NCBI RefSeq assembly: GCF_001592745.1 | Contig: NZ_LUKD01000001.1 | Span: forward strand, 1,868,914 to 1,932,913 | From: Bdellovibrio bacteriovorus | GTDB taxonomy: Bacteria > Bdellovibrionota > Bdellovibrionia > Bdellovibrionales > Bdellovibrionaceae | Length of the DNA stretch: 64,000 nucleotides | Reading direction: 5' to 3' | In this document: positions 1-64,000 of the stretch, in pieces | How positions within the stretch are numbered: the stretch's first letter is position 1 | Layout of the letters: each line of letters begins with the position of its first letter | Notes under the pieces: model-generated | Database searches by the model: none | Seen by the model: the letters and a program-made list of their open reading frames with translations, nothing else | Told to the model about the DNA's origin: nothing | Translations under genes and position numbers: made by a program

Positions 1-35
1 TGACCTCGCCTTTTTATTTTAATAGCTTACTAAGC

Positions 36-2714
36 TTACTGGAAGCGTGTTAACGCGTCTTTCAGTGATTCCAACTGGATCTTAGATTGCGCGAGCAAAG
101 CTTTATCCGTTGCTACCACGTCTTCATCCGCATTGGCGATAAACTTTTCGTTCGAAAGTTTACCTGTCAGCATTGTGATATCTTTTTGAAGTTTTTCGAT
201 CGTTTTATTGATGCGTTTTACTTCTTCATCAAAATCCACAAGGCCTTCAAGTGGGATGATCACTTTCACGCTGGCATCTTTAACCACAACCGGTGCAACG
301 GCACACTTCATCAGATTGCCTTCTTCACCGATGTCCAAATTTTCCAAGCGGCCCATCGTCATGATAGCTGTTTTGTTGTTGCCCAAGATTTTTTGAACTT
401 GGTCATTCATCACTCCCAGGCGCGCATTGATTTTCGTCGCTGGGCTGATGCGGTTTTCACCACGGATGTTACGAATCGCTGTGATCACTTCTTTCACGAT
501 ATCGATTTCTAAAGCCGCTTGAGCAGAGCCCAGGCTTAAGAATTCTTTGTCGTTACGAGTGTTCGGGAATTGATCCACGATACAAGCAGCACCCTTGATC
601 GGAAGCTTTTGGTAGATCTCTTCAGAGATGAACGGAGCAAAAGGATGCAACAAACGAGTGATGCGGTTTAGAACCTGAGCAATCACAAGTTGAGTTGCTT
701 TTTTCTCATCTGCGTTTGTTCCATTCATAATTGGTTTTGTGAACTCGATATACCAGTCACAGAACTGATTCCAGATGAAGTGGTAAAGAGCGTTGGCAGC
801 GTCCGAGAATCTTTCTGTCTCCATCGCTTCTTCAACTTCTTTTGTCACCTCTGCCAGTTTTGTAATGATCCATTGGTCAAACACGCTGATATCTGATTGC
901 TTCGGAAGAGCTTTCACGCCTTCTGCAGGCACTTGGAAATCCTGCAAATTTGAAAGTGCGAAACGAGCCGCATTCCAAATCTTATTCATGAAGTTTCTGT
1001 AGCCTTCAAGACGTTGTTCGCTAAATTTAAAATCTTTTCCAGAATACAAATGAGCCGAGAACGTGAAGCGCAAGGCATCTGCACCATATTTCTCGATCAT
1101 TTCGACTGGATCGACAGAGTTCCCCAAAGACTTAGACATCTTACGACCTTGAGAATCGCGAACAAGTCCGTGGATGTAAACCGTACGGAACGGAACATCA
1201 CGCTTGAACTCAAGACCTAGCATGATCATACGAGCCACCCAGAAGAAGATGATATCGTGACCAGTAACTAGATAATTCGTTGGGTAGAATGTTTTTTGCG
1301 TTTCAGTGTCATTCGGCCAACCCATTGTAGAGAACGGCCATAAACCTGAACTGAACCACGTATCCAACACGTCTTCGTCTTGGTGAATCTTCGTGTTGCC
1401 ACATTTTTCACAAGCCGTTACATCGGTTTCGCTGACAGTTTGGTGTTCGCAGTTTTCGCAATACCAAACCGGAATGCGGTGACCCCACCACAATTGGCGA
1501 GAAATACACCAGTCTTCAATATTGTTCATCCAGTGAAGATAAACTTTTGTCCAAGACTCGGGTTCAAAACGAATTGTTCCGCTTTCAACCACGCGTTTAG
1601 CTGGGGTTGCAAGTTGTTCCATTTTTACGAACCACTGTTCAGACAAGAAAGGTTCTACCACCGCGCCCGAGCGAGAGCAGTGACCTACTGAGTGAACATG
1701 AGGTTCTTCCTTCACGAGGAAGTTCAACGCTTTTAAATCTTCAAGAATGCGCTTACGAGCTTCTTGAACTTTAAGGCCTTTGTATTGACCCGCGTTTTCA
1801 TTCAACTCCGCTTTTTTTGTCAGAATGTTGATGAATTCAAGGTTGTGAGCTTTACCGATTTTGTAATCGTTGAAGTCATGCGCCGGAGTGATTTTTACCA
1901 CGCCCGAACCGAAAGACTTATCAACATACGTATCGGCGATCACTTTGATCTTTCTGTTGATCAAAGGGATGATCGCATTTTTACCGATCAAGTGTTTGTA
2001 GCGCTCGTCTTCAGGATGAACACACAAAGCAGTATCACCCAACATAGTTTCAGGACGAGTTGTTGCTACAGTCACAGTCTCTTGTGTGCCTTCAATAGGA
2101 TAAGAAATATGGTACAACGAGCCTTTGATTTGTTTGTGTTCAACTTCCAAATCAGAGATGGCTGTTTCAAGAGGGCCTGACCAGTTCACCAATCTTTGGC
2201 CACGATAGATCAAACCTTTTTTGTGCAAAGTAACGAACACTTTACGAACGGCTTTAGAAACGCCTTCGTCCAAAGTGAAAACCGCGCGATCCCAATCACA
2301 AGAATCACCTAAGCGGCGCATTTGCGAATAAATACGATCGCCGTATTGGTGCTTCCACTCCCACACTTTTTCCACGAATTTTTCGCGGCCTAAATCATGG
2401 CGAGTAACGCCGTCTTTTTTAAGTTCTCTTTCAACAACAGATTGCGTAGCGATACCCGCGTGATCCGTTCCCGGCAACCACATCGCATTGTAGCCATTCA
2501 TTCTTTTCCAACGGATCAGAATATCTTGAATCGTATGATCCAAAGCATGACCCATGTGCAAAAAGCCAGTGACGTTCGGCGGAGGAAGAATGATAGAGAA
2601 TGGAGGTTTTGTGGATTGATCTTGGGCTTTGAAATAGCCGGAGGATTCCCACCACTGATACGTACGACCTTCAACTTCAGCAGGATTATAACGATCCGAT
2701 AATTGTTGTGACAT
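36..2714 (-). CDS. valS: Valine--tRNA ligase
   Basis: Cytoplasmic class I aminoacyl-tRNA synthetase that charges tRNA-Val and edits misacylated threonine. The 892-residue length is normal for the family. The HIGH signature is visible as PPPNVTGFLHMGHAL near residues 43-57, and the KMSKS loop as GRKMSKSLGN near residue 540. Two CxxC pairs (YCENCEH and ACEKCGN, about residues 420-440) look like a zinc-binding insertion. The C-terminal 70 residues are charged and coiled-coil-like, as in the ValRS tRNA-binding arm. The start ATG at 2714 follows a GAGGT Shine-Dalgarno about 7 nt upstream. The gene stands alone, and its leader can fold into a compact three-helix structure (separate entry). Confidence 0.98.
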   Translation of the reverse strand: MSQQLSDRYNPAEVEGRTYQWWESSGYFKAQDQSTKPPFSIILPPPNVTGFLHMGHALDHTIQDILIRWKRMNGYNAMWLPGTDHAGIATQSVVERELKKDGVTRHDLGREKFVEKVWEWKHQYGDRIYSQMRRLGDSCDWDRAVFTLDEGVSKAVRKVFVTLHKKGLIYRGQRLVNWSGPLETAISDLEVEHKQIKGSLYHISYPIEGTQETVTVATTRPETMLGDTALCVHPEDERYKHLIGKNAIIPLINRKIKVIADTYVDKSFGSGVVKITPAHDFNDYKIGKAHNLEFINILTKKAELNENAGQYKGLKVQEARKRILEDLKALNFLVKEEPHVHSVGHCSRSGAVVEPFLSEQWFVKMEQLATPAKRVVESGTIRFEPESWTKVYLHWMNNIEDWCISRQLWWGHRIPVWYCENCEHQTVSETDVTACEKCGNTKIHQDEDVLDTWFSSGLWPFSTMGWPNDTETQKTFYPTNYLVTGHDIIFFWVARMIMLGLEFKRDVPFRTVYIHGLVRDSQGRKMSKSLGNSVDPVEMIEKYGADALRFTFSAHLYSGKDFKFSEQRLEGYRNFMNKIWNAARFALSNLQDFQVPAEGVKALPKQSDISVFDQWIITKLAEVTKEVEEAMETERFSDAANALYHFIWNQFCDWYIEFTKPIMNGTNADEKKATQLVIAQVLNRITRLLHPFAPFISEEIYQKLPIKGAACIVDQFPNTRNDKEFLSLGSAQAALEIDIVKEVITAIRNIRGENRISPATKINARLGVMNDQVQKILGNNKTAIMTMGRLENLDIGEEGNLMKCAVAPVVVKDASVKVIIPLEGLVDFDEEVKRINKTIEKLQKDITMLTGKLSNEKFIANADEDVVATDKALLAQSKIQLESLKDALTRFQ

Positions 2715-2775
2715 TTAAGCGACCTCTAACTGACTTTAAGAATAAGAAATTCTTAGGTTTTTAACCGTTAGAGAT
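2715..2775 (-). promoter_or_regulatory. Structured valS leader (predicted three-helix junction)
   Basis: Read on the minus strand, the leader holds CTCTAAC (2773-2767) and its exact complement GTTAGAG (2730-2724). Between them sit two back-to-back hairpins: GGTT-AAA-AACC directly after the first arm, then TAAGAAT-TTCTT-ATTCTTA (2755-2737). The Shine-Dalgarno AGAGGT overlaps the 3' arm of the outer helix, so folding would partly hide it. Pairing is seen directly; a regulatory role is inferred. The core T-box sequence was not found. Confidence 0.35.
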
Positions 2776-2897
2776 TAGCAAATTCGGGGGCTTTGCGATA
2801 GTTCTAATGCCCTTGATCGGACCTTCCTTTCTTCTCTGCGTCACGGGCTTTGGTCTTAAGGGGTTCTTTAGATGGATTTAAATCGCTTCGAGCGACG

Positions 2898-3056
2898 GAT
2901 TTGGGTTTGGGAGGAGGCTTGGTGATGGGCCGCTTCGTGCGGGCACGCCATCCGGGCTCGGTCGGTGCCGAGGCTTTGCCTCGGTTCGCGCCATCCAGGC
3001 GCCACCGAAGGCCCTTACTTCGGGCCCATCACCAAGCCTCCTCCCAAACCCAAATC
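2898..3056. repeat. Palindromic repeat element, copy A
   Basis: A 34-nt perfect inverted repeat (2898-2931 with 3023-3056, ends GATTTGGG and CCCAAATC) encloses a GC-rich core of about 91 nt. The core has a second helix TCGGTG/CACCGA (2962-2967 with 3003-3008) and a hairpin CCGAGGC-TTT-GCCTCGG (2968-2984). Copy B at 31057-31224 has the same layout. The segments GCACGCC(A/T)TCCGGGCTCGGT, TTCGCGC, ATCCA and GCGCC are shared, while the helices differ in sequence but stay paired. The right flank (TGCTG, then TCGA and TTCG) is also shared, so the element may extend to about 3085. No encoded protein is evident. Confidence 0.8.
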
Positions 3057-3220
3057 TGTGCTGATGCTTTAATCGAGCTTCGACTTTTAAAATCACAGCG
3101 GATGTGGGCGGTATGAAAATGGAAAAACGTGCTGAGGGATTTAGAAAATCAAAGGAACGATTTTGAAATATCCAAAGGTAGGAACTTAGAAAAATCTTTT
3201 TTAATGCGGTTTGCGGGCAT

Positions 3221-3256
3221 AAAAAAACCCACAACATTTTTGTTGTGGGTTTTTTC
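3221..3256. terminator. Bidirectional terminator
   Basis: An 11-bp stem AACCCACAACA/TGTTGTGGGTT with a short T loop is flanked by A and T tracts. It ends the minus-strand porin gene and could also stop transcription entering from the left. Confidence 0.85.
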
Positions 3257-3290
3257 TTGTGAAGTTGATTTGGTTGAAGTGTTTTTGGGA

Positions 3291-4352
3291 TTACTTCAAG
3301 AAATCGGCCATAAGGCGTGCGCCAACAACCACTTCGTCTCTTTTAACATCGTCGCCTGTTTCTGGCTTTTCTGTGATGTTGTTGTAAGAAAGGTGGTAGC
3401 GGAAGTTTGTGTCTACGTAAGGTTTGTATTCAACAACTACGCCGTAGCCCATGAATTTTTGAGTGATGTCGCCCGCGATTTCTTGTTTGTCTTCTGTTGA
3501 TGTGAACTCAAGACGTGGAGTCCATTGTTCCCAACCAGTGTATGCCAATTTTGCTACCATAGATGTCGTTGTGTCTTTTGCATCTGTTGCATCTTGTTTG
3601 AATTCAGATACTAGGTAGTCGAATTGGAATGTGATTGGAGATGAGTTCCACAATACGCCTGCTGCCATAAACTGATGTTTGTCATCAGCTGTTGGGCCGG
3701 CCATTGTGTGGTAGCTCAGGTTGAAGTTCAAAGCTTTTTCTAGGAAAGCGCCACGGTAGATCACGCCGTACATAGAAGAGTTTTGAGATGCTGAAGGTCC
3801 TACAGCTGTGTCGCCGCCAGCTTCGTTTGTTGCTAGAACGTGAACTGTTTGACCAGAGAAAGAGAAAGTACCTTTAACACCAGTTGCATATAGAAGAGCA
3901 GAAGTACCTAGGTTGAAAGCACCCAAAGTTTGGCCCGCAGCACCTGTCAAGTTAGAGCGAGTGTAGAACTCAGAAGTTAGATACAAGTCAGCGCCACTTG
4001 TTGCACCTTCGAAACCACCGAATTCTGTGTTGAATTTACCGAAGCTCAAAGAGAAAGTGTCGTTCATTTTGTGTGTCAAGTAAGCGTATTCAACAGCTGT
4101 TTGTGCTGCATCTACACCACGAGTAGCGTCTTTATTAAAAGCAAGACGTACACGGAAAGAAAGATCTTCTAAAGCTTTTGCTTGGTAATCAAGACGACCT
4201 GTTTTGAAGTAGAACTTCGTTTGGTCTGGCAGAGTTGAATCTGTGTAAGTTGTTGAGTTGTAGTCAGCGCGCAAGTCTAGGTTCAAAGAACCTGCTTGAG
4301 CTGACAAAGCTGTCGCTGTTGTCACCAATGTCGTGAACAAAAACTTTTTCAT
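3291..4352 (-). CDS. Porin-like outer-membrane beta-barrel protein
   Basis: A 353-residue protein with a clear Sec signal peptide (MKKFLFTTLVTTATALSAQA, cleavage after residue 20). Alternating polar/hydrophobic strands follow throughout, with many aromatic residues, as in general or phosphate-selective porins. It has short turn segments and no cytoplasmic domain. Codon use is strongly biased and uniform, suggesting high expression. Upstream on the minus strand lie AAGGATG as ribosome-binding site and a possible sigma-70 promoter (TTGTTA at 4424-4419, 17-nt spacer, TAGCAT at 4401-4396). A strong terminator follows. It probably forms a general diffusion channel; the substrate cannot be read from sequence. 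Confidence 0.75.
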   Translation of the reverse strand: MKKFLFTTLVTTATALSAQAGSLNLDLRADYNSTTYTDSTLPDQTKFYFKTGRLDYQAKALEDLSFRVRLAFNKDATRGVDAAQTAVEYAYLTHKMNDTFSLSFGKFNTEFGGFEGATSGADLYLTSEFYTRSNLTGAAGQTLGAFNLGTSALLYATGVKGTFSFSGQTVHVLATNEAGGDTAVGPSASQNSSMYGVIYRGAFLEKALNFNLSYHTMAGPTADDKHQFMAAGVLWNSSPITFQFDYLVSEFKQDATDAKDTTTSMVAKLAYTGWEQWTPRLEFTSTEDKQEIAGDITQKFMGYGVVVEYKPYVDTNFRYHLSYNNITEKPETGDDVKRDEVVVGARLMADFLK

Positions 4353-4458
4353 AGTACATCCTTGTGTAAAGTTTTAAGTTGTTTCGATGTACTTAATGCT
4401 ACAAACAAGAGCGTCGACTAACAACGCTTTCTTTTGTTTTTTTATTATATGAGTTTTG

Positions 4459-4797
4459 TCAGATTTGCTGCGTTCGTTCGTTCGCTAAAGCGGTGAATCC
4501 GCCTTTGACATAGTACGCGTTTGTAAAGCCGGCTTTTTCTAAAGCCTCCACCGTGGAAGCACTTCTGATGCCATCGTTATCCAAAACCAGAACAGCATAG
4601 TGCATGGGTAATTTTCTTTCTTGCACCAGAGATAACACTTCTTCCGGTTTAGAGTGGACAACTATATTCTCTAAATGAAGACGCGTTACCTGATTGAACC
4701 ACGGTGCTAGATCAATGTTGTCTAAAAGCACCAGTAACATAGGAATGCGGCCTTGGATCAGGTTGTTGAATTGGAAGTATCCGATTGTGTTAAACAT
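4459..4797 (-). CDS. Rhodanese-like protein lacking the catalytic cysteine
   Basis: A 112-residue single rhodanese-fold domain. The C-terminal half has the family pattern VLVLDNDGIRSASTVEALEK followed by GFTNAYYVKGGF. In active rhodaneses the loop is CxxGxRS; here D73 stands where the cysteine should be (D73-N-D-G-I-R78-S), so sulfurtransferase activity is unlikely and a binding or regulatory role is more probable. The start codon lies 2 nt after the stop of the MFS transporter gene, so the two are cotranscribed and probably translationally coupled. Confidence 0.7.
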   Translation of the reverse strand: MFNTIGYFQFNNLIQGRIPMLLVLLDNIDLAPWFNQVTRLHLENIVVHSKPEEVLSLVQERKLPMHYAVLVLDNDGIRSASTVEALEKAGFTNAYYVKGGFTALANERTQQI

Positions 4798-4799
4798 AA

Positions 4800-6017
4800 T
4801 TATGCCACTCTTCCGTGTTCAGGAATGAATCTATAAATATAAAGAACGATCGCAAGACCCGTAAATGCCAATGCGCCCGAAGCCCAAAACGGTGCGGTGA
4901 TGGCCACGGCTCCGTACAAAAAACCACCGAAGGCAGGGCCAATGATGCGTCCTAAAGAGGCCATGCTTTGTGTGACTCCCATAGTAACACCTTGCTCTTT
5001 GCTGTCAGTAAGTAGACTGACACTTCCTAAAATGCTCGGGTTAGAAAGTCCGTTTCCCAAAGAAAGCAACGTCATCGCTACGGCCATCATGCCGATACTA
5101 TTGGAAATGGCGATTGTCGTTAAACCCAAAGCAAAAAGTGTCAGACCCAAGCGAAGGACTTTTCTTTCGCCCCATTTTGGTAAAAGTCGGCGTACTAAGA
5201 AGCCTTGGGTGAATACAATGATCACGCCAATATAAGCAAAACCGAAACTGACTTGTTTAATGTCCCACTGAAATTTTTCACCCATATAAAGGATCAAAGT
5301 CGCTTCCATTGAAGACATCGCAAAAGAGGCCAACAAAAAAACCGCCATCAAGGCGCCCACCGTTTTGACATTCAGGTAATGCCACATCACTGAGAATCTC
5401 TTTTTCTTTTCTGCCGATTCGCTCTTGGCCGTTAAAGATTCTTTCAAGAATTTGATGCCGAAAAGCAAGTTGGCGAAACACAAGGCGGCCACCCAGTAAG
5501 CTGAAAAAGAAGTGTCGAAGTGTGGTTCGGCAGAAATTGAGTGACCCCATACCGCCAGGCCTCCGCCTAACGCAGGACCGACAACGAATCCCAACCCGAA
5601 GGCAGCGCCAATCAAAGCCATGCCTTTTGAGCGCTCATGTTTTGGAGTGATGTCCGAGATATAAGCGGATGCGGTTGATAAGCTTGCTCCAAAAAAACCC
5701 GCTAAGATACGAGCGACGAAAAGCCACTCTAAACTGCGAGCCATCGCAAACGCGATGTAAGAAAGTCCTTCACCTAAAAGGCAGAACAATAAAATAGGTC
5801 GGCGCCCTAAGCGGTCACTCAGTCTTCCCCAAAAAGGAGAAAATAAAAACTGCATTAATGAATATACGGATAATAACAAACCGGTTTGCAAAGCAGTTGC
5901 GCCAAAGTTTCGGCTTAAAATTGGAAGAATAGGGATGACTACACCAAAGCCTACTAAATACAGGAAAACAGTGAAAAAGATGATCGCAAGCTGTGATTTG
6001 TTTGATGTCGAAGTCAT
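4800..6017 (-). CDS. MFS transporter, TetA-like DHA1 drug:proton antiporter family
   Basis: A 405-residue inner-membrane protein with about 12 hydrophobic segments. Motif A between TM2 and TM3 is intact (FWGRLSDRLGRRPILL, about residues 63-78), and a motif-C-like GAAFGLGFVVGPALGG occurs near residue 138. These mark the 12-TM drug/H+ antiporters related to TetA. It is the first gene of a two-gene unit with the inactive rhodanese and is divergent from the outer-membrane protein gene at 6047, with only about 30 nt between the starts. The substrate is unknown. Confidence 0.85.
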   Translation of the reverse strand: MTSTSNKSQLAIIFFTVFLYLVGFGVVIPILPILSRNFGATALQTGLLLSVYSLMQFLFSPFWGRLSDRLGRRPILLFCLLGEGLSYIAFAMARSLEWLFVARILAGFFGASLSTASAYISDITPKHERSKGMALIGAAFGLGFVVGPALGGGLAVWGHSISAEPHFDTSFSAYWVAALCFANLLFGIKFLKESLTAKSESAEKKKRFSVMWHYLNVKTVGALMAVFLLASFAMSSMEATLILYMGEKFQWDIKQVSFGFAYIGVIIVFTQGFLVRRLLPKWGERKVLRLGLTLFALGLTTIAISNSIGMMAVAMTLLSLGNGLSNPSILGSVSLLTDSKEQGVTMGVTQSMASLGRIIGPAFGGFLYGAVAITAPFWASGALAFTGLAIVLYIYRFIPEHGRVA

Positions 6018-6046
6018 AGGGTTGTTAATATTAGGAAGTTATGAAA

Positions 6047-7195
6047 ATGGCAAATAATCTTCAGCGTTGGCAGCTTCTCATTGCAGTCCTTTCTTTCCTG
6101 TCGTTACCCGCCGGGGCCGTGGATAACTACAAGGAATACCGTCGAGACCGATGGGACTTTGAGCTCAGCACTCAGTACTTTTATTCTGAAGCCAATTACC
6201 CTTCCTCCGGTGGAAGTTCGCAGAACCTTCCAAGCGGAAATACCTATTCTTTATTGGATCTAAATCTTGAATCTCGTTATATGCCGCGTTCGGATTGGTC
6301 TTTGTTCGGTTGGGGGCAACTAAGCAATTCCGAAAGCAAAGACTCTTTGGCGACTCGTTCAAATAGTTCGATCACGGAAATTGCCGCTGGAATGGATTTT
6401 TTAATGTACAACGGCGCCTTTCAGTTAATTCCTGAATTCATCGCGATTGTTCCTTTAGAAGATGTCGATCCAAACTCAGATGCGGTTTTGAATTCAGAAG
6501 GGGTCTTTGAGTTTCACTCTCGTTTGATCGCTCAAAAAGACTTCGGTTCGTTCCGGGGCTATGGTTGGGCAGGCTTTAACTATCGTGGAGATGGACGCTC
6601 TTTCCTTTTACCCTATGGTGTGGGGGCTCAGCTTAAACTTCAGCGCATGCGTTTGGGCGCCGAGCTTTTTGGATATCGCAGTATCACGGACGATACCGAA
6701 GATACGGTGATTCGTACGGGTTATATCAATGGAGCCAATGCGGGGTCTATGAAGTTCTATTCCGTCAATCCCAACCTCCTGGATTCGCAAGTTTATTGGA
6801 ACTGGTTGATATCGCCGAAATGGACACTGCAAGTGAACGGTGGAACAACTTTGACGGGTTCTAATATGGCCGCCGGTTTTCACGTCGGTGGATTCATTCG
6901 TTACTCGTTCGATATGACGGAAGGGTATGCCGAAGAACCTGCTTACGAGCCGGTAAATTCGCCGGTTCCGAAATATCGTTCCAATATGTATGAGTCTGAA
7001 ATGAGTTCCGAAAAACAAGTTCCGACGTTCCGGGAACAAACTGATGACGGAATTGATCAGAACTTATTTAAACCTCGTCCGACGAAGAAGCCGCGTAAGA
7101 AAAAAGTCGATGATACTTACTTGCAGCAGCAGCTTGATGACACCGAATTTAGCGTGGAGCTAAAATCCGATAAAAAGAAAAAGAAAAGCCGCTAA
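6047..7195 (+). CDS. Outer-membrane beta-barrel-like protein with a basic C-terminal tail
   Basis: A signal peptide is followed by about 280 residues rich in short amphipathic strands ending near GFHVGGFIRYSFD. Then comes a tail of about 90 residues, first acidic and proline-containing, finishing in lysine-rich runs (PTKKPRKKKV, KKKKKSR). A typical barrel ends in an aromatic residue, so the tail is unusual. Two ATGs compete: the one at 6041 has only 2 nt to AGGAAG, while the one at 6047 has about 8 nt, so 6047 is preferred. The family is not recognised. Confidence 0.6.
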   Translation: MANNLQRWQLLIAVLSFLSLPAGAVDNYKEYRRDRWDFELSTQYFYSEANYPSSGGSSQNLPSGNTYSLLDLNLESRYMPRSDWSLFGWGQLSNSESKDSLATRSNSSITEIAAGMDFLMYNGAFQLIPEFIAIVPLEDVDPNSDAVLNSEGVFEFHSRLIAQKDFGSFRGYGWAGFNYRGDGRSFLLPYGVGAQLKLQRMRLGAELFGYRSITDDTEDTVIRTGYINGANAGSMKFYSVNPNLLDSQVYWNWLISPKWTLQVNGGTTLTGSNMAAGFHVGGFIRYSFDMTEGYAEEPAYEPVNSPVPKYRSNMYESEMSSEKQVPTFREQTDDGIDQNLFKPRPTKKPRKKKVDDTYLQQQLDDTEFSVELKSDKKKKKSR

Positions 7196-7216
7196 CCAGC
7201 GGTTTTTCTTTTTTTA
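7186..7216 (+). terminator. Rho-independent terminator
   Basis: GCCGCT-AACC-AGCGGT is followed by TTTTCTTTTTTT. The stem begins inside the last codons of the outer-membrane protein gene and ends at the stop codon of the converging yggU gene. Confidence 0.75.
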
Positions 7217-7495
7217 AAGCTTCAAAAGTTCGCGAGCCGTTTTTTCTTCCACACCAATAAGGTCGATAGTTTTATGGCGACCCGTATCGCCTTTCACTAA
7301 GACAACCTGTCTTTTCGGAATATCAAAATAGTCTGAAAGAAATTCGATCAACTCTTCGTTGGCTTTGCCGTCGACGGGGGGAGCCGTGATTTTAATTTTA
7401 AGTTCGCCGTTGTGAGGTCCCACAACTTCGTTTTTAGAGGACTTGGGCTGAATAAAAAGGTGGAGTCGAACTCCACCTTTTATAATTTCTAACAT
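7214..7495 (-). CDS. DUF167/YggU family protein (UPF0235)
   Basis: A 93-residue protein with the DUF167 core: QPKSSKNEVVG, then LKIKITAPPVDGKANEELIEFL, and VVLVKGDTGRHKTIDL. Length and motif order match the YggU family throughout. The biochemical function is not established. It is the last gene of a minus-strand run after divIVA (18-nt gap), proC and yggS, a neighbourhood typical of the yggS-proC cluster. Confidence 0.9.
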   Translation of the reverse strand: MLEIIKGGVRLHLFIQPKSSKNEVVGPHNGELKIKITAPPVDGKANEELIEFLSDYFDIPKRQVVLVKGDTGRHKTIDLIGVEEKTARELLKL

Positions 7496-7513
7496 GGATA
7501 AAATGAATCCCGC

Positions 7514-8065
7514 TTACTCTGCAGATAGCGGAGAAACATTTGTTGAGCGGCCGGGACCATTACCATTTCCATTCGTGTTGTTTGCGATGTTATGGTTTGG
7601 AAGCTGCATTTGCGGCATGTACTTTTCACCTTGTTCAAGCAACGAAAGGTGAGCTTGCGCCAAAGCTTTTAAGTTGGCTTCAAATTGCATACGAGCACGT
7701 TTTAGTTCCGTGACTTCTTGATACATTTTTTTCAATGAATCGCGAGAATCACGAGTGATGATTTCCGCTTTTTGTTGAGCATCGGCGATGATCAATTTAG
7801 CTTCGCGGTCTGCATCTTGACGAAGACGCTCTGCCATTTGAGAAGCTGTCGCGATGGTTTCTTTCAACACTTGATCGCGCTCTTTGTATTCCATCAAGGA
7901 AAGTTCTTTTTCGCGGATGCCTTCTTTCAAAGCATTGCGTTCTTGAATTAAAGACTCCATTTGGGAAGCCACTTGCTGAAGGAAATCCATAACCTCATCA
8001 GCATCAAGACCCATCATCTTTTTAGTGAAAGACTTATGAGCAATATCTATAGGAGTGATTCTCAT
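7514..8065 (-). CDS. divIVA: DivIVA-domain cell-pole/division protein
   Basis: A 183-residue protein. The N-terminal 60 residues match the DivIVA membrane-targeting domain (ITPIDIAHKSFTKKMMGLDADEVMDFLQQV). A long heptad-rich coiled coil follows (about residues 35-150), then a short Asn/Gly-rich tail with NTNGNGNG. In other bacteria DivIVA senses curved membrane at poles and septa. In B. bacteriovorus the homologue is known to affect progeny cell shape and lies beside proC and the yggS gene, as here. AGGAGG-like sequence (GGAGGAAC) precedes the ATG. Confidence 0.92.
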   Translation of the reverse strand: MRITPIDIAHKSFTKKMMGLDADEVMDFLQQVASQMESLIQERNALKEGIREKELSLMEYKERDQVLKETIATASQMAERLRQDADREAKLIIADAQQKAEIITRDSRDSLKKMYQEVTELKRARMQFEANLKALAQAHLSLLEQGEKYMPQMQLPNHNIANNTNGNGNGPGRSTNVSPLSAE

Positions 8066-8125
8066 TTTGTTCCTCCTTGAACAATATGAATTAAGGATAA
8101 AGGCCGAGTCTGTGCCAGGGCAAGG

Positions 8126-8953
8126 TTATTTGATTTCCCTCGCCATTTCTTTGTTCCTCATGGCTGCCTTTTCAAAGCTAATGCGCAAAGCGCGTTCGAT
8201 TTCAAGCTCGCGCATGGACTGAAGTCCAGCTGCCGTGACGCCTTTCTTGGAGGTCACACGGGCCTGCAGATCTTCAACACCTTCTCGGGCCTGCGCTGCC
8301 AGCAAAGACGCTCCCACAAAGGTTTCGATCGTCATCAGGCGGGCTTCTTCGTTAGAAAAGCCATGCTCTTCGATCCAATCCTGCCAGTACATCATCATCT
8401 CAAAGACAAATCCGGTTCCACTAGAGCAAGAAATCATCAAGGCTTCAAATTGATCCTCATCGCCGACTTTGATCACACGGCCTAAAGGTGCGAAAAGATC
8501 TTCGACGGTGCTTTCTAAAGCTGTGTCATCGTCATCATTTAGAAGATAGCCGATGACGCCGCGACCGATTAGGGACGGTGTGTTCGGCATAACACGAGCT
8601 AATCGCGCCCCTTGAATGAAACGTTCCAGTTTTTCCATGCGAATGCCGGCAGCAACGCTGATCACGATTTTATGTTCGTCAAAAGCGCGAGTGACCGGCT
8701 CAAGAGCGTTGAGCAAGTCTTGAGGCTTCACCGCCAGAATAATAATGTCACAGCGATCGATCAATTCATCGTTGCTGGACACGGGATTGATTTTAAATTG
8801 TTCTTCTAGTTTTTGAAGTTTACCGGGAGTGCGGTTGGAGGCGAAAATGTTCTTTGCCGGAACTCCGCCTTCAACGAGACCCTTAATCATGGCTTGAGCC
8901 ATGTTTCCTGCACCCAGAAATCCTACTTTTTGCGTTTTCAACAGTGGGTTCAT
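8126..8953 (-). CDS. proC: Pyrroline-5-carboxylate reductase
   Basis: A 275-residue cytoplasmic enzyme reducing pyrroline-5-carboxylate to proline with NAD(P)H. The N-terminal Rossmann motif is VGFLGAGNMAQAMIKGL (residues 11-27). Other family signatures are ILAVKPQ, RVMPNTPSLIGRG and, near the C-terminus, the P5CR signature region ARVTSKKGVTAAGLQSM. Length is normal. The ATG lies 44 nt downstream of the yggS stop in the same orientation. Confidence 0.96.
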   Translation of the reverse strand: MNPLLKTQKVGFLGAGNMAQAMIKGLVEGGVPAKNIFASNRTPGKLQKLEEQFKINPVSSNDELIDRCDIIILAVKPQDLLNALEPVTRAFDEHKIVISVAAGIRMEKLERFIQGARLARVMPNTPSLIGRGVIGYLLNDDDDTALESTVEDLFAPLGRVIKVGDEDQFEALMISCSSGTGFVFEMMMYWQDWIEEHGFSNEEARLMTIETFVGASLLAAQAREGVEDLQARVTSKKGVTAAGLQSMRELEIERALRISFEKAAMRNKEMAREIK

Positions 8954-8997
8954 GTTACTCCAGAACGCAGCCTGTATTATCTGCGACTAAAATAATC

Positions 8998-9657
8998 CTA
9001 CCTTTTGATGGGGCGTTCGCCAAACAAAATAGTCCCAAGACGCAGGATTGTCGCTCCTTCTTCGACGGCGACGGCATAATCGTGACTCGTGCCCATTGAC
9101 AGCTCATTCAGTGGATGAAGTTTCAGGTCCGTTTGACTCTTCAGCTCCTCCATCAGTTTGCGAAGCTCCTGAAAGTAAGGACGTACTTCCTCGGGGTTTT
9201 CGGTTAATGGTGGCATGGTCATAAATCCATTAATTTTTAGGCATGGAAGAGACGTCAGCTCTTTCCAATGCTTCTTCAGACTATCTTTGTCAAAACCGCC
9301 CTTTGTTTCTTCCTGAGCAACATTGACCTGAATCAGGATGTTTTGCTGAACATTTTTGTTTTCGCATTGCCGGCTTAAGACTTGAGCGAGTTCCAATGAA
9401 TCCACGGAGTGGATCAAGGCGAACTTTCCGGCGACATACTTCGTTTTATTTTTTTGCAGATGGCCGATCAAATGCCATTGAATATCGGAAAGATCCTGCA
9501 AGTGCTCGATTTTATCTAAAGCCTCTTGCACGTAATTTTCACCAAACATTCGCTGCCCTTCATTATAAAGAGCGCGAATTTTTTCTTCCGGCTGTAATTT
9601 AGAGACAGCGAGGATGCGGGCAGGGGCTGTTTGCTTATGAAGCTCTTTTAAGTCCAT
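8998..9657 (-). CDS. yggS: PLP homeostasis protein (YggS/PLPBP family)
   Basis: A 219-residue PLP-binding TIM-barrel protein without known enzyme activity, involved in pyridoxal phosphate and amino-acid homeostasis. K20 in ILAVSKLQPEEKI is the expected Schiff-base lysine. Further signatures are HLIGHLQKNKTKY and SMGTSHDYAVAVEEGATILRLG read in two parts, with LFGER near the end. It sits upstream of proC and divIVA, as in many bacteria. Confidence 0.95.
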   Translation of the reverse strand: MDLKELHKQTAPARILAVSKLQPEEKIRALYNEGQRMFGENYVQEALDKIEHLQDLSDIQWHLIGHLQKNKTKYVAGKFALIHSVDSLELAQVLSRQCENKNVQQNILIQVNVAQEETKGGFDKDSLKKHWKELTSLPCLKINGFMTMPPLTENPEEVRPYFQELRKLMEELKSQTDLKLHPLNELSMGTSHDYAVAVEEGATILRLGTILFGERPIKR

Positions 9658-9678
9658 GCCCTCACTGTAGCAGAAAGC

Positions 9679-10521
9679 TTACTTCAGGTCGACAAATTGA
9701 GGTTCTTGCGCACCCAGCTTTTTCGCCGCTTCCAAAATGAACTGTTTGTGTTTTGAAGCGTAAGTGTACTCACCATATGTATGGCAATCTGGAGCCTTGT
9801 CGTGAGGACCACGCGTGATACCTGCAACGATAAGTCCGTCTTTAGATTCTAGATAAGCCGGGCCGCCAGAGTCGCCACTGCAGGCCCCTGAACGCAACTG
9901 ATCTGTTACGAGAATTGTCTCCCACACTTTAGCCAGTGGAACTTGAGTGTAGTTCAACCCATCGGATCTGACGCCTTTGACGTCATCAATCAAACCATAT
10001 CCAGCAAGAAGTAAAGATTGACCCTCTTCTAATTGTGTTTCTGGCGCAAGTACTGGAACAACAAGGGTGCCCGCAGGTGCTTTGCTTTGAAGACGAATGA
10101 CGGCAACGTCATTGATGCCAGTTACCGGATAACCCGTGTCATCGAAAATCATCTCGTAACCTGAATGTCTTTCAAAGTTTTCGACCGTCAGAAGGCGAGT
10201 GTCAGAAAGCTCTTTAGGAAGATCGGTACCAAAAAAGATCCAAACGTCCGAAGGCTTTTCTGTGTATTCCAAGCAGTGGCTTGCGGTCAGAACTAGGTCT
10301 TCTGAAATCAAAGTACCAGTACAAAAAGAATAAGGTTTGCCATCGTACTTTGCAATAAGGGCAACTGTTGAAGCTGTCACTCTATCTTGAGGCAGCGCCG
10401 CGGACCCATTCACGATCGAAGTATTTTTATTATCCAAATTTAAAGAAGACGTCTTGCTATCCGTACAAGCTGTGAAAAGCAAAGCGGCAGACGCAAGCAA
10501 AAGAGATGATCGAACGTTCAT
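9679..10521 (-). CDS. Trypsin-like serine protease, lipoprotein
   Basis: A 280-residue S1-family protease. The signal peptide ends in a lipobox, LLFTAC, so C19 is likely lipidated. IVNG at residues 36-39 resembles the trypsin activation site. The catalytic triad is visible: H82 (TASHC), D138 (NDVAVI) and S218 (GDSGGP). It is probably surface- or periplasm-anchored and may act in prey digestion or envelope processing; that role is inferred from the lifestyle. The intergenic space after yggS (21 nt) suggests readthrough into the yggS-proC-divIVA run. Confidence 0.9.
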   Translation of the reverse strand: MNVRSSLLLASAALLFTACTDSKTSSLNLDNKNTSIVNGSAALPQDRVTASTVALIAKYDGKPYSFCTGTLISEDLVLTASHCLEYTEKPSDVWIFFGTDLPKELSDTRLLTVENFERHSGYEMIFDDTGYPVTGINDVAVIRLQSKAPAGTLVVPVLAPETQLEEGQSLLLAGYGLIDDVKGVRSDGLNYTQVPLAKVWETILVTDQLRSGACSGDSGGPAYLESKDGLIVAGITRGPHDKAPDCHTYGEYTYASKHKQFILEAAKKLGAQEPQFVDLK

Positions 10522-10598
10522 GAAAGCCCCCCTCGGGTGATCGAACCGAAGGTATCAGAGTTTTCTCAAAAACACTAAATTTTGAAGGGTGTAAACAA

Positions 10599-10630
10599 AA
10601 TGGACAGCACTATTTACAGGAATGCTGTCC
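10599..10630 (-). terminator. Possible terminator after maf
   Basis: GGACAGCA (10602-10609) pairs exactly with TGCTGTCC (10623-10630) across a 13-nt loop. On the minus strand the stem is followed by ATTTTGTTT, a weak U-tract. It lies between maf and the protease gene. Confidence 0.5.
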
Positions 10631-10649
10631 CAGCGAACATAGGCCACAC

Positions 10650-11246
10650 TTATAGATTTAAAAATCCTATTTCCACGAGGAGGTGTTTTACTAAATTCAT
10701 AGGAAGTCCCACTACGTTATCAAAAGGGCCGTCGATTTTTTGAACGAACTTTCCGCCCCCGCCTTGGATGCCATAGGCACCGGCTTTATCCATGGGGTCA
10801 CCCGTGTGTATGTAGTCCCAAATTTCTTGGTCACTCAAATCTTTGAAATGAATTTGCGTTGTCTCAATTTGAGAAATCTCTTTGCCGGTGGAACTATTCA
10901 TCACGCAAACCGCAGTGATGACTTCATGAACATGCCCCGACAAAAGTTTTAAAATGCGATAGGCATCGTCTTTATCGGAGGGCTTTCCGAGTGGGGCCCC
11001 ACCGAAAATAACTTCGGTATCGGCCGTTAAGATGACGAAGGGGCTTGTGCGACTGGACTTCAGAACCTCATGGACCGCTCTGGCTTTACGTCTAGCAATA
11101 TCCAAAATCTGATCGTTTACATTCAGGTTTTTGTTAGGAATTTCCGATACTTTAGATGGAACCACGTCAAAGTCAAAACCAGCTTCTTTAAGAAGTGCAC
11201 GACGACGTGGAGACTCTGATGCCAAGACAAGTTGAAGTGGTGTCAT
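10650..11246 (-). CDS. maf: Maf-family nucleoside triphosphate pyrophosphatase
   Basis: A cytoplasmic house-cleaning NTP pyrophosphatase of the Maf/YhdE/YceF family. Motifs are LASESPRRRALLKEAG at the start, ILTADTEVIF near the middle with the catalytic aspartate, GKPSDKDDAYRIL, and DKAGAYGIQG. A GTG start at 11273 would add nine residues (MPLCVQVNL), but Maf proteins normally begin just before the LASxSPRR motif, so the ATG at 11246 is preferred. It is divergent from tadC. Confidence 0.92.
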   Translation of the reverse strand: MTPLQLVLASESPRRRALLKEAGFDFDVVPSKVSEIPNKNLNVNDQILDIARRKARAVHEVLKSSRTSPFVILTADTEVIFGGAPLGKPSDKDDAYRILKLLSGHVHEVITAVCVMNSSTGKEISQIETTQIHFKDLSDQEIWDYIHTGDPMDKAGAYGIQGGGGKFVQKIDGPFDNVVGLPMNLVKHLLVEIGFLNL

Positions 11247-11275
11247 GAGATTTACTTGAACACAAAGAGGCACAA

Positions 11276-12184
11276 ATGGGAAGCGCAGAATTAATGCTGA
11301 TTCTAGGCTTGCTACTCGCGGGAGTGGCGGTGTTCCTATTTGTAAATTCCATCTTCGCTAGTAACACCGACAAACAGCAACTTTCATGGGCCAACAATGA
11401 TGAGCCGGTGAAGTCTAAGAATGCAATTATCAATTTTTCGCGTCCGTTGGTGCATCAGTTCACTTTGCAACATGCCTTAAGAATTCGCAGTGAGGGCTAT
11501 CGCAAACGGGTTCGTAAATACATTAAAACCTCGGGGCTTTCGGCAGAAATCAACGAAGATGAATTCATCGGCTTGCAACTTTTATGGGGCGTGATGTTCC
11601 CTATCTTCTTGTTGATCATGAACTTCTCTTTGCAGTTAGGTCTGCCAGTTCCTATGGTTATCGGTGTGGGCTTGATGGGTTTCTATCTGCCACAAATTCA
11701 TGCCAAGGGTGAAAAAAAACGTCGTGAGCTTTCGGTGCGTGCGGATCTTCCTTTTTTCATCGACCTACTGGCTTTGTCTGTTGAAGCTGGTTTGGATTTC
11801 TTTTCGGCTATTCAAAAGATCGTGGACAAAGCACAAGGCACAGAAAGTGTGCTTGCCGATGAGTTGGGAACAGTTTTGAAGGATATTAAAATCGGTGCTT
11901 CCAAAACTCAGGCTTTGAAAGACATGGCTGAGCGTTTGGACATGAACGAAATTACAAGCTTCGTTGCCGTTCTTGTGGATGCGGAATCAACGGGTGCCAG
12001 TATTTCTCAAGTGTTGAAGGACCAATCCGTGCAAATGCGTCTGGAAAGATTCGTTCGTGCGGAAAAAGCCGGTGCGAAAGCATCACAAACCATTCTGATT
12101 CCTTTGATGTTATTTATTTTACCAGCGGTCTTCATTATCGTGTTTGGACCGGTGGCCGTGTCCTTTATGTACGGCGGGAAATAA
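11276..12184 (+). CDS. tadC: TadC-like type II secretion system F-domain membrane protein
   Basis: A 302-residue inner-membrane protein with an N-terminal TM (residues 1-24), a paired TM region near 100-145, a cytoplasmic GspF domain (LPFFIDLLALSVEAGLDF, then GASISQVLKDQ) and a C-terminal TM near 275-298. This is the TadC layout of Flp/Tad pili. No TadA, TadB or pilin gene is in this window; instead it heads an operon with DUF192, three FHA proteins and a PP2C-like protein. AAGAGG precedes the ATG by about 5 nt. Confidence 0.88.
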   Translation: MGSAELMLILGLLLAGVAVFLFVNSIFASNTDKQQLSWANNDEPVKSKNAIINFSRPLVHQFTLQHALRIRSEGYRKRVRKYIKTSGLSAEINEDEFIGLQLLWGVMFPIFLLIMNFSLQLGLPVPMVIGVGLMGFYLPQIHAKGEKKRRELSVRADLPFFIDLLALSVEAGLDFFSAIQKIVDKAQGTESVLADELGTVLKDIKIGASKTQALKDMAERLDMNEITSFVAVLVDAESTGASISQVLKDQSVQMRLERFVRAEKAGAKASQTILIPLMLFILPAVFIIVFGPVAVSFMYGGK

Positions 12185-12186
12185 AG

Positions 12187-12537
12187 ATGATGGCAGCTTT
12201 GATTAACAAAACGACAAATCAAACTTTAGTTCCGGATCTGAAAGTCGCAAAAACTTTCTGGAGTCGTGGCAAGGGGCTTTTGGGTCGCGCCTCGTTACCT
12301 CAAGAAGAAGCATTGTGGATTTTAAGATGCAACAGCATCCACACATTCTTCATGCAGTTTTCCATTGATTGTGTATTCGTAGATAAAAACTTGAAGGTCA
12401 AAGCGATCTTCGAAGATGTTCGCCCGGGACGCTTGGTTTTCCCTGTATGGGGAGCCAGTTCCGTTATTGAAATGTCAGCAGGTTCAGTCAGCAAAATGAA
12501 AGTCAGCGTGGGAGATCAACTTTATGTGGGCGCTTAG
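12187..12537 (+). CDS. DUF192 family protein
   Basis: A 116-residue protein with the DUF192 signature: FWSRGKGLLGRASLP near residue 24, then HTFFMQFSIDCVFVDKNLKV and the C-terminal VIEMSAGSVSKMKVSVGDQL. The family's function is not established. It starts 2 nt after tadC (an alternative ATG is 3 nt further in) and overlaps the next gene by 14 nt. DUF192 genes often lie next to Tad genes. It lacks the signal peptide some homologues carry. Confidence 0.88.
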   Translation: MMAALINKTTNQTLVPDLKVAKTFWSRGKGLLGRASLPQEEALWILRCNSIHTFFMQFSIDCVFVDKNLKVKAIFEDVRPGRLVFPVWGASSVIEMSAGSVSKMKVSVGDQLYVGA

Positions 12538-14188
12538 GATTTTAACCGGCCCTCAAGCGGGACAAATTATCGAGCTTAAGATGGGGAAAAACCTCATTGG
12601 CCGTGCTCCGCAGTGTGATATCAAGTTGGTTTCTCCGGGTGTTTCCAAAGAACATACCGAAGTCGCTGTCTTTAAAGAAAAAATTGTGATCACTGATTTG
12701 AAATCCAGCAATGGCACTTACTTAAATGGAATCCGTATTCAAAACGGCATCATGCGATTGGGTGATAAGCTTGGTGTTCATGATATTTTGGTAGATGTAA
12801 TTCCCGCGCCTGAAGCTCGTCCGCAAACACCTCGGCCTCAACAGGGACAAAGTGTTCCTGCACCAATGCCTTATTATGGCGGAGGAGCAGCTCCACAAAT
12901 GCCTCAGCAGATGGGAATGCCGAATGGAATGCCTCAAGGTATGCCGCAGCCGATGGGAGCAATGCCTGGCGCCGCACCCGGTGCTCCGGCTCCAGCGCCT
13001 GCATATCAGCAAGGTGGATTTAAAGGTTTGATGGATAAGGTCAACGATTACTTGGATCGAGTGGCTTTACCTGGAGTTTACAAACTTCCGCAATTCTTAG
13101 AATTAAAATTGGTTCTATTAGGCTTTGTGGCTCTATTCATTTTCTCGACGACCTTGCTTTCTATGATTCCGATGGTGGCAATCACAAGAGCCAGTATCAT
13201 CAGTGAAAGTAAACGTCGTGCGGCTTCTATTGCAAGAACATTGGCGACAATCAATCAAGCGGCGCTTATTCAGAATAGCTATTCGTCACTAAGCACAAAT
13301 GCAGCCGAGGCCGAAGACGGCGTGAAGCAGGTTTTGATTGTGCAACAGTCTGACGGAATGATTTTAGCCCCAGCAACCCGCGCAGGAACGACGCCGGACT
13401 TGCCGTTCGTACACAGAGCGCGTACTGAAATGCGCCCTCAGTCCGTTGAAGTGGATTCCACAACTATTGGAGCAAGCTTCCCGATCGGGCTCTTTGATCC
13501 AAATACAGGTGAGCAAGCCGTGAAAGCTCATGCCATTGTTCTTTATGACATAGGAAGTCTGGCTTTTGATGACGGCAGAGCGATCAGTTTGTTCATGCAG
13601 ACACTCGTGATTGCGTCACTGATAGGTCTCTTGATTTACTTCTTCATGTATAAACTTATCGAGTATCCGATTGTGACTTTGAACGCGCAGTTGGACGCCG
13701 CGATGAGAGAAAAGAAAGACAACACGCAAGTAGACTTCCAGTTCCCGGCACTTCAAGCCCTGATTGGAAATATCAACAGTCTTTTAACTCGCTACATTCA
13801 TGGCGAGGCTGACAATGGGGCCGGAGCTGCGGGCTTCGTCAATAAAGACGGGGAAGCAGAAAATTTAGTGCAGCTGATTGGTTTTCCATCCATTGCGATC
13901 TCACGCGAAGGTCGAATTATCGCGTGCAGTGCCTCATTTGCTCAAGTTGCTAGGGCGGAAGTGGCGCAACTGCAGGGTCATATGTTTAACACTATCCCTG
14001 ATGCGGCCCTTCAACAGAACCTGGATGGTCTTCTTGCGCGCACGCGCGAAAATCCGCGAGCTATTCACACCGACCAACTCGAATTCAGTGGTCACTTGTG
14101 TATCTTGAGCTGTCAGGCGATGTGCTCTAGCGGACAAGAAATTGACTATTACATCGTGACAGTTTCACCGACAGAAGGGGGCTCTTGA
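12524..14188 (+). CDS. FHA domain-membrane sensor-PAS protein
   Basis: A 554-residue protein with a receptor-like plan. An N-terminal FHA domain (about residues 20-92) keeps its phosphothreonine-binding residues: IGRAPQCDI, SKEH and SSNGTYLNG. A Pro/Gln/Met-rich linker follows (95-165). TM1 is near 195-222. Then comes an extracytoplasmic region of about 135 residues, TM2 near 357-380, and a C-terminal PAS-like domain near 448-548 (FPSIAISREGRIIACSASFAQV). There is no kinase, HAMP or methyl-accepting domain. It probably links an envelope signal to the neighbouring FHA proteins; this is inference. Confidence 0.75.
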   Translation: MWALRILTGPQAGQIIELKMGKNLIGRAPQCDIKLVSPGVSKEHTEVAVFKEKIVITDLKSSNGTYLNGIRIQNGIMRLGDKLGVHDILVDVIPAPEARPQTPRPQQGQSVPAPMPYYGGGAAPQMPQQMGMPNGMPQGMPQPMGAMPGAAPGAPAPAPAYQQGGFKGLMDKVNDYLDRVALPGVYKLPQFLELKLVLLGFVALFIFSTTLLSMIPMVAITRASIISESKRRAASIARTLATINQAALIQNSYSSLSTNAAEAEDGVKQVLIVQQSDGMILAPATRAGTTPDLPFVHRARTEMRPQSVEVDSTTIGASFPIGLFDPNTGEQAVKAHAIVLYDIGSLAFDDGRAISLFMQTLVIASLIGLLIYFFMYKLIEYPIVTLNAQLDAAMREKKDNTQVDFQFPALQALIGNINSLLTRYIHGEADNGAGAAGFVNKDGEAENLVQLIGFPSIAISREGRIIACSASFAQVARAEVAQLQGHMFNTIPDAALQQNLDGLLARTRENPRAIHTDQLEFSGHLCILSCQAMCSSGQEIDYYIVTVSPTEGGS

Positions 14189-15339
14189 TGAGTGCTGCGC
14201 CTCAGGTGAAAGACACAATTAAATTTAATATTGAAGTGACGAAGGGTCCGCATGCGGGTCTGAAGTCCACTTTTGCCAAAGCGTCAGTCACTATAGGTCG
14301 TGGTCCTGAAAATGATATCGTTCTTTCCGGGGATCCACGCACCAGTCGTCAACATGCCGAAATTAAACAGCGCTCGGGTCACGAGTTTGTGATCGTCAAT
14401 CTAAGTCAAAAAAACTATGTTTTGGTGAATGGCCAGAATATTCAGTCCGAAATCATTAACAATGATTCGGTGATTCAGATTGGTGATACAGAAATTCGTT
14501 TCCATGCTGAGTTGCCTCCGTCGGTTTCTCAATCGGCGCCGTTGGCATCTCCGACAGCTTCGATTTTAACTCCGACACCATCCCCCGTAACGCCGCAGAT
14601 GCCGAAGCCGCAAGCGCCGACACCTCGTCCGATGCCTACACCGAATGGATCGCAGGGTTATGGCGGATTGCCAACGATGCCAACTCAAGGAATGCCACCC
14701 GCTCAGCCCATGGCTTACGGAGGATATCAGCCTCCACCTCCAGGAGCGGGGCCGATGCCAGGTCCAGCACCCCGAGCAGCCGGTGGTGGTCCTTTAGCAA
14801 ATCCAAAAGTTCGCTTTTATGGAATCATCGCGATCGTCGCGATCGTCGGATGGTGGTTCTTTTCATCGTCGGATACAAAAGCGAAAAAAGATCCTAATGC
14901 GATTCGGACCAGTTCTATCAGTATGCAAGACGTGATGGATGCGGAAAAACGCTCGCAAGAGCTTCTGACCATCAAAAAAGAAAAATACGATTCGATTCAA
15001 TATCGTCGTGCTCAGGAGAACTTTATCAAGGGCTTCCGCGACTTTCAGCAAGGTCAGTATGCCCGTGCGAGAGAAGCATTTCAGGTTGTATTAAACCTGG
15101 ACCCTGACAACGAGCTGGCAAAACGTTATTATCATTTATCGAAGATCAAGTTTGATGAGTTGGTTAAGTTTAATATGATTCAGGGCAATCGTTATAGAGA
15201 GAAAAGAAACTGGCGTATGTGCCAGTCAAATTATCAGAACGTGCTGACGATGCTTCAAAATCGTAAAGATGATCCTACATTTAAAGAAGCGAAGCAGTTT
15301 TATGAAGAGTGTACTTTGAATTTGGAGGGTAGATTCTAA
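14188..15339 (+). CDS. FHA domain-TM-TPR protein
   Basis: 383 residues from the ATG that overlaps the previous stop (TGATG); a TTG one codon upstream is a poorer start, and GGGGG lies just before. The FHA domain (about residues 15-105) has IGRGPENDI, SRQHAEI and LVNG. A Pro/Met-rich linker leads to one TM near 207-227 (FYGIIAIVAIVGWWFF). The C-terminal half is helical with TPR character (FQQGQYARAREAFQVVLNLD). The FHA end faces the cytoplasm, so the TPR end would be outside it. It is probably a structural partner in the Tad-linked assembly. Confidence 0.75.
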   Translation: MSAAPQVKDTIKFNIEVTKGPHAGLKSTFAKASVTIGRGPENDIVLSGDPRTSRQHAEIKQRSGHEFVIVNLSQKNYVLVNGQNIQSEIINNDSVIQIGDTEIRFHAELPPSVSQSAPLASPTASILTPTPSPVTPQMPKPQAPTPRPMPTPNGSQGYGGLPTMPTQGMPPAQPMAYGGYQPPPPGAGPMPGPAPRAAGGGPLANPKVRFYGIIAIVAIVGWWFFSSSDTKAKKDPNAIRTSSISMQDVMDAEKRSQELLTIKKEKYDSIQYRRAQENFIKGFRDFQQGQYARAREAFQVVLNLDPDNELAKRYYHLSKIKFDELVKFNMIQGNRYREKRNWRMCQSNYQNVLTMLQNRKDDPTFKEAKQFYEECTLNLEGRF

Positions 15340-17381
15340 TGGCCCGCCTCAAAGTCCGCCTGCGTGGCAAACCTGTTTACGATATCCAGCTTACGGAGGA
15401 TCGCACTTATGTAGCGGGCCGCAAGGAGGATTGTGATATCGTATTGCAGCCAGAAAAAGGCATCTCTCGCGAGCACTTTAAGCTGTCATTTGTGAGTGGT
15501 GCGTGGACTGTGGATGTGATCTCTCGCTATGGTGATATCACTTATAAGGGTGAGCCCGTACAACAGTTCGCCTTAGAGCATGGCAGTCAGTTTTCTATTC
15601 CGCCTTATGAATTTGATTTTGTTTTAACGGCCGCAACAACATCTGATGAGTCGGTGGCCCCAGCACCCGATTATGGTGGAGGCACATCCGCAAATCTTCC
15701 AGCTGTGCAAGGCGAAGGTTCCGACGGCTTTGGTGGCAGTGAAGAAAAGACTGTCATTGGGGTGGCACCGCAAGTGGCCTACATCAAAATCATGGATGGT
15801 CAAAATAATGAACCTAAAGAACTGATCCGACTTGATGCCGGAGAATCCTGGGTTGCGGGCCGCGAATCTTCGTGCCACATCCAAATTCGCGATCAGCGCG
15901 TCAGTCGTCGCCAGTTCGAAATTCGTCGTGCAGGCTCTCAATATGTGATTATTGATCTAGGCAGCGTGAACGGAACTTTGTTGAACGGAAACCCGATTTC
16001 GTCAAGTGATCCGACGACCATTCGTTCAGGTGATGCGATCAGTGTTTTAACCAATTATTTGTATTTTGAATTGCACGACGCCGGTTTTCAAAGCCGTTTA
16101 GAGCTGGTCAATGTGCCGCCACCAAATCCTTTGGTTCAGGTTGGCAACGACGCTTTGCCGATGGAATATCAGCAGCAGCAACAGAATGAATTGATGGCAT
16201 ATCAAGGTGGTATGGCACCGATGCCTTACCAACCGCAAATGCAGTATCCCGGAGCTCCGATGCCACACCAGGCACCCGCGGCTACCGGAAAATTTGATTT
16301 CCAAAAGAATCGACCTAAGATTATCGCGGGGGCGGTGCTATTGTTAGCGCTGGCTTATTTTTTTAGCGGAGACGACTCGGCAAAACCTCCAACACCTCAG
16401 CCAGGGGCTTCGTCGGCGCCAGGCTCACCTTTAGAAATCTTCAATAAGCTTCCGCCCGAGCAACAAGCCTTGGTTCGTCAGCGCTATAAAGATGCGAAGA
16501 ACCTGTACATGCAAGGGAAGTATCAATTAGCTCAAGACGAAATCATCAAGATTCAAGAACTAGTTCCTGATTATGAAGACATCAGAGAGATTGAACGTCT
16601 TTCGAAAGAAGCCATTTTCATTCAAGAGCAGCAACGTCGCCAAGAGCAGATCGAAAAGGCGAAAATAGAAACAGAAGAAAAAATTCAGAAGGCCGCAGCG
16701 GAATGTCAGAAGAAAATCAACCCTGATATCACCATGCCGGAAATTGAAGAGTGCTTAAGCGACGTGATGCAGTTTAATCCAGAGCACCCGAAGATCGTAG
16801 ATCTGAAAATGCAGGTGGAAAACATCACGACCCAAAGAGATGCTAAAGCGGCTGAAAGAGCGGCCTATCAATCTCAAGTGTCGAAGCTTCGTGCTATTTA
16901 TAACAGCGCGGAACAGGTTCATAAAAAAGGAAAGCCGTTGGATGCGATTGCCGCTTATGAAAGAGTGATTGCCGCGCAATTGCCAGACCCTAATGGCTAT
17001 AAAGGTCAAGCGAAGCGCAATATCGCCTCGATCCGCCAAATGATGAATTCTAAAACGGCCTCTTTGCAAGGTGAGGCAGAAAAATTTTATCAAGCGCAAA
17101 ACTTAAAAGGCGCGATCATGTCGCTGCGTAAAGCACGGGTGATGGATCCCACCAACCCAGATCTTCCCGAAAAGATCGAACGCTACACGGGTGAGTTGCG
17201 CAAACAAATGATGACGATCTATCAGGAAGGCATTCTTGAAGAAAGTTTTGGTAACGTCGACGGCGGTGAATCTAAGGCCGGAGCCAAAGACAAGTGGCGA
17301 AAAATTCTGGAACTCGATGTTCCAGACGGCGAGTACTACAAAAAAGCATATATCAAGTTGAAGAAGTATGGAGCACTTTAG
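15339..17381 (+). CDS. Double-FHA-TM-TPR protein
   Basis: A 680-residue protein starting with TAATG overlap. FHA1 (about residues 20-95) has AGRKEDCDI and SREHF but YKG in place of the usual NG turn. FHA2 (about 160-245) has AGRESSCHI and SVNGTLLNG, but SRRQF replaces the usual SRxH, so the histidine is lost. A Gln/Pro/Met-rich linker precedes a TM near 328-345. The remaining 330 residues are charged helices with TPR-like repeats. Both FHA domains are therefore slightly degenerate, and phosphothreonine binding is uncertain. Confidence 0.75.
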   Translation: MARLKVRLRGKPVYDIQLTEDRTYVAGRKEDCDIVLQPEKGISREHFKLSFVSGAWTVDVISRYGDITYKGEPVQQFALEHGSQFSIPPYEFDFVLTAATTSDESVAPAPDYGGGTSANLPAVQGEGSDGFGGSEEKTVIGVAPQVAYIKIMDGQNNEPKELIRLDAGESWVAGRESSCHIQIRDQRVSRRQFEIRRAGSQYVIIDLGSVNGTLLNGNPISSSDPTTIRSGDAISVLTNYLYFELHDAGFQSRLELVNVPPPNPLVQVGNDALPMEYQQQQQNELMAYQGGMAPMPYQPQMQYPGAPMPHQAPAATGKFDFQKNRPKIIAGAVLLLALAYFFSGDDSAKPPTPQPGASSAPGSPLEIFNKLPPEQQALVRQRYKDAKNLYMQGKYQLAQDEIIKIQELVPDYEDIREIERLSKEAIFIQEQQRRQEQIEKAKIETEEKIQKAAAECQKKINPDITMPEIEECLSDVMQFNPEHPKIVDLKMQVENITTQRDAKAAERAAYQSQVSKLRAIYNSAEQVHKKGKPLDAIAAYERVIAAQLPDPNGYKGQAKRNIASIRQMMNSKTASLQGEAEKFYQAQNLKGAIMSLRKARVMDPTNPDLPEKIERYTGELRKQMMTIYQEGILEESFGNVDGGESKAGAKDKWRKILELDVPDGEYYKKAYIKLKKYGAL

Positions 17382-18067
17382 TGAAGTTGCAGGAAAGATC
17401 TTACAGCACGAAAATTCTGCGTCCTAAACCTATGGTGCATCAAGAAGACGATGGGTCGTTGATTGTCGTTGCTACATCCTGGGGTCAACCAGAGCACGCA
17501 CAAAGAGCTTTGGATGAGGTTGTAAAATACGTCAGTGCGGCTAAGTCTGACGTCGAAGTGACATCTCCGTTTGAGTTTTTAAGTTGCCTGACGGACGAAG
17601 TGAACTATGTGCGCACAGGAATCCTGATTGCCAACGACATTCTTTATCGCGGTGAAAATAAGATGGAATATTTTTCGGGCGTTGAAGTCCTGGCTTTATT
17701 CCGCCGTGGAACTCAACTTGCGTGGGCGCAAGTGGGGTGCCCGAGTTTGTTTATTCAAAGAAAAAACAAAAGTCTTCAGCCTCTGTCGGTAGGGTTGGAC
17801 CTTTCTAGTGAACGTCTGGGGGACGGGGAATCTTTGCCGCCACTGCCGGCACAGCTTTTAGGACTGGAGCCCACGTGTTCAATTCAATGTGGTCATACCT
17901 CTGTGAATGAAGGTGATCGATTGATTCTTTTAGCTAGTACGACCATCGCCACCTCACTGTGGGTTTCCCAGTCAGAGCCCGCCGAACTAGGTTCCGTGAC
18001 AACGAAGATGATTCAGGAGAATCCTGAAGCTCCATTTTGGTTGGGTCTAATCACAGTTGAAGAATAA
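17381..18067 (+). CDS. PP2C-like protein, probably catalytically inactive
   Basis: A GTG at 17381 overlaps the preceding stop (TAGTG) and has GGAG about 8 nt upstream, giving 228 residues; a longer frame from 17294 lies wholly inside the previous gene. The order of strands resembles a PP2C phosphatase: GVEVLALFRRGTQLAWAQVG, then a display-loop SLFIQRKNKSLQPLSVG, then EGDRLILLASTTI in place of the usual GDxLLLCSDG. The metal-binding DG and GD aspartates are not evident, so I infer a pseudophosphatase. Its position behind three FHA genes supports a role in Ser/Thr-phosphorylation control. Confidence 0.5.
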   Translation: MKLQERSYSTKILRPKPMVHQEDDGSLIVVATSWGQPEHAQRALDEVVKYVSAAKSDVEVTSPFEFLSCLTDEVNYVRTGILIANDILYRGENKMEYFSGVEVLALFRRGTQLAWAQVGCPSLFIQRKNKSLQPLSVGLDLSSERLGDGESLPPLPAQLLGLEPTCSIQCGHTSVNEGDRLILLASTTIATSLWVSQSEPAELGSVTTKMIQENPEAPFWLGLITVEE

Positions 18068-18069
18068 AT

Positions 18070-19881
18070 TTAATAGTCTTCGGTTTGCAGAGCTTTATAC
18101 GCTAGCGAACGAATCTTTGCGTATTCTGGCAGGCTGAGGGCGAATTCAGTTCGTGAGGGCGCAAAAATATTCTCGCGCGAAGTATCCCAAATCAGTCCTG
18201 TCGCGATGTTCGCACGTTGAATTTGTTGGTCGAGCATGTAGTTTCTGAATGAGCGTTCGAAGCGTTTTCGTTGAGCTTCTTTGGACAAACCTCTCACATC
18301 GGCACGAAGCCAGTCGATGAATTCCAAAAATAAAGGATCGCTGCAGTTCTTAAGCTGTTCGGTTTCAATAGTTGTCGCCGTCAATAAAGGGAAACACGTA
18401 TCGTTCACCTTCGCCGATTTGGAGTTTAAATTTCTTTCTGCGACATACTGCCACACCGAAATTTTATTTTTGATGCCCAGGTTTTTTAGCGTTTCCCAGT
18501 CTTTTTGGTTTAAGGCAATTTGTGCGGTCCAATTTAGCAAATCCAAGCTTTGCGGCTGTTGAAGTAAAAGGCGTTTTAAGTCACGTAATAGTTCAGCCTC
18601 TTGGTCAGCGCGCATCCAGCGCGCAAAAGGCAAGCTGAGCTTTTTCGTCCATTCAGACTGAATCGGTGGAAATGCCGGGAATTGGTTTTTACTTAAAAGT
18701 CCTTGCAGTTTTTGCGTCGTAGGCAAAATGCTTTCTTGTAAAAGCGGCAGGGGATTGACTTCAAATCGGTCCACAAGAGTGTTGTAAAGCAAAGGATTTT
18801 CGTCATTGATGTAAAGAACATGGTGAGAAATTCCCGCAGTGCGAATAGGGCCGGCTTTTCTCCAGAACGCCCAGCCGGATTCAATCAAAAGCGGCCGGTC
18901 ATCAGCCCACGCCACATTCGGACTTTTTAGAGCCCCCAAAAGAGAGTGTACGGGGAATGAACTCGAGTCAGCATCGAGGTTGCTTTCGCCTAAGAGTTCA
19001 AAAAGGGTTCGTCCGACATCCACTAAAGAAACGTTCTGATCAATCTTCCAATGAATTGCTAAATCACGCTTTCTTTTTTGGGCGGGTTTAATAAATAAAG
19101 CCACTTGCGTGTTCTCGCCATGCAAATTAAGCGGCGAAAGTTCTTTATAGCGATCACTGGTGGTGTGTCCGTTTAATCCGACAAGGACTACGGTCGTATT
19201 ATCCCAGCGCTTGGCGGACTTTAAATTCTGAAACAGCTCATAGAGGCTTTCATCAAGTTCATCCAACTGACTTTCAAAGCTGAGATTTCTTGTTTCACCA
19301 AGATCAGTCACGGTCTCCGTTGTCGTAAAGATCAGATCGGGAACGTACAACACGCTGAAGAATGCATCCGTATCGACGTCCTGTTGCAGCCATTGTGTGA
19401 AAGCATCCGCGTTCTTTTTAAAAGGACGAAACAGACTTGAAAAGGTTGGAACGATGTTATCTTCAAAAAGCTCAAAGCCCTGATTTAATCCTGAACGACG
19501 AAAAACCGGAGCTCCGCCTGAAAAGAAACTCGTACGATAGTCTTGCTGAAGGGCAAGCTCAGAAACCATTTCAATTTCGGGAGCTAGACCAGGGCGCCCG
19601 TTGTGTCGCACTTTGTGTTGGTAGGGGTAGAGTCCGGTTAACAAAGACGATAAGGCCGGAACTGAAAGTGTCGAAGGTGAAAAGGCGTGAGTGAAGCGAA
19701 CGGATTCATTGCAAAGCAATTGAAAGCCGGATCTTTCCACTTCTTCTTGGCTGCATAGTACGTCGCTGATGGTCAACTCATCCACGGCGATGACTAAAAC
19801 GGAGTTTTTGTCATTCGCCTTGCAAGAAAGCTGGACCAAGCTCAGGAGTGTGAGAAGAAGAGTTAAAATGACTTTCTGCAT
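18070..19881 (-). CDS. Sulfatase/alkaline-phosphatase-fold lipoprotein
   Basis: A 603-residue lipoprotein (lipobox VQLSC, C20). The N-terminal two thirds follow the sulfatase fold: SVLVIAVDELTISD with metal-ligand-like D34, then SVPALSSLLTGLYP (residues 73-86), and DNTTVVLVGLNG near residue 230. The sulfatase site C/S-x-P-x-R reads S73-V-P-A-L77, so a serine could occupy the formylglycine position but the arginine is missing. LVGLNGH replaces the usual TSDHGE motif. Activity is therefore doubtful or altered. The C-terminal third is helical and unfamiliar. It converges on the PP2C-like gene with a 2-nt gap. Confidence 0.65.
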   Translation of the reverse strand: MQKVILTLLLTLLSLVQLSCKANDKNSVLVIAVDELTISDVLCSQEEVERSGFQLLCNESVRFTHAFSPSTLSVPALSSLLTGLYPYQHKVRHNGRPGLAPEIEMVSELALQQDYRTSFFSGGAPVFRRSGLNQGFELFEDNIVPTFSSLFRPFKKNADAFTQWLQQDVDTDAFFSVLYVPDLIFTTTETVTDLGETRNLSFESQLDELDESLYELFQNLKSAKRWDNTTVVLVGLNGHTTSDRYKELSPLNLHGENTQVALFIKPAQKRKRDLAIHWKIDQNVSLVDVGRTLFELLGESNLDADSSSFPVHSLLGALKSPNVAWADDRPLLIESGWAFWRKAGPIRTAGISHHVLYINDENPLLYNTLVDRFEVNPLPLLQESILPTTQKLQGLLSKNQFPAFPPIQSEWTKKLSLPFARWMRADQEAELLRDLKRLLLQQPQSLDLLNWTAQIALNQKDWETLKNLGIKNKISVWQYVAERNLNSKSAKVNDTCFPLLTATTIETEQLKNCSDPLFLEFIDWLRADVRGLSKEAQRKRFERSFRNYMLDQQIQRANIATGLIWDTSRENIFAPSRTEFALSLPEYAKIRSLAYKALQTEDY

Positions 19882-19959
19882 ACCTTGACCGGAAGTAATG
19901 GTTTTAGAGATAATGGATCAATAATTTTGCGCAGTCAAAAATTTTGGAGGAAATCACCG

Positions 19960-20589
19960 ATGCTCACAGAAAAAATATTTACGGTAGCTCACCTGGCAGA
20001 TCAGGTCGTTTTATGGATCTTACTTGTGCTCAGTGTGCTTAGCATCGGCATGATTTTAGAACGTTACTTCGCACTTAAAAAAATCGCTGCGGAATCTCAA
20101 CGCGTTCGCGCGCGCATCAAACTTGCTTTGCAAAGCAACAGTCTTGATGATGTTGAAGATCTTGCGAAGGATCCAAACTCTGTCGAGGGTCGCGCCGCAG
20201 GTTACGCTTTGAAACACATGCGTGAATCGGGCAGCCGTGGTCTTGAAGAAATCTTCAACACATTCGCTTTGACTGAAAGACCCGAGCTTGAAAAATTCTT
20301 GGGCTTCTTGGCAACTGTTGGTTCGAACGCTCCGTACATCGGTCTTTTTGGTACGGTTCTAGGAATCATGAAAGCCTTCAACGATTTGGCGACAGCTCCA
20401 GAAGCAGGACAACAAACGGTGATGGCCGGGATTTCAATGGCCCTTGTGGCAACAGCGGCAGGTCTTTTCGTGGCGATTCCCGCAGTTGCGTTTTACAACT
20501 ACTACAGCAAACAAGTGAAAAGCATTTTCCAAAACTTAGAGAGCGTTAAAGAACTTTGCCTTGCTTATGCGAAGAAAAAAGGTGTTTAA
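19960..20589 (+). CDS. exbB: ExbB/TolQ/MotA-family proton channel protein
   Basis: An inner-membrane subunit of an energy-transducing ExbB-ExbD or TolQ-TolR motor. From the ATG at 19960, which has GGAGG about 8 nt upstream, it is 209 residues; an earlier in-frame start at 19885 lacks a ribosome-binding site. Three TM segments fit the family: near 12-33, near 115-135 (ATVGSNAPYIGLFGTVLGIM) and near 155-175 (ISMALVATAAGLFVAIPAVA). The conserved GLFGTV..IM and small-residue TM3 pattern are present. exbD follows after 3 nt. No TonB or TolA gene is in the window. Confidence 0.93.
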   Translation: MLTEKIFTVAHLADQVVLWILLVLSVLSIGMILERYFALKKIAAESQRVRARIKLALQSNSLDDVEDLAKDPNSVEGRAAGYALKHMRESGSRGLEEIFNTFALTERPELEKFLGFLATVGSNAPYIGLFGTVLGIMKAFNDLATAPEAGQQTVMAGISMALVATAAGLFVAIPAVAFYNYYSKQVKSIFQNLESVKELCLAYAKKKGV

Positions 20590-20592
20590 ACC

Positions 20593-21000
20593 ATGGCATT
20601 TAAAGACGGTGGAAATGATAACGAAGCCATAGCGGACATAAACGTTGTTCCGCTCGTGGATATCATCCTGGTGGTTCTGATCATCTTCATGGTGACAGCG
20701 CCTATGTTCATGAAGCCAACGATCAATGTGAATTTGCCTAAAGCGGCCAGCGGCGATCAAACGGCTCCAAGTAAATTGAACATCGCTCTGACAGCTGACG
20801 GAAGAATCAATTTGAATGGTTCCTTCGTCACCGAGGCTGACGTGCAGGCAAAAGCGCAAGAAGAAGTGGCGAAGAATGCTGATGTGCAAGCCATTATCTC
20901 TGCAGATAAAGATGTTCCGCACGGAAAAGTCGTCGGAGTCCTTGATGTCGTCAAGGGTTCTGGAGTGAAGAAGTTTGCCATTAGTATCGATAAAAAATAA
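20593..21000 (+). CDS. exbD: ExbD/TolR-family protein
   Basis: A 135-residue partner of the ExbB protein. The short cytoplasmic N-terminus leads to one TM with the conserved pattern INVVPLVDIILVVLIIFMV, where D23 is the proton-pathway aspartate. A periplasmic domain follows (about residues 45-135). The gene is 3 nt after exbB and is followed by a terminator, so the two form a complete bicistronic unit. Confidence 0.93.
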   Translation: MAFKDGGNDNEAIADINVVPLVDIILVVLIIFMVTAPMFMKPTINVNLPKAASGDQTAPSKLNIALTADGRINLNGSFVTEADVQAKAQEEVAKNADVQAIISADKDVPHGKVVGVLDVVKGSGVKKFAISIDKK

Positions 21001-21003
21001 TGA

Positions 21004-21034
21004 AAAAGGGCTCTGTAAAGAGCCCTTTTTTTAT
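21004..21034 (+). terminator. Rho-independent terminator
   Basis: AAAGGGCTC-TGTAAA-GAGCCCTTT is followed by a T tract. It closes the exbBD operon. Confidence 0.9.
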
Positions 21035-21050
21035 TTCATCGTTCACAGTA

Positions 21051-22136
21051 TTAATTCCCGCCGCCGCCGTTACCGTTGTCGTAGTTCGGGTTGTGCACCC
21101 ACTGACAAGTATTCGTAAGTAGTTTCAATTTTTTGTTGCGACATTCAAAACTGATGCGACCGTGATAAGTCCAATAACCGTTGTCGTCATAGCGTCCATA
21201 GCCCGAATCATATTGATAAGAAGGATTGGGTTGAGGCGTGTGAATGCGGGGGATCGTAGTGCGGCAAGACACTGTTGTTTGCTGTAAGTAAGATAAATTG
21301 GCTGGTACGTTGTAATCAGAAAGTTTCGTGAAGTTACGATTGTTATAAAGGAAGTTTAAAGTGTCATAACTGGAGTGCAGAAGAAATTTTCCGCGCGGGC
21401 CATCGAAATATTCTGGAAAGTATCCATACGCAGCATCGTAAGCCGCTTCAGTGAACGTGAAATAAGATCCCGCAGTACAGCCAACCGCAGGCTCTGAGAT
21501 CGAAACACGCGCTAAGGTACTTTGCACACTCTTGCCGGCCGCATCTTTCACGATAACGTAATAAGTTCCCTCTTTAGAATAGCTGGTCGCACTGTCACTG
21601 ATAAAACTATAAGTGCCCCATACACCTGTCATGGCTTTGCTGTCTTTGTACCATTGATAGGTATACGGTTGAGTCCCGCCCGTTACGAGGACTTCAAGAC
21701 TGTATTGAGCGCCTTCTTGCACCGTCACACCTTGAGGTTGAGTGACGATACGAAATCCCGTCTGACTGGGAGTTCCGCCTCCGCCAGGATTTACGCCGCC
21801 ACCTGAAGATCCGCCGGAGCCGCCGCTACCAACACCGACACTTCCGCCACCAGAACCGGTGTTTCCACCCGAAGATCCGCTGCCGACCCCCACGGTGCCA
21901 CCACCGCCCGAAGATCCGCCTCCACCAATGGTAACGCCATTACCTCCACCACTTGAGGGACGAGAGTTCCATATAGATGAATCTTTGCTAGTCGATGAAC
22001 TAGAAGTTGAACCTTCTGTTTTTTCTTCCATAGGAGCAGGAGCACAGTTTTGGAACGACAAAACTGTGAGGGACATGATCAAAAGACCAGAGAAAACGCG
22101 AAATTTGCGGATCTTTTTGAGAATACGCGTGTTCAT
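21051..22136 (-). CDS. Ig-like-domain lipoprotein with a Gly/Ser-rich linker
   Basis: 361 residues. An N-terminal signal peptide ends in the lipobox LSFQNC, a pattern common in Bdellovibrio lipoproteins. A Ser-rich segment and a Gly/Ser/Val repeat stretch (about residues 60-122, GGSSGGG-type units) act as a flexible tether. An Ig-like domain follows (about 128-215; VTVQEGAQYSLEVLVTGGTQPYTY read in two parts, then WYKDSKAM). The C-terminal 145 residues are rich in Tyr and Asn with four cysteines and are not recognised. It is probably a surface-exposed binding protein. It converges on exbD across a shared terminator region. Confidence 0.75.
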   Translation of the reverse strand: MNTRILKKIRKFRVFSGLLIMSLTVLSFQNCAPAPMEEKTEGSTSSSSTSKDSSIWNSRPSSGGGNGVTIGGGGSSGGGGTVGVGSGSSGGNTGSGGGSVGVGSGGSGGSSGGGVNPGGGGTPSQTGFRIVTQPQGVTVQEGAQYSLEVLVTGGTQPYTYQWYKDSKAMTGVWGTYSFISDSATSYSKEGTYYVIVKDAAGKSVQSTLARVSISEPAVGCTAGSYFTFTEAAYDAAYGYFPEYFDGPRGKFLLHSSYDTLNFLYNNRNFTKLSDYNVPANLSYLQQTTVSCRTTIPRIHTPQPNPSYQYDSGYGRYDDNGYWTYHGRISFECRNKKLKLLTNTCQWVHNPNYDNGNGGGGN

Positions 22137-22239
22137 TAAACATTCCCCCGAAAGTTTACTAGACTTAAATACGGAAGAAATGTGGAAAAACTTGAGGAAA
22201 CAGCTGGTAATTCTGTTTAGTTTCTCAAATTGATACGGC

Positions 22240-22266
22240 TAAAGTCTGGAAGCAAATATCCGATCT
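22240..22266 (+). promoter_or_regulatory. Sigma-28-like promoter
   Basis: TAAAGTCT (22240-22247), an 11-nt spacer and TCCGATCT (22259-22266) match the FliA consensus TAAAGTTT-N11-GCCGATAA at 7 of 8 and 5 of 8 positions, with exact spacing. It lies immediately before the ATG at 22275. Prediction only. Confidence 0.45.
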
Positions 22267-22274
22267 AGGATATT

Positions 22275-22784
22275 ATGTTTAAGAGTCAGCCAACAGATAC
22301 CCATCTTCTTATAATTACGTCTTGTCTTGTAGCCCTTCTAGGCATCCCTACGTTTTTTACGCTGACAAGCAATGATCCTGTTGAAGTTGTAAACGCAGAA
22401 GTTCAAGTGTCGCCAACTCTTTCTCAACATCGTCAACCCGCTAGCGTACCGCAAGGTGCGTCCGTGTCTGCTCAAGCGGCTTTGTCCCATTTCACCCACT
22501 ACGATTTGAACTGCGAGAAAAAAGGCGCAGGCAAAGTGACGGTGACAGGTGGATATGTTCAATTTCAAGGAAAGAACTGTCTGAAAAATCTGAAAAACGG
22601 AGAGATTGAAATCATTAATAAGAGCAATGGTTACACTGCTTCGATCTTCAACAGCGGTGCTGACAAATATCAAACCGACCTCATTCAACTTCAGAACGGC
22701 GACAACGAAATCGCGATTCGTTATCGCGAACGCTCTGGAAAAGCGGTGGAAGAGGTCGTTCGTATCCATTCGTCTAAGATTTAA
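22275..22784 (+). CDS. Membrane-anchored protein of unknown function
   Basis: A 169-residue protein not recognised. A short cytoplasmic N-terminus precedes one hydrophobic segment (residues 11-30, LLIITSCLVALLGIPTFFTL), then a low-complexity Ser/Gln/Ala/Val linker (about 35-70). The C-terminal domain (75-169) is beta-rich with two cysteines (DLNCEKKGAGKV and GKNCLKNL) that may form a disulfide. AGGA lies 5 nt before the ATG. A sigma-28-like promoter sits just upstream, suggesting attack-phase expression if that factor acts as it does in other Bdellovibrio. Confidence 0.6.
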   Translation: MFKSQPTDTHLLIITSCLVALLGIPTFFTLTSNDPVEVVNAEVQVSPTLSQHRQPASVPQGASVSAQAALSHFTHYDLNCEKKGAGKVTVTGGYVQFQGKNCLKNLKNGEIEIINKSNGYTASIFNSGADKYQTDLIQLQNGDNEIAIRYRERSGKAVEEVVRIHSSKI

Positions 22785-22824
22785 CATAAACAAATCAATA
22801 TCTTAATGCGCTCAGCTAGAGTAG

Positions 22825-22841
22825 GATCAATTAAATTGATC
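22825..22841. promoter_or_regulatory. Palindrome GATCAATT-A-AATTGATC upstream of the lipid kinase gene
   Basis: An 8-bp perfect inverted repeat with one central base lies about 90 nt before the lipid kinase start. No U-tract follows, so it looks more like an operator than a terminator. The remaining leader to 22932 has AGGC/GCCT and CGTT/AACG pairings but no riboswitch I recognise. Confidence 0.3.
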
Positions 22842-22932
22842 TTCCGTTCCTCACCCTTTAAGGTAGCCGCCGGCGTTGCAAATTTAGCACACTCCAGGCT
22901 CCTTTACGGATGCCTAACGTGGGATAAAATTG

Positions 22933-23598
22933 ATGTTACTTGAAGGATTTTTACAGCCAGTGGATTTAAAGAAGCGTTCGGACATTCATTATGCTCGAAA
23001 AATTTGGCATATGTCGGGAGTCTCCGTGATGTTCCTTGCGTACGTCTATCTTCCGCCTGCTGTATCTATGACAATTCTTGTGGCCGCTTGGTTGATGTTT
23101 GTTCCTTTCGATTTTTTGCGTCAAAAAAATGCAGCTTTGAATGATTGGGCCGTTCACGCGTTCAAGCCCATCATGCGCCAAAGCGAAGTGAAAAAGTTGG
23201 CAGGTACAACGTTTTTGCTTTCCGGTGTTCTTCTTGTAGATATTTTGTTTCCTCGCCAGATCGTAGCTTTGACTTTGTTGTTCCTGGCTTTCGCGGATCC
23301 GATCGCAAGTTACTTTGGAATTTTGTACGGGAAAGATAAAATCTTTGGACATAAATCAATCCAAGGTTTCATGGCGGCGTTCTTTGTTTGTGCGGCGCTG
23401 ACTTTCTTCTACTTGCTATATCACAATTATCTAATGGATCGCATCGTGGTGGTCAGTTTGTTCGCCGGTCTTGTCGGCGCGTTCGCAGAGCTTATTCCTA
23501 TTGGCAAGCTTGATGACAACCTCACTTTGCCTGTGATGAGCGCCGTTGGCCTCACCATCCTGTTTTATTTCTTTGGATTTTTTGCCACTGTAGGATAA
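22933..23598 (+). CDS. CTP-dependent diacylglycerol/polyprenol kinase family protein (SEC59/DGK1/VTE5)
   Basis: A 221-residue polytopic membrane protein. The family signature is ADPIASYFGILYGKDKIFGHKSIQGF (in two parts; about residues 120-145), matching the GDxxAxxxGxxxGKxKxxGKSxEGS pattern of CTP-dependent lipid kinases, with a first aspartate shifted to ADP. The early RKIWHMSG motif (residues 22-29) also fits this family. It likely phosphorylates a lipid alcohol such as diacylglycerol or dolichol/undecaprenol. The ATG at 22933 has GTGGGA upstream; a TTG one codon earlier is less likely. pssA follows 37 nt later. Confidence 0.8.
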   Translation: MLLEGFLQPVDLKKRSDIHYARKIWHMSGVSVMFLAYVYLPPAVSMTILVAAWLMFVPFDFLRQKNAALNDWAVHAFKPIMRQSEVKKLAGTTFLLSGVLLVDILFPRQIVALTLLFLAFADPIASYFGILYGKDKIFGHKSIQGFMAAFFVCAALTFFYLLYHNYLMDRIVVVSLFAGLVGAFAELIPIGKLDDNLTLPVMSAVGLTILFYFFGFFATVG

Positions 23599-23604
23599 TG
23601 TTTC

Positions 23605-23629
23605 CCTGCCATGGACCACATGGCGGGAG
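23605..23629 (+). promoter_or_regulatory. Hairpin abutting the pssA ribosome-binding site
   Basis: GCCATG-GACCA-CATGGC (23608-23624), extended by a T-G wobble and two C-G pairs, places the 3' arm directly on the Shine-Dalgarno GGGAG (23625-23629). It could modulate pssA translation or act as a weak attenuator. No U-tract follows. Confidence 0.35.
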
Positions 23630-23635
23630 AAGACA

Positions 23636-24490
23636 ATGGCAGATACTCATCTAGAAAAAATTGATTCCGAAGATGCCAAAGCACAGCGCTTGGCAATGTA
23701 TATCTATATTCTTCCGAATTTGATGACGACAGGAAACTTGTTCTCTGGTTTCTTTGCAGTGATTCAATCTATCAAAGGAAATTATCTTTATGCCGCTTAT
23801 GCGATTGTTGTGGCGGCGGTCTTTGACCAGTTAGATGGTCGTTTGGCACGTTTGACTCGTTCGACAAGTAAGTTCGGTGCCGAGTACGACTCTTTGTGTG
23901 ACCTTGTCAGCTTCGGTATGGCTCCAGGGACTTTGTTGTTCTTGTGGGCGCTTCAACCCTTTGGTCGTTTGGGTTGGGTGGCGTGTTTCCTTTTCGTAGC
24001 CTGCGGAGCTCTTCGTTTGGCGCGTTTCAACGTTCAAGCAAACGTTGTTGAAAAAAACTATTTCCAAGGTTTACCAATTCCAATGGCTGCGGGTATCGTA
24101 GCTTCTTCAGTTCTTGCCTTCCAAGATTTGGAATTAGAACCACTAGGTAACTATGGTCTTTTGATCATGACGATCCTTTTGGCGCTAGTGATGGTAAGTA
24201 ACTTCCGCTTCCGTAGCTTTAAAGATTTAGATCTGAAAGAGCGTCTTCCATTCCGCTACCTGATTTTGGGGGTCGGTGTTTTGGTTGTCGTTGCTCTTCG
24301 CCCTGAAGTGATGCTGTTCGTGCTTTTCATGGGTTATGCCGCTTTGGGTGCAGTTTTCGGTGTCTTCAAGCTTGGAAAGAACATTCGTAAAATTAAGCCC
24401 AGTGTGTATGCTCCCGCGCAAGTACACGAGAGTGACTTAGTCCTCGAAGAAGAGGAAGAAGAGGCGAAGAAAGATGAAAAGAAAACTTAA
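23636..24490 (+). CDS. pssA: CDP-diacylglycerol--serine O-phosphatidyltransferase
   Basis: A 284-residue inner-membrane enzyme making phosphatidylserine, the precursor of phosphatidylethanolamine. The CDP-alcohol phosphotransferase motif is complete: D64, D67-G68, A71-R72, G81, D85 and D89. About eight TM segments follow the family pattern, and YFQGLPIPMAAG fits PssA. The C-terminal tail is acidic and lysine-rich (EEEEEEAKKDEKK). Its last 17 nt overlap asd. GGGAG precedes the ATG. Confidence 0.94.
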   Translation: MADTHLEKIDSEDAKAQRLAMYIYILPNLMTTGNLFSGFFAVIQSIKGNYLYAAYAIVVAAVFDQLDGRLARLTRSTSKFGAEYDSLCDLVSFGMAPGTLLFLWALQPFGRLGWVACFLFVACGALRLARFNVQANVVEKNYFQGLPIPMAAGIVASSVLAFQDLELEPLGNYGLLIMTILLALVMVSNFRFRSFKDLDLKERLPFRYLILGVGVLVVVALRPEVMLFVLFMGYAALGAVFGVFKLGKNIRKIKPSVYAPAQVHESDLVLEEEEEEAKKDEKKT

Positions 24491-25481
24491 AGTCGGAGTT
24501 GTTGGCGCTACCGGCATGGTAGGCCAAACTTTCATGAAACTTCTTGAAGAGCGCAGTTTTCCCATCCAGGAACTGCGCCCTTTTGCATCTGAGAACTCAT
24601 TAGGAAAAAAGATCGACCTGCAAGGGGCTTCTTGGCCCGTGCAAGTTCTTAAAGAAGGTTGCTTCGACGGCCTTGATCTTGTGTTCTTTTCTTCGGGTGA
24701 TGATATTTCCAAAGAGTGGGCGCCGAAGGCTGTGAAAGCCGGGGCTTTTGCCGTCGATAACTCTGCCGCTTTCCGTATGGATCCCAACACTGTTTTGGTA
24801 GTTCCTGAAGTGAACGGCAACTTGGTGACTAAAGATTCCAAGCCGCAAATCATTGCTAATCCAAACTGCTCAACCATCCAGTTGGTTGTGGCACTAAAAC
24901 CACTTTTAGATAAATTTGGTTTAGAAGAAGTGCGAGTCAGCACTTATCAAGCGGTGAGTGGTGCCGGTCAAGGCGGTTACGACGAATTGATGGAACAGAC
25001 GTCAAACCACAAAGACGATCACCAACCAAAAACTTTCCCGCATACGATTCTTTTCAACTGTATCCCGCAAATCGGGTCCTTTAACGACGAGGGATACTGC
25101 AGTGAAGAAGTAAAGATCATGAAAGAGACACGTAAGATCCTGGGTCAGGACAAATTGAAAGTTTCGGCTTTCACGGTTCGTATCCCAGCACTGAACGCGC
25201 ACAGTGAGTCCGTATGGGTGACTCTAAATAAAGAAGTCAGCCGCGATCAGATCATGGCCACTCTTTCCGAATTCAAAGGCATCGTCCTTCAAGATGACCC
25301 TAAGAAGAGCGTTTATCCTTTGGCCCGCGATGTTTCTGGAAAAGATCCTGTTTACGTGGGACGCGTGCATCGCGATCCTGAAAACCCAAAAATGTGGTTG
25401 ATGTGGGTTGTTTCGGACAACATCCGTAAAGGGGCTGCTCTGAATGGCATCCAAATCGCTGAACAAATCTTCTTCAGTTAA
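24474..25481 (+). CDS. asd: Aspartate-semialdehyde dehydrogenase
   Basis: A 335-residue cytoplasmic enzyme reducing aspartyl phosphate to aspartate semialdehyde for lysine, threonine, methionine and diaminopimelate synthesis. The NADP-binding motif is VGVVGATGMVGQ (residues 7-18), and the catalytic cysteine is C132 in IANPNCSTIQ. The substrate-binding segment RIPALNAHSESV is also present. The start overlaps pssA by 17 nt, with AGAGG inside pssA as its ribosome-binding site, so expression is coupled. A strong terminator follows. Confidence 0.97.
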   Translation: MKRKLKVGVVGATGMVGQTFMKLLEERSFPIQELRPFASENSLGKKIDLQGASWPVQVLKEGCFDGLDLVFFSSGDDISKEWAPKAVKAGAFAVDNSAAFRMDPNTVLVVPEVNGNLVTKDSKPQIIANPNCSTIQLVVALKPLLDKFGLEEVRVSTYQAVSGAGQGGYDELMEQTSNHKDDHQPKTFPHTILFNCIPQIGSFNDEGYCSEEVKIMKETRKILGQDKLKVSAFTVRIPALNAHSESVWVTLNKEVSRDQIMATLSEFKGIVLQDDPKKSVYPLARDVSGKDPVYVGRVHRDPENPKMWLMWVVSDNIRKGAALNGIQIAEQIFFS

Positions 25482-25482
25482 T

Positions 25483-25508
25483 AAAAAGGTGGGTCTTCCC
25501 ACCTTTTT
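25483..25508 (+). terminator. Rho-independent terminator
   Basis: AAAAAGGTGGG-TCTT-CCCACCTTTTT closes the lipid kinase-pssA-asd unit and has near-symmetric A and T tracts. Confidence 0.9.
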
Positions 25509-25530
25509 CCATAGTCCCTGTCTGATTCGA

Positions 25531-25573
25531 CGAAGGTCTTGAGTTTGAGCTTTTTTTGACATCTCGACCTTCG
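25531..25573 (+). promoter_or_regulatory. Inverted repeat in the leader of the CFI-box gene
   Basis: CGAAGGTC (25531-25538) pairs exactly with GACCTTCG (25566-25573) across a 27-nt loop that contains a run of seven T. It sits 19 nt before the chosen start. It could be a leader hairpin; no family is recognised. Confidence 0.3.
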
Positions 25574-25591
25574 CATGGTTCGATTAAAAGG

Positions 25592-26920
25592 ATGAAGCTT
25601 TCGGTAATCACGGCAGCCAGCATTTTCCTTCTTTCGTTCAATAGTCATGCGACCATGACATTGAATTCTATTTCTGGCGATTCAAATCGTGATCTTTCTG
25701 ATCCAGCTAAACCTATTATTTATGCGGGATTTACTCCGGCGGTAGCTTGTACTGGCGACGGGTCTTTTACATGCGACAGCTGCACAGGAACTTCTGCGGG
25801 CGGAAAACTTTTTTCGTGTAATAAAACCAGCGCTTATCCCAATCTTCGTTTAGTCATTCAAATGACTTCGACGAATACGACGGGGACGGTTTACGCGAAA
25901 ATTGGTGAAGACGATGTCAGCTCTACTTTGCCTTGGACTTTCGACAGTGGTGTTCTGACGTTCCAAGCGACCTGGGCTGAAATCTGCCAAGCTGCGGGTG
26001 TAGGCAATTGCGATAGCAGCATGAATAAGGATTTGGTTGTTGGAATCAACACGACATCCGGGGGATCGGCGACGACGGATTCAATGACTTTCCGGTTGAA
26101 CACGCGAGTGGCTGCAGCGGATGCTTCGGATTCTTTCTACACAGATTGCAATACGGCTGCGGTGGCCAACAACCAGGGGTTTTGTCACTTCAATGTCTTT
26201 CCGGGCGATGAAAAACTTTACGTCGAAAACATGGTTTACTCTGATGGGTATCCGGCTTCACCGGCTCCCGGTGTTGAATTCCGTTCGGTTGTTTTCTTTT
26301 ACGAACCTTTTGTCACTGATGACAATACGACGATCGCAAGTATCAGCAACGCTTCTTCGATGTTTGAACTTCCAGTGAATCGTTCCGCAAATCCTCCGAT
26401 TGTTGATGACCGCGTGGATGGACTCGTCAATGGTCAGCGTTATTGCATGGTCATGGCGAACATGGATATGACCGGAGTGATTTCTTTCTTTACTCCAATT
26501 CCCGGAACTTCAGGATCGCCAGTAACCGCTGCTGAACTTTGTGGTACTCCGGCGGCGGTGGTGGGCTTACTTGATGATAAAAGCTGCTTTATTGCCACTG
26601 CGGCCTTCGGCAGTCAGATGGCGCCTGAAGTGGAAAGCTTCCGTGAATTTCGTAATAAGTTCCTTCTTCCCAATAAATGGGGAAAGGCCTTTGTTAAGTT
26701 CTATTACAAACACAGTCCTTATTACGCCAACATGATCGCTGAAAGTGAAATCGCGAAAACAGCAGTCCGCGCGGCTTTGTGGCCTTTGCTTTTATTTGCA
26801 CGTGCCAGTGTGGCTTTGGGATTCTGGACTGCCTTTGCACTTCTTTCTTTGGGTGGTTTGACTATTTATGGTCTTTATCGCCGTTTGATTTTAGGCCGTC
26901 GATTTCGAGGTGAACTGTGA
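25592..26920 (+). CDS. Secreted CFI-box-CTERM domain protein
   Basis: 442 residues from the ATG at 25592; the upstream TTG at 25556 would add 12 residues before the signal peptide. A Sec signal (ends SFNSHA) leads to a Cys-containing, Thr/Ser/Asn-rich beta-type ectodomain (CTGDGSFTCDSCTGTSAG). The C-terminal module begins with C332 in CFIATAAFGS, the CFI-box of the CFI-box-CTERM family, followed by FREFRNKFLL, YYKHSP and a TM near residues 405-428, then an Arg-rich end. The module looks like a sorting or anchoring tail; its processing machinery is not known to me. The next gene overlaps by 4 nt. Confidence 0.75.
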   Translation: MKLSVITAASIFLLSFNSHATMTLNSISGDSNRDLSDPAKPIIYAGFTPAVACTGDGSFTCDSCTGTSAGGKLFSCNKTSAYPNLRLVIQMTSTNTTGTVYAKIGEDDVSSTLPWTFDSGVLTFQATWAEICQAAGVGNCDSSMNKDLVVGINTTSGGSATTDSMTFRLNTRVAAADASDSFYTDCNTAAVANNQGFCHFNVFPGDEKLYVENMVYSDGYPASPAPGVEFRSVVFFYEPFVTDDNTTIASISNASSMFELPVNRSANPPIVDDRVDGLVNGQRYCMVMANMDMTGVISFFTPIPGTSGSPVTAAELCGTPAAVVGLLDDKSCFIATAAFGSQMAPEVESFREFRNKFLLPNKWGKAFVKFYYKHSPYYANMIAESEIAKTAVRAALWPLLLFARASVALGFWTAFALLSLGGLTIYGLYRRLILGRRFRGEL

Positions 26921-27996
26921 GTTGGTCGAAATATTTTATCGCTCTTTTAGCAGTGGTTTCGTTTCACACAGTTCAAGCGCAAGATGCCGAGTCGGCTCCG
27001 CAAGAACCACCGTTTGTCCAAGAAGACACTGAATTTGATTCAGAAGCGTTAAGCATTGAAGATGAAATTCAAAGTGCCGCTCCGGAATCAAATCTTCAAC
27101 CTCCGCAAAAAGAGACGGTGAATCTGAATGAGGACGCCGATCCGAATAAAGATTTAGAAGAAGAGCTTTCCATTGAAGATGAATCTCCGGTTGTAGCAGA
27201 AGAACCTGAAATGGTTCCTGCGCCTCCGACTCCTGTTGTTGAAGTCAAACCGGCGAGTCCGATTCAATCGGGAAAAGTCATGCGTCGATCTGCGCGTGGC
27301 GGGACCGAGTACATCGAACATCCTCAAGCGGCGAACGGCCTAATCGCGATCACTAAAGAAGGCGCTTACATCTATCGCACTAAAGAATCGGGTGAATACA
27401 ATCACACGGGAAGTTTCCGTCTGGGTTTGATCGATCCACCACGAATTATTTCTGCGGATGGAACGACAAGCTTCGATACGATGTATTCCGGATCTTCGCA
27501 GCCACTTTTCATGTTTGATTATGAGTGGCAGCCGTTTAATGGTTACGGAAAGTTCGGTATTCAAGCGGGCTTTGGGTTTATGATCGCTAACGGGAAGGGC
27601 CGCTTCATTGAAGGGGACTTAGTCGGTCAAGAAGCGAAAGAAAGTTATACCTTCTTGGCGGTGCCTTTGAACTTGGGTCTGGTCTATCGTTTGGAGTGGA
27701 TGGACCGTCAGTGGTTCGCGCCTTATGTTTCTGGTGGCGGAACTTATATCGGAGTGGCTGAATTCCGTGACGACGGAGCGACACCATCTGCGGTGGGAAC
27801 GCCAGGTGCTTACGGAGCTGCAGGATTGTTAATTAATATTTCGGCGATGGATCGAGAAACCGCATTCACTTTGAAATCCGAATACGGCATCTCTAATTTG
27901 TGGGTGTCTTTAGATTACCGCTATCTCCAGACCTTCAATGAAGATCTGGATTTCACATCCGGCATAGCGGGTGCCGGTATCACAGTCGATTACTGA
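26917..27996 (+). CDS. Outer-membrane beta-barrel protein with an acidic Pro-rich N-terminal linker
   Basis: A GTG start overlaps the previous stop (GTGA), with GAGG 6 nt upstream. The 359-residue product has a signal peptide (ends VQAQ), then an acidic, proline-containing linker of about 80 residues with two SIEDE repeats. A predicted small barrel (about 120-359) follows, with repeated Gly/aromatic strands (YGKFGIQAGFGFMIA, WVSLDYRYLQTF). Translational coupling to the CFI-box gene implies the two products work together, perhaps as barrel and exposed partner; this is inference. Confidence 0.65.
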   Translation: MSWSKYFIALLAVVSFHTVQAQDAESAPQEPPFVQEDTEFDSEALSIEDEIQSAAPESNLQPPQKETVNLNEDADPNKDLEEELSIEDESPVVAEEPEMVPAPPTPVVEVKPASPIQSGKVMRRSARGGTEYIEHPQAANGLIAITKEGAYIYRTKESGEYNHTGSFRLGLIDPPRIISADGTTSFDTMYSGSSQPLFMFDYEWQPFNGYGKFGIQAGFGFMIANGKGRFIEGDLVGQEAKESYTFLAVPLNLGLVYRLEWMDRQWFAPYVSGGGTYIGVAEFRDDGATPSAVGTPGAYGAAGLLINISAMDRETAFTLKSEYGISNLWVSLDYRYLQTFNEDLDFTSGIAGAGITVDY

Positions 27997-28247
27997 GGTT
28001 GGCAAGAAGCGAAGTGAATAGTGCGGTTCATACGGTGCATTGAACCAGCTGTGCATTTCAAACCTTGTTCAGAACAGTTGTAGCGAGCTTCAACTTCACC
28101 TTTTGAGTTTTGGCCCATAACGTAGTTCTCTTCACACCAGCTAAGAACGTCAACTTGGTAGTCAGATTCACGATGGCTAACGATATCTTCTTGAGCCATA
28201 GCAGTTGAAGAAACAACTAACATCAAACCTACGATTAATGATTTCAT
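27990..28247 (-). CDS. Small secreted cysteine-containing protein
   Basis: An 85-residue protein with a Sec signal peptide (cleavage after AMA, about residue 18). The mature part has four cysteines (SWCEEN, YNCSEQ, LKCTAG, ASCQPQ), enough for two disulfides. No family recognised. Its 3' end overlaps the convergent barrel gene by 7 nt. AAGGAG lies upstream (TCCTTG on the plus strand at 28255-28260). The signal peptide resembles that of the small protein at 31847 (MKSLIVxxxLVxxSxAMAxE), hinting at a shared export class. Confidence 0.65.
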   Translation of the reverse strand: MKSLIVGLMLVVSSTAMAQEDIVSHRESDYQVDVLSWCEENYVMGQNSKGEVEARYNCSEQGLKCTAGSMHRMNRTIHFASCQPQ

Positions 28248-28315
28248 GATTTACTCCTTGGATTTGGTTATTAAAAAAGATGGCATGGAGTACGACTTTC
28301 CTTAGGGGTGGTCAA

Positions 28316-28363
28316 TACACCGTGAAAAGAGAACAGAGGTGACTACAGTCTGTACACCGTGAA
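28316..28363. repeat. Short direct repeat TACACCGTGAA
   Basis: TACACCGTGAA occurs at 28316-28326 and again at 28353-28363, 37 nt apart, in the intergenic space between the divergent genes at 28247 and 28462. The spacing is about three and a half helical turns. This could be a regulator binding pair or chance. Confidence 0.3.
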
Positions 28364-28461
28364 GTCCACTTAAAATCGTGCTCGCTGTATTCATACTTGT
28401 TCCGCGAAATACGCCATAAATTTTTAGGGGTTTTTTCGGTGGCCGTGCTATCAATTCCGCT

Positions 28462-29133
28462 ATGAAAAAACTTATTCTTCTTGCCGGATTATTCATTACG
28501 TCTTTGTCATTCGCACAAACTCGCTACTGTGATGACATTCAACGTGTCGACAACTTTCCTCGTCTGAATTCAGACCAGTTTAAGCGCTTCGGTTTGGATA
28601 AAAAGAACAAGATCGACCGCATCCTTGTGAGTAAAGATCGCAAAGAGCTTTATCTTTTGAGCAAAGATGTTGTGGTGAAGTCTTACAGGGTCGCTTTCGG
28701 ACTTGTCCCTGAAGGTCACAAACAATTTGAGGGAGACTACAAAACGCCGGAAGGTATCTACTACATCGATGGCAAGAATCCGAAGAGTGCTTATTATCTT
28801 TCTCTTCATGTCTCTTATCCGAATAAGCAAGATCTTGAGTATGCGAAGTCTAAAGGGAAGTCCGCTGGCGGCGACATCATGATTCACGGATTCCCGAATG
28901 CTTCATCTCGCCCGGATTTTAATAAGTTTGTCGGCGCTATCCATCCGAGCAATTGGACGGCGGGCTGTATCGCGGTGACCGATCAGGAGATCTATGAAAT
29001 CTACAACCTGGTTCAGCAGGGAACGACGATTGAGATCTGTAAGATGACTCCGAAACCACCAAAACCTCAAGAACCTCAGGTGCCGCAAGAGCCGACAGAG
29101 CCTGAAGCTCCCGAACAAACGGCTTCAAAGTAA
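28462..29133 (+). CDS. L,D-transpeptidase (YkuD domain, YafK-like)
   Basis: A 223-residue exported enzyme. A signal peptide (ends SFAQ) is followed by the YkuD fold: DRILVSKDRKELYLLSKD, GDYKTPEGIYYI, then H142 in IMIHGFP and catalytic C169 in SNWTAGCIAVTDQEI. This pattern matches the YafK subgroup. It cross-links, trims or anchors proteins to peptidoglycan; Bdellovibrio genomes carry many such enzymes to reshape their own or prey walls. The C-terminal 30 residues are proline/glutamate-rich (PPKPQEPQVPQEPTEPE) and probably disordered. Confidence 0.9.
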   Translation: MKKLILLAGLFITSLSFAQTRYCDDIQRVDNFPRLNSDQFKRFGLDKKNKIDRILVSKDRKELYLLSKDVVVKSYRVAFGLVPEGHKQFEGDYKTPEGIYYIDGKNPKSAYYLSLHVSYPNKQDLEYAKSKGKSAGGDIMIHGFPNASSRPDFNKFVGAIHPSNWTAGCIAVTDQEIYEIYNLVQQGTTIEICKMTPKPPKPQEPQVPQEPTEPEAPEQTASK

Positions 29134-29213
29134 AACACCCAAAATTTTCTTAAGTCAGGGCTATGGACAACATAGCCTTGTCGCGAAGAACCTAAGCTGA
29201 TACTTTGCCGTCC

Positions 29214-30002
29214 ATGTTGACGAAAGTGAAATTCACCGTGGCCTATGACGGCACCGGGTTCTGCGGCTGGCAGAAGCAAAAACAAGAAGACCAGATTTCA
29301 GTGGGCCATGTGATCGAAAGGGCCTTAGAGAAGGTTTTTGCTGAAAAGATCACTTTGTTCGCTTCCGGCCGTACCGATGCCGGTGTTCATGCCTTGAACC
29401 AAGTTTGCCACTTTTCTACGCATCGCAAGATTGATCCAGCTAAAAAATGGGACTTCTGCTGGGCTTTGAATTCTCAATTGCCTCCATCCATCGTCGTGAA
29501 AAGGGCCTGGATTGCCCCGGAAGAGTTTCACGCGACGTTGTCGGCGACCCACAAGACATATAGATATCTGATCTTGAACCGTCCTCGCCCCAGTGCTCAT
29601 CTGGCCCGTTACATGGCTTGGGAGCGCAAGCCTATCGACATCCGTCATTTGATCTCAAGTTCTGAATTTCTTTTGGGAAATCATGACTTTAAGAGCTTTC
29701 AATCGGTCGGAACGCCGGTTTTAGATACCGAGCGCGAGATCTATCAGGCGGATTGGGAGTGGCGTCGTCCTGACGTTCTTCAATTTACGGTCACCGGAAA
29801 CGGCTTTTTAAAGCAGATGGTGCGTAATATTGTGGGAACCTCATTAATGTTAGAGAAAAAAGGCTTAGATCCCCAAGAGATGGAGCGCATTTTAAGCCTG
29901 AAAGACCGCCGAAAAGCCGGTCCCCCAGCCCCTGCGGAAGGCCTTTATTTAATGAAGGTTTATTATCCCCAGGACCTTGACAATGGGTGTATAGAACTTT
30001 AA
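29214..30002 (+). CDS. truA: tRNA pseudouridine(38-40) synthase
   Basis: 262 residues from the ATG at 29214; a TTG at 29205 would add three residues. The TruA motif with catalytic aspartate is SGRTDAGVHALNQVCHF. Other signatures are FTVAYDGTGFCGWQ near the start and FLKQMVRNIVGTSL near the end. It modifies uridines in the tRNA anticodon stem-loop. It lies just upstream of rplM-rpsI, a common bacterial order. Confidence 0.96.
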   Translation: MLTKVKFTVAYDGTGFCGWQKQKQEDQISVGHVIERALEKVFAEKITLFASGRTDAGVHALNQVCHFSTHRKIDPAKKWDFCWALNSQLPPSIVVKRAWIAPEEFHATLSATHKTYRYLILNRPRPSAHLARYMAWERKPIDIRHLISSSEFLLGNHDFKSFQSVGTPVLDTEREIYQADWEWRRPDVLQFTVTGNGFLKQMVRNIVGTSLMLEKKGLDPQEMERILSLKDRRKAGPPAPAEGLYLMKVYYPQDLDNGCIEL

Positions 30003-30112
30003 AACATCCCTTCCCGCAAAATAGTGTAAGAGCCCGTTGTTAAACTCAAACATTTTTTGCCGAATGCGCAGACGGTAAAACTGACGTATTCAAAATGAAA
30101 CTGGAGACCCTA

Positions 30113-30553
30113 ATGAAAACTTTCAATGCAAAAGCAGATGAAGTTGAAAGAAAATGGTGGATCGTTGATGCCGCTGACCAAAAGGTCGGTCGTGTAGCGA
30201 CAACTGTTGCAAACATTCTTCGTGGAAAGAACAAACCTATTTTCACTCCTAACGTTGATACTGGCGACTTCGTTGTTGTTATCAACACGGACAAAATGGA
30301 GCTTTCTGGAACTAAGTGGGATGACAAAAAATACTACCGTCACTCTCGCTTCTTCGGTTCTCTGAAAGAGATGACTGCAGCTCAAGCGAAAGAGAAAGAT
30401 TCTACTTTCATCATTCACGAAGCTGTTCGCGGAATGCTTCCTACAAACAAGCTTTCTCGCCAAGTTATCATGAAAATGAAGGCATACACTGGTGCTGAGC
30501 ATCCTCATGCTGCTCAAAAGCCAGCTCTTTACACACTTCCTTCTAAGAAGTAA
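30113..30553 (+). CDS. rplM: 50S ribosomal protein L13
   Basis: 146 residues from the ATG at 30113, preceded by CTGGAGA; an ATG at 30095 would add six atypical residues. Signatures are KWWIVDAADQKVGRVATTVANILRGK in two parts and AVRGMLPTNKL near the C-terminus. rpsI follows after 13 nt. The 110-nt leader was not recognised as a known ribosomal-protein regulatory RNA. Confidence 0.98.
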   Translation: MKTFNAKADEVERKWWIVDAADQKVGRVATTVANILRGKNKPIFTPNVDTGDFVVVINTDKMELSGTKWDDKKYYRHSRFFGSLKEMTAAQAKEKDSTFIIHEAVRGMLPTNKLSRQVIMKMKAYTGAEHPHAAQKPALYTLPSKK

Positions 30554-30566
30554 TTGGAGATAGACA

Positions 30567-30965
30567 ATGGCAGCAGCAGATAAATTCTATTATGCAACTG
30601 GAAGAAGAAAAACGAGCTCTGCGCGCGTTTTCTTGAAGCCTGGTAAAGGCAACATCACAATCAACGGAAAAAAATCTGATGATTATTTGAGCCGTATGCA
30701 ATCACGCATGGTGATCGTACAGCCTCTTGATCTATTGGGCCAACTTGGCAAGTTCGACGCTAAAATCACTGTTTCTGGTGGTGGTGAGTCTGGACAAGCT
30801 GGTGCAATCCGTTTGGGTATCACTCGTGCTTTGATCGCTTTCAATGCGGAGTTCAAAGGAACTCTTAAGAAAGCTGGATTCGTTATGCGTGATCCTCGTA
30901 TGGTTGAGCGTAAAAAATACGGTAAAGCCGGCGCTCGTCGTAGATTCCAATACTCTAAACGTTAA
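30567..30965 (+). CDS. rpsI: 30S ribosomal protein S9
   Basis: A 132-residue protein with the typical start [19 protein letters not shown] and the basic C-terminus ending RRRFQYSKR, which reaches the ribosomal P site. It is coupled to rplM, has a strong ribosome-binding site (TTGGAGA) and is followed by a strong terminator. Confidence 0.98.
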
Positions 30966-30987
30966 TCGTTTCGGGTTATCGGACGAG

Positions 30988-31019
30988 AAAGGGAGCTGTT
31001 TCAGCTCCCTTTTTTTTTG
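30988..31019 (+). terminator. Rho-independent terminator
   Basis: AAAGGGAGCTG-TT-CAGCTCCC is followed by nine or more T. It closes the rplM-rpsI operon. Confidence 0.93.
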
Positions 31020-31056
31020 CTTTTTTCTTGGGGCTTGGCTTGTCGTTCTTGCGGTG

Positions 31057-31224
31057 GATTTGCGGATGGAAGTGCTGCCTGCCTTAGCTGGCTGGTCGCT
31101 TCGGTCGGCACGCCTTCCGGGCTCGGTTGCCGCCGCCTTTCAGGCGGTTCGCGCATCCATGCGCCGGCAAAGGCCTCTCTTAGGACCAGTCAGCTAAGGC
31201 AGGCAGCACTTCCATCCGCAAATC
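31057..31224. repeat. Palindromic repeat element, copy B
   Basis: A 41-nt inverted repeat (31057-31097 with 31184-31224) pairs at 40 positions plus one G-T wobble; its ends GATTTG and CAAATC match copy A, but the rest of the arm is different. The core shares CGGCACGCC(A/T)TCCGGGCTCGGT-type blocks, TTCGCGC, ATCCA and GCGCC with copy A. The inner helix is TTGCCG/CGGCAA (31127-31132 with 31165-31170), and the hairpin is CCGCCT-TTC-AGGCGG (31133-31147). All three helices differ from copy A yet stay paired. Confidence 0.8.
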
Positions 31225-31445
31225 TTTGCTGGATTCGATGTTCGTTTCTTCGAATAATTCTAAAAAACTGGGATGAACTGTATTTCGTGATGACGAGGGA
31301 TTTGTTTTATTTTGGAATCTATTGGGACGTTCGGTGTTTTGGGATCTGGGCTTCGCCGTGATTTCGTTTGTGGTGGATTTTTAGATTTTCACTTGATGGT
31401 TGAAAGTTTATGGGTCCCAATTATTTCATGTTCTAACGCAAATGC

Positions 31446-31466
31446 TTACTGCCACGGTGGCAGTAA
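31446..31466. repeat. 21-bp palindrome 1
   Basis: Perfect inverted repeat: half-site TTACTGCCAC, one central G, then the complement GTGGCAGTAA. Candidate operator or DNA-structure element; first of three related sites. Confidence 0.7.
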
Positions 31467-31552
31467 AAGGTGGTTATCATCCACGTTGTTTCGTTCGCTT
31501 CCCATTAATTAATCTAATCAAACAGAAGTACGATAATCATGGAGCTCAATTT

Positions 31553-31573
31553 TTACTTCCACCGTGGAAGTAA
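31553..31573. repeat. 21-bp palindrome 2
   Basis: Perfect inverted repeat: half-site TTACTTCCAC, central C, complement GTGGAAGTAA. Relative to palindrome 1 a G-to-T change at position 6 is matched by C-to-A in the other arm. It begins 107 nt after palindrome 1. Confidence 0.7.
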
Positions 31574-31643
31574 ACAGCTAAGACGCTTCCTTTTTTCGAA
31601 GGCACGGTAACATTGATTTGCGGTTTTGAAGTGACGCACTTGC

Positions 31644-31664
31644 TTACCGCCACCGTGGCAGTAA
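31644..31664. repeat. 21-bp palindrome 3
   Basis: Half-site TTACCGCCAC, central C, other arm GTGGCAGTAA; one mismatched pair (position 5). It begins 91 nt after palindrome 2. Confidence 0.7.
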
Positions 31665-31795
31665 CTTAGTCTCTTCGTTGATTAAATTTTGGGAGTCGTG
31701 AAGTTAGGCTGCTTTGCCGTTCACTCGGAGTTGATTAGTTTAGTGAGTGTTGGACTTGGACTTTTCCCTAGGTTTTTTTGAAACTCACTTCCAAA

Positions 31796-31823
31796 ATAAA
31801 AAAGGCACCCGAAGGTGCCTTTT
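31796..31823 (-). terminator. Rho-independent terminator
   Basis: GGCACC-CGAA-GGTGCC has a minus-strand T-rich tail (TTTTTTATTTT). It ends the gene at 31847-32230. Confidence 0.88.
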
Positions 31824-31846
31824 CAACTCTCCATTTTTCTTTCTAA

Positions 31847-32230
31847 TTACTTAGAGCAAGAAAGTGGGTAGATGTTGCCGTTAGCTGCTAGGAAGCCGCC
31901 GAATGAACCGTCTGCTTCTTTACCAATAGCTAGGAAACCTGTGTTTTTGATAACGCCGTCTTCTTGAGCTGACTTGTCAGTCAAAGCTAGAAGTTGCAAG
32001 AAACCGTTGTTCAATTGCTCTGTTACTGCGCCTTTGTCCATTTGAGAGAAGAAAATCGATTGTTTTGATTTTTCGCTCAAAGAAACAGTTACGAAGTCTG
32101 CTGATTGGTCGTCAGCTAGGTCGATGTTCATAGATACGAATTTGCTCTCTGGAACTGCGCAGTTGAAAAGAGTTTCAGCCATTGCAGAAGAACCCATAAG
32201 AACCAAAGCTGCTACGATAAGTGATTTCAT
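31847..32230 (-). CDS. Small secreted protein of unknown function
   Basis: A 127-residue protein with a Sec signal peptide (MKSLIVAALVLMGSSAMA, cleavage after residue 18). The mature domain has two cysteines (FNCAVP and PLSCSK) close to its ends, probably bridged, and an alternating-strand pattern ending in GSFGGFLAANGNIYPL. Codon use is strongly biased, suggesting abundant expression. AGGAGG precedes the start (CCTCCT on the plus strand at 32238-32243). No family recognised. Confidence 0.7.
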   Translation of the reverse strand: MKSLIVAALVLMGSSAMAETLFNCAVPESKFVSMNIDLADDQSADFVTVSLSEKSKQSIFFSQMDKGAVTEQLNNGFLQLLALTDKSAQEDGVIKNTGFLAIGKEADGSFGGFLAANGNIYPLSCSK

Positions 32231-32452
32231 TAAAACCCTCCTAAGGTTGTTGCGTAGGGGAGGCTATTTCACCCACGCGGGGCAGGCAATGCAAATGCAA
32301 CGCACTATCGGCTCTCGGCGTGGATGATCCGCTCCGGCAAAGTGACCGCAAGTTTCTAGCACAAGGTCTGAGCTTCCAGGATTTAATGTCTCTCACAGTA
32401 CTAATTAGTTTATTCTTTAACAATCTACAGCAATTCAAAAGAGGGACGTTTC

Positions 32453-34300
32453 GTGAAACTGGTTATTGCATCACTGATTTGCAGCTTAGGTTTTTCGCAT
32501 TTTGCCTTTGCACAAGAAGCACCAAAGACTGAAGCCGTAAATAAAGAAGAACCGAAAAAAGAAGAAGCTTCAGCAGCAACGACCACGGATAAAAAAGCGA
32601 CAGAGTTCGATAAACCTCTTTTCTTTTCCGTTATTGATCAAGAACTTAAAATCAAAAACCCGCGCGTTGATTTCGATTTGCAAAAGTCTAAAGGGCAGGA
32701 ACTCGATATCAACGGAGTTACTTTTAACAACAATTCTTTCACCGCGAAACTTGAAGAAGACAGCTTGAATTTTACTTGGGACACGGAGCTTGTTTCCGGC
32801 GGAGACATCTCGGTCATCAACGAGCAAGGTAAAGAACTTTGGAAAAAAGCCGCGAAAGGAAATGGCACTTGGTCCTTCAAAGGTGTTCGTGGATCTGATG
32901 GCCCTCAATGGAAAGACGGCGAAAGATTTCACTTTTGTATTCGCTCGGAAGTAGGCCGCGGATATTCAGGTATGTGCACTCAAAACTACGCCGTGGAAGT
33001 CAAAGAGTCTGGCATTCAGTTGGGACTTGCGAAATCATCAACGACCCCGCGTGTGATTTTCCAAAACGATGAAAAGAAACTTAAAGGTGGAGAAGAAGTG
33101 GCTGTTGGAACTCCTGTGCAGTTTCTGGCTACTTTAAGTACGAATGCGACCTATGAATTCGTTTCTGAACCCGTGGCTCCCATCGTGAAAGATATGATCG
33201 AATCTGAAAAGAAAGATCATGTCACTATCACGGGAGAACTGCCGAAGCCTTTGAAAGCAGAATCAAAAATGATCTCTGGCAATGACTATGGCAAGATCAC
33301 GCAAATTCTTGGCTTTGAAAGTACGATCGCTGAAGCGCGTGATCTATGGGCGGCAGATTTTCCGGTAAAAAAGTCTCGTTTGGTGATCCCGGGTAAGTCG
33401 GGCGGTATCTTCAGTTACGAATTGGAGATTCAGAATCCTCCGCGCCAACAAGACCGCCGTTTTATTTCTGACAGAGCGATCAAAGGAACCTACAGATCCA
33501 AAGATCAAATGCAGGTGCGTGACTCTGCCGACAATATTCAGACGTGGGAATTTGAAACTCCTCAGAAATTTGCAAGCAACACAGTCTATCTGGATGTGCA
33601 GGGTGAAAAGGCTACTCACAGGTCTTATCTGGAAATTTATCGTGCGGGCGCAGGTGAAGCGAGCTTGCGTCTGACAGGGGTTGTGACTACGGATGGCGAT
33701 TTCGTTGTATTAGGCGAAGGTCACGTGTCGTGGTGGTTCAATGATATTTTCGGAGCGCAAAACTATTGGCTTTCAAAACAAAGATGGGGTGTGAGCGCAC
33801 GCTACTTTACGTCTTTAACTCAATTGCCGGCCACGGACGAATCCGGTGCCAGTGAAGATGTTGATTTGAAAGTGGCCGAAGCGGATCTTCGTTATAGATT
33901 TACTCCGGGACTGTGGGAAAAAGATGAGACTGTCGGAGCGATTGTTGCGTACGAGGCGATGACCTTAGGTGACGCCAATGTTCCGAAGTTGGGTGTCGGG
34001 CTTTTTTGGGCTCGTTCGATGCCTAAATCCATTGATACTTGGTTCAGTAAACTTCCATTCATGAACTACCCAAAGTGGGTGGATATGGAATTTATCAAAT
34101 ACGTGTCGTCTACGGACAGCGATATCACGTTGGGCGATGACTACGTTCTTAACTTCCACGGCAAAGTTTTGTGGACTCCGAGCTTTTTCGGAGAAGCCGG
34201 CTTTGGTTTAAAGAACTACTACTTTGAAAAGAACTCTGACGGCAGCGGTGCTAAATTAACGACTTTTTACGGAACTGTAGGTTTAGGTATTAATTTTTAG
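32453..34300 (+). CDS. Large outer-membrane protein, predicted C-terminal beta-barrel
   Basis: 615 residues from a GTG with GAGGGA upstream. A signal peptide (ends AFAQ) leads to a Lys/Glu/Ala-rich segment (residues 21-50) and about 340 residues of beta-rich domains, one with FHFCIRSEVGRGYSGMC. From about residue 390 the pattern is barrel-like, and the chain ends in VGLGINF, the terminal phenylalanine expected for BamA-dependent insertion. Family not recognised. The hybrid kinase gene starts 19 nt downstream, so the two are one operon. Confidence 0.65.
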   Translation: MKLVIASLICSLGFSHFAFAQEAPKTEAVNKEEPKKEEASAATTTDKKATEFDKPLFFSVIDQELKIKNPRVDFDLQKSKGQELDINGVTFNNNSFTAKLEEDSLNFTWDTELVSGGDISVINEQGKELWKKAAKGNGTWSFKGVRGSDGPQWKDGERFHFCIRSEVGRGYSGMCTQNYAVEVKESGIQLGLAKSSTTPRVIFQNDEKKLKGGEEVAVGTPVQFLATLSTNATYEFVSEPVAPIVKDMIESEKKDHVTITGELPKPLKAESKMISGNDYGKITQILGFESTIAEARDLWAADFPVKKSRLVIPGKSGGIFSYELEIQNPPRQQDRRFISDRAIKGTYRSKDQMQVRDSADNIQTWEFETPQKFASNTVYLDVQGEKATHRSYLEIYRAGAGEASLRLTGVVTTDGDFVVLGEGHVSWWFNDIFGAQNYWLSKQRWGVSARYFTSLTQLPATDESGASEDVDLKVAEADLRYRFTPGLWEKDETVGAIVAYEAMTLGDANVPKLGVGLFWARSMPKSIDTWFSKLPFMNYPKWVDMEFIKYVSSTDSDITLGDDYVLNFHGKVLWTPSFFGEAGFGLKNYYFEKNSDGSGAKLTTFYGTVGLGINF

Positions 34301-34319
34301 ATTTTCTGTTTAAAGGTGC

Positions 34320-36617
34320 ATGAAGAAAAAGCTGACTCTTGTCCATATTTTCTTGCTCAATCAGCTGACAACGACACTGGTTCTGTTGCTAGTGATCGTC
34401 GTATATGGCACTCATTTATTTATTTCAGAGCAGCGTGCGATCCGCGAAAGAATGGATCCTGCTTTAAGTCGCGAAGTTGAAAGAACCAATAACGAAATCT
34501 CCAGCCTTGAAGCCAATGTGCAGCGGCTAAAAAGTATCGTGGATCTTTTTGAGGTGATGCCACCGTCCATAAGAGTCGAAAAGTTTCGCAGCTTTGCGGC
34601 GATGACGATTGCTCCGCATTCAACACAATTCAATGCCTATTTTGCTTTAGGACCTGAACTTGCAAAAAAGTATTTCGGAAAAAGTTCCTACGTCTATGTA
34701 GTTCTTCGTGATTACTCTTTATTTGCGAACACTCGTTACAATGACCCCCAGTATTTCATTCATGAAGAATTCCTGGCACCGGGCTACAACACGGACCCCG
34801 ACATGCAGTGGTGGCACATGAACGAAAAAAATGTCGGAATTAATTTTTCAGATTTCTATTTCGACAAAGGCTACATGGAAAAAGTCATGTTCAGCACGAC
34901 CACCGGCACTTACAAGGACGGCAAGTTAGTGGCTGTTGTGGGAATTGATACCTTGGCCGGAGACATTGCACACCGTTTAGGTGCATTTCGACTGGGCGAA
35001 ACTGGCGGAGTAATCATCGTCGATAATCATGGTCGCCCTGTTTTACCTTTGATTGCACGCGATCTACCCTTAATAGATTTCAAATACCTAAGAGCTTTTA
35101 GCCGAGACGAGTTTAAGAAACTGCCGACGCTTTCACAGAAAGTATTTAATATTCAAGGAGCAAAGCTTCAGGATTTTGCCGGTGCCGATGGCAAAACATA
35201 TATCACCTACTCTAAGCCCATCAAAGGTCGTCCTTGGCATATGGTGATCTATCAAGAAAAGTCCGAAGCCTATTCAGGACTTTATTTCCGGATGTTCTTC
35301 TTTGGCTTTGTTGCCATGGCGGCGTACTTTCTGCTGACGCTCATGGTGTGGTTGACCGGAAAGTACGTTGTCAATCAGGACAAAGTGGTCTTAAAGGAAC
35401 TGCTAGAATCCCGTGATAAGGCAGAAGCGGCGACAAAAACGAAGTCTTTGTTCTTGTCGACGATGAGCCATGAGATTCGCACACCTTTAAACTCAATGCT
35501 CGGCTCTTCCGAATTGTTGGCCGAAACTCCGCTGACCTTAGAGCAAAATGAGCTTCTGCGCTCTTTGCAAAGTTCGGGAGAAACACTTTTAAGCATGCTC
35601 AACAATATCTTGGATTTTTCAAAGTTCGAGTCGGGGCGTATGCAGTTGGAAAAGCGCGAGTTTTTACTCAGTGATCTTGTGCGTGAAGTGGATGCCTTGG
35701 TTGCGACATCGATTCTTCGTAAAGGTTTAAAGTTCTATTTCCACGGACCCGAGCAGGATCGTTGGATTGTCGGTGATTCTTTGCGTTTAAAACAAGTTCT
35801 GATGAATCTGCTAGGAAATGCGGTGAAATTCACTGATCGCGGAAGTATCGAACTGACCATTCAGCCTTACCCCGGAAAAGACTCCGAATCAGAGTATTTT
35901 CTGTTTGAAGTGAAAGACACCGGATTAGGAATCGCAAAAGAAAATCTTCGTAAGATCTTCGATGAATTTGGTCAGGAGGATTCCTCAGTCACGCGTCGTT
36001 TTGGTGGGACGGGATTAGGTTTGAGTATTTCCAAAAAGATCGTACAGGAAATGGGTGGCGAACTGCACTGTGAAAGTGAACAGTACATGGGCTCACGCTT
36101 TTATTTCTCTGTGCAGATGCAAAGTCGAAAAGCCGAAAACTGGAATGTCCGGTGGACGACAAAAATGAGTGCCGCGCTGACGAAAGAAATCAAAAAGTCT
36201 GTTTCCGAAAATCAGCGTCGCATCCTTATTGTGGACGACATGGAAGAAAATCACACTCTTCTAAAAGCGTACATCCGCAAGTTAGATAATATCCACGCGG
36301 ATTCCGCTTTTAATGGCTACGAGTGTTTAGAAAAATGGGAGCGTAACGACTACGATCTTATCTTCATGGATGTTCAGATGCCTGAAATGTCTGGTCTTGA
36401 TACGATCCGCAAGCTGCGTGATCTGGAGCGAATTCAAGAGCGCAAAAGAACTCCCGTGATTGTTATCTCTGCCAACAGCTTTGCCGAAGATATCGAAAAG
36501 AGTCTGGCTGCCGGGGCGGACAATCACGCTGGTAAGCCGGTGCGCAAGCAAACCGTGATCGAATTGGTGCAAAAATACTGCGTTTCTGAAGCCGAAACGC
36601 CCTCTGTGAACTCTTAA
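34320..36617 (+). CDS. Hybrid sensor histidine kinase with periplasmic Cache-like sensor
   Basis: A 765-residue membrane kinase. TM1 (about residues 12-33) and TM2 (about 325-350) bracket a periplasmic domain of about 290 residues with dCache character (GYNTDPDMQWWHMN, then VMFSTTTGTYKDGKLVAVVGID read in parts). HisKA follows with MSHEIRTPLNSM, then HATPase with GNAVKFTDRG, DTGLGIAKENL and GGTGLGLSISKKI. The C-terminal receiver has DLIFMDVQMPEMSG with the phospho-acceptor aspartate and a late GKPV lysine. Phosphate probably passes from the histidine to this receiver. It is coupled to the outer-membrane protein upstream. Confidence 0.92.
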   Translation: MKKKLTLVHIFLLNQLTTTLVLLLVIVVYGTHLFISEQRAIRERMDPALSREVERTNNEISSLEANVQRLKSIVDLFEVMPPSIRVEKFRSFAAMTIAPHSTQFNAYFALGPELAKKYFGKSSYVYVVLRDYSLFANTRYNDPQYFIHEEFLAPGYNTDPDMQWWHMNEKNVGINFSDFYFDKGYMEKVMFSTTTGTYKDGKLVAVVGIDTLAGDIAHRLGAFRLGETGGVIIVDNHGRPVLPLIARDLPLIDFKYLRAFSRDEFKKLPTLSQKVFNIQGAKLQDFAGADGKTYITYSKPIKGRPWHMVIYQEKSEAYSGLYFRMFFFGFVAMAAYFLLTLMVWLTGKYVVNQDKVVLKELLESRDKAEAATKTKSLFLSTMSHEIRTPLNSMLGSSELLAETPLTLEQNELLRSLQSSGETLLSMLNNILDFSKFESGRMQLEKREFLLSDLVREVDALVATSILRKGLKFYFHGPEQDRWIVGDSLRLKQVLMNLLGNAVKFTDRGSIELTIQPYPGKDSESEYFLFEVKDTGLGIAKENLRKIFDEFGQEDSSVTRRFGGTGLGLSISKKIVQEMGGELHCESEQYMGSRFYFSVQMQSRKAENWNVRWTTKMSAALTKEIKKSVSENQRRILIVDDMEENHTLLKAYIRKLDNIHADSAFNGYECLEKWERNDYDLIFMDVQMPEMSGLDTIRKLRDLERIQERKRTPVIVISANSFAEDIEKSLAAGADNHAGKPVRKQTVIELVQKYCVSEAETPSVNS

Positions 36618-36625
36618 TACAGCGT

Positions 36626-36653
36626 TAAGTTTCTAACACCTTATCCCGATATT
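36626..36653 (+). promoter_or_regulatory. Sigma-28-like promoter
   Basis: TTAAGTTT (36626-36633), a 12-nt spacer and CCCGATAT (36646-36653) match the FliA consensus at 7 of 8 and 6 of 8 positions with a spacer one longer than the usual 11. It precedes the FQNC lipoprotein gene. Prediction only. Confidence 0.4.
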
Positions 36654-36720
36654 ACAAAGGCCTGGGGTCGGAATGAATATTGCCTTTATTCATTACGAGA
36701 CGGGGAAAAAGGGGGAATTT

Positions 36721-37305
36721 GTGAAAAGAGGTTTGGCACTCATCGGGATACTGTGTCTCGTATTGGGATTCCAGAACTGCAGTCAAAGCGCCTTGCAGGG
36801 ACAGGGAGACTTGGCATCGACCGATGTTTCCATCAATATGCCTCCACAAATTTCTGAAGAAGAATCTTCCGTGGCAAAGGCCGTCACGTTCATCGAAATT
36901 CCTAATATCTCTGACGGACAAACTTCTGTGTCGGCAAAAGCCACTGAAGTAACCCCTTATCGTTTGGTGATCTCAACAGAATCTGGTTCTATTCAACTTG
37001 TCGATGATGCGAATAACGTTTTAGAAAAACGCTGTTTGAATTCAAGTAATCTTGATGAACTAAAAACCATCTTAAGCGGTTCCAGTATTTGTGAGGCCGA
37101 AGTGCAAAGTGATGATCAAGTGTGCTCGATGAAGTACAAGCCTTGGTATGCCGCACTTTACGTAAACGAAGAGCGCGTGAAGTTGGGTGAAGAAAAAGAC
37201 TCTTGCGGTAAAGGCAGAAAAGATCTTTGCGGAGCTCTGACTGATGTCTTCCAAGCTTACGTAGCGCATGTAAAGCAGCATTGGAATGAAATGAACTGCG
37301 AATAG
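36721..37305 (+). CDS. Lipoprotein of unknown function with FQNC lipobox
   Basis: 194 residues from a GTG with GGGGGAA just upstream; an ATG at 36673 is in frame but would put 16 polar residues before the signal peptide. The signal peptide (MKRGLALIGILCLVLGFQNC) ends with the same FQNC pattern as the lipoprotein at 21051. The mature part has a short Ser/Thr region and a C-terminal domain with seven cysteines (for example GSSICEAE, DQVCSMKYK, DSCGKGRKDLCG, MNCE). No family recognised. A possible sigma-28 promoter lies 70 nt upstream. Confidence 0.65.
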   Translation: MKRGLALIGILCLVLGFQNCSQSALQGQGDLASTDVSINMPPQISEEESSVAKAVTFIEIPNISDGQTSVSAKATEVTPYRLVISTESGSIQLVDDANNVLEKRCLNSSNLDELKTILSGSSICEAEVQSDDQVCSMKYKPWYAALYVNEERVKLGEEKDSCGKGRKDLCGALTDVFQAYVAHVKQHWNEMNCE

Positions 37306-37333
37306 TGATGAAATTCCCGCAAACCGATGCAAT

Positions 37334-37366
37334 AAAAACAGCTTCCCGATAGGAAGCTGTTTTTAT
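37334..37366. terminator. Bidirectional terminator
   Basis: ACAGCTTCC-CGAT-AGGAAGCTGT has A and T tracts on both sides. It serves the converging genes at 36721 and 37374. Confidence 0.88.
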
Positions 37367-37373
37367 TTGTAGG

Positions 37374-38312
37374 CTATTTTGAACTCATACTTTTATCGAT
37401 AATATCTTTATAAAACAGAAGGCTCTGCACTTCAGAAAAGGTGTTCGGAAATCCCTGAAGGGGATAACTCGGTGCCAGGCTTTTGCAGTTTCCACCCTTG
37501 GAATCACAGCTATTATATCGTTCGCATCCGTGAACGGGATCGGTGTAGGTGGAAATACCAGGATTTCCACCGATAAGAACACCCACGATCTCATTTTTAG
37601 CATTAAAGACGGGACTGCCACTGTTGCCCGAGAAAGCATCTAAGTCTGTCAAAAACGAACGACTGCGATACTGCGGAAGAAAGACCTTAGCACTGTCTGT
37701 GTATTTTAGAGGAAGTCCCATCGGGAAACCCAGCATAGTGACAGGTTCATTCATTTTGACCGGACTGTTAGATATCTTAAAAGGCATTCTATTTACGGTC
37801 GGGCGATCCAAGCGAATAAGGGCAAAGTCATGGTTTTCGCCCTTCTCACTGACCGTTGCATAGATGATTTCTTTGCACTTAAAGATCTTGTCGTTGGCGA
37901 TCTTTGCGGGATTCACTTTTGAATCGTAGTCAAACATCCAAGTGTAGACTTCACAATACTGGTCAGTAACACTGCGAATTTCACCAAAGGTCACGGCGCA
38001 GTGGCCGGCCGTGATCAGAAGATCTGGAGCAACTAAAAAGCCCGAGCAAGCGTAAGCGATACTTGTTTGGTTAGCAAAGCGTTCATCCCGGCACATGAAA
38101 TCGCTCATTTTGTTAATATCTAAAGAAGAGTGACCATCTCCAAGATCGGTCCAAAGGCTGCTTAAGACACCGACAGCAACAGAACGCGCGAGTGAATTCT
38201 TCGCAGGCACTTGCAAGATATCTTTACGATCATCACGTCCAAAGATATCGGCACAGGCAAATGCAGGAACGATAAAAATGAAAGCCAATGCGACACGAGA
38301 AAGCAGTTTCAC
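37374..38312 (-). CDS. Exported trypsin-like (V8/S1B type) serine protease
   Basis: A 312-residue exported protease. The signal peptide ends PAFAC-AD; C20 could be a lipidation site, but phenylalanine at -2 is atypical, so signal peptidase I is possible. The catalytic triad is visible: H104 (ITAGHC), D162 (NHDFALIRL) and S231 (FSGNSGSPVF). The FSGNSGSP form is typical of glutamyl-endopeptidase-like S1B enzymes. The C-terminus has four cysteines (GCERYNSCDSKGGNC). It is a second secreted protease in the window, unrelated in detail to that at 9679. Confidence 0.88.
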   Translation of the reverse strand: MKLLSRVALAFIFIVPAFACADIFGRDDRKDILQVPAKNSLARSVAVGVLSSLWTDLGDGHSSLDINKMSDFMCRDERFANQTSIAYACSGFLVAPDLLITAGHCAVTFGEIRSVTDQYCEVYTWMFDYDSKVNPAKIANDKIFKCKEIIYATVSEKGENHDFALIRLDRPTVNRMPFKISNSPVKMNEPVTMLGFPMGLPLKYTDSAKVFLPQYRSRSFLTDLDAFSGNSGSPVFNAKNEIVGVLIGGNPGISTYTDPVHGCERYNSCDSKGGNCKSLAPSYPLQGFPNTFSEVQSLLFYKDIIDKSMSSK

Positions 38313-38433
38313 GAGAAGGTTCCTATCCTAGTGAGAGCGTTCGAAAGGCGCACCTTACTAGAAATGGATTCTAAGATCCACCCAGTTGAATTTATTTCCC
38401 GTCATGAATTCATTTGGCTAATAGAGAGAGAAA

Positions 38434-38457
38434 TTAGGACCCCGAGTGGGGCCCTAA
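38434..38457 (-). terminator. Possible terminator of alaS
   Basis: TTAGG-A-CCCC-GAGT-GGGG-C-CCTAA forms a hairpin with one internal mismatch. On the minus strand it is followed by AATTTCTCTCTCT, a poor U-tract, so termination may be weak. Confidence 0.5.
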
Positions 38458-38470
38458 TATTAAAGATTCG

Positions 38471-41197
38471 TTATACTCCTAAAAGAGATTTTACCTTGTC
38501 GAAGGCCTGAGGAAGGCTTGCTCTGTTGGGAGCCGCGCCTTGAGCGAAGTCAGGGCGACCGCCGCCTTTGCCGCCCATGATGCCTGCGACTTCTTTTAAA
38601 AGATCACCGGCTTTGGTTTCGCCAGAAATCTCTTTAGAAACGCTGACGATGATAGGGTTTGAGCCTTCACCTTGTCCGACAACAACCACGACACCATTTT
38701 GGATTTTGTTTTTCAAATGGTCTGTGACTTCTGCTAGAACCTGGCGATCGTCTAAAGCGAGATCTGCAAGAACCAGTTTCGCAGATGCTCCTGCCTTGGT
38801 TTTGAAAGTCAAAGCTTTCGCCGCAAGATCATCGACATTCACTTGTCCACCTTGAAGCTTCTTCATCTCTTTTTCCATTTGCTTGATCTGCTCTTTTAAA
38901 GCTTCCACGCGATTAGCTAGTGTTGCTGTTTCGCCAGTGGCTTCAAGATGTTTCAAGTAATGAGGGCTTTTTTGGAAACCAGCCGCTGAAAGTGCCTCAT
39001 CCAAGTGAGAAACTGCATTCATCGCATAGCGAACAGCCCCATCACCCGTGATAGCCTCAACACGACGAACTCCAGCGCTAACGCCTGCTTCAGAGACAAT
39101 CTTAAACAAACGAATCTGTGAAGTGTTCTTAACGTGAGTTCCACCGCAAAGTTCGCACGAGAAATCACCCATTGTTAAAACGCGCACTTTGTCGCCGTAT
39201 TTTTCACCGAACAAAGCCATCGCGCCTTTCGCCTGAGCCTCTTTAGGCGACATCACTTCGACTTTCACTTCGTTACCCATAGCGATCTGTTCATTTACCA
39301 GATCTTCGATTTGACGAATTTCTTCGGAAGACAATGGTTTGTTATGAGTGAAGTCGAAACGAGTTTTTTGCGAGTCCACTAAAGAACCTGCTTGAGTCAC
39401 GTGGGCACCCAAAACCTTACGGAGAGCGGAGTGCAACAAGTGGGTCGCCGAGTGATTGCTCATGGTATTGCGACGTTCAAAAGGATTTACGATCGTGTCT
39501 ACTTCTTGGCCGACTTTAAATTCACCGTGTTCGACTTCAACGTGGTGAAGAACGATATCGTCAGTCTTTGTTGTGTTCACAACTTTAGCGCGCGATCCGT
39601 TCTTATCCATGATGTAGCCGATGTCACCAACCTGACCGCCACCTTCACCATAGAATGAAGTTTCATCCGTGATGATAACGCCATGGTCACCTTCTTTTAA
39701 GGACGTCACGACTTCTTGGCCGTTAGAAAGCGCTGTAATACGACCGCCACCCGCGAAGTCGCCGTAGCCTGTGAACTTCACAGTTTTTCCGGTAGCGACA
39801 TAGTCTTTCGCGAATTTGATCAAGTGTTGTTCGTCCGCACCTAAAGCTTTCCCTTTCCAGGAGGCTTTGGATTTTGCGCGGTTGGCTTCCATTTCTTTTT
39901 CAAAGGCGGCTTCGTTCACTTCGATGCCTTGCTCGTTCGCAATCACGCGAGTCAAGTCTGCCGGGAATCCGTAAGTGTCGTACATTCTGAACACAACTTC
40001 ACCCGCAAGTTCCTTAGCGCCTTTAGCTTTCGCCTTCGCGATTTCATCCATCAGGATGTTTGTGCCGTTATCCAAAGTGCTGATAAAGCGGTCTTCTTCG
40101 TCACGAATCGTATTTAAGATATGATCGCGACGCGCGCTTAATTCTGGATATACCGAACCCATGCTTTCAATCAACGCTTCCGCCATTGCTGGCAAGAACG
40201 ATTGATCGGCAGAAAGCTTACGGCCGTAACGGATCGCACGTCTCATGATACGACGAAGAACGTAACCACGTCCTTCGTTTGAAGGAAGGGCTCCATCCGC
40301 GATCAAGAAGGACGTTGAACGACAGTGGTCTGCAAGAACGCGCAAAGCAGAAGTGATTTCTGCCGCATGTTTGTCTTTAGCTAAAACTTCTTTGTCTGTG
40401 ATGTATTCAATCTTTCCGATTTTGCAAGCGCGCTCGATCATCGGCATGAAAAGATCAGTATCGTAGTTGTTGAATTTGCCCTGCATAGCTGCCACGACAC
40501 GCTCAAGACCGGACCCTGTATCCACGGAAGGTTTTGGCAGCGGAGTCAATGTGCCTGGAGGATTTTCGAAGTACTGCATGAAAACCAGATTCCAGATTTC
40601 CACGAAGCGATCTTCACCCGCGGCGATCCCTTTAAACGGATCAGAAATAGTTCCTGCTTTAGGCCCGTGATCGTAAAAGATTTCCGTACAAGGACCGCAA
40701 GGGCCGGTATCACCCATTTTCCAAAAGTTATCAGCATCAAAACGGAAGATGCGATCTTTGGGGATGCCTTCTTGCGTGTGCCAGATTTCAGCCGCTTCGT
40801 CGTCAGAGATATGAACCGTCACATAAAGTTTTTCTTTCGGAATGTTCAATTCTTTTGTCAGGAACTCCCAAGCAAAATGAATCGCATCTTTTTTGAAATA
40901 ATCGCCGAAAGAAAAGTTCCCCAGCATTTCAAAGAACGTGTGGTGACGAGCCGTGAAGCCGACATTTTCTAGGTCATTGTGTTTACCGCCGGCGCGCACA
41001 CATTTTTGAACAGTGACAGCGCGAGAGTAATCGCGTTTTTCCAAACCCAGGAATGTATTTTTAAATTGGTTCATCCCGGCATTCGCGAAAAGCAATGTCG
41101 GATCATTTTCTGGAATCAAAGAAGAAGAACCTACATGCGTGTGACCCTTCTTTTTGAAGTATTCGACAAAGGCGTTGCGGATCTCAGAGCTTTTCAT
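38471..41197 (-). CDS. alaS: Alanine--tRNA ligase
   Basis: A 908-residue class II synthetase charging tRNA-Ala, slightly longer than the usual 870-890. The N-terminal catalytic core starts RNAFVEYFKKKGHTHVGSSSLIP. The editing domain has the zinc-ligand pairs HSATHLLHSALRKVLG and CELCGGTHV. A coiled coil (EALKEQIKQMEKEMKKLQGG) leads to the Gly-rich C-Ala domain ending in IMGGKGGGRPDFAQG. The start overlaps the recX stop by 14 nt, so recX and alaS are one operon. Confidence 0.97.
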   Translation of the reverse strand: MKSSEIRNAFVEYFKKKGHTHVGSSSLIPENDPTLLFANAGMNQFKNTFLGLEKRDYSRAVTVQKCVRAGGKHNDLENVGFTARHHTFFEMLGNFSFGDYFKKDAIHFAWEFLTKELNIPKEKLYVTVHISDDEAAEIWHTQEGIPKDRIFRFDADNFWKMGDTGPCGPCTEIFYDHGPKAGTISDPFKGIAAGEDRFVEIWNLVFMQYFENPPGTLTPLPKPSVDTGSGLERVVAAMQGKFNNYDTDLFMPMIERACKIGKIEYITDKEVLAKDKHAAEITSALRVLADHCRSTSFLIADGALPSNEGRGYVLRRIMRRAIRYGRKLSADQSFLPAMAEALIESMGSVYPELSARRDHILNTIRDEEDRFISTLDNGTNILMDEIAKAKAKGAKELAGEVVFRMYDTYGFPADLTRVIANEQGIEVNEAAFEKEMEANRAKSKASWKGKALGADEQHLIKFAKDYVATGKTVKFTGYGDFAGGGRITALSNGQEVVTSLKEGDHGVIITDETSFYGEGGGQVGDIGYIMDKNGSRAKVVNTTKTDDIVLHHVEVEHGEFKVGQEVDTIVNPFERRNTMSNHSATHLLHSALRKVLGAHVTQAGSLVDSQKTRFDFTHNKPLSSEEIRQIEDLVNEQIAMGNEVKVEVMSPKEAQAKGAMALFGEKYGDKVRVLTMGDFSCELCGGTHVKNTSQIRLFKIVSEAGVSAGVRRVEAITGDGAVRYAMNAVSHLDEALSAAGFQKSPHYLKHLEATGETATLANRVEALKEQIKQMEKEMKKLQGGQVNVDDLAAKALTFKTKAGASAKLVLADLALDDRQVLAEVTDHLKNKIQNGVVVVVGQGEGSNPIIVSVSKEISGETKAGDLLKEVAGIMGGKGGGRPDFAQGAAPNRASLPQAFDKVKSLLGV

Positions 41198-41648
41198 AAA
41201 TAACCTTTCTTACGGTCTCGGAATCAAATCCTCGTGAAGCCAAGAAGCGACCGACACGGGCCTTTTCTTCGCGCGAGAATTCATAATCTTCATCATACTT
41301 AGTTTTTACAATTGAAAGAGCCTTTTCAAGCTCCAAGTCTCGGTCGGTAGAAACAGAAGGCAAACCTTTTTCGCGAAGGTAATTGTTGATGTAGTGAATG
41401 CCTTTGTTGCGACGGTGAAGCATATCGGCCATGCGCTGAGCAAGGTCCGCAGGATCGCCAATCCAATTCTGGTCTTTGGCGAAATCAATAGCCTCATCAA
41501 TGATCTCTCCCAAAGAGTCTTCATCCGAAAATTTTTCGCGCAGTTTCGTGCGCAATTCTTTTTCGGAATGGTCCCGGCGGGCGATCAAGTCCATGACTTT
41601 CTTTTTCGCGGCCATACGGGTTTTTTGGGGATCTTTCTCTCGAGACAT
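41184..41648 (-). CDS. recX: RecX-family RecA regulator
   Basis: A 154-residue helical protein with RecX three-helix repeats: ARRDHSEKELRTKLREKF, AIDFAKDQNWIGDPADLAQRMA and GIHYINNYLREKGL. RecX limits RecA filament growth. Here it precedes alaS rather than following recA, which lies 5 kb away on the other strand. A recX-alaS order is also common in proteobacteria, normally behind recA. Confidence 0.85.
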   Translation of the reverse strand: MSREKDPQKTRMAAKKKVMDLIARRDHSEKELRTKLREKFSDEDSLGEIIDEAIDFAKDQNWIGDPADLAQRMADMLHRRNKGIHYINNYLREKGLPSVSTDRDLELEKALSIVKTKYDEDYEFSREEKARVGRFLASRGFDSETVRKVIYEKL

Positions 41649-41659
41649 GACAGAGATTA

Positions 41660-42829
41660 TTACTCTGTTTTGGGCTCCTTGCGAAGAACAATTTCGGTCA
41701 GCTCACAATATGTTCCTAGACGAAGTCGCGGCCCCCAATAGCCCGTTCCCTGATTGACATAGAGCTGCATACTTCCAATGCGGTAAAGCCCTTTGGCGTA
41801 ACGCTCAAAAAAGACAATCAACCAGTTCCAAGGAAAGAACTGACCACCGTGGGTGTGACCTGATAGCTGCAAATCAACGCCCAAAGCCTGGACTTTAGGT
41901 GCCAGAGACGGCTGATGAGACAAAAGAACCTTAAAGCTATTCTCGTTAAACTGCTTTTGTACGCCGGCTAAGTCAGGACCCTCTTCCCGAAAGTGCAAGG
42001 CGGCGGGATCGGGAATGCCTGCCATCTGTAAGGTGGCCGATCCGAATCCAATATTTTGAACCTCATTGATCAACACTTTAAAACCAATATCGCGGAAAGC
42101 CTGTAAGCCTTTTTGCGCATTCCAGTAGTACTCATGGTTTCCCGGAACGTAGTAAATGCCGTGCTCTGCTTTCAAATCCTTAAGCATGTTGAACTCTGCT
42201 TCATGCTTTTCCACGAAGCTATCCAGAATGTCGCCGGTGAATACGATCATATCTGGTTTCAAACTCGTGGCCTGTTTCACCAGTTTTTTCACGAACGAGG
42301 GGGAAAGGCTGGGGCTGATGTGAAGATCGGTGATATGCAAAATGCGTAGGCCTTCTAAATCCTTTGGAAGATTTTTAAAAAAGACCGGCACTTTTTTTAG
42401 ACGAGGGCCCACCTGGATGACGGCGTTTCCAAAAATCAAAAACACCAGAGGAAGGCCCAGCATCGCAAACGTCGCCTGCGAGCTGTATAAGTTCCCAAAT
42501 GGAGAAGGCATCGCCCATTTTTCCACAAAAGCAAAGACGTCACGTAATATGACTAAACTCACAAGGAAATTAATGTACGCCATCACCGTCAAAGAGCCAT
42601 CGAGAAGGCGATCTCGCCAAGGGCGATGGTCTAAATTCTTTTCTTTCCAAAAGAAAAGAAAGGTCCCTATGACCAAGGCAAAGAGGAATGCCAGCAATAG
42701 AATGACGGCGGCAGTTCCCACCCAGGTAAAATCCGTAAAGCGCGTTAACTGGTGGGATACATAGATAAAAATGAGCAGAATAAAAGAGCTGGCGAGCGTG
42801 CGAAATAAACCCATAGGACTTCTTACCAT
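41660..42829 (-). CDS. Membrane-anchored calcineurin-like metallophosphoesterase
   Basis: 389 residues from the ATG at 42829 (AGGT upstream); a longer frame to 42910 adds 27 atypical residues. Five or so hydrophobic segments occupy the first 150 residues. The metallophosphatase domain follows with all metal motifs: ILHITDLHISPS, VFTGDILDSF, YVPGNHEYYWN, LLSHQPSL and LSGHTHGGQ. This matches the YkuE/YaeI group of membrane phosphoesterases, some of which act on lipid-linked substrates. It is divergent from the acyl-CoA synthetase-like gene and ends 11 nt before recX starts. Confidence 0.88.
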   Translation of the reverse strand: MVRSPMGLFRTLASSFILLIFIYVSHQLTRFTDFTWVGTAAVILLLAFLFALVIGTFLFFWKEKNLDHRPWRDRLLDGSLTVMAYINFLVSLVILRDVFAFVEKWAMPSPFGNLYSSQATFAMLGLPLVFLIFGNAVIQVGPRLKKVPVFFKNLPKDLEGLRILHITDLHISPSLSPSFVKKLVKQATSLKPDMIVFTGDILDSFVEKHEAEFNMLKDLKAEHGIYYVPGNHEYYWNAQKGLQAFRDIGFKVLINEVQNIGFGSATLQMAGIPDPAALHFREEGPDLAGVQKQFNENSFKVLLSHQPSLAPKVQALGVDLQLSGHTHGGQFFPWNWLIVFFERYAKGLYRIGSMQLYVNQGTGYWGPRLRLGTYCELTEIVLRKEPKTE

Positions 42830-42921
42830 GGTGACCTGCCTTTGCACAGTCCAATGTAAAAACACACGTCGGAGTCCTGTAGAAAGAATGATAAATTTAT
42901 AGAGTCGCACTGGGAGGTCCT

Positions 42922-44610
42922 ATGAGTTTCCGCAGCGAATTCGAACAGGCGAGGGATTTTTTAATTTTACACCGTTCTGATTACGACTACGCCTACTCAC
43001 ATTTTGAGTGGCCACGTCTTGAGGAGTTCAATTGGGCCCTTGATTATTTCGATCCCATGGCTGAAGGCAACGACAAGACGGCTCTTTGGATTGTCAGCGA
43101 AAACGGGGACGAACACAAATACAGTTTCAATGAGCTTTCACAGCGCTCAAACCAGGTTGCCAATTATTTGCGCCAGCACGGCGTGCAAAAAGGTGATTCG
43201 ATATTCTTGCTGATCGAAAACGATGTGGCGTTGTGGGAACTGATGTTAGGCGCAATGAAGGTCGGAGCCGTTCTTGTGCCGAATAATCCTTTGCTATCGC
43301 AACAAGAACTTTCAGACCGTCTGAATCGCGAGCAGATTAAAGTGATCGCGACAACAAAAAAGCACTCTGATAAATTCTCAGTGAAAGGAACAAGTGTTCT
43401 TTCACTGATCGTCGACGGTGAAGTGGCGGGATGGAGATCATTTTCTGAATATCAAAAAGAAAGTGCGGACTTTGAAGGTGAGGGGCGCACAAAAGTCAGC
43501 GATCCTCTTTTTAGATACTTCACTTCTTCAAGCAGCGTAAAACCTCGCATCGTTGAGCATAGTTATGGTGGCTTCCCTATTGGGCACCTCTCGACGATGT
43601 ACTGGATCGGTTTACGCCCTGGAGACGTTCACTTTGGTGTGAATTCAACGGGGTGGGCGATGCATGATTGGAACAATTTTATTGCTCCTTGGAATGCAGA
43701 GGCGACGATTTTTATTTACAAACAAGAGCGCTTCAACGCGAAAACTGTATTAGATGCATTGTCAGAGTATCCCATCACGACATTCTGTGCGCCGCCTACG
43801 GTATGGCGTCTGCTAATGCATGAAGATATGGCTTCCTACAAAGTGCAACTTCGCGAAGCCGTCAGTACTGGTGAAGCGCTAAGTGCAGAGGTGATTTCAA
43901 AAGTCTATAAGGCGTGGAAACTGTTTGTACGCGATGGATACGGTCAGACAGAAACGCCCACTATTATCGGGATTCCCCCTGAAGAAAAAGGGGCTTTCGG
44001 CACGATGGGTAAACCTTTACCTGGATTTAAAATTGCGCTTTTAGATGAGAAGAAAAACTTAGTGGATGCGGGTGAAGTTTGTATCAGTCTTGAAAACCAA
44101 CCTTTGGGACTTGCTTCCGGAGCCGGAGGTGACAGTGGTTACTTCCACACTGGAGATTTAGCTTATCACGATGATTCGAATAATTATTCATTCTCGGAAC
44201 GAGTCGACGGCTTGTTTAAGTCTTCAGACTATCGCATCAGTCCCCACGAATTGGAGTTTGTTCTTAAAGAATTTCCTGCCATTCGCGAAGCCGTCGTGAT
44301 TCCAAGTCCAGATCCCATCCGAGACTCTGTTCCAAAAGCACTCGTGGCTCTTATCAAAGGTGTTGAGCCGACCAAAGAGCTTGCTCTGGACATCATGAAC
44401 TTTGCGCGTACGCGATTGTCCCCATTTAAGCGCATTCGCCGGGTTGAGTTCACTGAGATCGCCATGAACACTCATGGAGAAATTTTGAGGTCCGAACTAG
44501 TTGCCCGCGAGAGGGATAAAGTTCACTCTGGAGAGAAATCCCCTTACGAGTTCTGGGAAGAAGACGCAAAAATCAGCATTCCCGATGCATGGGCACAAGA
44601 GCTTCCATAG
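42922..44610 (+). CDS. Acyl-CoA synthetase-like protein with degenerate adenylation motifs
   Basis: 562 residues with the whole ANL fold of medium-chain acyl-CoA synthetases. GYGQTETP and HTGDLAYHDDSNNYSFSERVD are recognisable. Two core motifs are altered: the P-loop, usually TSGTTGxPK, reads T201-S-S-S-S-V-K-P-R209, and the C-terminal GKI motif reads G519-E520-I, so the catalytic lysine is replaced by glutamate. Efficient acyl-adenylate formation is doubtful, although the thioester half-reaction does not need that lysine. GGGAGG precedes the ATG. No frameshift or stop suggests decay. Confidence 0.85.
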   Translation: MSFRSEFEQARDFLILHRSDYDYAYSHFEWPRLEEFNWALDYFDPMAEGNDKTALWIVSENGDEHKYSFNELSQRSNQVANYLRQHGVQKGDSIFLLIENDVALWELMLGAMKVGAVLVPNNPLLSQQELSDRLNREQIKVIATTKKHSDKFSVKGTSVLSLIVDGEVAGWRSFSEYQKESADFEGEGRTKVSDPLFRYFTSSSSVKPRIVEHSYGGFPIGHLSTMYWIGLRPGDVHFGVNSTGWAMHDWNNFIAPWNAEATIFIYKQERFNAKTVLDALSEYPITTFCAPPTVWRLLMHEDMASYKVQLREAVSTGEALSAEVISKVYKAWKLFVRDGYGQTETPTIIGIPPEEKGAFGTMGKPLPGFKIALLDEKKNLVDAGEVCISLENQPLGLASGAGGDSGYFHTGDLAYHDDSNNYSFSERVDGLFKSSDYRISPHELEFVLKEFPAIREAVVIPSPDPIRDSVPKALVALIKGVEPTKELALDIMNFARTRLSPFKRIRRVEFTEIAMNTHGEILRSELVARERDKVHSGEKSPYEFWEEDAKISIPDAWAQELP

Positions 44611-44681
44611 GGAAAGTGTCTCAAATTTGTTTATTTTTCTAACTGCTTTGTAAGGCGTTTCTTTGTTAACATCCTGCTAAG

Positions 44682-45482
44682 ATGTTAATCGTGAAACACT
44701 TAATCTTGACTGCATTTTGCGTAACACTTTGTCAGCTTGCACAAGCTGAAACAAAGATCTGTGAACGCCGCTACAAGGTCACTGTCAACAATCAGGCCCC
44801 TTCATTTGTGCCTGATGTTCAGAAAGGCGGTAAGGGTCTTTCTTTTGATTTGATTAAGGTGATTGAAGCCCGTATGGGTTGCACGATGACTTTGAATCCG
44901 GTGGAGTTGCCGCGCGCTTTTGAAGATTTTAAAAGTTCACGCACAGATATTTTTGCTTTTGGAACTTCCGATGAAGAATGGTCAAAGCCAGGTCGATTCA
45001 TTCCATTGTACAAAGCGGCTCGTCTTCTGGTCGTCAGTAACTCTGTCTATGATCCTAAAAAAAGCATCCAAGATTATTTGAAAGATCCGCGCATCAAGTT
45101 TGCGGATCAGACTGGTGGTCGATTCTTTTATCTTCCAGCGGAATCTGAAAGTCTGGAAAAACAACGTCGTGTAATTCGCAGTCCTCGTCCCGAGCATCTT
45201 TATGACTTTCTTAAAGATGGCCGGGCACAAGCGATGTTTTCTTCGGCGGTCTTTAATAAATATTTTGTCGACAGCAAAGACATGCATAACAAAGTCTCTT
45301 TTATTCGCGATCCAAAAAATAAAATTGAAATTGGAATTTACGTTTCCAAGCGTCGTGTGACGCCGACAGAGTTTCAAGAACTTCGTAAAATCATTAAAGA
45401 CCTACAAATCGAAGGGGCTTTCCGTGATATCGTGTCTCGTTACGTGTATCCGGAAGATCTGACTTATTACGAAGATTTGTAA
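44682..45482 (+). CDS. Periplasmic solute-binding protein (SBP family 3-like)
   Basis: A 266-residue exported protein. The signal peptide ends CQLAQAETK. The mature domain follows the family 3 plan: an early strand and KGLSFDLIKVIEARMGC, then FEDFKSSRTDIFAFGTS, a hinge, and KFADQTGGRFFYLP. No ABC permease or ATPase gene is nearby, so it may be an orphan receptor or a remodelled periplasmic sensor. A GTG three codons inside is an alternative start; neither has a strong ribosome-binding site. Confidence 0.8.
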   Translation: MLIVKHLILTAFCVTLCQLAQAETKICERRYKVTVNNQAPSFVPDVQKGGKGLSFDLIKVIEARMGCTMTLNPVELPRAFEDFKSSRTDIFAFGTSDEEWSKPGRFIPLYKAARLLVVSNSVYDPKKSIQDYLKDPRIKFADQTGGRFFYLPAESESLEKQRRVIRSPRPEHLYDFLKDGRAQAMFSSAVFNKYFVDSKDMHNKVSFIRDPKNKIEIGIYVSKRRVTPTEFQELRKIIKDLQIEGAFRDIVSRYVYPEDLTYYEDL

Positions 45483-45510
45483 GAGGGTCGATAAGACTTC
45501 TTAAATATTT

Positions 45511-45615
45511 CCCATCACAAGCTACTGAATTTCCCCTTATTCAACGTGGGTCCATCTGATCCGAGTTCGTAAGAGTCTTCGAAAAATTACGAACACCGTG
45601 TGAGCTGTGATGGGA
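45511..45615. ncRNA. Candidate structured RNA or complex terminator
   Basis: TCCCATCAC-A-AGCT (45511-45524) pairs with AGCT-GTGATGGGA (45603-45615), giving 13 bp with one bulge. Inside is a second perfect helix, GTTCGTAA (45565-45572) with TTACGAAC (45587-45594). The plus strand continues with TTTTAAAA. It could be a small RNA, a 3' element of the solute-binding gene, or a 3' element of the small peptide gene on the other strand. No known family recognised. Confidence 0.35.
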
Positions 45616-45628
45616 TTTTAAAAAATAA

Positions 45629-45697
45629 TTAGACGGCGGCGACCAAGGTGTCCGCTATGTAGACAAGAGTTGCTATTATCATCATCCACTTCAACAT
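45629..45697 (-). CDS. 22-residue single-TM micropeptide
   Basis: A tiny reading frame on the minus strand begins with ATG at 45697, preceded by the strong Shine-Dalgarno GGAGGT with a 5-nt spacer, and ends in TAA. The peptide starts MLKWMMIIATLV and ends LVAAV: almost entirely hydrophobic, with one lysine and one aspartate. It probably forms one membrane helix. A longer in-frame version from 45844 lacks a ribosome-binding site. No family recognised; the evidence is the ribosome-binding site plus composition. Confidence 0.5.
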   Translation of the reverse strand: MLKWMMIIATLVYIADTLVAAV

Positions 45698-45847
45698 GGT
45701 TGACCTCCGCTTAAAGAAGATGCGGGAGTTCTGCACCAAAGTCGAATCGCTAATTTTGATTGAAGGTATAAGAGATTCTTTGGCAATCCCGTGACGCCGT
45801 TCATTTTGCTTTGCAATAAAAAATGGGACAGCGTAGTTCTTCAAATC

Positions 45848-46327
45848 ATGCGCACATTCTTAAAACAGCTGGCGATTCTCTTTGGTATTGGACGTTTTCC
45901 GAAAGGACCTGGAACGGTCGCGACTTTAGCGACGATTCCTTTGGTGATTTTGCTTTGGAAAACGGGGCCGCTGATCTATATGGCAGCGATTGTTTTGCTG
46001 CTCCCAGTCGGAATTGCTGCCTGCGAAGTTTATGAGCAGGATAAGGGCGGTCACGATCACAAAGAGATCGTAATTGATGAGGTTTTAGGTTTTTTAATTA
46101 CTATGGTCTGGTTGCCTTTGACATGGCAGGCCATTTTAATCGGTTTTGCACTGTTTAGATTGCTGGACATTACAAAGCCTTTATTCATAGGATATTTAGA
46201 TAAGAAGATCCAAGGAGGTCTTGGAGTGATGGTGGACGATGTGGCCGCGGGGATAATTGCGAGTCTCATCATGCAAGTTCTCTACACTCAAACCAACTGG
46301 TTGGGCTCTCAGGTTTTGGTGCCGTAA
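45848..46327 (+). CDS. pgpA: Phosphatidylglycerophosphatase A
   Basis: 159 residues from the ATG at 45848; the longer frame from 45791 adds 19 unlikely residues. PgpA signatures are GIGRFPKGPGTVATLATIP near the N-terminus, KEIVIDEVLGFLI with the catalytic acidic residues, and VMVDDVAAG near the C-terminus, in a membrane protein of three or four TM segments. It dephosphorylates phosphatidylglycerophosphate to phosphatidylglycerol. cinA follows after 2 nt and recA after a short gap. Confidence 0.94.
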   Translation: MRTFLKQLAILFGIGRFPKGPGTVATLATIPLVILLWKTGPLIYMAAIVLLLPVGIAACEVYEQDKGGHDHKEIVIDEVLGFLITMVWLPLTWQAILIGFALFRLLDITKPLFIGYLDKKIQGGLGVMVDDVAAGIIASLIMQVLYTQTNWLGSQVLVP

Positions 46328-46329
46328 CG

Positions 46330-46830
46330 ATGTCACTGAATTCTGAAAAGCTTCAAGAACTCATTCGATCCCTTCGCGACCAAAAACTCACAGTGGGTTT
46401 TGCGGAAAGTTGTACTGGAGGTGCACTTTCGGCTTTTTTAACAGAGCAGCCTGGCATATCCGACATCTTTTTAGGCTCTGTGGTTTCTTACTCTAACGAG
46501 GCGAAGGAGGATCTTCTGGGGGTCCGTCGAGACACTCTCATGCAAGAGGGTGCGGTGAGCGAAGCGGTCGCTCGTCAAATGGCGCACGGAGTGCGTCGAC
46601 AGCTTAAAACTGATTGGTCTGTGGCAATCACAGGTATTGCTGGTCCGAGTGGTGGAACACCCACAAAGCCAGTAGGAACTGTCTGCATTGCTATTGCTGG
46701 ACCGGCCTTTGAAGATTCACGAAGACTGTTGTTTTCGGGAGATCGCAAAGCCATCCAGAATGCATCGGTCGACTATTCAGTGAATTGGCTGTGTGAAGCG
46801 CTGGACGCTTCTTTGAAATCTCGACAATAA
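46330..46830 (+). CDS. CinA-family nicotinamide-nucleotide amidohydrolase (C-terminal domain only)
   Basis: A 166-residue stand-alone CinA C-terminal (PncC) domain: VGFAESCTGGALSAFL, GSVVSYSNEAKEDLLGV and ITGIAGPSGGTPTKPVGTVCIA. This enzyme deamidates NMN in pyridine-nucleotide recycling. The N-terminal MoaB-like half of full CinA is absent, which is common. The pgpA-cinA-recA order is found in many proteobacteria. Confidence 0.93.
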   Translation: MSLNSEKLQELIRSLRDQKLTVGFAESCTGGALSAFLTEQPGISDIFLGSVVSYSNEAKEDLLGVRRDTLMQEGAVSEAVARQMAHGVRRQLKTDWSVAITGIAGPSGGTPTKPVGTVCIAIAGPAFEDSRRLLFSGDRKAIQNASVDYSVNWLCEALDASLKSRQ

Positions 46831-46866
46831 AAACGGCCTCGGCCAGAACATTTAACATTAAAGAGT

Positions 46867-46882
46867 CGTAGCAAGTGCTACG
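46867..46882 (+). promoter_or_regulatory. Inverted repeat in the recA leader
   Basis: CGTAGCA-AG-TGCTACG lies just before GAGAGAGGA, the recA ribosome-binding site. It may be an operator or a leader hairpin. No TTAC-N3-GTAA LexA-type box was seen near it, in keeping with what is known of B. bacteriovorus, where recA is reported not to be LexA-controlled. Confidence 0.4.
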
Positions 46883-46897
46883 AGAGAGGAACAACAG

Positions 46898-48025
46898 ATG
46901 GCAAACGCTTCTGTAGACGGCAAAGTGAACGGCGAAAAATCTAAAGCTTTGGAGCTAGCAGTTTCTGCTATTGAAAAGCAATTCGGTAAAGGTTCGATCA
47001 TGCGCTTGGGCGCAAACGAAACTCTCGTGAAAGATGTTGAAGCAATCAGCACAGGTGCTTTGAGCTTGGATATCGCTTTGGGTATCGGTGGTCTTCCAAA
47101 AGGTCGTATCGTAGAAATCTACGGTCCAGAGTCTTCTGGTAAAACAACTCTTTGCTTGTCCGTGATCGCTCAAGCTCAGAAAAAAGGCGGCGTTGTCGCT
47201 TTCGTCGATGCGGAACACGCATTGGACGTTAACTATGCTCGTAAATTGGGTGTTAACACTGAAGATCTTTTGATCTCTCAACCAGACACGGGTGAACAAG
47301 CTTTGGAAATCACAGAGACTCTAGTTCGCTCTGGCGCGATCGACGTATTGGTTGTCGACTCCGTAGCGGCGTTGGTTCCTCGTGCAGAGATCGAAGGTGA
47401 GATGGGTGATTCTCACGTAGGTCTTCAAGCTCGTTTGATGTCTCAAGCACTTCGTAAATTGACTGCGGCTATCAACCGTTCCAACACACTAGTTATCTTC
47501 ATCAACCAAATCCGTATGAAGATCGGTGTTATGTTCGGTAACCCTGAAACAACAACAGGTGGTAACGCTTTGAAATTCTACTCTTCAGTTCGTTTGGATG
47601 TACGCCGTGTAGGCGCGATCAAAAACGGTGAGGACGTCACTGGAAACCGTACGGCAGTGAAAGTTGTGAAAAACAAAATGGCTCCTCCGTTCACTAAAGT
47701 TGAATTCGACTTGATGTACGGTGAAGGTATTTCTGAAGAAGGTGACTTGTTAGACTTAGCGGTGACTGCAAACTTGGTTGAAAAATCAGGTGCCTGGTTC
47801 TCTATGAATGGTGAGCGCATGGGTCAAGGCCGTGATGCTGCAAAAACATTCTTGAAAGAACATCCGGAGTACATGACTGAACTTCGCGCGAAAATCTTGG
47901 CAGCGAATGGTATCGGTAAATTGTTGGTTGATGCTAACGGCAACAACGGCGAAGACCACGAAGGCACAGAGCCGGTTGAAGCAGAAGAAGCAGCACCTAA
48001 AAAATCAAAAAAAGGTAAGCACTAA
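46898..48025 (+). CDS. recA: Recombinase RecA
   Basis: A 375-residue recombinase forming ATP-dependent filaments on single-stranded DNA. Walker A is GPESSGKT (residues 76-83); [24 protein letters not shown] (in parts) covers the L2 region. The C-terminal tail is acidic then lysine-rich ([13 protein letters not shown]). GAGAGGA precedes the ATG. Codon use is highly biased. A strong terminator follows. Confidence 0.99.
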
Positions 48026-48054
48026 TTTTTTTGATTTATTGATTCAAAATCAGG

Positions 48055-48086
48055 AAGCCCCGTCGAAAGACGGGGCTTTTTTTTTT
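48055..48086 (+). terminator. Rho-independent terminator
   Basis: AAGCCCCGTC-GAAA-GACGGGGCTT is followed by a run of T. It ends recA. Confidence 0.93.
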
Positions 48087-48234
48087 AACTTCTGCCTGGG
48101 GCTTTCAATACGAACTTACCTTGAAAATACGGTAATTTAAGGTGAAGACTTCTCCGATAAATATTAAAAGTTACCCACACTTGCACTTTAAGCTGATTTA
48201 ATCCGATTTGAACAAGATTCAGTTAAAAACTGCT

Positions 48235-48261
48235 CTAAGTTTCTCCGAACTCTTCCGATAG
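48235..48261 (+). promoter_or_regulatory. Sigma-28-like promoter abutting MAT fibre 1
   Basis: CTAAGTTT (48235-48242), exactly 11 nt, then TCCGATAG (48254-48261) fit TAAAGTTT-N11-GCCGATAA at 6 of 8 positions each. The ATG at 48263 is 1 nt past the -10, and a second ATG is at 48269, where transcription from this promoter would begin, implying a leaderless mRNA. A further TCCGATAA lies at 48153-48160 without a clear -35, which could instead give a conventional leader. Confidence 0.45.
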
Positions 48262-48262
48262 A

Positions 48263-51200
48263 ATGAATATGAATTACTCCGGTACGTATCTTCTCATATT
48301 GGTACTTCTTTGGAATTGCTTCGCAATGGCTGCGCCTAAGTATTTCACGTATCAAGGTCGCATCGTTAAATCTGATGGAACTGCCTTAGAATACGGGAAC
48401 GTCAGCTTTCTTTTTGAAATTACTAATCCCAATGGCACTTGTGTGATTTACCGTGAACAAAAAGACGGTATTAACATGCAAAGCTCAAAGGGTGTCTTTG
48501 ATGTTCCTATCGGAAGTGGAACGAAGTTGTTCCCAACGGATCCTTTGTTTTCTTTGTTAGATGCTTTCAATAATTCAGAATCGCAAAATTGTGCAGGAGG
48601 CGCGACATATTCTCCTTTATCAGGGGACGGGCGTCTGCTGAAAGTGCAATTTCACGATGGAACGGGCTGGAAAGTCATCGATCCACCAAATGAAATTCGT
48701 ACCGTGCCTTTTTCAGCGTTTGCTCATTCGGCAGAAAAGCTGGGCGATAAATTAGCGAGTGATTTCCTTTTAAAAAACAGCGTCGCTTCTTGTTCGGCGG
48801 GACAGTATCTGACATTTGATGGAACAAGTTTTACTTGTCAAAACGATGCTGGTGGAGCTGGTGTGGTTTCAGACGTCAACGTCACGGCTCCACTTACAAA
48901 GTCGGGCACGGCATCCATTCCGGTGATAGGAATTTCAGTTGGAACCACAGCGGGAACTGTCGCCGCGGGAAATGATGCTCGGTTCAGCGATGCCAGAATT
49001 CCTACGGGAACAGCAGGTGGAGACTTAAGTGGGACATATCCAAATCCTTCTGTAGCTAAAATTCAAAATGTCGCGGTGTCTTCGGTGGCTCCTACTTCCG
49101 GTCATTTCTTAAAGTTCGACGGTGCTCAGTGGTTGTCGTCGGCAATCACGATGTCGGATGTTGCCAATTTAAATACGACTTTAACAAATTATCTGACGAC
49201 ATCTGCGTTTAATACGGCAGTGGGAAGTGCGAACTGTGCGGCCCACCAAACTCCTTATTGGAATTCCGTTTCAGGATCTTTCCAGTGTCAGTCGATCAAC
49301 GTTTCTGTTGCTGGTGACGTCAGTGGCACGATCGGTGCGGTGGTTGTAAATAAAATCAAAGGCGTGACGGTTGATACGACCGGCCTTACGACAGGACAAG
49401 TTCTTAAATATGATGGCACGAAATGGGCGCCAGCTTCGGATAGCAATGCGGGCGGCACAGTCACGAATATCGCGACGGGCACTGGTTTAAGCGGTGGACC
49501 TATCACTTCAACGGGAACTATTTCGCTTGCGAATACGGCGGTGACGGCGGGTTCATATGGTTCTACAACTCAAGTTCCTACCTTCACGGTGGATGCTCAA
49601 GGTCGTTTGACGACGGCAGCGAATTCTGCGATCGCGTTTCCAGTTTCAAGTGTGGCGACCAAAACAGGTGCGGTGACTTTAGATTATGGTGATATCAATA
49701 ACGCCGCTTCAAAGTATTTCACCTATCGTCCAAACAACGTTTCTTGTAGCGATGGACAAACCTTGAAATGGATTAACGCAAGTTCTCGTTGGGAGTGTGC
49801 GAATGACACTTCTTCGGGTGGTACCGTCACTAATATTGCAACAGGCACAGGATTAAGCGGTGGTCCTATTTCCTCAACGGGCACTATTTCCTTAGCGAAC
49901 ACCGCAGTGACAGCCGGTTCTTATGGTTCAGCAACCCAAGTTCCCACTTTCACGGTAGATGCTCAAGGCCGTTTGACGACCGCATCTAATGCTGCCATAG
50001 CTTTTCCGGTAACAAGTGTTGCTTCTAAAACAGGTGCGGTGTCTTTGGATTATGGAGATATCAATAATGCCGCTTCAAAATATTTAACTTATCGCCCTAA
50101 CAACGTGGCTTGTTCTGACGGACAGACTTTAAAATGGGTTAACGCCAACTTGCGTTGGGAATGTGCGAATGATGTCGATACGTCTTCAGGTGGAACTGTC
50201 ACCAATATTGCTACGGGAACGGGACTTAGCGGTGGACCGATTACATCTACGGGAACAATTTCTCTAGCGAACACGGCGGTAACGGCAGGTTCTTACTCTC
50301 GCGCTAATATCACGGTCGATGCTCAAGGTCGTCTGACAGCCGCGAGTAATGGGGCCGCTGTAAATCTTGGGACCGAAGTGACGGGAACTCTTCCGATTGC
50401 TAACGGTGGTACAGGACAAACGACTGCGACGGCAGCGTTTAACGGTTTATCGCCAGCCACGACGAAAGGTGATTTGATCGTCAACGATGGAACAAATGAT
50501 GTTCGTTTGCCTGTAGGAACAAACGGCCAAGTGCTTTCTGCAAACTCTGCTCAAGCTTCTGGTTTGCAGTGGATCACTCCAACTAACGGCACGGTGACAA
50601 ACGTAACAGGTACGGCGCCGATCGCTGTGTCGTCTGGTTCAACAACTCCTGCCATTTCAATCAATGATGCGACGACTTCGACGAAAGGTGCTGTGCAAGT
50701 CGGTGCGGGGCTTTCTGTCACTTCCGGTACAATCAGTGCGGATCCGGTGAATTTCCCTGCAACGGTTCCTGTTTCTAAAGGTGGTACGGGATCGACATCC
50801 TTAACGGCCAATAGACTTCTAGCTTCGAATGGCACTGGCTCTGCTGTGATTGCATTTAACTGTGCTAACGGTCAAATGGTGACGTTTGATGCAACGGGAT
50901 TGATGACGTGTACTTCATTCGTAAATAGCAGTGTGATTTTAAATGGCGGAAATTCCTTCGGCGCCAACGCCACTATTGGAACCAACGATGCTTACGCGCT
51001 GGGTTTTGAAACAAGTGGGGCGACTCGCATGACAATTCTTTCGGGCGGTAACGTCGGTATCGGCACGGCTTCACCTGGAGCAAAACTTCATGTCAGCGGT
51101 GGAACAGCGACAATCGAGAACTCGGGTGGCGAAGCCTTGATGATAAATAGACCGAATGGAACCTTTGGATATTTGAACTTCACAACATCAGGTGCGCGTC

Positions 51201-52090
51201 GCTGGCACTTGGGTATTAGCAGTGCTTCCGAGGGTGGCAGTAACTTGGGTTCTGATTTTTATATCAACCGCGCGAACGATGCGGGAGCTTATATCGATAC
51301 TCCCTTCCAGATCTCGCGTATGACGGGCGATGTGACACTCTCAAGTCTTTTAAGCACGGGCGCGCGGGTTCAAATGGCTCGTGATGGTGTGAATAACTCT
51401 TTCCTTTCTGCTCAAGGAACCGGAACGGATATGGAAAGAGCGGCAATAGGATTTAGATCCAACGTGGGGACGGGGCTTATCAATGCCTTGATTTTCCGAG
51501 TGAATAACATGGTGGGTGGAGAATGGGTCGCAATGAACTCAGGCACGTCACCATTTTTAAAGTTGCATCCGATAAATTTAACTGCGCCACCCACAGGTTG
51601 GGGCGGTGGTCTTTGGACCTGGGATGCTTACGTTGAAGCGACATTGGCTTTGGGTAACAACGGTGTACAGAATACTTACTTTACCGCTAGTGGTAACGGA
51701 GTCATGGCGGGAACACTAACGCAAAACTCGGATATTCGTTTAAAAGAAAACATCGAAAGAATCCCGGCAAGTTTAGCGAAGATCAATCAGCTTAATGGTG
51801 TGACTTACTATTGGAAAGACCGCGCTCGTGACTCTGAAAAGCAAATGGGACTCATCGCTCAGGACGTGGAAAAAGTTTTTCCAGAGGCCGTGCGAACGAC
51901 AAAATCTGGATACTTGAGCGTTGCTTACCAAAACTTGGTTGCACCCCTTGTCGAGGCCGTCAAGGAACTACATAAGCTCTATTTAGATCAGACCGCTGAA
52001 ATAGAGACTTTGAAAAAAGAAAATGAAGCCCTGAAAGAACGTTTAGATAAAATCGAACAGCGTCTTGATAAGATAGACACTCAAAAGTAG
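48263..52090 (+). CDS. Mosaic adhesive trimer-type fibre with S74 chaperone domain (MAT fibre 1)
   Basis: A 1275-residue secreted fibre. A signal peptide (to about residue 23) is followed by the N-terminal FTYQGRIVKSDGTALEYGNV module (to about 170). Then come beta-rich shaft repeats: two of 122-124 residues starting GGTVTNIATGTGLSGGP at 397 and 519, and a partial third at 643. Late shaft motifs are LPIANGGTGQTT and GNVGIGTASPGAKLHV; a tip-like region lies near 1000-1150. The C-terminal 120 residues are an S74 intramolecular chaperone beginning N-S1156-D-I-R-L-K, with a terminal coiled coil. It is expected to trimerise, self-cleave at S1156 and bind prey. No Shine-Dalgarno precedes the start; the ATG at 48269 is an alternative. 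Confidence 0.9.
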   Translation: MNMNYSGTYLLILVLLWNCFAMAAPKYFTYQGRIVKSDGTALEYGNVSFLFEITNPNGTCVIYREQKDGINMQSSKGVFDVPIGSGTKLFPTDPLFSLLDAFNNSESQNCAGGATYSPLSGDGRLLKVQFHDGTGWKVIDPPNEIRTVPFSAFAHSAEKLGDKLASDFLLKNSVASCSAGQYLTFDGTSFTCQNDAGGAGVVSDVNVTAPLTKSGTASIPVIGISVGTTAGTVAAGNDARFSDARIPTGTAGGDLSGTYPNPSVAKIQNVAVSSVAPTSGHFLKFDGAQWLSSAITMSDVANLNTTLTNYLTTSAFNTAVGSANCAAHQTPYWNSVSGSFQCQSINVSVAGDVSGTIGAVVVNKIKGVTVDTTGLTTGQVLKYDGTKWAPASDSNAGGTVTNIATGTGLSGGPITSTGTISLANTAVTAGSYGSTTQVPTFTVDAQGRLTTAANSAIAFPVSSVATKTGAVTLDYGDINNAASKYFTYRPNNVSCSDGQTLKWINASSRWECANDTSSGGTVTNIATGTGLSGGPISSTGTISLANTAVTAGSYGSATQVPTFTVDAQGRLTTASNAAIAFPVTSVASKTGAVSLDYGDINNAASKYLTYRPNNVACSDGQTLKWVNANLRWECANDVDTSSGGTVTNIATGTGLSGGPITSTGTISLANTAVTAGSYSRANITVDAQGRLTAASNGAAVNLGTEVTGTLPIANGGTGQTTATAAFNGLSPATTKGDLIVNDGTNDVRLPVGTNGQVLSANSAQASGLQWITPTNGTVTNVTGTAPIAVSSGSTTPAISINDATTSTKGAVQVGAGLSVTSGTISADPVNFPATVPVSKGGTGSTSLTANRLLASNGTGSAVIAFNCANGQMVTFDATGLMTCTSFVNSSVILNGGNSFGANATIGTNDAYALGFETSGATRMTILSGGNVGIGTASPGAKLHVSGGTATIENSGGEALMINRPNGTFGYLNFTTSGARRWHLGISSASEGGSNLGSDFYINRANDAGAYIDTPFQISRMTGDVTLSSLLSTGARVQMARDGVNNSFLSAQGTGTDMERAAIGFRSNVGTGLINALIFRVNNMVGGEWVAMNSGTSPFLKLHPINLTAPPTGWGGGLWTWDAYVEATLALGNNGVQNTYFTASGNGVMAGTLTQNSDIRLKENIERIPASLAKINQLNGVTYYWKDRARDSEKQMGLIAQDVEKVFPEAVRTTKSGYLSVAYQNLVAPLVEAVKELHKLYLDQTAEIETLKKENEALKERLDKIEQRLDKIDTQK
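49451..50335 (+). repeat. Shaft repeats inside MAT fibre 1
   Basis: Three tandem units start at 49451, 49817 and 50189; the first two are full length (366 and 372 nt), the third is cut short. Over the first 36 codons units 1 and 2 encode 35 identical residues, yet 20 of those codons differ synonymously, by direct count. Confidence 0.9.
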
Positions 52091-52257
52091 AACTTCCTAT
52101 TTTTTCGAGATTTGAAGCTACGATCAGTGCTCGAATTACTTCTGATTTCTTAAGGAAAAACCCGACGTGTTCTTGGAAAAGTGTCTCAGTTTGAGACCAT
52201 ACGGAACACATATCTTTATTAACTTTTAACAACAGTCTTTCGGCGACCGTTTAAAAT

Positions 52258-52265
52258 GCCGATAA
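52258..52265 (+). promoter_or_regulatory. Sigma-28 -10 element GCCGATAA abutting MAT fibre 2
   Basis: An exact match to the FliA -10 consensus lies 1 nt before the ATG at 52267; a second ATG at 52273 sits where transcription would start. The -35 position (52239-52246) is not a match, so the call rests on the -10 and its placement, which is identical to MAT fibre 1. Confidence 0.4.
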
Positions 52266-52266
52266 G

Positions 52267-55200
52267 ATGCCTATGAGAAACAAAATCTCCGGCACGTCAT
52301 TGTTGATCATGAGTTTACTTGCGCTCTCGGTGCAGGCTTCACCGCCTCTTTTAACTTATCAGGGACGTATTCTTAAAGCCGACGGATCTCCGTTAGAATT
52401 TAATAACGTCAGCTTTCAGTTTGAAATAACAAGTCCTAATGGTCAGTGCATTATCTATCGCGAACAGATCGACCACATCGACATGACGAATTCAGGTGGG
52501 GTGTTTGACGTTCCCATCGGTGGGGGAGCACAAAGCCATCCCGTTTCTGCGACATTCAAACTTTTAGATTCTTTCAACAACTCGGCGTCGTTTTCTTGTG
52601 ATGGAGGTTCTACTTATAACGCGGCCTCCGGTGATCAAAGACGTCTGCGCGTGCGTTTTCACGATGGTTCAGGTTGGAAAACAATTTCACCCGATAACAC
52701 CATTCGTTCTGTCCCGTATGCCGCGTATTCTGCGGCCTCCGAAAAGCTTGGAACTTATCAGGCGAATGATTTCGTTTTAAAAAATACGGTTACAAGTTGT
52801 CCGGCGAATAACTTTCTTACTTTTGATGGCACTGCTTTTTCATGTGCTCCAGTAACGGGGGCTAGTGGTGGAACAGTTACCAACGTGACTTCAGGAAACG
52901 CCTACGCGACCGTAACGAATGGAAACTCCACCCCACAAATCACGGTGAATGTGGGAACCGCTGCAAATACCGTGGCGGCAGGAAATGATTCACGTTTTAC
53001 TGATGCTCGTACACCCACAGGAAATGCTGGCGGAGATTTAGGCGGCACATATCCTGATCCGACCGTGAGCAAGTTGCAAGGTGTCGCAGTGGCGACGACA
53101 GTTCCTACATCGGGGCAGTTTTTTAAATATTCCGGAACCAATTGGACTCCAGCAAGTATTGCGATTTCTGACGTCACAAATCTTTCTTCGACTTTAAGCA
53201 ACTATCAAACAACGTCCGCGTTTAACACAGCCGTGGGCAGTGCGAACTGTGGCGCGCACCAAACCCCTTACTGGAACTCCGTTGCGGGCGCATTTCAATG
53301 TCAGGCAATCAATGTTTCCGTAGCGGGTGATGTCAGTGGAACTATTGGTGCTGTGGCCGTGAATAAAATTAAAGGTGTGGATGTCGATACCACAGGTCTT
53401 ACTGCAGGGCAGGTTCTTAAATACGACGGAACAAAGTGGGCTCCGGCCAATGATTCTAATGCTGGCGGGACTGTCACTAATATCGCAACGGGCACGGGTC
53501 TCAGTGGTGGTCCCATTACTTCAACCGGAACAATTTCCTTGGCAAACACGGCGGTGACTGCGGGATCTTACGGTTCCACAACCCAAGTAAGCACTTTCAC
53601 TGTCGATGCTCAAGGAAGACTGACTACGGCAGCTAATGTGAACATTGCCTTTCCAGTAACTTCAGTTGCCACCAAAACGGGAGCCGTGACACTGGATTTT
53701 GGTGATATTCAAAGTGTTGCTACAAAGTACCTAACTTATAAACCCAATAATGTGGCCTGTAGTGATGGCCAAGTTTTAAAGTGGATCGCCGCCAGCTCTC
53801 GCTGGGAATGTGCGAATGATACCGATACTTCTTCCAGCGGTACTGTTACGAACATTGCAACGGGCGCCGGTCTTAGTGGTGGTCCTATCACTTCTACGGG
53901 GACAATTTCACTAGCAAACACGGCGGTGACTCCCGGATCTTATACGAAAGCAAATATCACGGTCGATGCGCAAGGAAGAATCACGGCAGCTACAAATGGA
54001 TCGAGCACCGTGGATCTTACGACGGATGTAACGGGAGTTCTGCCAATTGCAAATGGCGGTACAGGTATTTCTACTGGAGGCAGTGCCAATCAAGTTTTGA
54101 AATGGGATGGTGGCACCAACAAATGGGCGCCTTCCTTCGTTAAGTTAAGTGAACTGACAAACTCAACTGGTGGAAGTGCTTTCAATATTGCGGGCTGTAC
54201 GGCTTCTCAAACTTTGAACTGGAGCTCTATCACTGACAAGTTTGAGTGTCAGAGTATTTCTATCGCGAATACGCAAGTCACGGGACTTGGGACGGCAGCG
54301 ACAAAAGCGGCTGGTACGGCGGCGAACGAAGTTTTATTACTTGATGGCTCTGGTCGACTTCCAGCAAGTGCTTTGCCTTCGACTTTAGGTCAATGGCAGG
54401 CGTCTGGAACAAAACTCTTCTATGATGACGGTGTCATTGTTGCTGGTGGCTCCGGCACGGCCTACACAGGGACGAATCATTCTTTCGTCGTTAAAGGGGA
54501 TACAGGACAGTATTCTCAATTCATTATGGATCGTGGAGGTAATTTAACCAGCTTTTATACCAACGGCACAAGCATGAATATGGGAAAGTGTACTTCGGTT
54601 GCTTGCGGGGGTTACACGAATTTCTTATCGGTAGATTATTCTAGCAGTCGCATGGATTTGGGGATGGGTGGGACTTACCAGAAACTCTATCTGACTTCTT
54701 CAGGTTATCTAGGTGTCGGAGCTTCTTCTCCTTCTTACAGCGTCGATGTTCAATCGACAGATGCTTTCCAACAGCGCTTATTCCACTCATCTGATTCAGA
54801 CTATAACGGTGCCGCTTTGATGATGACACGAACTCGAGGCACCTTGGCATCGAACACCGGTGTCCTTTCAGGGAACACTATTGGTGGATTTTATTTCCGC
54901 GCGCATGATGGCTCAGGCACGGGTACGACGACATCAGCGATTGAAGTCAGTGCCACGGAAAATCAATCCACGACAAATCGCGGTTCTAGAATGACTTTTG
55001 AAACTACAAGCACCGGAGCAGCGACACGCACGGAAAGAATGCGTATTGATGGAAATGGCTACGTTGGAATCGGAAATACTTCTCCGACGGTTCCTTTGGA
55101 TGTTTTAAAATCCTTTGATGGTTTTACGGCCATTCGGGCTCAGAATACCAACACATCCGTCGGGGCTTATGCGGGATTTGCTGCAGAATCAGATACTGCC

Positions 55201-56184
55201 GCAATGGAAGTCGTGGCTTATTCATCTACCAACTCGGGCATGTTCGGGAGCGTTGCAGCAGCTGATGCCGTGGCTGTTCGTAGTTGGAATGGGAAGCCAG
55301 CGTCGTCTATGTTGGTCGGTACCGGAAGTGCGGTGCCCTTGCACTTGATCACGGGTAACGCGCCAAGATTGACTATCAACGGTGGTGGGTATGTCGGTAT
55401 AGGAACCACGTCACCTTCTTCCGATTTAGATATCATGAACTCCGTGAATGGCGGTTACATCCGCGCGTCTTCTCAAGATGGAGGCTTTGAAATCGCCAGT
55501 GGAAATGATGATACGTCCTTCATCGACTTTCGAGGAAGTTCCAATTTGGCGGTCGATTACCACGGGCGATTGCGGTATACCGATAGCGTTGGATTCTCAT
55601 TTGAAACAAACGCATCTGCCGTAAGTCGATTGTTTATTCGCAGTACTGATGGCTTTGTTGGCGTTGGTACGACAGCTCCTTCGCATTTATTCACGGTGAA
55701 CGGAACGGCCTATGCCACTTCTTGGAACACTCCTTCTGATCAGCGCTTTAAAAAAGACATTCGCCCCATCGAGAGCGCTTTAGAGCACGTACTAAAATTA
55801 AATGGTGTCCGTTTTAACTGGATACCTGAAAGCACGCCGGTGGCTATCGAAAAAGTTTCTGATATTGGTGTGATCGCTCAGGAAACGGAAAAAGTTTTCC
55901 CTGAAGCTGTCTCTACGGATGAAAATGGCTATAAATCAGTGAATTACGCTAAGCTCGTGTCACCATTGATTGAGTCTACAAAAGAGCTTTACGGGCTTTG
56001 TAAAGCGTCTGAACAGCAACTGCAAAGACTGTCCGCGAAAATAGAAGCTCATGACCGTCGTATTGCTTCGTTAGAAGCCGAAAACAAGCAAAAGAATGCG
56101 GCTATCAAAGAGTTGAAGAGCGAAAACGCCGATCTTAAAAAACGTCTGGAACGTTTAGAACAAAAGCTGGGTCTTTCAAAATAA
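52267..56184 (+). CDS. Mosaic adhesive trimer-type fibre with S74 chaperone domain (MAT fibre 2)
   Basis: A 1305-residue paralogue of the preceding gene. The signal peptide ends VQASPP, and the N-terminal LTYQGRILKADGSPLEFNNV module follows. Shaft repeats start near residues 400 and 524. The distal half differs from fibre 1: four GxxGxGxxSP-type repeats (GYLGVGASSP, GYVGIGNTSP, GYVGIGTTSP, GFVGVGTTAP) with variable domains between them. The S74 chaperone begins at S1157 (PSDQRFKKDI) and ends in a long coiled coil (ENADLKKRLERLEQKLG). The proximal half is shared with fibre 1 and the distal half is not, as expected for adhesins with a common base and different tips. No Shine-Dalgarno precedes the start. 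Confidence 0.9.
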   Translation: MPMRNKISGTSLLIMSLLALSVQASPPLLTYQGRILKADGSPLEFNNVSFQFEITSPNGQCIIYREQIDHIDMTNSGGVFDVPIGGGAQSHPVSATFKLLDSFNNSASFSCDGGSTYNAASGDQRRLRVRFHDGSGWKTISPDNTIRSVPYAAYSAASEKLGTYQANDFVLKNTVTSCPANNFLTFDGTAFSCAPVTGASGGTVTNVTSGNAYATVTNGNSTPQITVNVGTAANTVAAGNDSRFTDARTPTGNAGGDLGGTYPDPTVSKLQGVAVATTVPTSGQFFKYSGTNWTPASIAISDVTNLSSTLSNYQTTSAFNTAVGSANCGAHQTPYWNSVAGAFQCQAINVSVAGDVSGTIGAVAVNKIKGVDVDTTGLTAGQVLKYDGTKWAPANDSNAGGTVTNIATGTGLSGGPITSTGTISLANTAVTAGSYGSTTQVSTFTVDAQGRLTTAANVNIAFPVTSVATKTGAVTLDFGDIQSVATKYLTYKPNNVACSDGQVLKWIAASSRWECANDTDTSSSGTVTNIATGAGLSGGPITSTGTISLANTAVTPGSYTKANITVDAQGRITAATNGSSTVDLTTDVTGVLPIANGGTGISTGGSANQVLKWDGGTNKWAPSFVKLSELTNSTGGSAFNIAGCTASQTLNWSSITDKFECQSISIANTQVTGLGTAATKAAGTAANEVLLLDGSGRLPASALPSTLGQWQASGTKLFYDDGVIVAGGSGTAYTGTNHSFVVKGDTGQYSQFIMDRGGNLTSFYTNGTSMNMGKCTSVACGGYTNFLSVDYSSSRMDLGMGGTYQKLYLTSSGYLGVGASSPSYSVDVQSTDAFQQRLFHSSDSDYNGAALMMTRTRGTLASNTGVLSGNTIGGFYFRAHDGSGTGTTTSAIEVSATENQSTTNRGSRMTFETTSTGAATRTERMRIDGNGYVGIGNTSPTVPLDVLKSFDGFTAIRAQNTNTSVGAYAGFAAESDTAAMEVVAYSSTNSGMFGSVAAADAVAVRSWNGKPASSMLVGTGSAVPLHLITGNAPRLTINGGGYVGIGTTSPSSDLDIMNSVNGGYIRASSQDGGFEIASGNDDTSFIDFRGSSNLAVDYHGRLRYTDSVGFSFETNASAVSRLFIRSTDGFVGVGTTAPSHLFTVNGTAYATSWNTPSDQRFKKDIRPIESALEHVLKLNGVRFNWIPESTPVAIEKVSDIGVIAQETEKVFPEAVSTDENGYKSVNYAKLVSPLIESTKELYGLCKASEQQLQRLSAKIEAHDRRIASLEAENKQKNAAIKELKSENADLKKRLERLEQKLGLSK
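53464..53985 (+). repeat. Shaft repeats inside MAT fibre 2
   Basis: One full unit begins at 53464 and a shortened unit at 53836 (372 nt apart). The encoded GGTVTNIATGTGLSGGPITS segment matches fibre 1, but the codons differ widely. Confidence 0.85.
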
Positions 56185-56290
56185 AAATGACTAATATCTG
56201 AAATAAGAAATTTTCGGTGAAGGAAGTTTCTTATTTTATTGGAATTTAAAATAAAACTACATAGACTTCCTCAAGCTTTGAGGGGGGCTT

Positions 56291-56662
56291 ATGTTCAAAA
56301 GTATCTTATCTTCGGTTTTCTTATTTCTTTTACCCGCATTGTCTTTTGCGGCTTCTGAAAAAATTGAATGCACCGCCCAGGTCTTTGAATCATTCCCAGA
56401 CGGGACGGCTCGCAGAGAAAGCGTACCGCTCACTATCGAAACCGAGTCAGCTTATCATATGGCCTTATCGGCATCGCTAGATGGAAGGGCCTTTGTGCTT
56501 AGTGGTGATAAAAGCAAGGGGCCCTACTTCGTGAGCATCACTGAGGAACCTGATTATACAAAAGGCTCATTAACGACGGCGGAATTTTCTAAAGAAGGCC
56601 GACTGCAACTCTCAGTTGTGCAAGGAAGACTGACCCACAAGTTAGAATGTTTTAAGAAGTAA
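56291..56662 (+). CDS. Small secreted protein of unknown function
   Basis: A 123-residue protein with a Sec signal peptide (ends LSFAAS). The mature part is beta-rich with two cysteines, IECTAQ near the start and KLECFKK at the end, likely bridged. GAGGGGGG lies just before the ATG. It follows MAT fibre 2 by about 105 nt without an intervening terminator, so partial cotranscription is possible. The domain resembles other small Bdellovibrio periplasmic proteins in layout only. Confidence 0.65.
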   Translation: MFKSILSSVFLFLLPALSFAASEKIECTAQVFESFPDGTARRESVPLTIETESAYHMALSASLDGRAFVLSGDKSKGPYFVSITEEPDYTKGSLTTAEFSKEGRLQLSVVQGRLTHKLECFKK

Positions 56663-56688
56663 AAAAGGGACCGCAAGGTCCCTTTTTG
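56661..56688. terminator. Bidirectional terminator
   Basis: AAGGGACC-GCAA-GGTCCCTT with A and T tracts separates the converging small secreted protein and MCP genes. Confidence 0.9.
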
Positions 56689-58134
56689 TTAAGCGGCTTT
56701 ATTTCCTTCAATCAGTTTTCGTAGATCCAGAATCAAAGCATCGACGGAATTGGTTTTATCATTCAGTTCGTCTGCGATGAACGACATTTCCTCAGAAGCT
56801 TTGCTATTGCTCTGTGATGTGGAATCCAGATTGACCAAAGCTCCGCTGACCTGTTGGATCCCGGCTTTTTGTTCTGCCGCCGAGGACGCAATGTCTTGAT
56901 TGAAACCGGAAACTTGTTCGATGTTCATTAATATTGTTTTCAGCACTTCCTGGCTTAACTCTGCCTTGGAGGCACCCTCTTCAATATATTCTGCGCTTTG
57001 TGAAATCAGGTCCGAGATCTCTTTAGCAGAAATCGAACTTCGTTGCGCTAAAGATCGAACAGCTTCGGCCACGACAGCAAAGCCACGACCTGCTTCACCC
57101 GCTCTCGCGGCTTCTACGGCTGCGTTTAAAGCCAGAAGATTTGTTTGGAAAGAGATATCTTCAATAATGTTGATGATGTCTTGCATTTTCTTCGAGCTTT
57201 CACTGATTTTTGTCATCGAATGCATCAGCTGTTGAACCGCATGGGAACCGTCTTCTGCAGAACGCTTTGATTCTTCCGAAGCCAACTTAGCCTGCATCGC
57301 TCTTTCGGTACTAGTTTTCACGATGGATTCAATCTCGGTCATTGAGGCCGTGCTTTCTTCCACCATCGCTGCGGCCTTGCTGGAGCCTCCATGAACTGTC
57401 TTACTTGTTTCAGTTAGCGCTGAAGATGCTTTGTGCACTTCCAAAGAATTCTCAGCCAAGGCATCACAGATTTTTTTAACTGTCTTGCTAATGGAGATCG
57501 AAGCCAGGAATGAAACAGCCCCCGCTAAAACGATCGAAACCACAGCAAATACACTGACCCAGGTTTTTGATTCGTTTTCAGCTTTGTGGGCTAAAGCAGA
57601 TGCTCGCTCAGCGTATTCGACTTGATACTGTGTTTCACGCAATAGCGGAGCATAGACTTTCTCGGCCTTCCCAGGACATACTTCGCGAACTAGATTCGCG
57701 ATTTTTTCTTCGTTAGTACCGAAGTCCTGAGCCAACGTCAGAACTTCTCCACCAAAAGCCTTGAATTCGTTCCATCCACTGAGGAACTCTTGAAAACTTT
57801 GGCGCTGTTTTGCCGTCGGATCTATCTTGGTGTAGCGTTCGATATGTTGTTCAAAAAGCGCTATCTGTTGTTTGGAATGCTCGATGTAGTTATTTACTTC
57901 TGACTGGTTATTGCCCGAAAGGCCGATGCTGCGCACATGGATGCGCAATTCGCGGATAGTCGCACGGAGGTCCGCCAGCTCTTTCAATGAAGGAAGATTT
58001 TCGTCGGCGACAATGTTGTATTCGTATGTCACCTCATTCAGAAAATAAAAACCAATGGCCCCGCTCGTAGCGGATAAGAAAGATACAAATAAACCCATGA
58101 CTGTCAGCTTCGCTTTAAGACTCCAAGATTTCAT
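56689..58134 (-). CDS. Methyl-accepting chemotaxis protein
   Basis: A 481-residue chemoreceptor. TM1 (about residues 8-30) and TM2 (about 192-215) flank a periplasmic four-helix-bundle sensor of about 160 residues. The cytoplasmic signalling tip is canonical: [27 protein letters not shown] (in parts) then [22 protein letters not shown] domain is not obvious between TM2 and the methylation helices. There is no C-terminal CheR-binding pentapeptide. Neighbouring CheR at 60041 could act on it, although it lies in a different transcription unit. Confidence 0.94.
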
Positions 58135-58330
58135 AAACGTCTACTCCAGCTGTTAAAGGTTCCTAATAAATTAATCGGTTGGAGTTTTGAAAGATGTAGA
58201 AGAAAAGATCGCAAAAAATAAACTTCATATTTTTTTGGACCTAAACATCACGGCGAAATTTAGACACTACAAGAGCGGGTTTAGCAGAATGAAAATCAAT
58301 TGGAAAAGCAGTGTGGATAAGTAAACAAAA

Positions 58331-58348
58331 GGGGCAAGCCTTTGCCCC
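58331..58348 (-). terminator. Rho-independent terminator
   Basis: GGGGCAA-GCCT-TTGCCCC is followed on the minus strand by TTTTGTTT. It ends the signalling operon. The 220-nt gap to the MCP gene otherwise shows no feature I can name. Confidence 0.75.
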
Positions 58349-58356
58349 CGTAATAT

Positions 58357-59949
58357 CTAATGCAAGACTTCTCTTGGAGAAAGAAGTTTAACGATAAGCT
58401 CCGTCAGCTCTTTGCGGCGAACGGGTTTTGTCATCACTTCATCGCAGCCAGCATCTAAGCATTTCTTTGCTTCTTCTTTCATTGCGTGGGCAGTTAAAGC
58501 GATGATTGGTCCGCCATAACCATTGTCGCGCGCACGACCTGTGGCTTCGTATCCGTCCATCATTGGCATTTGGATATCCATAAGCACGATATCTGGTTTT
58601 TTTTCTGAAATCATACTGAGCGCTTCAGCCCCTGAACTGGCTTCAATAATTTCGGATCCAGAGTGTTTGAGATATCGATCAATTAAAAGTCGATTGTCGC
58701 TCACATCGTCAACGACAAGAATTTTTTTGCCTTCAAGAACTTCAACCTTCGCTTGCTGGCCCTCTTGGGGAGCGACCGCGAAGTGAGGAGCATGAGCTAT
58801 GGCCTCTGAGTTTTCTAAGATCATTGAAATTTCAAATGTTGAGCCTTGACCTGGAGCAGATTCTTTTAAAATCAAATCTCCATGAAGAGTTTGAGCTAGA
58901 TGTCTTGAAATCACCAAGCCCAAGCCCGTGCCGCCAAAGCGTCGGCGAGTTGAAATATCAGCTTGGCTAAAAGGTTGAAAAAGATTTGTCTGCTCGTCTT
59001 TTGAAATGCCAATACCGGAATCTTTGACCTTAAAGAAAAGACGTGTGGAATTTCCGCCCGCCGGTTCCGCGGTCACCTCGACGTCGACTGTTCCTTTTTC
59101 TGTAAACTTAACGGCGTTCCCAATGATGTTTAAAAGAACCTGTTTAATGCGGATGGGATCAGAATAGAATTTATATTGCGGTAAGAATCTGCGGATGCGT
59201 AAAGCAATGCCTTTTTGTTCGCAACGCAAATTCAACGTGGCACTGATATCATCTATCACTTCATCTAATGAAAATTCAGTTTTCACTAATTGAAGTTGTT
59301 GCGCCTCGATCTTTGAAAGATCCAAAATATCATCAATAAGTCGAAGCAGCAGTTCGCCGTTACGACGGATGGCTGCTAAGCAATCCAATCTTTCTTCATC
59401 ACTTAAAACTTCTTGAGACAGAACATCAGAAAAGCCTAAAACGGACGCCAGGGGAGTACGGATCTCATGCGACATGTTCGCTAAGAACTGGCTTTTTGCC
59501 ATGTTCGCATCTTCAGCTCTTTTACGAAGGCGTTCAACTTCCTTCATTTGTTCGCGCAATAGACGGGCTTGATAATCAAGTTGTACAAAGGCCTGCACCT
59601 TGCTGCGGACTATGTAAGGATCTAATGGCTTAAACATTAAATCGATGGCGCCGGTTTCATAACCTTCAAAGATGATAGATTGATCGCGCTGCTCTGCCGT
59701 CACGAAAATGACGGGTAAGTTGCGAGTGCGATGGACACCGCGGATAAGGCGCGCTAGTTCAAAACCGCTCACACCGGGCATTTGAATATCTAAGAGCGCC
59801 AACGCAAAATCGTGCTCTAGAATATGATTTAAGGCCTCTTCCGCGTTGACGGCAGAGTAAATATCGATGTCATCATTTGCAATCAGCTCTGACATCGCAA
59901 CAATGTTTTCTCGGTGGTCATCCACGACGAGAATTTTTGTTTTATCCAT
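58357..59949 (-). CDS. REC-HisKA-HATPase-REC hybrid histidine kinase
   Basis: 530 residues from the ATG at 59949, which has GGGAG just upstream; an earlier ATG at 59964 lacks one. It is soluble. The N-terminal receiver starts KILVVDDHRENI and has LALLDIQMPGVSG. A short coiled coil leads to HisKA (MSHEIRTPLASVLGF), HATPase (GNAVKFTEKG, DSGIGISKDEQ, GGTGLGLVISRHL) and a C-terminal receiver (ILVVDDVSDNRLL, IVLMDIQMPMMDG, TKPVRRKEL). The N-terminal receiver probably takes phosphate from the kinase at 60883, making a phosphorelay; that is inferred from operon order. Confidence 0.93.
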   Translation of the reverse strand: MDKTKILVVDDHRENIVAMSELIANDDIDIYSAVNAEEALNHILEHDFALALLDIQMPGVSGFELARLIRGVHRTRNLPVIFVTAEQRDQSIIFEGYETGAIDLMFKPLDPYIVRSKVQAFVQLDYQARLLREQMKEVERLRKRAEDANMAKSQFLANMSHEIRTPLASVLGFSDVLSQEVLSDEERLDCLAAIRRNGELLLRLIDDILDLSKIEAQQLQLVKTEFSLDEVIDDISATLNLRCEQKGIALRIRRFLPQYKFYSDPIRIKQVLLNIIGNAVKFTEKGTVDVEVTAEPAGGNSTRLFFKVKDSGIGISKDEQTNLFQPFSQADISTRRRFGGTGLGLVISRHLAQTLHGDLILKESAPGQGSTFEISMILENSEAIAHAPHFAVAPQEGQQAKVEVLEGKKILVVDDVSDNRLLIDRYLKHSGSEIIEASSGAEALSMISEKKPDIVLMDIQMPMMDGYEATGRARDNGYGGPIIALTAHAMKEEAKKCLDAGCDEVMTKPVRRKELTELIVKLLSPREVLH

Positions 59950-60040
59950 GTTTCTCCCAAACATGCCATCTCCACGAACGTACCGAGTTATGTAAACAAT
60001 TTGTTATTATTGTTGTCCACACCTATTACAGAATCTTTAA

Positions 60041-60883
60041 TTACACTTTTCTAATTTTCTTTGCCACCTGCATTGGGTTTTTTTGATAGATTCTCTGTCC
60101 CGCATCAATCTCGTCGAACGAGTCCTTGTATTGGGAAAAGCGAAGCGTCTCTTTAGAACCCAAACCTAAAAATCCTCGGTCACTTAAAGAATTAAAGAAG
60201 AGATCAAAAACACGCCCCTGTAATTCTCTATTGAAATAAATCATCACGTTGCGACAGAAGATAACGTTGTGTTCTAAGAAAGATTCATCAGTCGCCAAGT
60301 TGTGATCAGAGAAGACTACATGATCGCGCAATGAAGCGCGAAAGCGTGCGAAATCATAGTCAGCTGTATAGTACTCCGAAGGACTTTCTTTGCCCCCTGC
60401 CTCTGTATAGTTTTTTGCAAATGCTCGCATGCTTTCAATAGCGTAAATGCCTTCCGAGGCTTTCTTTAAAGAATTGTGATTTATATCCGTCGCGTAGATC
60501 AGCGATCTTTCGTACAGACCTTCTTCTTGCAGTAAAATTGCCAAGCTATAAACTTCTTCACCCGTGCTACAACCCGCAATCCAAAAGTTCAGAGCGGGAT
60601 ATGTCTTCAGCACAGGGACCACTTTTTCACGAAACGCCAAAAAGAACGAAGGGTCGCGAAACAGTTCGGTCGTAGAAATCGTTAACTGCGGAACCAGCTC
60701 TGCAAAGAAATGGGGATCGCGCAGAATTCGAGCCATCAATTCAAGTTCATCTGGTAAGCTATACTTCGACAGCAAACCTTCAACCCTGCGAGTGAACGAG
60801 CTTTCATTATAGCCACTGAAGTCGTAGCCATATTTCTCGTAAATTCCCTGCAGTAAAAGTTTTCTTACCAAAGCATCATTCAT
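60041..60883 (-). CDS. cheR: CheR-type protein-glutamate methyltransferase
   Basis: A 280-residue SAM-dependent methyltransferase. The N-terminal helical CheR domain (to about residue 75) is followed by the SAM-binding motif NFWIAGCSTGEEVYSLAILL, then YATDINHNSL and NVIFCRNVMIYFNRE. It would methylate receptor glutamates. Its start overlaps the upstream kinase stop (TAATG), so it belongs to this kinase operon rather than to a classical che operon. No CheB is visible, and the target may be a receptor elsewhere. Confidence 0.93.
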   Translation of the reverse strand: MNDALVRKLLLQGIYEKYGYDFSGYNESSFTRRVEGLLSKYSLPDELELMARILRDPHFFAELVPQLTISTTELFRDPSFFLAFREKVVPVLKTYPALNFWIAGCSTGEEVYSLAILLQEEGLYERSLIYATDINHNSLKKASEGIYAIESMRAFAKNYTEAGGKESPSEYYTADYDFARFRASLRDHVVFSDHNLATDESFLEHNVIFCRNVMIYFNRELQGRVFDLFFNSLSDRGFLGLGSKETLRFSQYKDSFDEIDAGQRIYQKNPMQVAKKIRKV

Positions 60884-63800
60884 TAAACGATGGTCTCCAG
60901 TGATGAAACCCAGACTTTTAAGACCGATACAAGACTTCCTAGGTTGATTGGCTTCGGCAGATAGTCGTTAGCACCGACTTGAATACACTTTTCATGGTCA
61001 CCCTTCATAGCTTTCGCGGTCAGGGCAATGATCGGAGTGGTTTCGTATTGGCTTTTTTCCCGGATTTTACGGATGGTTTCGTACCCATCTAGACGTGGCA
61101 TCATGATATCCATAAGAATCACATCGACCTTTTGAGCGACTTCGAGTTTCTCTAAGGCTTCCACACCATCCCGTGCCACCACGACCTTAAAACCTTTGCC
61201 TTCTAAGACGTGAGTTAACGAAAACAAGTTTCTAAGATCATCATCGACTAAAAGAACTGTTTTTCCCTCGAAGCTTTGCTCGCGACTGCGCAACTGCTTT
61301 AATAAATCTCGCTGCTGTTCTGGCAGGTCTTCTTCTACGCGGTGAAGGAATAAGTTCACTTCATCCAACAAGCGCTCTGGAGAACGTACTCCTTTCAAGA
61401 TAATACTTTCAGCATACTGGCGAAGGGCAGCCTCTTCATCTCGAGAAAGATCCTGACCTGTATAGATAATTACCGGAGGCAGGTGAGAGCTAATGGCGTT
61501 AAGCTTATCTAAGAACTCGGCACCGCTCATATCGGGCAACGCAAGGTCCAAAACCACGCAATCAAAAGTTTCATTATTAAGGTGTTCTAGGGCCTCTTGT
61601 CCGTGACTTGCGCCGACAATTTTAAGATCTAAACCTTGCACAAGGCTGATGATGGCGTCCCGCTGAGCTTGATCGTCTTCCACAACTAGAAGGCTTCGGG
61701 CCTTTTTCGAAATCAGCGTTTCTATTTGGCTAAGAGCTGTACTGACATCTTTGATAGATGTTGGTTTTGCCAGGTAACCCATGGCGCCCATGCGCATCGT
61801 GTTGTGTTGGTAATCAAGGGCTGAAATCATGTGAACCGGGACGTGGCGCAAGCGAGGCATTTGTTTGATTGTTTCAAGCAAACCAACCCCACTGATTCCA
61901 GGAAGTTTAATATCTAACATGATCGCTGTTGGAACATACTCTTTTAAAACGGCCAAGGCTAGCTCGCCCGAATTCACTTCAAGAGATTGGTAACCATAAC
62001 CTTTAGCAGTCTGTGCGATAAGACGGCTTGTCGCTTCGTCATCTTCAACAACTAACAAAGTTTTTAGGTGCGGCTCCAAAGAAGAAATCATTGCCGATAC
62101 CTTTTCGTCGACAATCACGGAAGAGCGTTCAGGGCGAGCGGGAGCTACATACTTCACCACTTTTTGGGGGGCAGCCTGTGTTTGCGACAAAGAAGGGGCC
62201 CCCGGAAGTGTTTGTGGAATTTCCAAAGTAAAGGCACTTCCATAACCCACTTCGCTATCGACGTAAACTTGCCCACCTAAAAGGGATGTTAACTCGCGAG
62301 AAATCGTCAGGCCCAAGCCCGTGCCACCATAGCGCCGGCTGATAGAACTATCGGCCTGCTCGAAGGCTTCGAAGATAGTGATGCGCTTTTCTTCGGAAAT
62401 ACCTATACCAGTATCGATGATTTTGATCGTGACGAAACCGTCGCGTGAAGAAGACTGTTCGGCTTTAATTGTAATGCTTCCTTTTTCCGTAAATTTCACG
62501 GCGTTTGAAAGGAAGTTACGCAGAATCTGTTCGACACGTTGTAAATCAGTGTTCATCTGAACGGCTTTGACCTCTTCCGAAGCATCTATCACCAGACGAA
62601 GATTCTTTTTATTTGTTTGTGGCAAGAAGGTAGACTGAAGCTGGGAAATCAAATGACCTATCGTGAATTTTTCAGCTCTTAAGGTCAGTTTACGGGCCTC
62701 GATCTTAGAGATATCTAAAATATCACTGATCAGTCCCAACAAATCGTTACCGGCATCATAAATTGTCGAAGCAAAACCAATTTGCTGTTCGTTAAGGTTC
62801 CCTTCTTTGTTTTCCTTAAGAAGCGTCGCTAAAATCAATAAACTATTTAAGGGTGTGCGAAGTTCATGCGACATTTTTGCTAAAAACTCGGACTTATATT
62901 GATTCGTTTTTTCTAGATCCAAAGCTTTTGCTTCGACTTCCTTGCGAGAAAATTCAAGCTCACGATTTTTGTTGTTCAAGTTTTCCTGTTGCGCTTCTAG
63001 GGCGCGAGCTTGTTCCTCAAGCTCTTCATTACTTGCGCGAAGTTCTTCTTGTTGAGCTTGCAACTCGAGAGCTTGTTCTTGTGTCGTATTTAAGAGGCGC
63101 TGCAAGTCTTCTTTGGCGTGAGCAGTGTTAATGCCGACGGCAACAACTTCGCGCAGACTGTTTAAAAGCGTGCGCTCGTCATCTGTAAGATCGCGGAATA
63201 AGGCGAACTCTAAAATTCCTACGGGTTTTCCATATTGATATATCGGGAAAAATAGAATTGATTTGGGATCGGTGATACCTAAGCTTGATTCAATTTGTAG
63301 ATAGCCAGGCGGCACGTTGCGCACTTTAAACATCTCATCCTTTTGAACGGCTTCACCTAGTAGTGTCTCACCGATCTTGATGCGCTCAATCCTTCTATTT
63401 GCGAAAGCCTTGCTTTCAGCGTACGTGGCCTTCAAAAGAAGACTGTCACCCTCGGTAATGTAAAGACGAGCCGCCGGAATCTGCAGAAATCGGCAAAGAT
63501 AATGAAGAACTTTATCACCCATTTCAGCCATGTTTAAATCTTCTGCTAGGATCGCAGAGACTTCTGCCAGTCGCGATTTCATCCAGGTTTCGCGGGCCTG
63601 GCGAGCGTTTTCAGCGCCTTGTTGGCGCCAACTACGACGAATAAGATAAAAAGCAGTTCCTGTTAAAGCGAGATTGACGGCGATCGAGAAAAACCAAGAA
63701 ATATAACCGATGTCTTCAGAAGACTGAGCTTTCTGTTGACGATCTTTAAGAAGTCTTTGTTCTTCGTTTTTCATAAGAGTGACTTGATCACGCAACTTAT

Positions 63801-64000
63801 CCATAACGATTTTGCCATCGCCAGGCAAAGCAGCGTCCTCTTTTACCGTAGAGAGCTTGCGCAGAGAGTTCTTAAAAGCTTCTTCTCGATCTGTCAGAGT
63901 TTTTTCGATGTCATTTAAGGAAGCCTGTTGGCGCGGATTATCGATTGTGAGGCTGCGCAGATTTTGGTAGCGTTCGCGAGCCTCTTTCACACCAGAAAAA
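60883..64000 (-). CDS. CHASE3-GAF hybrid histidine kinase with three receivers (5' end outside window)
   Basis: Partial: the frame stays open past 63990, where a GTG happens to lie, to the window edge, and the first residues (KEARERYQNLRSLTIDNPRQ) look like the end of a CHASE3 domain. Counting from 63990: one TM near residues 94-116, a GAF domain near 140-290, a Gln/Glu-rich coiled coil near 300-365, HisKA (MSHELRTPLNSLL), HATPase (NAVKFTEKG, DTGIGISEEK, GGTGLGLTISREL) and three receivers. These carry AIMLDIKLPGISG, CVVLDLALPDMSG and VILMDIMMPRLDG. The middle receiver has IILKGV where a KP pair is usual. It leads into cheR and the second kinase. Confidence 0.93.
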   Translation of the reverse strand, partial: FSGVKEARERYQNLRSLTIDNPRQQASLNDIEKTLTDREEAFKNSLRKLSTVKEDAALPGDGKIVMDKLRDQVTLMKNEEQRLLKDRQQKAQSSEDIGYISWFFSIAVNLALTGTAFYLIRRSWRQQGAENARQARETWMKSRLAEVSAILAEDLNMAEMGDKVLHYLCRFLQIPAARLYITEGDSLLLKATYAESKAFANRRIERIKIGETLLGEAVQKDEMFKVRNVPPGYLQIESSLGITDPKSILFFPIYQYGKPVGILEFALFRDLTDDERTLLNSLREVVAVGINTAHAKEDLQRLLNTTQEQALELQAQQEELRASNEELEEQARALEAQQENLNNKNRELEFSRKEVEAKALDLEKTNQYKSEFLAKMSHELRTPLNSLLILATLLKENKEGNLNEQQIGFASTIYDAGNDLLGLISDILDISKIEARKLTLRAEKFTIGHLISQLQSTFLPQTNKKNLRLVIDASEEVKAVQMNTDLQRVEQILRNFLSNAVKFTEKGSITIKAEQSSSRDGFVTIKIIDTGIGISEEKRITIFEAFEQADSSISRRYGGTGLGLTISRELTSLLGGQVYVDSEVGYGSAFTLEIPQTLPGAPSLSQTQAAPQKVVKYVAPARPERSSVIVDEKVSAMISSLEPHLKTLLVVEDDEATSRLIAQTAKGYGYQSLEVNSGELALAVLKEYVPTAIMLDIKLPGISGVGLLETIKQMPRLRHVPVHMISALDYQHNTMRMGAMGYLAKPTSIKDVSTALSQIETLISKKARSLLVVEDDQAQRDAIISLVQGLDLKIVGASHGQEALEHLNNETFDCVVLDLALPDMSGAEFLDKLNAISSHLPPVIIYTGQDLSRDEEAALRQYAESIILKGVRSPERLLDEVNLFLHRVEEDLPEQQRDLLKQLRSREQSFEGKTVLLVDDDLRNLFSLTHVLEGKGFKVVVARDGVEALEKLEVAQKVDVILMDIMMPRLDGYETIRKIREKSQYETTPIIALTAKAMKGDHEKCIQVGANDYLPKPINLGSLVSVLKVWVSSLETIV

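Follow-up and report, generated by a model that had tools for sequence, protein, structure and literature searches.

Palindromic DNA repeats of a Bdellovibrio lineage whose stem arms change together

Two palindromic elements, copies A and B, lie some 28 kb apart in the window (the whole 64,000-nucleotide stretch of Bdellovibrio bacteriovorus DNA that was analysed), and they are by far its strongest inverted repeats. The arms of the two elements differ in sequence and each element is self-complementary, a pattern that an earlier note on this DNA had read as compensatory change and hence as evidence of a selected fold. The questions raised by the locus are what these elements are, and whether their complementarity is kept by selection on a folded RNA or by a process acting on the DNA itself.

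Copy A as a whole spans 2891-3062 (all window features are given on the + strand), as delimited from its sequence, its fold and the outer box that it has in common with other copies. It is closed by an imperfect base, AGCGACG/TGTGCT, with one bulged G. Inside the base, the stem survey placed a left arm at 2898-2931, which opens with the outer box GATTTG (2898-2903) and continues as a copy-specific stem, and a right arm at 3023-3056 that is its perfect complement; the complementarity is complete across 34 bp and still 97% when extended to 37 bp. Further inward, sequence and alignment identified CTTCG at 2933-2937 as the left half of a symmetrical unpaired internal loop (partner 3018-3022), followed by the conserved head GGCACG...AAGGCC (2942-3013; alignment A1), which matched model R1 over 2927-3029 with 87.7 bits. 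The head contains hairpin H1 (GCC/GGC, 2947-2957), helix P2 (2962-3008, formed by TCGGTG at 2962-2967 and CACCGA at 3003-3008), hairpin H3 (CCGAGGC/GCCTCGG, 2968-2984) and hairpin H4 (GCGCC/GGCGC, 2988-3002). In copy B, arms of 41 nt each with a single G-T mismatch (left 31057-31097, right 31184-31224) enclose a head at 31107-31175 (model R1 match 31093-31190, 90.9 bits), in which the inner helix reads TTGCCG/CGGCAA and the core hairpin CCGCCT/AGGCGG. The arms and both helix changes are exactly as the earlier note had described them; to that description we add the outer boxes common to copies, hairpins H1 and H4, which complete the head, and the unpaired CTTCG/CTTCG loop. Relative to dinucleotide shuffles, the folding energies gave z = -12.7 for copy A and -11.8 for copy B.

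The two elements are not isolated. A DNA search of this genome (G000) with each copy as the query returned approximately 25 copies, and a covariance model built from 22 aligned heads (alignment A1) found copies in 22 of the 24 searched genomes of the genus, at 2-29 per genome, so that the further copies for which the earlier note had proposed a search exist both here and across the genus. Strain HD100 has 12, and we take HD100 and Tiberius to be among the genomes carrying copies. Outside the genus, only 2 of 117 further genomes of the order had copies, both from genera of the same family, and all of the named records showing the pattern are Bdellovibrio. Four weak matches (L024, L025, L027 and L028) were set aside as chance matches or remnants rather than copies. 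The earlier note had recognised no known family, and none was matched here: Rfam 15 gave no match at the gathering score and weak, chance-level matches in a permissive search, phage records, plasmid records and viral contigs contained no match, and searches of an open-access library yielded no earlier description of the repeat. We assign copies A and B to a new, apparently undescribed family of palindromic DNA repeats that is lineage-specific, interspersed and non-coding. The family lies outside every known family tested and behaves like a self-correcting palindrome.

A typical element is approximately 190 bases long and is ordered, from the outside inward, as an imperfect base with a bulged G, the outer box GATTTG/CAAATC, the stem, the CTTCG/CTTCG internal loop that separates stem from head, and the head. 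The outer box is common to different copies. The stem that follows it has a different sequence in every copy, and its length varies little (median 33 bp, quartiles 31-35, among 72 stems). The four-helix head of about 85 nt consists of helix P1, hairpin H1 (loop NTCCN), helix P2 and hairpins H3 and H4, and its unpaired motifs GGCAC, GGTTCG and AAGGCC are nearly invariant among the 22 aligned heads of this genome. The conservation of stem length and of these unpaired motifs indicates that something besides complementarity is under constraint. Left arms are G/T-rich with a faint common GGGCTTGG motif, and the left foot is often GACGG (CGTC on the other strand), yet GGGGG in many copies. We also observed that, in the 72 copies, stem mismatches cluster toward the inner end, 5-10 bp from the head, often as GCT against GAT; some of these are kept between orthologues and could mark strand identity.

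Covariation in the heads is very strong, which upholds the earlier note's description of an element with covarying helices for the family as a class. In 107 heads (alignment A2, fitted to the model structure) there were 540 cells with two-sided change versus 161.9 (sd 10.9) in shuffles, and the covariation score was 0.487 versus 0.131. Two-sided change occurred at 24 of the 27 head pairs, and sliding the partner by a single column destroyed the signal. RNA helices normally pass through G-U pairs and tolerate them. In the two central head helices (helices 3 and 4), 357 two-sided cells were accompanied by only 2 G-U cells. The stems, whose counts are independent of A2, gave the same picture: 2,407 positions in 72 stems comprised 2286 Watson-Crick pairs, 22 G-T, 28 A-C, 58 other mismatches and 13 gaps. 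Given that an A-C on one strand is a G-T on the other, the equal and low numbers of the two (p = 0.48) favour neither strand as a transcript and, together with the near-absence of G-U, suggest that pairing is kept at the DNA level. In view of this near-pure change from one Watson-Crick pair to another, with no wobble intermediates on either strand, the step from covariation to a selected fold does not follow; what was found is abundant two-sided change, and not the compensatory change with tolerated G-U that is the mark of a fold-selected RNA.

The comparison of orthologues provided a second line of evidence on this point. For 21 copies of this genome a counterpart was located at the corresponding site of the sister species G005, with one further match added afterwards; in those 21 orthologue pairs 647 stem pairs were unchanged, 63 had changed on both sides while staying Watson-Crick and 26 had changed on one side, 9 of the latter at a single locus (L016). 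The paired change of 8.5% is near the flank divergence of approximately 7%, which is the prediction for unbiased neutral copying from arm to arm, so selection on the stem is not needed as an explanation and the earlier argument from compensatory change is weakened further. At L016 the arms are mismatched in G000, whereas the orthologues in G005 and in G009 have different, more closely matched arms; the G000 locus is thus as expected for a state between mutation and correction. Paired change ranged from 0 to 14 of about 33 pairs per locus and was overdispersed, a clustering by locus that suggests bursts rather than a simple clock. The heads change in blocks (at L019/L089, for instance, the arms were kept and P2 and H4 swapped), which suggests conversion between copies. 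Two other origins for new arms were considered and rejected. An origin in other elements or in another part of the genome was discarded because no donor was found: one rewritten arm, searched genome-wide, had none elsewhere in three genomes, and arms of different loci had hardly more k-mers in common than shuffled arms. Replacement by unrelated sequence was discarded because the arms, once aligned pair by pair, proved to be diverged homologues.

We therefore favour, with a probability of roughly 0.6, the reading that these are lineage-specific palindromic DNA repeats whose complementarity is maintained by arm-to-arm DNA copying. The anatomy, the copy number, the position 3' of genes and the paired, Watson-Crick-only change are observations; that one arm templates the other is suggested by the substitution pattern together with known quasi-palindrome biology (PMC7202029; PMC6649704). 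Each copy can form a long stem, either from a single DNA strand or as a cruciform, with the conserved four-helix head at its tip. One arm would template the other, by quasi-palindrome template switching or else by gene conversion inside the hairpin. Any mutation that arises in one of the arms would then be erased or copied to the partner, so that arm sequences could drift neutrally and remain complementary. The unpaired head motifs and outer boxes may be preserved by selection, by conversion between copies or by a putative DNA-binding protein or transposase. Copies would be lost through deletions that leave a left-arm stub. A stronger form supposes a dedicated protein that binds the hairpin head, whether in single-stranded DNA or in a cruciform, and promotes error-prone copying between the arms, with the shape kept and the stem sequence discarded. 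We judge it decidedly improbable; if true, the element would be a structure-encoded genetic element.

Where the copies lie bears on whether some of them act as RNA. In 33 of 47 copies the gene upstream has the same orientation as the element (p = 0.008), and only 2 of 44 copies lie between divergent genes. Distances from stop codon to element are bimodal, being either 9-26 nt (16 of the 33 same-strand copies) or mostly about 50-130 nt, with an intrinsic terminator often intervening at the longer distances. Neighbours include the core genes groEL, fusA, rpsI, rpsD, rpoN and nrdA, and also rodA; no mobile genes were present among the neighbours examined, and ORFs of 88-119 aa that cross elements had no Pfam match. 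Copies would persist mainly in tolerated space behind genes, where some may be carried in transcripts. One such case is in HD100, in which a copy at 1339149-1339247 (+) falls inside APsRNA6 (1338787-1339441, +), which belongs to a published set of eight attack-phase sRNAs and rises 46-fold in that phase (PMC3627812 Table 2). Supporting the coordinate match was a GCCGAAAA box 7 nt before the published start. The transcript opens with a small ORF and the element starts approximately 26 nt past its stop codon; for such copies, roles at the RNA level are possible. As side observations at this locus (L237, genome G001), the ORF of about 88 aa ahead of the element has hydrophobic stretches, so that APsRNA6 may be an mRNA with a 3' element, and the published end of APsRNA6 falls within a second, degenerate, inverted copy.

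The strong folds of A and B are what could be expected if the element were a structured RNA, transcribed in 3' UTRs or sRNAs with its fold selected, for example as an RNase III substrate, a 3'-end stabiliser or a protein-binding RNA. The close spacing behind stop codons and the APsRNA6 copy point the same way. Against this are the scarcity of G-U in stems and head, with G-T no commoner than A-C, the lack of an Rfam family, and the small overlap with the published sRNAs (one of the eight, at one of the 12 HD100 copies). Furthermore, in this genome about 9 of 23 copies are placed past an intrinsic terminator, copy B included: it is 3' of the rplM-rpsI terminator (30989-31018, identified from sequence), which separates it from its upstream gene. 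Copy A, flanked by the start of valS and the end of a porin gene, is antisense to both. Neither A nor B has a T run after its right arm of the kind an intrinsic terminator would have. Of the three identities offered by the earlier note, we consequently regard structured RNA as unlikely for the family, although one HD100 copy does lie in a published transcript.

The second identity, a mobile palindromic unit, fits the class of element better than it fits present activity. In its specific form this would be a miniature transposon that still moves today, carried as single-stranded DNA by a transposase whose gene lies elsewhere (e.g., of Y1/RAYT type). Copies are dispersed, the outer boxes are conserved with no background in the control, Y1 transposase genes are present in 21 of 24 genomes, and presence differs between close species: the L020 and copy B sites are occupied in G000 and G005, whereas in G009 the L020 site is unoccupied and the copy B site not intact. 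However, nearly all G000 copies are at the same loci in G005, and two absences are losses that left stubs. Among 24 rpsI loci copy B is intact in G000 and G005 only, and G009 retains behind rpsI (L124) a left-arm stub from which the head and right arm are deleted; likewise G005 has at C1:159625 (L239) the left-end stub, lacking head and right arm, of a copy that G000 has at C1:1043116. No clean empty-site boundary or target duplication was found at the two loci where empty or decayed sites were compared. A RAYT/Y1 transposase was rejected as a partner since copy number is uncorrelated with Y1 number (genomes without a Y1 gene have 6-16 copies) and no element is near any of ten Y1_Tnp loci. No related autonomous transposon was found: in G000 and G005 every occurrence of the outer box belonged to an element or a stub, apart from one chance site with two mismatches. 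Inverted element pairs with their 3' sides facing recur at some loci, and these were rejected as composite-transposon ends, their spacers being about 110-650 bp, AT-rich and with no obvious gene. Current mobility is thus quite unlikely.

The third identity was a chromosome-organising site, at which a structure-specific protein would bind a cruciform and so serve to organise the chromosome or attach the nucleoid. Folding at the level of DNA, together with the conserved unpaired motifs, would suit such a role, and in two of five complete genomes positions are clustered (G012, p = 2.5e-5; G008, p = 0.01), but in the other three (G013, G015 and G019) they are uniform, copy number runs from 0 to 29 across species, and orientation follows the neighbouring gene. 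We consider this role very improbable.

The reading of palindromic DNA repeats corrected from arm to arm also has to be set beside systems already known. ERIC and YPAL are long hairpin repeats of 120-170 bp that lie 3' of genes and keep their stem sequence. The Bdellovibrio element resembles them in size, hairpin fold and 3'-gene position, but in its stem the two arms vary jointly, from copy to copy as well as from one orthologue to another. REP/BIME repeats, in GTAG- and CGTC-tagged families, are high-copy extragenic palindromes of 20-40 bp (PMC3733652, in which Bdellovibrio is not mentioned). The present elements are likewise palindromes outside genes, for the most part 3' of a gene where neighbouring ORFs converge or run in tandem, and sometimes they form inverted pairs. 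They differ from REP/BIME in their length of about 190 bp, four-helix head, 2-29 copies and copy-specific stem. REP/BIME have an unpaired GTAG or CGTC tag at the foot; in the present elements the left foot is often GACGG, which reads CGTC on the other strand, and in many copies GGGGG. The RAYT gene flanked by repeats that typifies REP/BIME was not seen at the ten Y1_Tnp loci. Perfect arms that evolve in concert are known from coding palindromes of nematomorph mitochondria, where they are attributed to template switching or repeat conversion (PMC6649704); unlike the Bdellovibrio element, those palindromes are within genes, mutually unrelated and without a conserved head. Finally, template-switch mutation at E. 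coli quasi-palindromes (PMC7202029) makes imperfect arms perfect by copying one from the other. That is the mechanism proposed here, but it is known from mutational hotspots rather than from a dispersed natural repeat family.

In this family the concerted evolution of palindrome arms can be followed unusually clearly in natural bacterial sequences, and many orthologues are available for comparison. The family also carries a warning: a strong covariation signal, usually taken to prove a functional RNA, can have its origin in the DNA, and counting G-T versus A-C mismatches is a simple test for this. In addition, it gives a model predatory bacterium a repeat family with one copy in a known attack-phase transcript.

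Other palindromes were noted near these elements. Three copies of another short palindrome, TTACTGCCACCGTGGCAGTAA, closely follow copy B (window 31443-31466, 31551-31576 and 31644-31664). It is also present in the element-pair spacers of L017 and L076 and behind rpsI in G009, and its recurrence at several sites makes it look like another repeat family. At the copy B site downstream of rpsI in G021 (L127) and G019 (L130) there are other hairpin clusters with similar loops (CCATCGTGG, GCTTCGC and GCCNTCCTGGC), which are perhaps a related modular palindrome family.
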